Shown: piece after piece, positions 1 through 19,048 of the stretch
Layout of the letters: the number at the start of each line of letters is the position of its first letter
Position numbering within the stretch: the first letter of the stretch is position 1
Source of the DNA: Actinobacteria bacterium UBA5176
GTDB taxonomy: Bacteria; Actinomycetota; UBA4738
DNA: 19,048 nucleotides
Direction of reading: 5' to 3'
Assembly (NCBI GenBank): GCA_002413305.1
Contig: DHWS01000098.1
Location: forward strand, 1 to 19,048
Position numbers and translations under genes: made by a program
Notes under the pieces: model-generated
What the model saw: only the letters and a program-made list of their open reading frames with translations
Databases searched by the model: none
Told to the model about the DNA's origin: nothing

Positions 1-227
<227 letters not shown>

Positions 228-360
228 AGATGGTTCGATCCGGCCGGATTGTGTCCGTCCGGTTCATTGCTTTGGTCGTACGAATCCGCGTCACTCGTCG
301 GATACCCGGATGCACGCCGAAACGTGACCCGGGCCCTCTCTCATGACGGGAGTGCACTGG

Positions 361-388
361 CTTTTGGCACACTGTTCAGTTCTCAAGG
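361..388 (-). promoter_or_regulatory. boxA-like antitermination element in the rRNA leader
   Basis: On the minus strand this reads CCTTGAGAACTGAACAGTG followed by TGCCAAAAG. It resembles the boxA-containing leader of actinobacterial and Bacillus rRNA operons (TTTGA-AACT core followed by GAACA). Such elements bind the NusB-NusE complex so that RNA polymerase resists termination across the rRNA operon. It lies about 135 bases before the 16S 5' end, a usual place. It is also downstream of the terminator-like hairpin at 437-468, so it cannot by itself suppress that hairpin. Confidence 0.7.
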
Positions 389-436
389 TGCGAGCGTTCC
401 CGCTTGGAACCCTCTTCCTGACCTCGTTCTTGCGGC

Positions 437-468
437 AACAAAAGGCCGCCGGCTCTCAGGCCGACGGC
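437..468 (-). terminator. Rho-independent-terminator-like hairpin in the rRNA leader
   Basis: On the minus strand GCCGTCGGC (468-460) pairs with GCCGGCGGC (453-445) across a six-base loop CTGAGA, giving nine pairs with one U-G wobble. CTTTTGTT follows directly. The form is that of an intrinsic terminator, with a short U tract. It sits between the only good promoter found (589-618) and the 16S gene. It could end read-through from tyrS, attenuate the rRNA transcript, end a short separate RNA, or be a processing stem. Confidence 0.55.
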
Positions 469-561
469 TCCGACTCAACCGGTCACGTTTCGATCGGCTA
501 CGTCAGAGAACCCTCCTCGCCTGTTCCGTTGTCAGGAAGGTAGCTCCCATACGGGACCTCA

Positions 562-581
562 CTCCCGGGTTCTCCCGGGAG
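562..581 (-). other. Stable 8-bp hairpin at the predicted 5' end of the rRNA leader
   Basis: CTCCCGGG and CCCGGGAG pair perfectly around a four-base loop (AGAA on the minus strand). The hairpin begins one or two bases after the start site predicted from the -10 box at 589-594, so a transcript from that promoter would carry a GC-rich stem at its very 5' end. No U tract follows, so it is not a terminator by itself. A protective 5' stem or an RNase III site is possible. Confidence 0.5.
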
Positions 582-588
582 CCCCGCT

Positions 589-618
589 ATGGTACGCCAG
601 TTGGCTGAGGGGCGTCAA
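589..618 (-). promoter_or_regulatory. Probable sigma-70-type promoter of the rRNA operon
   Basis: The minus strand has TTGACG (618-613), an 18-base spacer and TACCAT (594-589). The -35 box matches TTGACA at five of six positions and the -10 box has the TANNNT form. The predicted start is near 582, giving a leader of about 355 bases before 16S. The -35 box begins 17 bases after the tyrS stop codon. It is the best promoter match seen between tyrS and 16S; no clear TANNNT box with a -35 partner was found closer to 16S. Confidence 0.7.
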
Positions 619-635
619 CAGGTCGAATGTGCAGG

Positions 636-1859
636 TCAGCGGCCCGGACCGGGCGCGAGGACCCGGACGAACCGCCTCCGGCCCACCTGCACCACCCTCC
701 CGGTCAGCTCGGAGGCCTCGAACTCCGCGGTTGGGTCCGTGACCTGGTCGCCGTCGATCCGGACGGCGCCCTGTTGGATCTGGCGACGTCCATCGGCGTT
801 GGAGGAGACCAGCCCGAGTTCGGCCAGGAGTCGCGGCAGCCAGATCGGCCCGGCGCCGGCCAGAACAGCGGGCAACGACACCTCGAGGACGTCCTCGGGC
901 GCGTCGTGCGCCTTGAAGACCCGGTCGAAACGGCGTTCCGCCTGCTCCCCGGCGCCCTCGCCGTGGTATTGGGACACGATCGCCCGGGCCAGGCGCCGCT
1001 TCTCGGCGTTCGGGTGGGCGGCCGGTTCGAACTCCAGCTCGGTGCACAGCCGGAAGTACCGGTAGATCAGCTCGTCCGGGATGGACATGAGCTTGCCGAA
1101 CATCTCCTCCGGCGGATCTGTCAGCGCCACGGAGTTGTCGAAGGACTTCGACATCTTTCGGAGGCCGTCGGTGCCCTCCAGCAGCGGCATCGTGAACACG
1201 ACCTGCGGCTCCTGGCCGTACGCCCGCTGGATGTCCCGCCCCACCAGCAGGTTGAAGGTCTGGTCGGTGCCTCCCATCTCGACGTCCGACCGGATGGCCA
1301 CGGAATCCATTGCCTGCATGAGGGGGTACAGGAACTCCACCACGCTGATCGGGCGGCCGTCCCGGTACCGGGCCTGGAAGTCGTCGCGCTCCAGCATCCG
1401 GGCCACCGTGTACTGGGACGTCAGTCGGAGCACGTCCTGCATGGTGAGCGCGGCCAGCCACGCCGAGTTGCGGTGGAGCTCGGCCCGGGAAGGGTCGAGG
1501 TCCAAGACCAGCCCGGCCTGGTCCAGGTACGTCTGGGCGTTCGCCTCCAACTCATCGGGCGAGAGCATGGGGCGGGTCTCGGACTGTCCGCTTGGATCGC
1601 CGACCAGCCCCGTGAAGTCTCCGACGATCAGGACGGCGATGTGCCCGAAGTCCTGGAACTGCCGGAGCTTGCGCAGGACGACCGCGTGCCCGAGGTGGAG
1701 GTCGGGGCGCGACGGGTCGATGCCCAGCTTGACCCGGAGTGGCCGCCCCTCAGAGACCGAACGCTCCAGCTTGGCGAGGAGCTCCTCCTCGGGGATCACG
1801 CCCGCGGTGTCCCGGAGTAGGGCGTCGAATCGTGCTCGCGGGTCCATGCGGGGGGCCAT
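636..1859 (-). CDS. tyrS: Tyrosyl-tRNA synthetase
   Basis: A class I aminoacyl-tRNA synthetase that charges tRNA-Tyr in the cytosol. From the start chosen, 407 residues, close to the 400-424 usual for bacterial TyrS. The HIGH signature appears as PDLHLGH near residues 51-57 and the KMSKS loop is intact (LRKMSKSFDNS). GGTDQTFNLL, the tyrosine/ATP pocket region, is present, and an S4 RNA-binding domain occupies about the last 65 residues. The HLGH form resembles the TyrS2/TyrZ branch. Two adjacent ATGs are possible (1859 and 1847). 1859 is chosen because TAGCAT lies eight bases upstream, as in a leaderless mRNA, and no Shine-Dalgarno is seen for either. An in-frame extension to 1967 would overlap the divergent penicillin-binding protein gene and is unlikely. 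The stop is 17 bases before the rRNA promoter. Confidence 0.96.
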   Translation of the reverse strand: MAPRMDPRARFDALLRDTAGVIPEEELLAKLERSVSEGRPLRVKLGIDPSRPDLHLGHAVVLRKLRQFQDFGHIAVLIVGDFTGLVGDPSGQSETRPMLSPDELEANAQTYLDQAGLVLDLDPSRAELHRNSAWLAALTMQDVLRLTSQYTVARMLERDDFQARYRDGRPISVVEFLYPLMQAMDSVAIRSDVEMGGTDQTFNLLVGRDIQRAYGQEPQVVFTMPLLEGTDGLRKMSKSFDNSVALTDPPEEMFGKLMSIPDELIYRYFRLCTELEFEPAAHPNAEKRRLARAIVSQYHGEGAGEQAERRFDRVFKAHDAPEDVLEVSLPAVLAGAGPIWLPRLLAELGLVSSNADGRRQIQQGAVRIDGDQVTDPTAEFEASELTGRVVQVGRRRFVRVLAPGPGR

Positions 1860-1867
1860 CGCGGCGG

Positions 1868-1873
1868 ATGCTA
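1868..1873 (-). promoter_or_regulatory. Candidate -10 box for near-leaderless tyrS transcript
   Basis: TAGCAT on the minus strand lies eight bases before the tyrS ATG at 1859, so transcription would start at or within a base or two of the start codon. There is no recognisable -35 box and no Shine-Dalgarno, both common for leaderless actinobacterial genes. It also leaves no room for a T-box leader. Confidence 0.45.
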
Positions 1874-1939
1874 CCAGGGTGCATCCGTCCGATGGCTCCT
1901 GTAGTTCCGCCGGAGGACTGTCGATGACTACGGGGTCCG

Positions 1940-4300
1940 ATGAGCGCCCACCGGAAGCTCCGCCCAATCGCCCTGGCAGCGATCGCTGTCGTCTTCACCA
2001 TGCTCGCCTCCGGCTGCGGCCTGCCGAACATCGCCGGCCTGAAGCTGACGATCCCGGCGCTCCCCCAGACCTCGCTCCTGTTCGACGACCACGGCCAGCT
2101 GATCACCAGCCTGCACGCAGGCGAGAACCGAACGCTGGTCCCGATCGGCGAGATCCCGACGGTCCTCCAGGACGCGGTCATCGCCACGGAAGACCAGCGC
2201 TTCTACCAGCATCACGGTATCGATGTGAAGGCCATCGTCCGCGCCGCCGTCCGCGACGCCACATCCGGCCGGGTCGAACAGGGCGGTTCGACCATCACGG
2301 AGCAGCTCGTGAAGAACACGATCACCGGGAGCGACCGCACGGTCACCAGGAAGATCAAGGACGCCATCCTCGCCTACAAGCTCGAGGACAAGTACCCGAA
2401 GTCGAAGATCCTCGAGATGTACCTCAACACGGTCTACTTCGGGCAGGGCGCGTACGGCGTCCAGGCGGCCACACACACCTACTTCTCCGAGTCCGTCGCG
2501 GACCTCACCCTCCCCCAGGCTGCCACGCTGGCCGGGCTCATCTCCTCGCCGGAGAACTACGACCCGGTCTTCCACCCCGACCTGGCGATCGTCCGCCGCA
2601 ACCTGGCGTTGGCTCAGATGGACCTGCTCGGGATGATCGACCGGCCACAATACCTGGTCGCCGTCGCGGCCCCGCTCGGGCTGAAGGTCTACGTCCAGCG
2701 CCACTACCCCGCGGCGTATTTCGTCGACTACGTGCGGAAGTGGTTCCTACAGAACCCGGCATTCGGGTCGACCTACCAGCAGCGCTACGACAAGCTCTTC
2801 ACCGGAGGGCTTCGCATCTACACGACCGTCGACCTGAAGCTGCAGCAGGAGGCGGAGCAGGCCGTCGGGAGCATCCTCACCGAGAAAGGCGATCCGTACG
2901 GAGCGATGACGGTGAGCGACCCGAACACCGGCGAGATCAAGGCCATGGTCGGCGGGCGCGACTACTTCTCGGAGAAGGACCCGTTCGCCAAGCTGAACCT
3001 GGCGACCGGGGGGGCGACAGGGCGGCAGGCCGGTTCGTCGTTCAAGCCCTTCGCGTTGGTCACCGCGCTCGACCAGGGCATCACGCCGCAGCAGGTCTAC
3101 TCCGCGCCGGGCCACATCGACATCCAGCTGCCGCGCGGCTACAACCCGCCCGTCTGGCCGGTGTCGAACTACGAGCCGGGCGGCCGCGGCTCGGAGACGC
3201 TCGAGCAGGCCACGATCCACTCCACCAACACCGTGTACGCACAGCTCATCATGCAGGTGGGCCCGGCGAACGTGGTCCGGACGGCACGCGAGATGGGGAT
3301 CACCAGTCCGCTCGCGGCCGTGCCTTCGGCCGTGCTCGGCAGCAATGACGTCAACACGCTGGAGATGGCATCGGCGTACGGCACGCTGGCCACGATGGGG
3401 AGCCACACGCCGCCCGTGTCCGTCACGAAGATCACCGATGCCTCCGGCCGGATCGTCTTCCGGGGAACCCCGGACCTGCAACCGGTCGTGAACCCCGCCG
3501 TGGCCTGGACCACCGACCAGATCCTCGAGAAGGTCGTCCAGGAAGGGACGGGCACGGCCGCGAACATCGGCCGGCCGGCCGCCGGGAAGACCGGGACCGC
3601 CCAGGATTGGGCCGACGCCTGGTTCGTGGGGTACGTACCACAGCTGGTAGCGGCCGTGTGGGTGGGCTTCCCGAAAGCGCGGGTCCCGATGGTCACACCG
3701 AGGGTCCGGATCGCGCACGTCGCCGGGGGGACCTGGCCGGCGGCGATCTGGCATGCGTTCATGACCAAGGCGCTGAAGGGCACCCGCGCCAAGGACTTCG
3801 TCAAGCCCCCCATCGGGTACGTCGACGTCGGGGTCGACCTGATCGGGATGTGCCTGCCGAACCACTGGACGCTCCCGTCCAGCGTGCAGGTCATCCACTT
3901 CATCGCCGGCACGGAGCCGACGCAAGTGTGCACCCAGCCGAGCGGGCCGCAGGTCATCCCCGTGCCGTCGGTCGTCGGCCTCCTGGCCAGCGACGCAGAG
4001 AACACGCTGGCGAGCTACGGATTCGCCTGGACCCTGGATCCCTCGTCGACCCAGGACGGGATGGTCACCACCCAGGATCCCTCGGGTGGGAGCTCCCTGC
4101 TGCAAGGTTCGACGGTGACGCTCACGCTGGTCCCGGCCCCGCCGAGCCCGCCACCTCCGAGCCCCTCGCCGAGCCCGACCCCCTCCCCGACGCCGACCCC
4201 TTCGCCGACTCCGTCTCCATCACCGTCCCCTTCGCCTTCGCCCTCGCCTTCGCCCTCGCCATCCGCGACTCCGTCGCCGAAGCCCTCGCCGAGCCGCTGA
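1940..4300 (+). CDS. Class A penicillin-binding protein with lipobox, PASTA domain and Ser-Pro tail
   Basis: A bifunctional peptidoglycan glycosyltransferase/transpeptidase of 786 residues acting outside the cytoplasmic membrane. The GT51 domain spans about 45-225: ATEDQRFYQHHGID with Glu84, GGSTITEQLVKN with Glu121, and KSKILEMYLNTVYFGQGAYG. The transpeptidase domain spans about 290-610 with SSFK (Ser366, Lys369), STN (428-430) and KTGT (550-553), all intact. One PASTA domain (about 674-731) follows, then a Pro/Ser/Thr tail. The N-terminus has basic residues, a hydrophobic stretch (9-25) and LASGC with Cys26, which fits a lipoprotein signal; class A PBPs normally have an uncleaved membrane anchor. 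The start is fixed by an in-frame TGA at 1925, and the Shine-Dalgarno is weak. A better GGAGGA sits before an out-of-frame ATG at 1924. The gene is divergent from tyrS by 80 bases and its 3' end overlaps mpg. Confidence 0.95.
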   Translation: MSAHRKLRPIALAAIAVVFTMLASGCGLPNIAGLKLTIPALPQTSLLFDDHGQLITSLHAGENRTLVPIGEIPTVLQDAVIATEDQRFYQHHGIDVKAIVRAAVRDATSGRVEQGGSTITEQLVKNTITGSDRTVTRKIKDAILAYKLEDKYPKSKILEMYLNTVYFGQGAYGVQAATHTYFSESVADLTLPQAATLAGLISSPENYDPVFHPDLAIVRRNLALAQMDLLGMIDRPQYLVAVAAPLGLKVYVQRHYPAAYFVDYVRKWFLQNPAFGSTYQQRYDKLFTGGLRIYTTVDLKLQQEAEQAVGSILTEKGDPYGAMTVSDPNTGEIKAMVGGRDYFSEKDPFAKLNLATGGATGRQAGSSFKPFALVTALDQGITPQQVYSAPGHIDIQLPRGYNPPVWPVSNYEPGGRGSETLEQATIHSTNTVYAQLIMQVGPANVVRTAREMGITSPLAAVPSAVLGSNDVNTLEMASAYGTLATMGSHTPPVSVTKITDASGRIVFRGTPDLQPVVNPAVAWTTDQILEKVVQEGTGTAANIGRPAAGKTGTAQDWADAWFVGYVPQLVAAVWVGFPKARVPMVTPRVRIAHVAGGTWPAAIWHAFMTKALKGTRAKDFVKPPIGYVDVGVDLIGMCLPNHWTLPSSVQVIHFIAGTEPTQVCTQPSGPQVIPVPSVVGLLASDAENTLASYGFAWTLDPSSTQDGMVTTQDPSGGSSLLQGSTVTLTLVPAPPSPPPPSPSPSPTPSPTPTPSPTPSPSPSPSPSPSPSPSPSATPSPKPSPSR

Positions 4301-4958
4301 TCGTTCCGCGCGGTCCGCGCGAGACGAACGGGCTGCCCGCTTCGAAGAACCGCCAGGGACGGTCCACCCCGACCGAGATCCCGATCCGCGGCGAGACGTC
4401 CACCGCCTCGTCCGGGACCCGGCGGCCCGGGGCGACGAACAGCGCGCCGCCGCCCGCCAGGTCGCGCCCGTTGTCGGTGCGCGCCACGCCGAACGCCTGG
4501 GTCAGCCGGCCGGGACCCGCACAGAGCAGCTTCGGCGCGTGGACCCTCCGCGCAGCCGCCATCTCCTCCAGGCCCTCGAGCGGTTCCGCGGCCCGCAGGA
4601 GCACCGCGCTCCCCTCGCCGTCCTGGCCGGTCACCACGTTCATGCAATGGTGCATGCCGTAGGAGAAGTACACGTACAGGTGGCCGGGCGGGCCGAACAT
4701 CACGGCCGTGCGGTCGGTGATCCCCCGGTACGAATGGCTCGCCGGGTCGTCCTCCTGGTAGGCCTCGCATTCGACGATCCGCGCCACCAGCAGGCCGCCG
4801 GACGCATCCTCCGGCCGCTTCACCAGGAGCCTCCCCAGCAGGTCGCGGGCCACGACCGGCGAAGGTCGGGCGAAGAACCACCGGCCGAGCCGGTGCGGCT
4901 CCCGGGGGTTCAGGCCCGACCCTTCCGCAGGAACCGCCGGAGCTTGTCGAGCGGCCAC
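4122..4958 (-). CDS. mpg: 3-methyladenine DNA glycosylase (AAG/Mpg family)
   Basis: A base-excision-repair enzyme that removes alkylated purines. The family core is clear: FFARPSPVVARDLLGRLL at the start, then ARIVECEAY with the catalytic Glu and the intercalating-region Tyr, HSYRGITDRTAVMF, GHLYVYFSYGMHHCMNVV, and AVLLRAAEPLEG. The domain normally ends near RPWRFFEAGSPFVSR. Here the frame stays open for about 60 further residues, antisense to the Ser-Pro region of the PBP gene, adding a basic Ala/Lys/Arg then Gly/Ser tail. The start is uncertain. GTG at 4958 is the nearest standard codon that keeps the whole domain (278 residues, overlapping polX by 49 bases). CTG at 4913, overlapping the polX stop as CTGA with GGAAGG nine bases upstream, is a plausible alternative. 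Translation is probably coupled to polX. Confidence 0.88.
   Translation of the reverse strand: MAARQAPAVPAEGSGLNPREPHRLGRWFFARPSPVVARDLLGRLLVKRPEDASGGLLVARIVECEAYQEDDPASHSYRGITDRTAVMFGPPGHLYVYFSYGMHHCMNVVTGQDGEGSAVLLRAAEPLEGLEEMAAARRVHAPKLLCAGPGRLTQAFGVARTDNGRDLAGGGALFVAPGRRVPDEAVDVSPRIGISVGVDRPWRFFEAGSPFVSRGPRGTISGSARASATESRMARAKARAKAKGTVMETESAKGSASGRGSGSARGSEVAGSAGPGPA
4142..4297 (+). repeat. Ser-Pro low-complexity tail coding repeat
   Basis: A degenerate short tandem repeat built on cctcgcc/ccttcg units encodes alternating Ser-Pro/Thr-Pro in the C-terminal tail of the penicillin-binding protein. Such tails probably span or contact the cell wall. The opposite strand of the same bases is open and would encode an Ala/Lys/Arg/Gly/Ser-rich tail on the mpg product. 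Copy number is likely to vary between strains by slippage; that is inference. Confidence 0.8.
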
Positions 4959-6634
4959 GTGTTGATGACATCGTCCCGTTCGAGCCACCCGCGCTGCGCG
5001 GTCCCCACGCCGTATCGCATGAAGGGCAGGTGGACCGTCGAGTGCGAGTCGGTGTCCACGGCGAACTTCACCCCGTGACGCCTGGCCCACATGACGTGCT
5101 CGTCCCGCAGGTCCAGCCGGTCCGGGAACGAGTTGACCTCCAGCGCCGTTCCGGTTCGAGCCGCCGCTTCGAACACCGCATCCAGGTCGAACTCGATCGG
5201 TGCCCGCCGGCCGATGAGCCGAGCCGTGGGGTGGCCGATGATGTTGACGTATGGGTTCTCGCATGCCCGGATGATCCGCCGGGTCATCTGGTCCTGGGGC
5301 TGGTTGAACTCCGAGTGCACGGACGCGACGCAGACGTCGAACCCCTCGAGGAAATGCGGACCCCAGTCGACGTCTCCGGCCGGGTCGATGTTCAGCTCGG
5401 TCCCGTGCAGCAGGGTCATCTTCGGGTACCTCGACTGCAGCTTCCTGACCTGCCGGCGCTGGGTGAGCATCTTCTCGTCGGTCATCCGTTGCATGTACAG
5501 GTTCGGCGCGTGGTCGGTGACCGCGTAGTACCGGTACTTCAGGCCCGCCGCCGTCTCCAGCATCTGCTCCAGGGAGGCCAGGCCGTCGGTGAGGTTGGTG
5601 TGGGTGTGGAGGTCGCCCCGAAGGTTCTTCCGTTCGACCAGGGTGGGCAGTTCGCCGCGGAGGGCCGCGTCGATCTCCCCCCGGTCCTCCCGGAGGGTCG
5701 GAGGGATCCAGGGCAGGCCCAGCTGCGCGTAGACCTCCTCCTCGGTCTCGGCCACGATCAGGTTCCCCGAGGCGGCTTCGAACAACCCGTACTCCGAGAG
5801 CTTCAGGCCCTTGCGGACGGCCATCTCCCGGGTCCGGATGTTGTGCGCCTTGGACCCGGTGAAGTACTGGAGCGCCGCCCCCCACACCTCCGGGGTGATG
5901 ACCCGCAGGTCGACCTGCAGGCCCATCGTCGAGCGGATGGAGGTCTTCGTCTCCCCCCGGGCGACGATCCGCTCGACGATGGCGAGGTTGACGAAGGCCT
6001 CCATCACCGGCCCGGCGTCCTCGGACGCCACGAGGATGTCGATGTCCCCGATCGTTTCCCGCATGCGGCGGAGCGAGCCTGCGTACGCGCACTTCCGGCA
6101 GCCCCTCAGCGCGGAGAGCTCGCCGAGGATCTCTTCGGCCAGCTCCATCCCCACGCCGATCTGGACCCGCTCCCCCGACTGCTGCATCAGCGAGATGCCG
6201 CGAAGGATGTTCTCCTCGGTCTTCGGCCCGAACCCCTTCATGCCGGCGAGCAGCCCGGCGTGGATGGCGTCGGCCAGCTCCTGGACCGAGGCGATCTTCA
6301 TCTCCCGGTAGAGCATCAGGGCCTTCTTCGGGCCGAGCATCGGTATCGAGATCATGTCGCGGACACCGGCAGGCACCTGCTTGCGGAGCTCCTCGAGCCG
6401 TTCGAACGTGCCGGTCTCGAGCGCCTGCCGAACCTTGCCGACGATGGACTTGCCGACGGCCGGGATGGCCAGGATGCCCTTGTCGTCGAGCGTGGCGAGG
6501 TCGGCGTGGTAGCCGCCCACCGAGCGAGCCGCCTTCTCGTACGTCCGGACGCGGAACGGGTCGCCGCCGGAGATCGACAACAGGTCCGCGTACTCCTCGA
6601 GCAGCGCTTCGACGACCTCGTTCGCCCTCGGCAT
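4910..6634 (-). CDS. polX: DNA polymerase/3'-5' exonuclease PolX
   Basis: A family X DNA polymerase fused to a PHP phosphoesterase domain, 574 residues, the normal bacterial length. Order: N-terminal helix-hairpin-helix region (about 1-145, with IPAVGKSIVGKV and GMKGFGPKTEENI), nucleotidyltransferase palm (about 150-310) with AGSLRR (185-190), GDIDI giving Asp197 and Asp199, and VDLRV giving Asp242, then a PHP domain (about 338-574) with GDLHTHTNLTDG, HGTELNI, ASVHSE, IGHPTAR and DTDSHS. All metal-ligand motifs look intact, so both gap-filling synthesis and proofreading are expected, as known for Bacillus and Thermus PolX. The start ATG is clear, with TAGAAT six bases upstream. The gene lies 44 bases after argF and overlaps mpg, another base-excision-repair gene, which fits a shared function. 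Confidence 0.96.
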   Translation of the reverse strand: MPRANEVVEALLEEYADLLSISGGDPFRVRTYEKAARSVGGYHADLATLDDKGILAIPAVGKSIVGKVRQALETGTFERLEELRKQVPAGVRDMISIPMLGPKKALMLYREMKIASVQELADAIHAGLLAGMKGFGPKTEENILRGISLMQQSGERVQIGVGMELAEEILGELSALRGCRKCAYAGSLRRMRETIGDIDILVASEDAGPVMEAFVNLAIVERIVARGETKTSIRSTMGLQVDLRVITPEVWGAALQYFTGSKAHNIRTREMAVRKGLKLSEYGLFEAASGNLIVAETEEEVYAQLGLPWIPPTLREDRGEIDAALRGELPTLVERKNLRGDLHTHTNLTDGLASLEQMLETAAGLKYRYYAVTDHAPNLYMQRMTDEKMLTQRRQVRKLQSRYPKMTLLHGTELNIDPAGDVDWGPHFLEGFDVCVASVHSEFNQPQDQMTRRIIRACENPYVNIIGHPTARLIGRRAPIEFDLDAVFEAAARTGTALEVNSFPDRLDLRDEHVMWARRHGVKFAVDTDSHSTVHLPFMRYGVGTAQRGWLERDDVINTWPLDKLRRFLRKGRA

Positions 6635-6640
6635 GCCTCG

Positions 6641-6646
6641 ATTCTA
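6641..6646 (-). promoter_or_regulatory. Candidate -10 box for leaderless polX transcript
   Basis: TAGAAT on the minus strand, six bases before the polX ATG at 6634, in the 44-base gap after argF. It matches TATAAT at four of six positions. No -35 box is seen. A start at or next to the ATG would give a leaderless repair transcript (polX-mpg) separate from argF. Confidence 0.45.
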
Positions 6647-6678
6647 TTGGCCGCCGGGCCGGTGGCCGCAGCCGAGGC

Positions 6679-7605
6679 TCAGGCCCCGCCGAGGAGGAAC
6701 AGCAGCAACGCCTTCTGCGAGTGGAGGCGGTTCTCCGCCTGGTCCCACACCACCGAGTGCGGACCGTCGATGACCTCGTCGGTGATCTCCTGGCCACGGT
6801 GGGCGGGGAGGCAGTGCAGGACGATGCAGTCCGGGTCGGCGCGGTCGACGGCGGCCTGGTCAAGCCGGTACGGCTGGAAGATCAGCGTCCGTTCGCTCGC
6901 TTCGGCCTCCTGGCCCATGGATGCCCAGACGTCGGTGTACAGGACGTCAGCGCCCTGTTCGGCCTCGGCCACGTCCTCCGTGACCATGATGCGGCCGCCG
7001 GCGCCAGCCTCGCCGGCGAGCTCCTCGGCGCGCTGCACGACCTGCGGGATGGGCTCGTAACCCGGAGGCGTGGCCACCCGGACCGACATGCCGGCCTTGG
7101 CCCCGCCGATGAGCAGCGAATGCGCGACGTTGTTCCCGTCCCCGACGTAGGCGAGCGTCAGACCTTCGAGCCGGCCCTTGTGCTCCCGGACGGTCAGCAG
7201 GTCGGCCAGGCACTGGCACGGGTGCTCGAAGTCCGACAGCGCGTTCACGATGGGCACGGTGGCGGTGCGGGCCAGGGCTTCGAGCCGCTCCTGGCCGAAC
7301 GTGCGGAGGACGATCGCGTCGACGTAGCGGGACAGGACCCTGCCGGTGTCCTCGATGGTTTCCCCCCGGCCGAGCTGGAGCTCCGTGGACGACAGGGCAA
7401 GCGGGTGCGCCCCCAGACCGGCGATGCCGACCTCGAACGAGACGCGGGTCCGGGTGGAGGGTTTCTCGAAGATCATCGCCACGGCCAGGCCGCGCAGGCG
7501 GTCCGCGTAGTCCGGCGCCGACGACTTGACCTTGTCCGCCAGGTCGAGGAGCGAGGCGAGCTCGCCCGGCGAGAGGTCGTCCATCGAGAGGAAGTTCCGG
7601 CTCAT
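6679..7605 (-). CDS. argF: Ornithine carbamoyltransferase (anabolic)
   Basis: Converts ornithine and carbamoyl phosphate to citrulline in arginine biosynthesis. 308 residues from the start chosen, a normal length. Key motifs are intact: the carbamoyl-phosphate loop PSTRTRVSFE, LRTFGQ, HPCQCLADL, the ornithine-side DVWASMGQE and HCLPAHRG. The first residues (MSRNFLSMDDLSP) align with the usual N-terminus (M-x-x-HFL-x-x-DDLSP), so ATG 7605 is preferred; an in-frame ATG at 7617 would add four residues. No strong Shine-Dalgarno is present for either, and TACGAT lies ten bases before 7605. The gene stands alone between pheT and polX: argC, J, B, D, R, G and H, its usual actinobacterial neighbours, are not in this window. 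Confidence 0.96.
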   Translation of the reverse strand: MSRNFLSMDDLSPGELASLLDLADKVKSSAPDYADRLRGLAVAMIFEKPSTRTRVSFEVGIAGLGAHPLALSSTELQLGRGETIEDTGRVLSRYVDAIVLRTFGQERLEALARTATVPIVNALSDFEHPCQCLADLLTVREHKGRLEGLTLAYVGDGNNVAHSLLIGGAKAGMSVRVATPPGYEPIPQVVQRAEELAGEAGAGGRIMVTEDVAEAEQGADVLYTDVWASMGQEAEASERTLIFQPYRLDQAAVDRADPDCIVLHCLPAHRGQEITDEVIDGPHSVVWDQAENRLHSQKALLLFLLGGA

Positions 7606-7670
7606 GGCGGCGCCCATCGTAAACGCCCCGAGCCGTGGGCCGCCAGCGTTCGGCCGGGGTCCGGGACCGT

Positions 7671-10058
7671 TCAGCCGGCTCGGAGCTCGGCCCCGACGTC
7701 GGCCGCCAGTCGCTCGACGATCGTCGTCACGGCAGCTTCGGCCTCCTCGTCGGTGAGGGTCCGGTCCGGGGCCCGGAAGTCCAGCGAGTAGGCGAGGCTC
7801 TTCTTCCCCGGCGCGATCGGCGCCCCCGCGAACACGTCGAACAGCTCGATCCGATCGAGCAGTGCCCCAGCCGCCCGTTCGATCCCCCGCCGGACATCGG
7901 CGGCGGGGATCGCTTCGTCAACCACGAAGGCCAGGTCGCGGTGGATCGGCGGGTAGCGGGGGACATCGCGCAGCGTGATCGTGGACGCAGCATGCCGCCC
8001 GAGCACCCCGGCCTCCAGTTCCGCCACGGAGGTGCCGGCCGGGAGGTCGGAAGACTCGGTGACCTGTGGGCGCAGCTCGCCGATCGCCCCCGCCCGCTGG
8101 CCGCCGATCAGGACGGCCGCCGAGCGCGCGGGGTGGAACGGCACGCCCGGGGGCTCGCCGAGCTCCCAGTCTCCGATCCCGAGCACCGCGAACAGGGTCT
8201 CCAGCGCGCCCTTCGCGTCGAAGAAACCGAGCGTCCGCGTCTCCCCCGGGTAGCCGGACGACGCCGTTCCGGCCAGGACGAAGGCGACGTGCTCGCGTTC
8301 GTCGACGGGTTCGTCCCCGTCTCCGGGGGCGAACACGTGCCCGGTCTCGAACAGCGCCACTCCGCGGACGCCCCGGCTGCCGTTCCGCGCCACCGCCTTC
8401 AGGAGTCCCGGCACCAAGCTTCGGCGGAGCCAGGCTTCCTCCGACGTCAGTGGGTTCGCCATGAGGACGCCGTCGGACCTGCCCATCAACTCGAGGTCGG
8501 CCCGGGAGGCGAACGAGAGCGAGTACGCCTCCCGCAGTCCCGCCCGGACCAGCCCGTCGCGGATGCGGCGGCGGAGGGCGAAGCTGTCGGCGACCCCGCC
8601 GGCCTGCCGGACACCCGGCCGGGTCGACGGGAGAAGGTCGTAGCCTTCGACCCGAACGATCTCCTCGATCAAGTCGACCTCGCGCTCAAGGTCGACCCGG
8701 TAGCCGGGAACCTCGACGTCCACCTCGTCCCCCTGAGCGAGGACGGCCTCGATCCCGAGGCTCTCGAACGCCTCGGCCGCGCCCTCCGGTGACACCGGAT
8801 ACCCGAGCAGGCGGCTCGCCCGCCCGGCCCGGACGGTGAGGTGCCGGCGCTCCGGGACGGAACCCTGTTCCACGGCGCCGGCCAGGACCGAACCACCCGA
8901 CCACGCCGCGATCAGCGAGGCGGCGCGGGCGGCCGTGGGGCCCACAGCCTCGGGGTCGACGCCACGTTCGAACCGGCTGGACGCCTCGGTGTGCAGGGCG
9001 AGGCGGCGGGCGGTCCGCAGGACGCCGCGCCGCTCGAAGTTCGCGCTCTCCAGGAAGATGTCCTGCGTCCTGGGATGGACCTCGGCCCCGGCCGAACCCA
9101 TGACCCCCGCGATGGCCATGGCCTTGGCGTGGTCCGCGATGACCAGGTCCTCGGCCGTCAGGGTCCGCTCGACGTCGTCGAGGGTCACGATGCGTTCGCC
9201 CTGCTCCGCACGCCGGACGATGATCCCGCCCCCTTCCAGCAGGGCCAGGTCGAACGGATGCAGCGGCTGTCCGAGCTCCAGCATCGCGTAGTTCGTCGCG
9301 TCGACCGCGTTCCACAGCGGGCGCATCCCGGCGGCGGTGAGCCGCGCCTGCACCGAGATCGGCGACGGACCGATGCTCACCCCGCGGACGACCCGGGCGA
9401 GGTAACGGGGACACCGCTCCAGGTCGCGGACCTCGACCGTCGCCACCGCGCCGGCCTCTTCGCGGGACTGTTCCACGGCGGTGTCGGGCGGGGTCAGGGG
9501 TAGCCCGGTGGCGGCCGCGACTTCGCGGGCGATCCCGAACACGCACATCAGGTCGGGGCGGTTGGGTTCGATCTCCACGTCCAGTACGGCGTCGTCCAGC
9601 CCGAACGTGGCCTTCACGTCGACGCCCGGTTGGAGCCCCGGCGGCAGGATCAGGATGCCGCTGTGGCTGGGGGCGATGGCCAGCTCCATCGGCGAGCAGA
9701 GCATCCCGTTCGACTCGACCCCCCGGATCTTCCGAACTCCGAGCGGCTCGGGGAGGGCCGGCACGCGGGCGCCGGGGACCGCGTAGGGAACCAGGTCCCC
9801 CGGTCGCATGTTCCGGATCCCCGCCACGACCTCCATCCGGCCGCCCGGGCCGACGTCGACGGTGGCCACGCAGAGCGTGTCCGAGTCGGGATGGTCGCGG
9901 ACCTCCAGCACGCGAGCTACGACCACGCCCTCCAGCCCCTCCCACGGCCGGAGGATCTCCTCGACGTGGATGCCCTTCGCGTTGAGGATCTCCGCCAAGT
10001 CTTCGGCTTCCTGTTCGACCCGGACGAACTCGCGCAACCACGAGAGGACGACCTTCAC
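7671..10058 (-). CDS. pheT: Phenylalanyl-tRNA synthetase beta subunit
   Basis: Large subunit of the alpha2-beta2 PheRS that charges tRNA-Phe. 795 residues, the usual length. Domains in order: N-terminal region starting KVVLSWLREFV, the EMAP-like tRNA-binding domain (about 39-150, with VRDHPDSDTLCVATVDVG and NGMLCSPMEL), B3/B4 editing domain (about 210-380, with TNYAMLELGQPLHPFD), B5 domain (about 400-475), the catalytic-like core, and the C-terminal ferredoxin-fold anticodon-binding domain (about 705-795, with PRYPPIHRDLAFVVD). It starts with GTG three bases after the pheS stop, so the two are co-transcribed and probably translationally coupled. Confidence 0.97.
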   Translation of the reverse strand: MKVVLSWLREFVRVEQEAEDLAEILNAKGIHVEEILRPWEGLEGVVVARVLEVRDHPDSDTLCVATVDVGPGGRMEVVAGIRNMRPGDLVPYAVPGARVPALPEPLGVRKIRGVESNGMLCSPMELAIAPSHSGILILPPGLQPGVDVKATFGLDDAVLDVEIEPNRPDLMCVFGIAREVAAATGLPLTPPDTAVEQSREEAGAVATVEVRDLERCPRYLARVVRGVSIGPSPISVQARLTAAGMRPLWNAVDATNYAMLELGQPLHPFDLALLEGGGIIVRRAEQGERIVTLDDVERTLTAEDLVIADHAKAMAIAGVMGSAGAEVHPRTQDIFLESANFERRGVLRTARRLALHTEASSRFERGVDPEAVGPTAARAASLIAAWSGGSVLAGAVEQGSVPERRHLTVRAGRASRLLGYPVSPEGAAEAFESLGIEAVLAQGDEVDVEVPGYRVDLEREVDLIEEIVRVEGYDLLPSTRPGVRQAGGVADSFALRRRIRDGLVRAGLREAYSLSFASRADLELMGRSDGVLMANPLTSEEAWLRRSLVPGLLKAVARNGSRGVRGVALFETGHVFAPGDGDEPVDEREHVAFVLAGTASSGYPGETRTLGFFDAKGALETLFAVLGIGDWELGEPPGVPFHPARSAAVLIGGQRAGAIGELRPQVTESSDLPAGTSVAELEAGVLGRHAASTITLRDVPRYPPIHRDLAFVVDEAIPAADVRRGIERAAGALLDRIELFDVFAGAPIAPGKKSLAYSLDFRAPDRTLTDEEAEAAVTTIVERLAADVGAELRAG

Positions 10059-10061
10059 GGG

Positions 10062-11132
10062 CTACGTCGCCCCTTCGAACTGCGCGAGGAAACGGACGTC
10101 GTTCTCCAGGAGCATGCGGATGTCCGGGAAGCCGTACCGGAGCATCGCCATCCGGTCGATCCCCCCGCCGAACGCGAACCCCGAGTACCGCTCCGGGTCG
10201 TAGCCGACGTTCTCCAGGACACGGGGGTGGACCATGCCACAGCCCATCCCCTCGATCCATCCGTTGCCGCAGGTCCGGCACCCGACCCCGCCGCACACGA
10301 AGCACGTCACCTCGACCTGAGCGCCGGGCTCGACGAAGGGGAAGAACGAGGGCGTGAGCCGGATCCTCCGCTCCTGGCCCAACAGGGCCCGGTAGAAGGT
10401 CTCGAGGGTGCCCTTGAGGTCGGCGAACGTGATGTCCTCGTCGACGGCCAACCCCTCGACCTGGTGAAACACCGCCAGGTGGGTGGCGTCCGTGGCCTCG
10501 TTCCGGAACACGCGGCCCGGGGCGATGACGTACACGGGCGGGGGCTGGGACTCCATCGTCCGGATCTGCATCGCGCTGGTCTCGGTCCGGAGCACCCGCG
10601 GCTCGCCCGGTGTGGACAGGTACAGGGTGTCGGTCGTCTTGCGCGCCGGGTGGTCGGGCGGGATGTTGAGCGCGTCGAAGTTGTACCACTCGGTTTCGAC
10701 CTCCGGCCCTTCGACGACGCGGTAGCCCATGCCGGTGAAGATGTCGACGATCCGGTTCTGGAGCAGCGTCAGCGGGTGCAGGGATCCGGGGCGGAGCCGC
10801 CGGCCGGGAAGGGTCACGTCGATCCGGTCGGCCTCCAGGAGGGCCCGCTCGCGTTCGGCCTCCAGCGTCTCCCGGCGGCTCGCGATGGCCGAACGGAGCG
10901 CCCCTCGGACCTCGTTCGTCCGTTGTCCGATCCGGCGCCGGTCCTTCTCCGACAGGCCACCCAGGCCCCGCTGGATCCCGGAGAAGGGCGACTTCCGGCC
11001 CAGGAGCGCGCTCTCCGCTTCGTCCAGGGCGTCCCGGCCCGCCGCGCCGCCGATCAGGGCGAGGCCGCGCGCCAGCTCGGCGTCGAGGACGCCGAGGGCT
11101 TGGCCGGGGTCGAGCGCTTCAGATGCCGGCAT
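10062..11132 (-). CDS. pheS: Phenylalanyl-tRNA synthetase alpha subunit
   Basis: Catalytic subunit of PheRS, 356 residues. It has an N-terminal coiled-coil arm (about 1-95), then class II motifs: motif 1 around HPLTLLQNRIVDIFTGMGY, motif 2 region VFRNEATDATHLAVFHQVEG, and motif 3 FAFGGGIDRMAMLRYG near the C-terminus. The CFVCGGVGCRTCGNGW segment followed by GCGMVHP is the cysteine-rich insert common in bacterial PheS. ATG 11132 is chosen because the alpha-subunit N-terminus begins there; an in-frame extension to 11213 is arginine/proline-rich and unlike the family. TACACT lies 12 bases upstream and no Shine-Dalgarno is present, so the leader is at most a few bases. Confidence 0.96.
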   Translation of the reverse strand: MPASEALDPGQALGVLDAELARGLALIGGAAGRDALDEAESALLGRKSPFSGIQRGLGGLSEKDRRRIGQRTNEVRGALRSAIASRRETLEAERERALLEADRIDVTLPGRRLRPGSLHPLTLLQNRIVDIFTGMGYRVVEGPEVETEWYNFDALNIPPDHPARKTTDTLYLSTPGEPRVLRTETSAMQIRTMESQPPPVYVIAPGRVFRNEATDATHLAVFHQVEGLAVDEDITFADLKGTLETFYRALLGQERRIRLTPSFFPFVEPGAQVEVTCFVCGGVGCRTCGNGWIEGMGCGMVHPRVLENVGYDPERYSGFAFGGGIDRMAMLRYGFPDIRMLLENDVRFLAQFEGAT

Positions 11133-11144
11133 GATCGGAACAGG

Positions 11145-11150
11145 AGTGTA
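11145..11150 (-). promoter_or_regulatory. Candidate -10 box for pheS-pheT (argF) transcript
   Basis: TACACT on the minus strand, 12 bases before the pheS ATG, predicting a 5' leader of roughly six bases. No convincing -35 box is seen. A leader this short excludes a T-box or a phenylalanine attenuator of the enterobacterial kind. Confidence 0.4.
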
Positions 11151-11299
11151 TCGGCCGGGCGGCGCCGGGCGGGTCCCGCGGACCGGACGGGGTCGCCTCC
11201 GACGGTCCGACACCCTGTCGGCCGATCACCGTATTTCGCACCGTTTTCGCCTCCCCACCGGTTCAGGTTTCCGCCCCTTCGGGCCGATACCTCTTCTGG

Positions 11300-13891
11300 G
11301 TGTCGCAGATGGACCGAACACATCCGGCCGAAGTGCCGGCTTCCAGCGCTGTTGGTGGCGTCCGCCGAGGAGGCGCCCGCCACCGGGCGGGCCGGCTGGA
11401 TGCCACCGACCCCGCGCCACCCCTCGACCTCACGCACCGGCCGGACGACGAACTCTTCTTCCGCGCGCTGGACGCCAGTTCCGACGCGGTCCTCCTCTCA
11501 CGCGCGTCGGACGCCCACCTGCTCTACGTCAACGAAGCGTTCGTCGCGCTCTGCGGGTATGGGCGCGACGAGGTGATCGGACGCACGGTCGAGGAGCTGG
11601 GCCTGTGGACCCTCGCCGACGGTTGGGAGGACCCTTCCGGCGCCCGGCGGGCGGCGGAGATCGTGGTTCGATCCAAGGACGGCACGCAGACGCGGGCCAC
11701 CCTGTCGACCGAGGCCGTCGAGATCCGGGGCGAACCGTGCCTGCTCCGGATGATCCGGGACGACTCCGAGCGGCGACGTCTGGAGGAGACGGTCGTCCAC
11801 CTCGCTTCGATCGTGGAGTCCTCCCACGACGCGGTGATCACCGCCACGCCGGACGGCACCATCACGTCCTGGAACGCCGCGGCCGAGCGCATGTTCGGCC
11901 ACCGGCCCGAGGAGGCCATCGGACGCCCCGTGGCCATCATGTGCCCCCCCGACCGGCTCCACGAGATGGACGAGATCCTGGAGCGGGCCAGGGCGGGTGA
12001 ACACGCGGGCGTGCTGGAGACCGTCCGGATGCGGAGGGACGGGACCCCGATCCACGTCTCCCTGATGGTCTCCCCCACCCGCGACGCCGACGGCCGGATC
12101 ACGGGGTCCTGGGGCCTGGTGCGGGACATCACCGACCGGAAGCTGGCCATGGACCAGCTCCGGGAGGCGGAGGCGAAGTACCGTTCGCTGGTCGAACGGA
12201 TCCCGGTGGTCACCTACGTCGATGCGGTGGACCGGACGAGCTCCGCCGTGTACATGAGCCCGCAGGTCCAAGAGATGCTGGGCTACCCGCAGGACCAGTG
12301 GCAGAGCGAACCCGACCTGTGGGTTCGGACCATCCACCCCGACGACCGCGAACGGGTCCTCGCGGAGAGCGATCGGACCAACCAGACGGGAGAGCCGTTC
12401 GCCATGGAGTACCGGCTCCTGCACCGAGATGGCCGCACCGTGTGGGTCCGTGACGATGCCCTGCTGGTCCGGGACGAACTCGGCAATCCCCGCATCTGGC
12501 AGGGCATGCTGCTCGACATCAGCGACCAGAAGCGGGCCGAGGAGGAGATGGCCTTCCTCGCCTACCACGACAAGCTCACCGGCCTGCCGAACCGGGTGAT
12601 GTTCGAGGAGTTGCTCGAGTTGGCCCTGACCCGTGCCGGGCGGCACGGGCTGGCGGTCGCGGTCCTCTACGTCGACCTCGACAACTTCAAGAACGTGAAC
12701 GATTCTCTCGGCCACGACGCAGGTGACGACGTACTGCGCCAGACCGCGCTCCGGCTGCAGGAGGCGGCGAGGGCGGCCGACGTCGTGGCCCGCCATGGCG
12801 GGGACGAGTTCCTCGTGTTGCTCTCCGACCTCGACCGGGAGCCGAAGGACGACGTGCCGGCTCCGGCGACCACCGCGGAGATGGTGGCCGACCGTCTGGA
12901 GGAGGCGCTCCAGCAGCCGTTCGTCGTGCACGGGGCGGACTTCGCCATCTCGGCCAGTGTGGGGATCAGCCTGTACCCGTTCGACGCCCGGGACGGCGTC
13001 GAACTGCTCCGGCACGCCGACTTCGCCATGTACCAGGCGAAGCAGGGTGGCAAGCACGGACATGCGCGGTACGCGGCTGAGGAGGAGGGACCGGGCCAGG
13101 TGTCGCTCGCCAGCCGGCTGCGCAAGGCCGCCGAGCGCCAGCGATGGGAGCTCCACTACCAGCCGATCGTGCGCCTGGCGGATGCCGAGCTCGTGGGCCT
13201 GGAGGCGCTGCTCCGCTGGCAGGATCCGCGGGCGGGGCTGATCCCCCCGGCGAGGTTCATCCGTCTCGCCGAGCAGACCGGCATCTCGGAGGCGATCGGC
13301 GACTGGGTGCTGGAGGAGGCCTGCCGGCAGATCCGGACCTGGCGCGACGCCGGTCTCACCGGAACGACGTGGTTGAACCTCTCCCCCCGGCAGCTCTGGC
13401 GCCGCGACTTCGCCACCCGGACCGTGTCACTTCTCTCCTCGTGGGGCCTGGAGCCGGCGGACCTCGGGGTCGAGGTAACCGAGGCCACCGCCATGGCCGA
13501 CCCCGCCCGCGCGTCCACCGTGCTTCACGACCTCCATGCGGCCGGGATCCTCATCGCCGTGGACGACTTCGGGACCGGGGCGTCCTCGTTGTCGTTGTTC
13601 ACCGACCTGCCGGTCGACGCACTGAAGGTCGACCGGACGCTCGTGGGGCGGATCGCCCGCGGCGGGCCGACGGCGTCGATGGTGGCCGCGATCGTGCAGT
13701 TCGCGTCCTCCCTCGGTGTCCAAGCGGTCGCCGAGGGCGTGGAGACCGAGGAGCAGCGGCGGTGGTTGCTCGAACGGGGCTGCGCACTGGGACAGGGTTA
13801 CCTGTTCGGCAGGCCGGTGGCAGCCTCGGCGATCACGGCACGGATCCGCCGGTCGGGTTCGCGCTTCGAACCGGGGGCCGCCGGAGGCTGA
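11300..13891 (+). CDS. PAS-PAS-PAS-GGDEF-EAL cyclic-di-GMP signalling protein
   Basis: A cytosolic bifunctional-type cyclic-di-GMP protein of 863 residues with no transmembrane segment. Three PAS domains lie at about 52-160, 165-285 and 290-415, the last with the PAC-like HPDDR and DGRTVWV motifs. The GGDEF domain (about 418-590) has LDNFKNVND with the metal Asp459, GGDEF at 500-504, and an RxxD inhibitory site (RAAD, 491-494) exactly five residues before it. The EAL domain (about 605-850) has LEALLRW (EAL at 635-637), LNLSPRQL, EVTEA, DDFGTGASS, ALKVDR and AEGVET. Both halves keep their catalytic signatures, so synthesis and breakdown are both possible, with the PAS domains sensing an unknown ligand. 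The start may be GTG 11300 or ATG 11309. The gene is divergent from pheS and ends four bases from the convergent methyltransferase gene. Confidence 0.95.
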   Translation: MSQMDRTHPAEVPASSAVGGVRRGGARHRAGRLDATDPAPPLDLTHRPDDELFFRALDASSDAVLLSRASDAHLLYVNEAFVALCGYGRDEVIGRTVEELGLWTLADGWEDPSGARRAAEIVVRSKDGTQTRATLSTEAVEIRGEPCLLRMIRDDSERRRLEETVVHLASIVESSHDAVITATPDGTITSWNAAAERMFGHRPEEAIGRPVAIMCPPDRLHEMDEILERARAGEHAGVLETVRMRRDGTPIHVSLMVSPTRDADGRITGSWGLVRDITDRKLAMDQLREAEAKYRSLVERIPVVTYVDAVDRTSSAVYMSPQVQEMLGYPQDQWQSEPDLWVRTIHPDDRERVLAESDRTNQTGEPFAMEYRLLHRDGRTVWVRDDALLVRDELGNPRIWQGMLLDISDQKRAEEEMAFLAYHDKLTGLPNRVMFEELLELALTRAGRHGLAVAVLYVDLDNFKNVNDSLGHDAGDDVLRQTALRLQEAARAADVVARHGGDEFLVLLSDLDREPKDDVPAPATTAEMVADRLEEALQQPFVVHGADFAISASVGISLYPFDARDGVELLRHADFAMYQAKQGGKHGHARYAAEEEGPGQVSLASRLRKAAERQRWELHYQPIVRLADAELVGLEALLRWQDPRAGLIPPARFIRLAEQTGISEAIGDWVLEEACRQIRTWRDAGLTGTTWLNLSPRQLWRRDFATRTVSLLSSWGLEPADLGVEVTEATAMADPARASTVLHDLHAAGILIAVDDFGTGASSLSLFTDLPVDALKVDRTLVGRIARGGPTASMVAAIVQFASSLGVQAVAEGVETEEQRRWLLERGCALGQGYLFGRPVAASAITARIRRSGSRFEPGAAGG

Positions 13892-13895
13892 CCCG

Positions 13896-15335
13896 TCACC
13901 GGTCGGCGCGGGCTTCGGGCGCCAGCCGAACCCGGAAGCGGATCCCGCCAGCCGTGTCCACCTCCAGCGTCCCGTCCTGCGACTCGGTCAGCCCCTTGGC
14001 CACGAAGAGCCCTACCTTGCTCCCGCCGCCGCTCCCGGGCTGTCGGGGCCGGAACAGGGCCGCGGCGCCCTCGGCGTCCAGCTCGGTGCCGGTCCGGGAG
14101 ACCTCCACGACCGGTTCGCCGTCCGCTCCGACCGACAGCCGCACGGGCCCCTCTTCGCCCCACCATTGCGCGCTCTCGATGAGCGCGATCAGGATCGTGC
14201 GGAGCCGGGCCGGATCGACGAACGCCCGCACGGGCTCTCCGGCCACCTCCAGGTCGAACTGACTCCACTGGGCGAGCTCGTCCCGCACGAGCATGGCGGC
14301 CTCGAGCAGGTCGGTGTTGATCCGGCTGATCTCCAGGCGGTGGGAGGTCAGGCGGGCCGCTTCGACCAGCTGGGTCACGATGATCTCCATGCGCGCCGCG
14401 TCGTGCGTCACGCCCTCGAGCATCATCAGGCGCTGCTCGTCATCCAGCTTGGCCCACCTGGCGACCAGGGTCTTGGCGAACCCCCCGAGCGCGGTCAGCG
14501 GCGAACGGATGTCGTGGGCCGCGCCGCCAACGATCTGGGACAGGACATCACCCCCGGCCCGCTGCCGTGCGGCTTCGAACAGGATCACGGTGGCCGCCGC
14601 CGCCAGGTTCAGCGACTCCGCGTTGCCCGCGATGGGGACCCGCAGCGTGGCGTCGGCCAGGTCGCGGACGTGCGTCCGGAGCCCTCGGGCCTCGTTCCCC
14701 AGGACCACGGCGGCCGGCTTCGTCAGGTCGGCCTCGAAGACGGGGAGATCGCCGTCGGAGGCAGCCGCGTAGACCGCGAACCCCCGGGCCCGGAGCATCG
14801 CGACGCTCTCTTCGACCGCGACCTCCCGGACGACCGGGACGTGGAACAGCGAACCCGCAGAGGCCCGGACGGCCTTGCTGTTGTAGACGTCGACGGAGGA
14901 GGTGGAGAAGACGACCGCGTCAGCCCCGGAGGCATCGGCCGAGCGCAGGATGGTCCCGGCGTTGCCCGGGTCCCGGACCTCGGCCAGCACCGGGACGATG
15001 CCGGCCCGGTCCGCGTCGAGCGCGTCCAGCCCGACGTCCACGAAGTCGGCCACCGCGACGACGCCTTGAGGAGTGACGGTCGAAGTCAGGTGGGCCATGA
15101 CCTCCTCGGACACAAGCGAGAGCGAGACCCCCGCTTCCAGGGCCGCGTCGATCGCCGGAGCGATCCGCTGGTCCGGCGTCGTGTGGAAGACCTCCCGGAC
15201 CCGGGCTCCGGATGCGATCGACTCGAACACGGCCTGGGCGCCTTCGACGAGGAACCGCCGGTCCTTCTCACGCATGGCGCGCTTCTTCAGGCGGATGGCC
15301 TTCGCGACGCGCTTGTTGTGGACCGAGGAGATCAT
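13896..15335 (-). CDS. SPOUT (TrmH/TsnR-type) rRNA methyltransferase fused to a histidine-kinase-like module
   Basis: Residues 1-260 form a complete SpoU/TsnR-type RNA 2'-O-methyltransferase: substrate-binding part (about 1-100, with RRFLVEGAQAV), then SPOUT motifs NAGTILRSA (125-133), GNEARGL (213-219) and AESLNLAAAATV (239-250). Such enzymes normally end here. The same frame continues for about 220 residues as a histidine-kinase-like unit: a DHp helix pair (about 262-330) with H-box AHDIRSPLTAL (His274), then a GHKL-like ATPase fold (about 340-473). The ATPase motifs are eroded. The N-box reads ILIALIESAQ with Ser388 where Asn is expected, G1 DxGxG has become SRTGT, and G2 is only partly kept (KVGLFVAKGL). 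Kinase activity is therefore doubtful. The gene follows rplT by 67 bases in the infC-rpmI-rplT operon, the standard place for tsnR. No clear Shine-Dalgarno is seen. Confidence 0.9.
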   Translation of the reverse strand: MISSVHNKRVAKAIRLKKRAMREKDRRFLVEGAQAVFESIASGARVREVFHTTPDQRIAPAIDAALEAGVSLSLVSEEVMAHLTSTVTPQGVVAVADFVDVGLDALDADRAGIVPVLAEVRDPGNAGTILRSADASGADAVVFSTSSVDVYNSKAVRASAGSLFHVPVVREVAVEESVAMLRARGFAVYAAASDGDLPVFEADLTKPAAVVLGNEARGLRTHVRDLADATLRVPIAGNAESLNLAAAATVILFEAARQRAGGDVLSQIVGGAAHDIRSPLTALGGFAKTLVARWAKLDDEQRLMMLEGVTHDAARMEIIVTQLVEAARLTSHRLEISRINTDLLEAAMLVRDELAQWSQFDLEVAGEPVRAFVDPARLRTILIALIESAQWWGEEGPVRLSVGADGEPVVEVSRTGTELDAEGAAALFRPRQPGSGGGSKVGLFVAKGLTESQDGTLEVDTAGGIRFRVRLAPEARADR

Positions 15336-15394
15336 GTCCGGGGTGGGGCGTGGGTGGTGAATGACCGCACGGCGAGGGGTGCCGTCACGGTGGT

Positions 15395-15411
15395 CCGGCC
15401 TTCTAGGCCGG
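15395..15411 (-). other. Perfect stem-loop over the rplT stop codon
   Basis: CCGGCCT and AGGCCGG pair perfectly around a three-base loop; the rplT TAG stop is inside the stem-loop. No U tract follows, so it is unlikely to be a full terminator. It may be a processing or attenuating structure that lowers expression of the methyltransferase fusion relative to the ribosomal proteins. Confidence 0.4.
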
Positions 15412-15813
15412 GGCCTCCGAGCGGGCCGTCCGGCGCCGGCGCTTCGGCTTCGCCTCGGCTTCGAGCCCGCCCTTTGCCGTCTGGGCCAGCGATGCGAACG
15501 CGCCCGGGTCGTTCACCGCGAGGTCGGCCAGGACCTTCCGGTCGAGCTCGACCCCCGCCGCTGCCAGGCCATGGATGAACGTCGAATACGTCATGCCCTG
15601 AGCTCGAGCGGCGGCCCCGATGCGAACGATCCACAGGCGGCGGAACTGGCCCTTGCGGTCGCGGCGGTCGCGGTACTGGTAGACGCCCGAGTGCGCGATC
15701 TGCTCCTTCGCCACGCGGATCCGACGGGAGCGGGCTCCGTAGTAGCCCTTGGCCGCCTCCATGATCTCGCGGCGGCGCTTGTTCCCGTGGACGGCGCGTT
15801 TGACCCTCGGCAT
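15403..15813 (-). CDS. rplT: 50S ribosomal protein L20
   Basis: Binds 23S rRNA early in 50S assembly. 136 residues; the core ([75 protein letters not shown]) is fully conserved. Compared with the usual 115-120 residues it has a C-terminal extension of about 17 residues rich in Lys/Arg and Ala ([14 protein letters not shown]). AAGGGA lies about 9 bases before the ATG, a usable Shine-Dalgarno. It follows rpmI by 24 bases. In Firmicutes and E. coli L20 represses its own operon through the mRNA leader; whether it does so here is unknown. Confidence 0.97.
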
Positions 15814-15837
15814 CGCTTCGTTCCCTTCGGCCTGCTG

Positions 15838-16032
15838 CTACCCGCCGGCCAGGAGCCGCTTGGCGGTCTTCTTCTCCGGGCCGATCACGGCCATGCCGGA
15901 GATCCGGCGCTTCCTGCTACCGGTCTTCTTGATGAGGAAGTGGTTGCCCGTGGCCTTGCGGCGCATGATCTTGCCGCTCCCGGTGACCCGGAAGCGCTTG
16001 GCCGCGCCTCGGTGCGACTTCATCTTCGGCAT
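15838..16032 (-). CDS. rpmI: 50S ribosomal protein L35
   Basis: A 64-residue basic protein of the large ribosomal subunit with the family pattern [33 protein letters not shown] and a C-terminal [11 protein letters not shown]. Length is standard. AAGGA lies about ten bases before the ATG. It starts four bases after the infC stop and is followed by rplT, the conserved infC-rpmI-rplT order. Confidence 0.97.
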
Positions 16033-16036
16033 GCCG

Positions 16037-16627
<591 letters not shown>

Positions 16628-16633
16628 TCTTCA

Positions 16634-16641
16634 TCACCTCC
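16634..16641 (-). promoter_or_regulatory. Perfect Shine-Dalgarno GGAGGTGA of infC
   Basis: GGAGGTGA on the minus strand is complementary to the 16S 3' end over eight bases. GGAGGT is eight bases from the GTC at 16627, an ideal spacing, but only one base from an out-of-frame ATG at 16634, which is too close for normal initiation. It therefore supports a start at or near 16627. Confidence 0.75.
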
Positions 16642-16651
16642 ATCTGATCTG

Positions 16652-16689
16652 GGAACGGCAGCGCCGGCCGGCGCTCAAGGAAGGGTTCC
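16652..16689 (-). promoter_or_regulatory. Structured leader of the infC operon
   Basis: The 16-base perfect palindrome AGCGCCGGCCGGCGCT (16660-16675) folds as a six-pair hairpin with loop GGCC, and GGAAC (16689-16685) can pair with GTTCC (16656-16652) outside it. It lies between the promoter and the infC Shine-Dalgarno. The position suits translational autoregulation by IF3 or L20, as in known infC leaders, but the sequence was not matched to a described family. Confidence 0.45.
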
Positions 16690-16726
16690 GAAACACGTGT
16701 TGTTCGCAAGTCTCATCCGTGCCTGG

Positions 16727-16755
16727 AGTATAGGAGGGGGGTACGACATCGTCCA
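16727..16755 (-). promoter_or_regulatory. Probable promoter of the infC-rpmI-rplT-methyltransferase operon
   Basis: TGGACG (16755-16750), a 17-base spacer and TATACT (16732-16727) on the minus strand. The -10 box differs from TATAAT at one position and the -35 matches TTGACA at four of six. The predicted start is near 16720, giving a leader of about 93 bases before the infC start. It lies in the gap after the cyclase-ATPase gene, so the operon need not depend on that gene. Confidence 0.7.
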
Positions 16756-16802
16756 GACGCCCGGGTCCAGGTGCGGAGCTGGCCAAGCCGGCGGAGAATC
16801 GG

Positions 16803-18218
16803 CTACTCGGGCTCGGAACCGGCGCCCCCGAGCATGTCGATCTGGGCCCGGATCCGGCGTTGCGCATCCGCATCCTCCAGGATCGCCGCGACCTTCGCCG
16901 CACGCTCGAGCATATCGGCGGCCTGGGCATTCGCGTTCAGTTCGATGGCCCTGGCAGCGGCCCGTTCCAGGTAGTGCAGCGCCTTGCCCTGCTCCTCGCT
17001 TCGGTAGAAGTAGTACGCGAGGATCTCGAGGTAGTCCTCGAGGGAGCCGCGGTACACCTCCTCGAACACGGAGCCGACCCGTCCGTAGAGCTCGCGCATC
17101 GCCGGCGGGGGAAGCGTGGCGGCTGCGGCCTCCTGCACCAGCCCATGTTTGAAGGTGCACTCGGGCTCCGGATATCGGCGCGTCTCCCGGATCAGGTCCG
17201 CGCGAAGCAGCGCGGAAAGATCCTGGACGAACGTCTCGCTCTGCGTGAGTCGTTCCAGGACCCGAACCGGGAACGTCCGTCCGATGGCCGCCGCCGTCTG
17301 CACGAGACGCCTCGGCCCCTCGGGCAACCCGTCGATCTGCGCGGCGAACAGGCTCTCCAGCGATGGTGGAAGGAGCTGGCGGGTCGAGATCGACATCGTC
17401 CACCCGCGCCTGGGCGAAGGGCCTCCCATCGCGATCACGTTCCGGAACAGCTCCTCGAGGAACAGGGGGTTCCCCTCGGCCCGGAGCACCAGGCCCTCCC
17501 GGGTCACCTCGTCGATCAGACTCGGCGGGGCCAGCGCCGCGGCCAGTTCCCGGGCCGCCGGGATCGACAGTGGGCCGACTGGAAGCTCGGTTGCGCGGTG
17601 CGGATACCCCGAGAGCACGCCGATCCGGAACCGCCATGCCTCGCTCTCGGGGTCCGACCTGAATGCCACTGCCACCAGGAGTGATGCGCTGTCCGTGACC
17701 GCGAGGAGATCCTCCGCGAGCTGCCGGGTGGAGGGGTCCGCCCACTGCATGTCGTCGATGGCCACCACCACGGGTCCTCGCGCGGCCAGGGCTTCGATCC
17801 ACAGCTGGAACGCCCTCCGGATCGCTTCCCAGAGGGCCTCCGCCGGAAGCGCCGCGAACCGCGCTTCGGCGTCGGCTTCCACCTTCACCGAAAGGAACCT
17901 GCTCAGGAACGCCACGGTCTCCCGGGCGTCCGGCCCGAGCAGCGTGCCGAACCTGGCCCGCAGACGCGTCCGAACCGCGATCTCCGGCTCCCCCTCGCGC
18001 AGCTCCAGCCACCCCCGGAGCATGTCGACGAACGGCCTGGCCAATAATCCGCTCCCGTAGGACAGGCACCGAGCATCCAGCCACGTGGCCCGCTCCCTGG
18101 CGAGCGTTCGAGCTTCCGACAGCAGGCGGGTCTTGCCGATCCCCGACTCGCCGGACAGCAGGAGGATCTGGCCGAGGCCGGAGTTCAGATCCTCGAGCAC
18201 GGCTCGGAGCCTGGCCAT
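16803..18218 (-). CDS. AAA/STAND-type ATPase, C-terminal part of a frameshifted cyclase-ATPase
   Basis: 471 residues counted from the internal ATG at 18218. The frame is open upstream, and the bases just before this ATG encode the usual linker of cyclase-ATPase proteins (VPAWRLEGI, then GTPLVGRDPE), so this is the continuation of the cyclase in another frame and not a free-standing gene. The P-loop is GESGIGKT (23-30) and Walker B is VVVAIDDMQWAD (about 150-161), followed by the family motif GNPLFLEELFR. The last 130 residues are helical and TPR-like (LERAAARAIELNANAQAADMLERAAKVA). This signal-transduction ATPase architecture is known from LuxR-LAL and cyclase-AAA proteins. The C-terminal helical part is short compared with relatives of 1000 or more residues. 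The gene ends 48 bases before the -35 box of the infC promoter. Confidence 0.85.
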   Translation of the reverse strand: MARLRAVLEDLNSGLGQILLLSGESGIGKTRLLSEARTLARERATWLDARCLSYGSGLLARPFVDMLRGWLELREGEPEIAVRTRLRARFGTLLGPDARETVAFLSRFLSVKVEADAEARFAALPAEALWEAIRRAFQLWIEALAARGPVVVAIDDMQWADPSTRQLAEDLLAVTDSASLLVAVAFRSDPESEAWRFRIGVLSGYPHRATELPVGPLSIPAARELAAALAPPSLIDEVTREGLVLRAEGNPLFLEELFRNVIAMGGPSPRRGWTMSISTRQLLPPSLESLFAAQIDGLPEGPRRLVQTAAAIGRTFPVRVLERLTQSETFVQDLSALLRADLIRETRRYPEPECTFKHGLVQEAAAATLPPPAMRELYGRVGSVFEEVYRGSLEDYLEILAYYFYRSEEQGKALHYLERAAARAIELNANAQAADMLERAAKVAAILEDADAQRRIRAQIDMLGGAGSEPE

Positions 18219-19021
18219 CTCCGGATCCCGCCCGACGAGCGGGGTCCCCTCGGGCCCCTTGGGTTCGCCCCGGATACCCTCCAGCCGCCACGCGGGGACC
18301 GCCGCTCCCGCCCCTTCACCGTGAGTTCACCCATCGGCTCCAGGTCGAATCGCGGATCGAGCAGCTTGGCCGTCACCTCGCCCACTGCGATCGTGCCGGG
18401 CTCGGCCACGGACTGCAGGCGTGCTGCGACGTTGGTCGTGTCGCCGAGGGCCACCGTTTGCGGGTCGGCCGAGCCCACGACCCCCACCCCGACCCGGCCG
18501 GTGTTGATCCCGATCCGAACGTTGAAATCGGCGATCCGCCAGGCCGCCCGGATGTCCTGGGCGTACTCCCCGGTCACCGAAAGGATCGAGAGCGCTGCCC
18601 GGGCGGCCCGCTCGGCGTCGTCCTCGTGGGCGGCCGGGACCCCGAAGTACGCGCAGATGCCATCTCCTGCGTATGCCTGGATCGTCCCTCCGAACTGTTC
18701 GACCGTCCGGCTCATCCGGGTCACGCATTCACCGATCAGGATCTTGACCTCGTCAGCGGTCAACCGTTCACCCAGGGCGGTCGACCCGACGATGTCCGCG
18801 AACAACACCGTGACGGGGCGGAGTTCGTCCTGGGCTCTGCCGGTGGCGCGGGCCGGCGGACTCGTCTCTCCCCCGTTCAGGGCGCGCCCGCAGGCGGGGC
18901 AGAACCGAGCCCCTGGCGGTGGAGACGCGCCGCACACTGCGCAGCGTCCGTCCGGCTCCGTGGGCGTGTTGGTCACCCCCCTCTGGGCGGCCGATCCATG
19001 CCGGCCCGATCGGCTCCTCAC
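18185..19021 (-). CDS. Zinc-ribbon class III nucleotide cyclase, N-terminal part of a frameshifted cyclase-ATPase
   Basis: The N-terminal zinc ribbon has CAVC and CPAC (Cys27, 30, 41, 44). The class III cyclase domain (about 67-236) has LFADIVGSTALGERL with metal Asp76, AGDGICAYFG with Asp120, GINTGRVGVGVVG, and GDTTNVAARLQS with the transition-state Asn197 and Arg201. The usual adenine-recognising Lys is not present; the segment is GGTIQAYAGDG, as in other cyclase-ATPase proteins with substitutions there, so the substrate (ATP, GTP or none) is uncertain. After ELTVKGR (about residue 238) the frame leaves the family sequence and runs about 40 unrelated residues to a stop, while the next frame carries on the linker and ATPase. 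The start is GTG 19021 or GTG 18976. The frame is still open at the right edge, so a start outside the window is possible. Confidence 0.82.
   Translation of the reverse strand: MRSRSGRHGSAAQRGVTNTPTEPDGRCAVCGASPPPGARFCPACGRALNGGETSPPARATGRAQDELRPVTVLFADIVGSTALGERLTADEVKILIGECVTRMSRTVEQFGGTIQAYAGDGICAYFGVPAAHEDDAERAARAALSILSVTGEYAQDIRAAWRIADFNVRIGINTGRVGVGVVGSADPQTVALGDTTNVAARLQSVAEPGTIAVGEVTAKLLDPRFDLEPMGELTVKGRERRSPRGGWRVSGANPRGPRGPRSSGGIRRWPGSEPCSRI
18290..18330 (-). other. Frameshift site joining the cyclase and ATPase frames
   Basis: The cyclase frame reads ELTVKGRERR and then diverges; the frame one base back reads AVPAWRLEG. A -1 step anywhere in GTGAAGGGGCGGGAGCGG restores a normal four-residue link between VKG and VPAW. 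The run includes GGGG, where a Gly codon could slip. Either one base has been lost (mutation or assembly error) or this is programmed -1 frameshifting. No clear downstream pseudoknot was identified. Confidence 0.75.
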
Positions 19022-19048
19022 GGCCGCACCGATCCGTACGTCGGTGAC

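Follow-up and report, generated by a model that had tools for sequence, protein, structure and literature searches.

A single open reading frame in the window (the whole stretch of DNA analysed here, 19,048 nucleotides of contig DHWS01000098.1 from Actinobacteria bacterium UBA5176) encodes a SPOUT 2'-O-methyltransferase followed by a linker and then by a complete DHp-CA histidine-kinase fold. Taking the proposal as a whole, we think it somewhat probable that this is an order-wide fusion of an RlmP/RlmR-like methyltransferase with the DHp-CA half of a kinase that was its neighbour in the operon. With the same modest confidence, we suggest that the kinase-derived module is a pseudo-kinase acting as a phosphotransfer, phosphatase or docking unit for the response regulator OrrA, tethered to an rRNA methyltransferase. 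Features of the window are collected in Table 1.

Table 1. The fused gene, its domains and key residues, and neighbouring genes in the window
Feature	Position	Strand	Basis or remark
Fused gene, SPOUT 2'-O-methyltransferase (RlmP/RlmR-like) plus DHp-CA pseudo-histidine-kinase module, 479 aa	13896..15335	-	
L30-like RNA-binding domain (MRM3-like_sub_bind / SpoU_sub_bind), residues 7-97	15045..15317	-	Pfam; fold match to RlmR/RlmP
SpoU (SPOUT) methyltransferase domain, residues 116-253	14577..14990	-	Pfam, alignment
Junction linker, roughly residues 258-264	14544..14564	-	variable length among relatives
DHp (HisKA) domain, two-helix hairpin, residues 265-331	14343..14543	-	domain scan
His274, phospho-acceptor position, H box AHDIRSPL	14514..14516	-	alignment
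Degenerate CA (HATPase_c) domain, residues 374-472	13920..14216	-	domain scan, alignment
Arg414, where the G1-box Asp is expected	14094..14096	-	alignment
Lys440, where the G2-box Gly is expected	14016..14018	-	alignment
rplT (L20), next gene upstream, part of the conserved cluster	15403..15813	-	
rpmI (L35), presumed	15838..16032	-	translation
infC (IF3)	16037..16573	-	
pheS	10062..11213	-	separated from the fused gene here
PAS-GGDEF-EAL gene, convergent, between the fused gene and pheS	11300..13891	+	outside the conserved cluster

An earlier note on this DNA had read the frame as a SPOUT methyltransferase joined to a histidine-kinase-like unit, and both the domain scan and the conservation of the frame across order genomes bear this out. 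In a Pfam scan, the SpoU_methylase (PF00588, 125.2 bits), L30-like substrate-binding (PF22435, 53.0 bits) and HisKA domains all score above cut-off, and the methyltransferase motifs NAGT, GNEA.GL and ESLNLA are invariant or nearly so in an alignment of relatives. The proposed relationship of residues 262-479 to HisKA/GHKL proteins is likewise confirmed: domain search and fold match both find the HisKA/HATPase_c fold, and the CA fold is retained in a structure model. The distance from the ESLN motif to the phospho-acceptor His ranges from 33 to 56 residues across fused proteins (n = 138 of 140; P0058 and P0121 were dropped, the ESLN motif being found in neither). This range makes rigid coiled-coil signalling from the methyltransferase to the DHp helices unlikely.

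Two identities for the methyltransferase were ruled out: TsnR/NshR, with 69.7 bits against a cut-off of 425 for the NCBIfam equivalog NshR_TsnR, and RlmB, with 135.2 bits against a cut-off of 160.15 for the equivalog TIGR00186. A fold comparison finds for the window enzyme the SPOUT fold seen in 9muj and 7qiu, and by sequence and fold it is nearer to RlmP/RlmR than to TsnR. This refines the earlier description of the gene as standing at the tsnR position. RlmP (Bacillus subtilis YsgA, 7qiu) and RlmR (Thermus, 9h1k/9muj) are SPOUT 2'-O-methyltransferases of the 23S rRNA A-loop; unlike the window protein, their solved chains of 249-261 residues leave no space for a C-terminal kinase-like module. 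Judging from the enzyme family, the substrate of the window enzyme is probably rRNA.

Upstream of the fused gene lie rplT, infC and, between them, a frame that we take, from its translation, to be rpmI. In most relatives read, pheS directly follows the fused gene; in the window, the PAS-GGDEF-EAL gene, of the c-di-GMP turnover type, stands in the interval, with four bases between its stop codon and that of the fused gene. In another genome of the order, G008 (L049, about 6146-8756), the interval between the fused gene and pheS likewise holds an insertion, unrelated and of about 2.6 kb, with open frames of about 850 codons. Elsewhere in the window, an AAA_16 ATPase frame (16803-18218, minus strand) and a guanylate/adenylate-cyclase frame (18185-19021, minus strand) overlap by 34 bases in different frames; perhaps a frameshift has split a single cyclase-AAA gene, or two genes overlap here.

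Of 7,997 candidates scored with residues 258-479 as query, 418 proteins matched at E<=1e-3. The search for homologues with the same two-domain architecture that the earlier note had suggested was successful: SpoU_methylase and HisKA are both present, according to a precomputed domain column, in all of the best 120 of the 418 matches, a set that includes the window's own protein and some partial sequences. We also sampled 396 genomes of the phylum. Fused-protein matches at E<=1e-62 occur in 25 of the 27 genomes of the window's order, 24 of them extending into the kinase module, and in 0 of the 369 genomes outside it. The fusion is thus present in 24 of the 27 order genomes; in two it is fragmentary, with module fragments covering residues 428-475 in G004 and 365-475 in G020, and in the remaining one, G002, the match stops at residue 261 and the frame closes with a stop codon at the junction. 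In that genome (L076), pheS follows the methyltransferase frame, which halts right at the linker, and OrrA is nonetheless retained. The modules of G003 and G010 are more diverged, and in G021 (L046) the last stretch of the module deviates from its relatives, probably through a local sequence error or frameshift. The presence of the fusion in 24 of 27 order genomes and in the 120 best database rows rules out an assembly or sequencing artefact, a frameshift or a lost stop codon as its source. The possibility, considered earlier, that a sequencing error had removed a stop codon between two genes fails in view of this single frame conserved across genomes.

Residues of the kinase half were compared in one alignment of the best 120 of 418 fused matches and the best 120 of 5,276 short-kinase matches; the fused sample consists of the nearest relatives of the window's protein and is biased for that reason, and for the short kinases genome position was examined only in genomes individually named. 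In these samples, His274 is histidine in 120/120 fused proteins and 120/120 short kinases, and D275, R277 and P279 are invariant in the 120 fused proteins. The ATP site has been replaced. In the N box of the best 120 fused proteins, residue 384 is Ala in 116, Ser or Gly in the rest and never Asn, against Asn in 117 of the best 120 short kinases; residue 388 is Ser, Gly, Ala, Thr or Cys and never Asn, against Asn in 120/120; and residue 391 is Trp in 120/120, against the N-box Lys in 120/120. Likewise, residue 414 in the G1 box is Arg in 119 and Lys in one, against Asp in all 120 short kinases, and residue 440 in the G2 box is Lys in all 120, against Gly in all 120. A G2-like GSKVGL segment is strongly conserved in the fused proteins.

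The same pattern is seen in 21 order sequences from four families: H274, D275, R277, P279, W391 and R414 are each present in 21/21, S278 in 19/21, and K440 in 19/21 with Arg in the other two. In the most diverged sequences, L055 and L056, H274, D275, R277 and P279 are kept and the only H-box change is at S278, to Leu and Thr. H-box residues and K440 are invariant in 68 aligned proteins. In three close genome pairs, the kinase module has a dN/dS of 0.09-0.19 and the methyltransferase part one of 0.12-0.23; taken by itself, the DHp part gives 0.34 (few changes), 0.01 and 0.08. The module is under purifying selection. Random erosion of the CA domain is ruled out by this selection on the whole module and by the fixation of most of the replaced residues. 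The retention of His274 in its H box, noticed earlier from the sequence, is confirmed in the best 120 of 418 fused proteins and in the 21 order sequences aligned; as for the ATP boxes, described earlier as eroded, their N, G1 and G2 residues have for the most part given way to fixed ones, so that the site is better described as remodelled. Because the CA domain has lost its ATP-Mg-binding residues, the fused module would not be expected to autophosphorylate, and its kinase activity has probably been lost.

The earlier note also mentioned a separate kinase-like gene between the methyltransferase gene and pheS in some streptomycetes, and such genes exist. Among the 19 stretches from outside the order compared for this cluster (L057-L075), eight have a separate histidine kinase in the methyltransferase-pheS interval (G047, G038, G052, G056, G027, G034, G035, G049), one of these genomes being a 9.2-Mb single contig; seven have the cluster with no kinase match, one of them (G055) with a 1.8 kb gap there; and in the remaining four pheS is not shown. 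The order methyltransferase-short kinase-pheS is found in six further genomes (G101, G150, G170, G219, G228, G237). In G032 and G046 (L088, L089), the kinase comes directly after rplT and before pheS, and no methyltransferase is seen between; this family pairs its OhkA-like kinase with a more diverged OrrA-like regulator. The eight separate operonic kinases read are genes of their own with the H, N, G1 and G2 boxes intact in 8/8; six have a PAS-like N-terminal part, judged by reading the sequence and not by domain search, and two (G027, G056) are short DHp-CA kinases. The fused module differs from them in these respects. Passages in two papers (PMC9739842, PMC10771440) give the Streptomyces coelicolor numbering as OhkA = SCO1596, pheS = SCO1595 and pheT = SCO1594, and this kinase next to pheS fits the one mentioned.

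In a tree of 48 rows, the 21 fused modules form one clade (support 100/100), and a branch with support 99/94 unites them with the two short operonic kinases that lack a PAS part. A separate group (100/99) is made up of 17 other kinases, with the PAS-type operonic kinases placed in between. A second tree, built quickly and with 86 rows, also took in 10 short kinases and the 30 best kinase matches from order genomes, of which one is a fused module and four were already in the tree. Here, the other 29 order-genome kinases fall outside the group of fused modules and short kinases. Rows FU_L055 and FU_L056 are in the 48-row tree and absent from the 86-row tree; the G032 and G046 kinases (PAR_L088, PAR_L089) group with operonic kinases in both. 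Since the fused branch is long in both trees (0.91 and 1.43 changes per column), the exact place of the module is less sure than the support values suggest.

These trees support a shared descent of the fused module with the kinases of the rplT-pheS interval and, by putting it beside the short kinases of that position, lend weight to the earlier suggestion of a fusion between two neighbours. OhkA, the S. coelicolor orphan histidine kinase described in a passage of PMC10771440 at the same place beside pheS, would belong to the same lineage, to judge from this tree, in which other kinases stand for that position. The simplest and most likely history may be that an operonic kinase lost its sensor part and became joined to the methyltransferase encoded upstream of it, its ATP site then being lost as well. 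A second, intact OhkA was not found in the order: at E<=1e-50, none of the 27 order genomes matches a separate kinase of the OhkA position, the 74 genomes with such a match all belong elsewhere, and the best remaining kinases of order genomes are at most 41% identical to a short kinase.

OrrA (SCO3008) is reported as the cognate regulator of OhkA from phenotype, transcriptome and two-hybrid data in passages of two reviews (PMC9739842, PMC10345050), the first of which lists SCO3012 as MtrB. In G047 we found the gene order mtrB-lpqB-(one gene without family match)-hpf-response regulator, with secA further on; this matches SCO3012/SCO3008, and we identify the hpf-linked regulator as OrrA on this positional basis. 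The ribosome-hibernation gene hpf was found in 21 of 24 genomes searched, and among these 21 the regulator stands beside hpf in 12/12 genomes with the fusion, 5/5 with a separate kinase and 0/4 without a kinase. In the window's genome, OrrA has a receiver-LuxR architecture, and its gene is flanked by hpf at one end and by secA and a release-factor gene at the opposite end; none of 10 ORFs around hpf-regulator-secA matches a kinase domain. On contig 171 of G000 (L148), matches to an SAH hydrolase, a phosphorylase and the IF-2B family lie upstream of hpf-orrA and may represent SAM-recycling enzymes.

The OrrA receiver is present in all 27 order genomes at 71-100% identity and in the eight separate-kinase genomes at 63-84%. 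Of the 61 genomes compared, 26 remain, and these have a best match of 59% or none. Full-length OrrA at E<=1e-75 is found in 26 of 27 order genomes, in 10/10 non-order genomes whose operonic kinase was read (the eight plus G032 and G046) and in 0/7 non-order genomes whose cluster was read without a kinase match. Three of the 26 remaining genomes, G032, G046 and G060, carry a 60-65% relative in this search; in G060 an OhkA-like kinase lies at the end of a contig. The phospho-acceptor Asp, the Thr and the Lys are kept in 17/17 OrrA sequences read. OrrA is thus kept throughout the order (27/27) although no intact OhkA was found in its genomes.

At fixed cut-offs, the 369 non-order genomes divide into 60 with OrrA and an OhkA-like kinase, 10 with OrrA only, 14 with the kinase only and 285 with neither, counts that are not independent, as the genomes are related. 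A short-kinase query finds a short kinase next to pheS in seven of the 10 OrrA-only genomes, and eight of the 14 kinase-only genomes fall in a single family whose frames, about 1,000 aa long, are probably paralogs. Kinase and OrrA are also absent together within families (f5, G027 and G056 against G042; f12, G034 against G048). Preserved OrrA-specificity residues receive no support from five DHp positions (H+8, +11, +15, +34, +37) taken from HK853/RR468 rewiring: here the fused modules agree at 0.28-0.30 with operonic kinases versus 0.33 with unrelated ones, the G032 and G046 kinases being excluded from both groups. Over the whole DHp hairpin, agreement is 0.42 with operonic kinases versus 0.30 with others.

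We propose that an operonic kinase of the OhkA position, its PAS sensor part already lost, would have joined the upstream methyltransferase, and that after this fusion the CA domain would have lost the residues binding ATP and Mg while the DHp helix pair and the phospho-acceptor His were kept. The DHp helices might then accept a phosphoryl group on His274 or pass one on from it, or might dephosphorylate or hold OrrA. A flexible tether would link the module to an enzyme whose family suggests that it visits large ribosomal subunits while they are still immature. The coupling may run either way, from OrrA output to rRNA maturation or from methylation to OrrA; the fusion suggests that ribosome maturation is tied directly to a circuit of gene control. 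Some evidence runs counter to OrrA as the partner: G002 keeps OrrA without the module, so that OrrA has no strict need of it, and order genomes possess other kinases that might phosphorylate OrrA. We may also hypothesize, though we regard this as doubtful, that OhkA/OrrA in Actinomycetota monitors the condition of the 23S rRNA A-loop, or late large-subunit maturation, via the neighbouring RlmP/RlmR-like methyltransferase, the fused enzyme being in the order the input domain of a kinase-dead OhkA gating OrrA. The operonic kinase of G032 and G046, without an adjacent methyltransferase, makes this less probable and indicates that the two genes need not go together.

Other explanations dispense with the regulator or with the loss of activity. 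The module might be a structural or RNA-docking appendage, its DHp hairpin strengthening the SPOUT dimer and its less acidic CA domain contacting rRNA or an anionic ligand with no phosphoryl chemistry. This is in line with the newly fixed R414, K440 and W391 in the former ATP site, with a mean net charge of the CA stretch that moves from -6.1 in the best 120 short kinases to -0.7 in the best 120 fused proteins, and with the description of RlmR as a dimer and of SPOUT enzymes as usually active in that form (a passage of PMC12123411). A dimerisation helix, however, needs neither a phospho-acceptor His nor D275, R277 and P279, which are invariant in the best 120 fused proteins and persist even in L055 and L056; an appendage would also leave OrrA retention unexplained, and we consider it unlikely.

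It seems to us improbable that the module is an unusual active kinase, whose altered CA domain would bind another nucleotide or use an unorthodox site and still phosphorylate His274: none of the best 120 fused matches retains either N-box Asn, the N-box Lys, the G1 Asp or the G2 Gly of position 440, even if the conserved GSKVGL segment, the CA fold of the model and the retained His with its acidic neighbour could be read in its favour. A neutral relic, in which chance read-through joined a kinase gene that is now decaying, would accord with the stop codon at the junction in G002, the more diverged modules of G003 and G010 and the DHp dN/dS of 0.34 in one close pair; the whole-module values in all three pairs and the invariance of H-box residues and K440 in the 68 aligned proteins speak against it and make it very improbable. 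An assembly or sequencing artefact joining two genes has a negligible probability given the recurrence of the architecture in order genomes and database rows.

Turning back to the OrrA-directed pseudo-kinase that we favour, the module resembles ChpT, Spo0B and PhyT in keeping the DHp His beside a degenerate ATPase domain. Passages of PMC5898713 and PMC9981736 present these as degenerated histidine kinases working as phosphotransferases; in that description, unlike the fused module, none is joined to an RNA enzyme. PhyT is reported there to act in two ways, by transferring phosphate and by holding its regulator in the unphosphorylated state, and either mode is possible for the fused module. The latter appears to descend from the operonic kinase lineage, and the ChpT and Spo0B families are absent among its six Pfam matches at E<=10. 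In a collection of open-access papers searched in full text, we found no report of a methyltransferase-kinase fusion of this kind and no mention of SCO1597, presumably the S. coelicolor methyltransferase gene between rplT and ohkA. The parts and the pseudo-kinase class are known; the joining partner and the nearly fixed residue set are new.

In S. coelicolor, antibiotic production and development are under the control of OhkA/OrrA. A passage of one review treats the system under the heading 'Unidentified stimulus' (PMC10345050), and a passage of another paper ties it to osmoadaptation (PMC9739823). The neighbourhood and the fusion offer a concrete candidate input for this system, rRNA maturation. 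If our reading is true, two-component chemistry would have been built directly into an RNA-modifying enzyme, and the fusion would be a natural record of a kinase turned kinase-dead by a nearly fixed set of substitutions.
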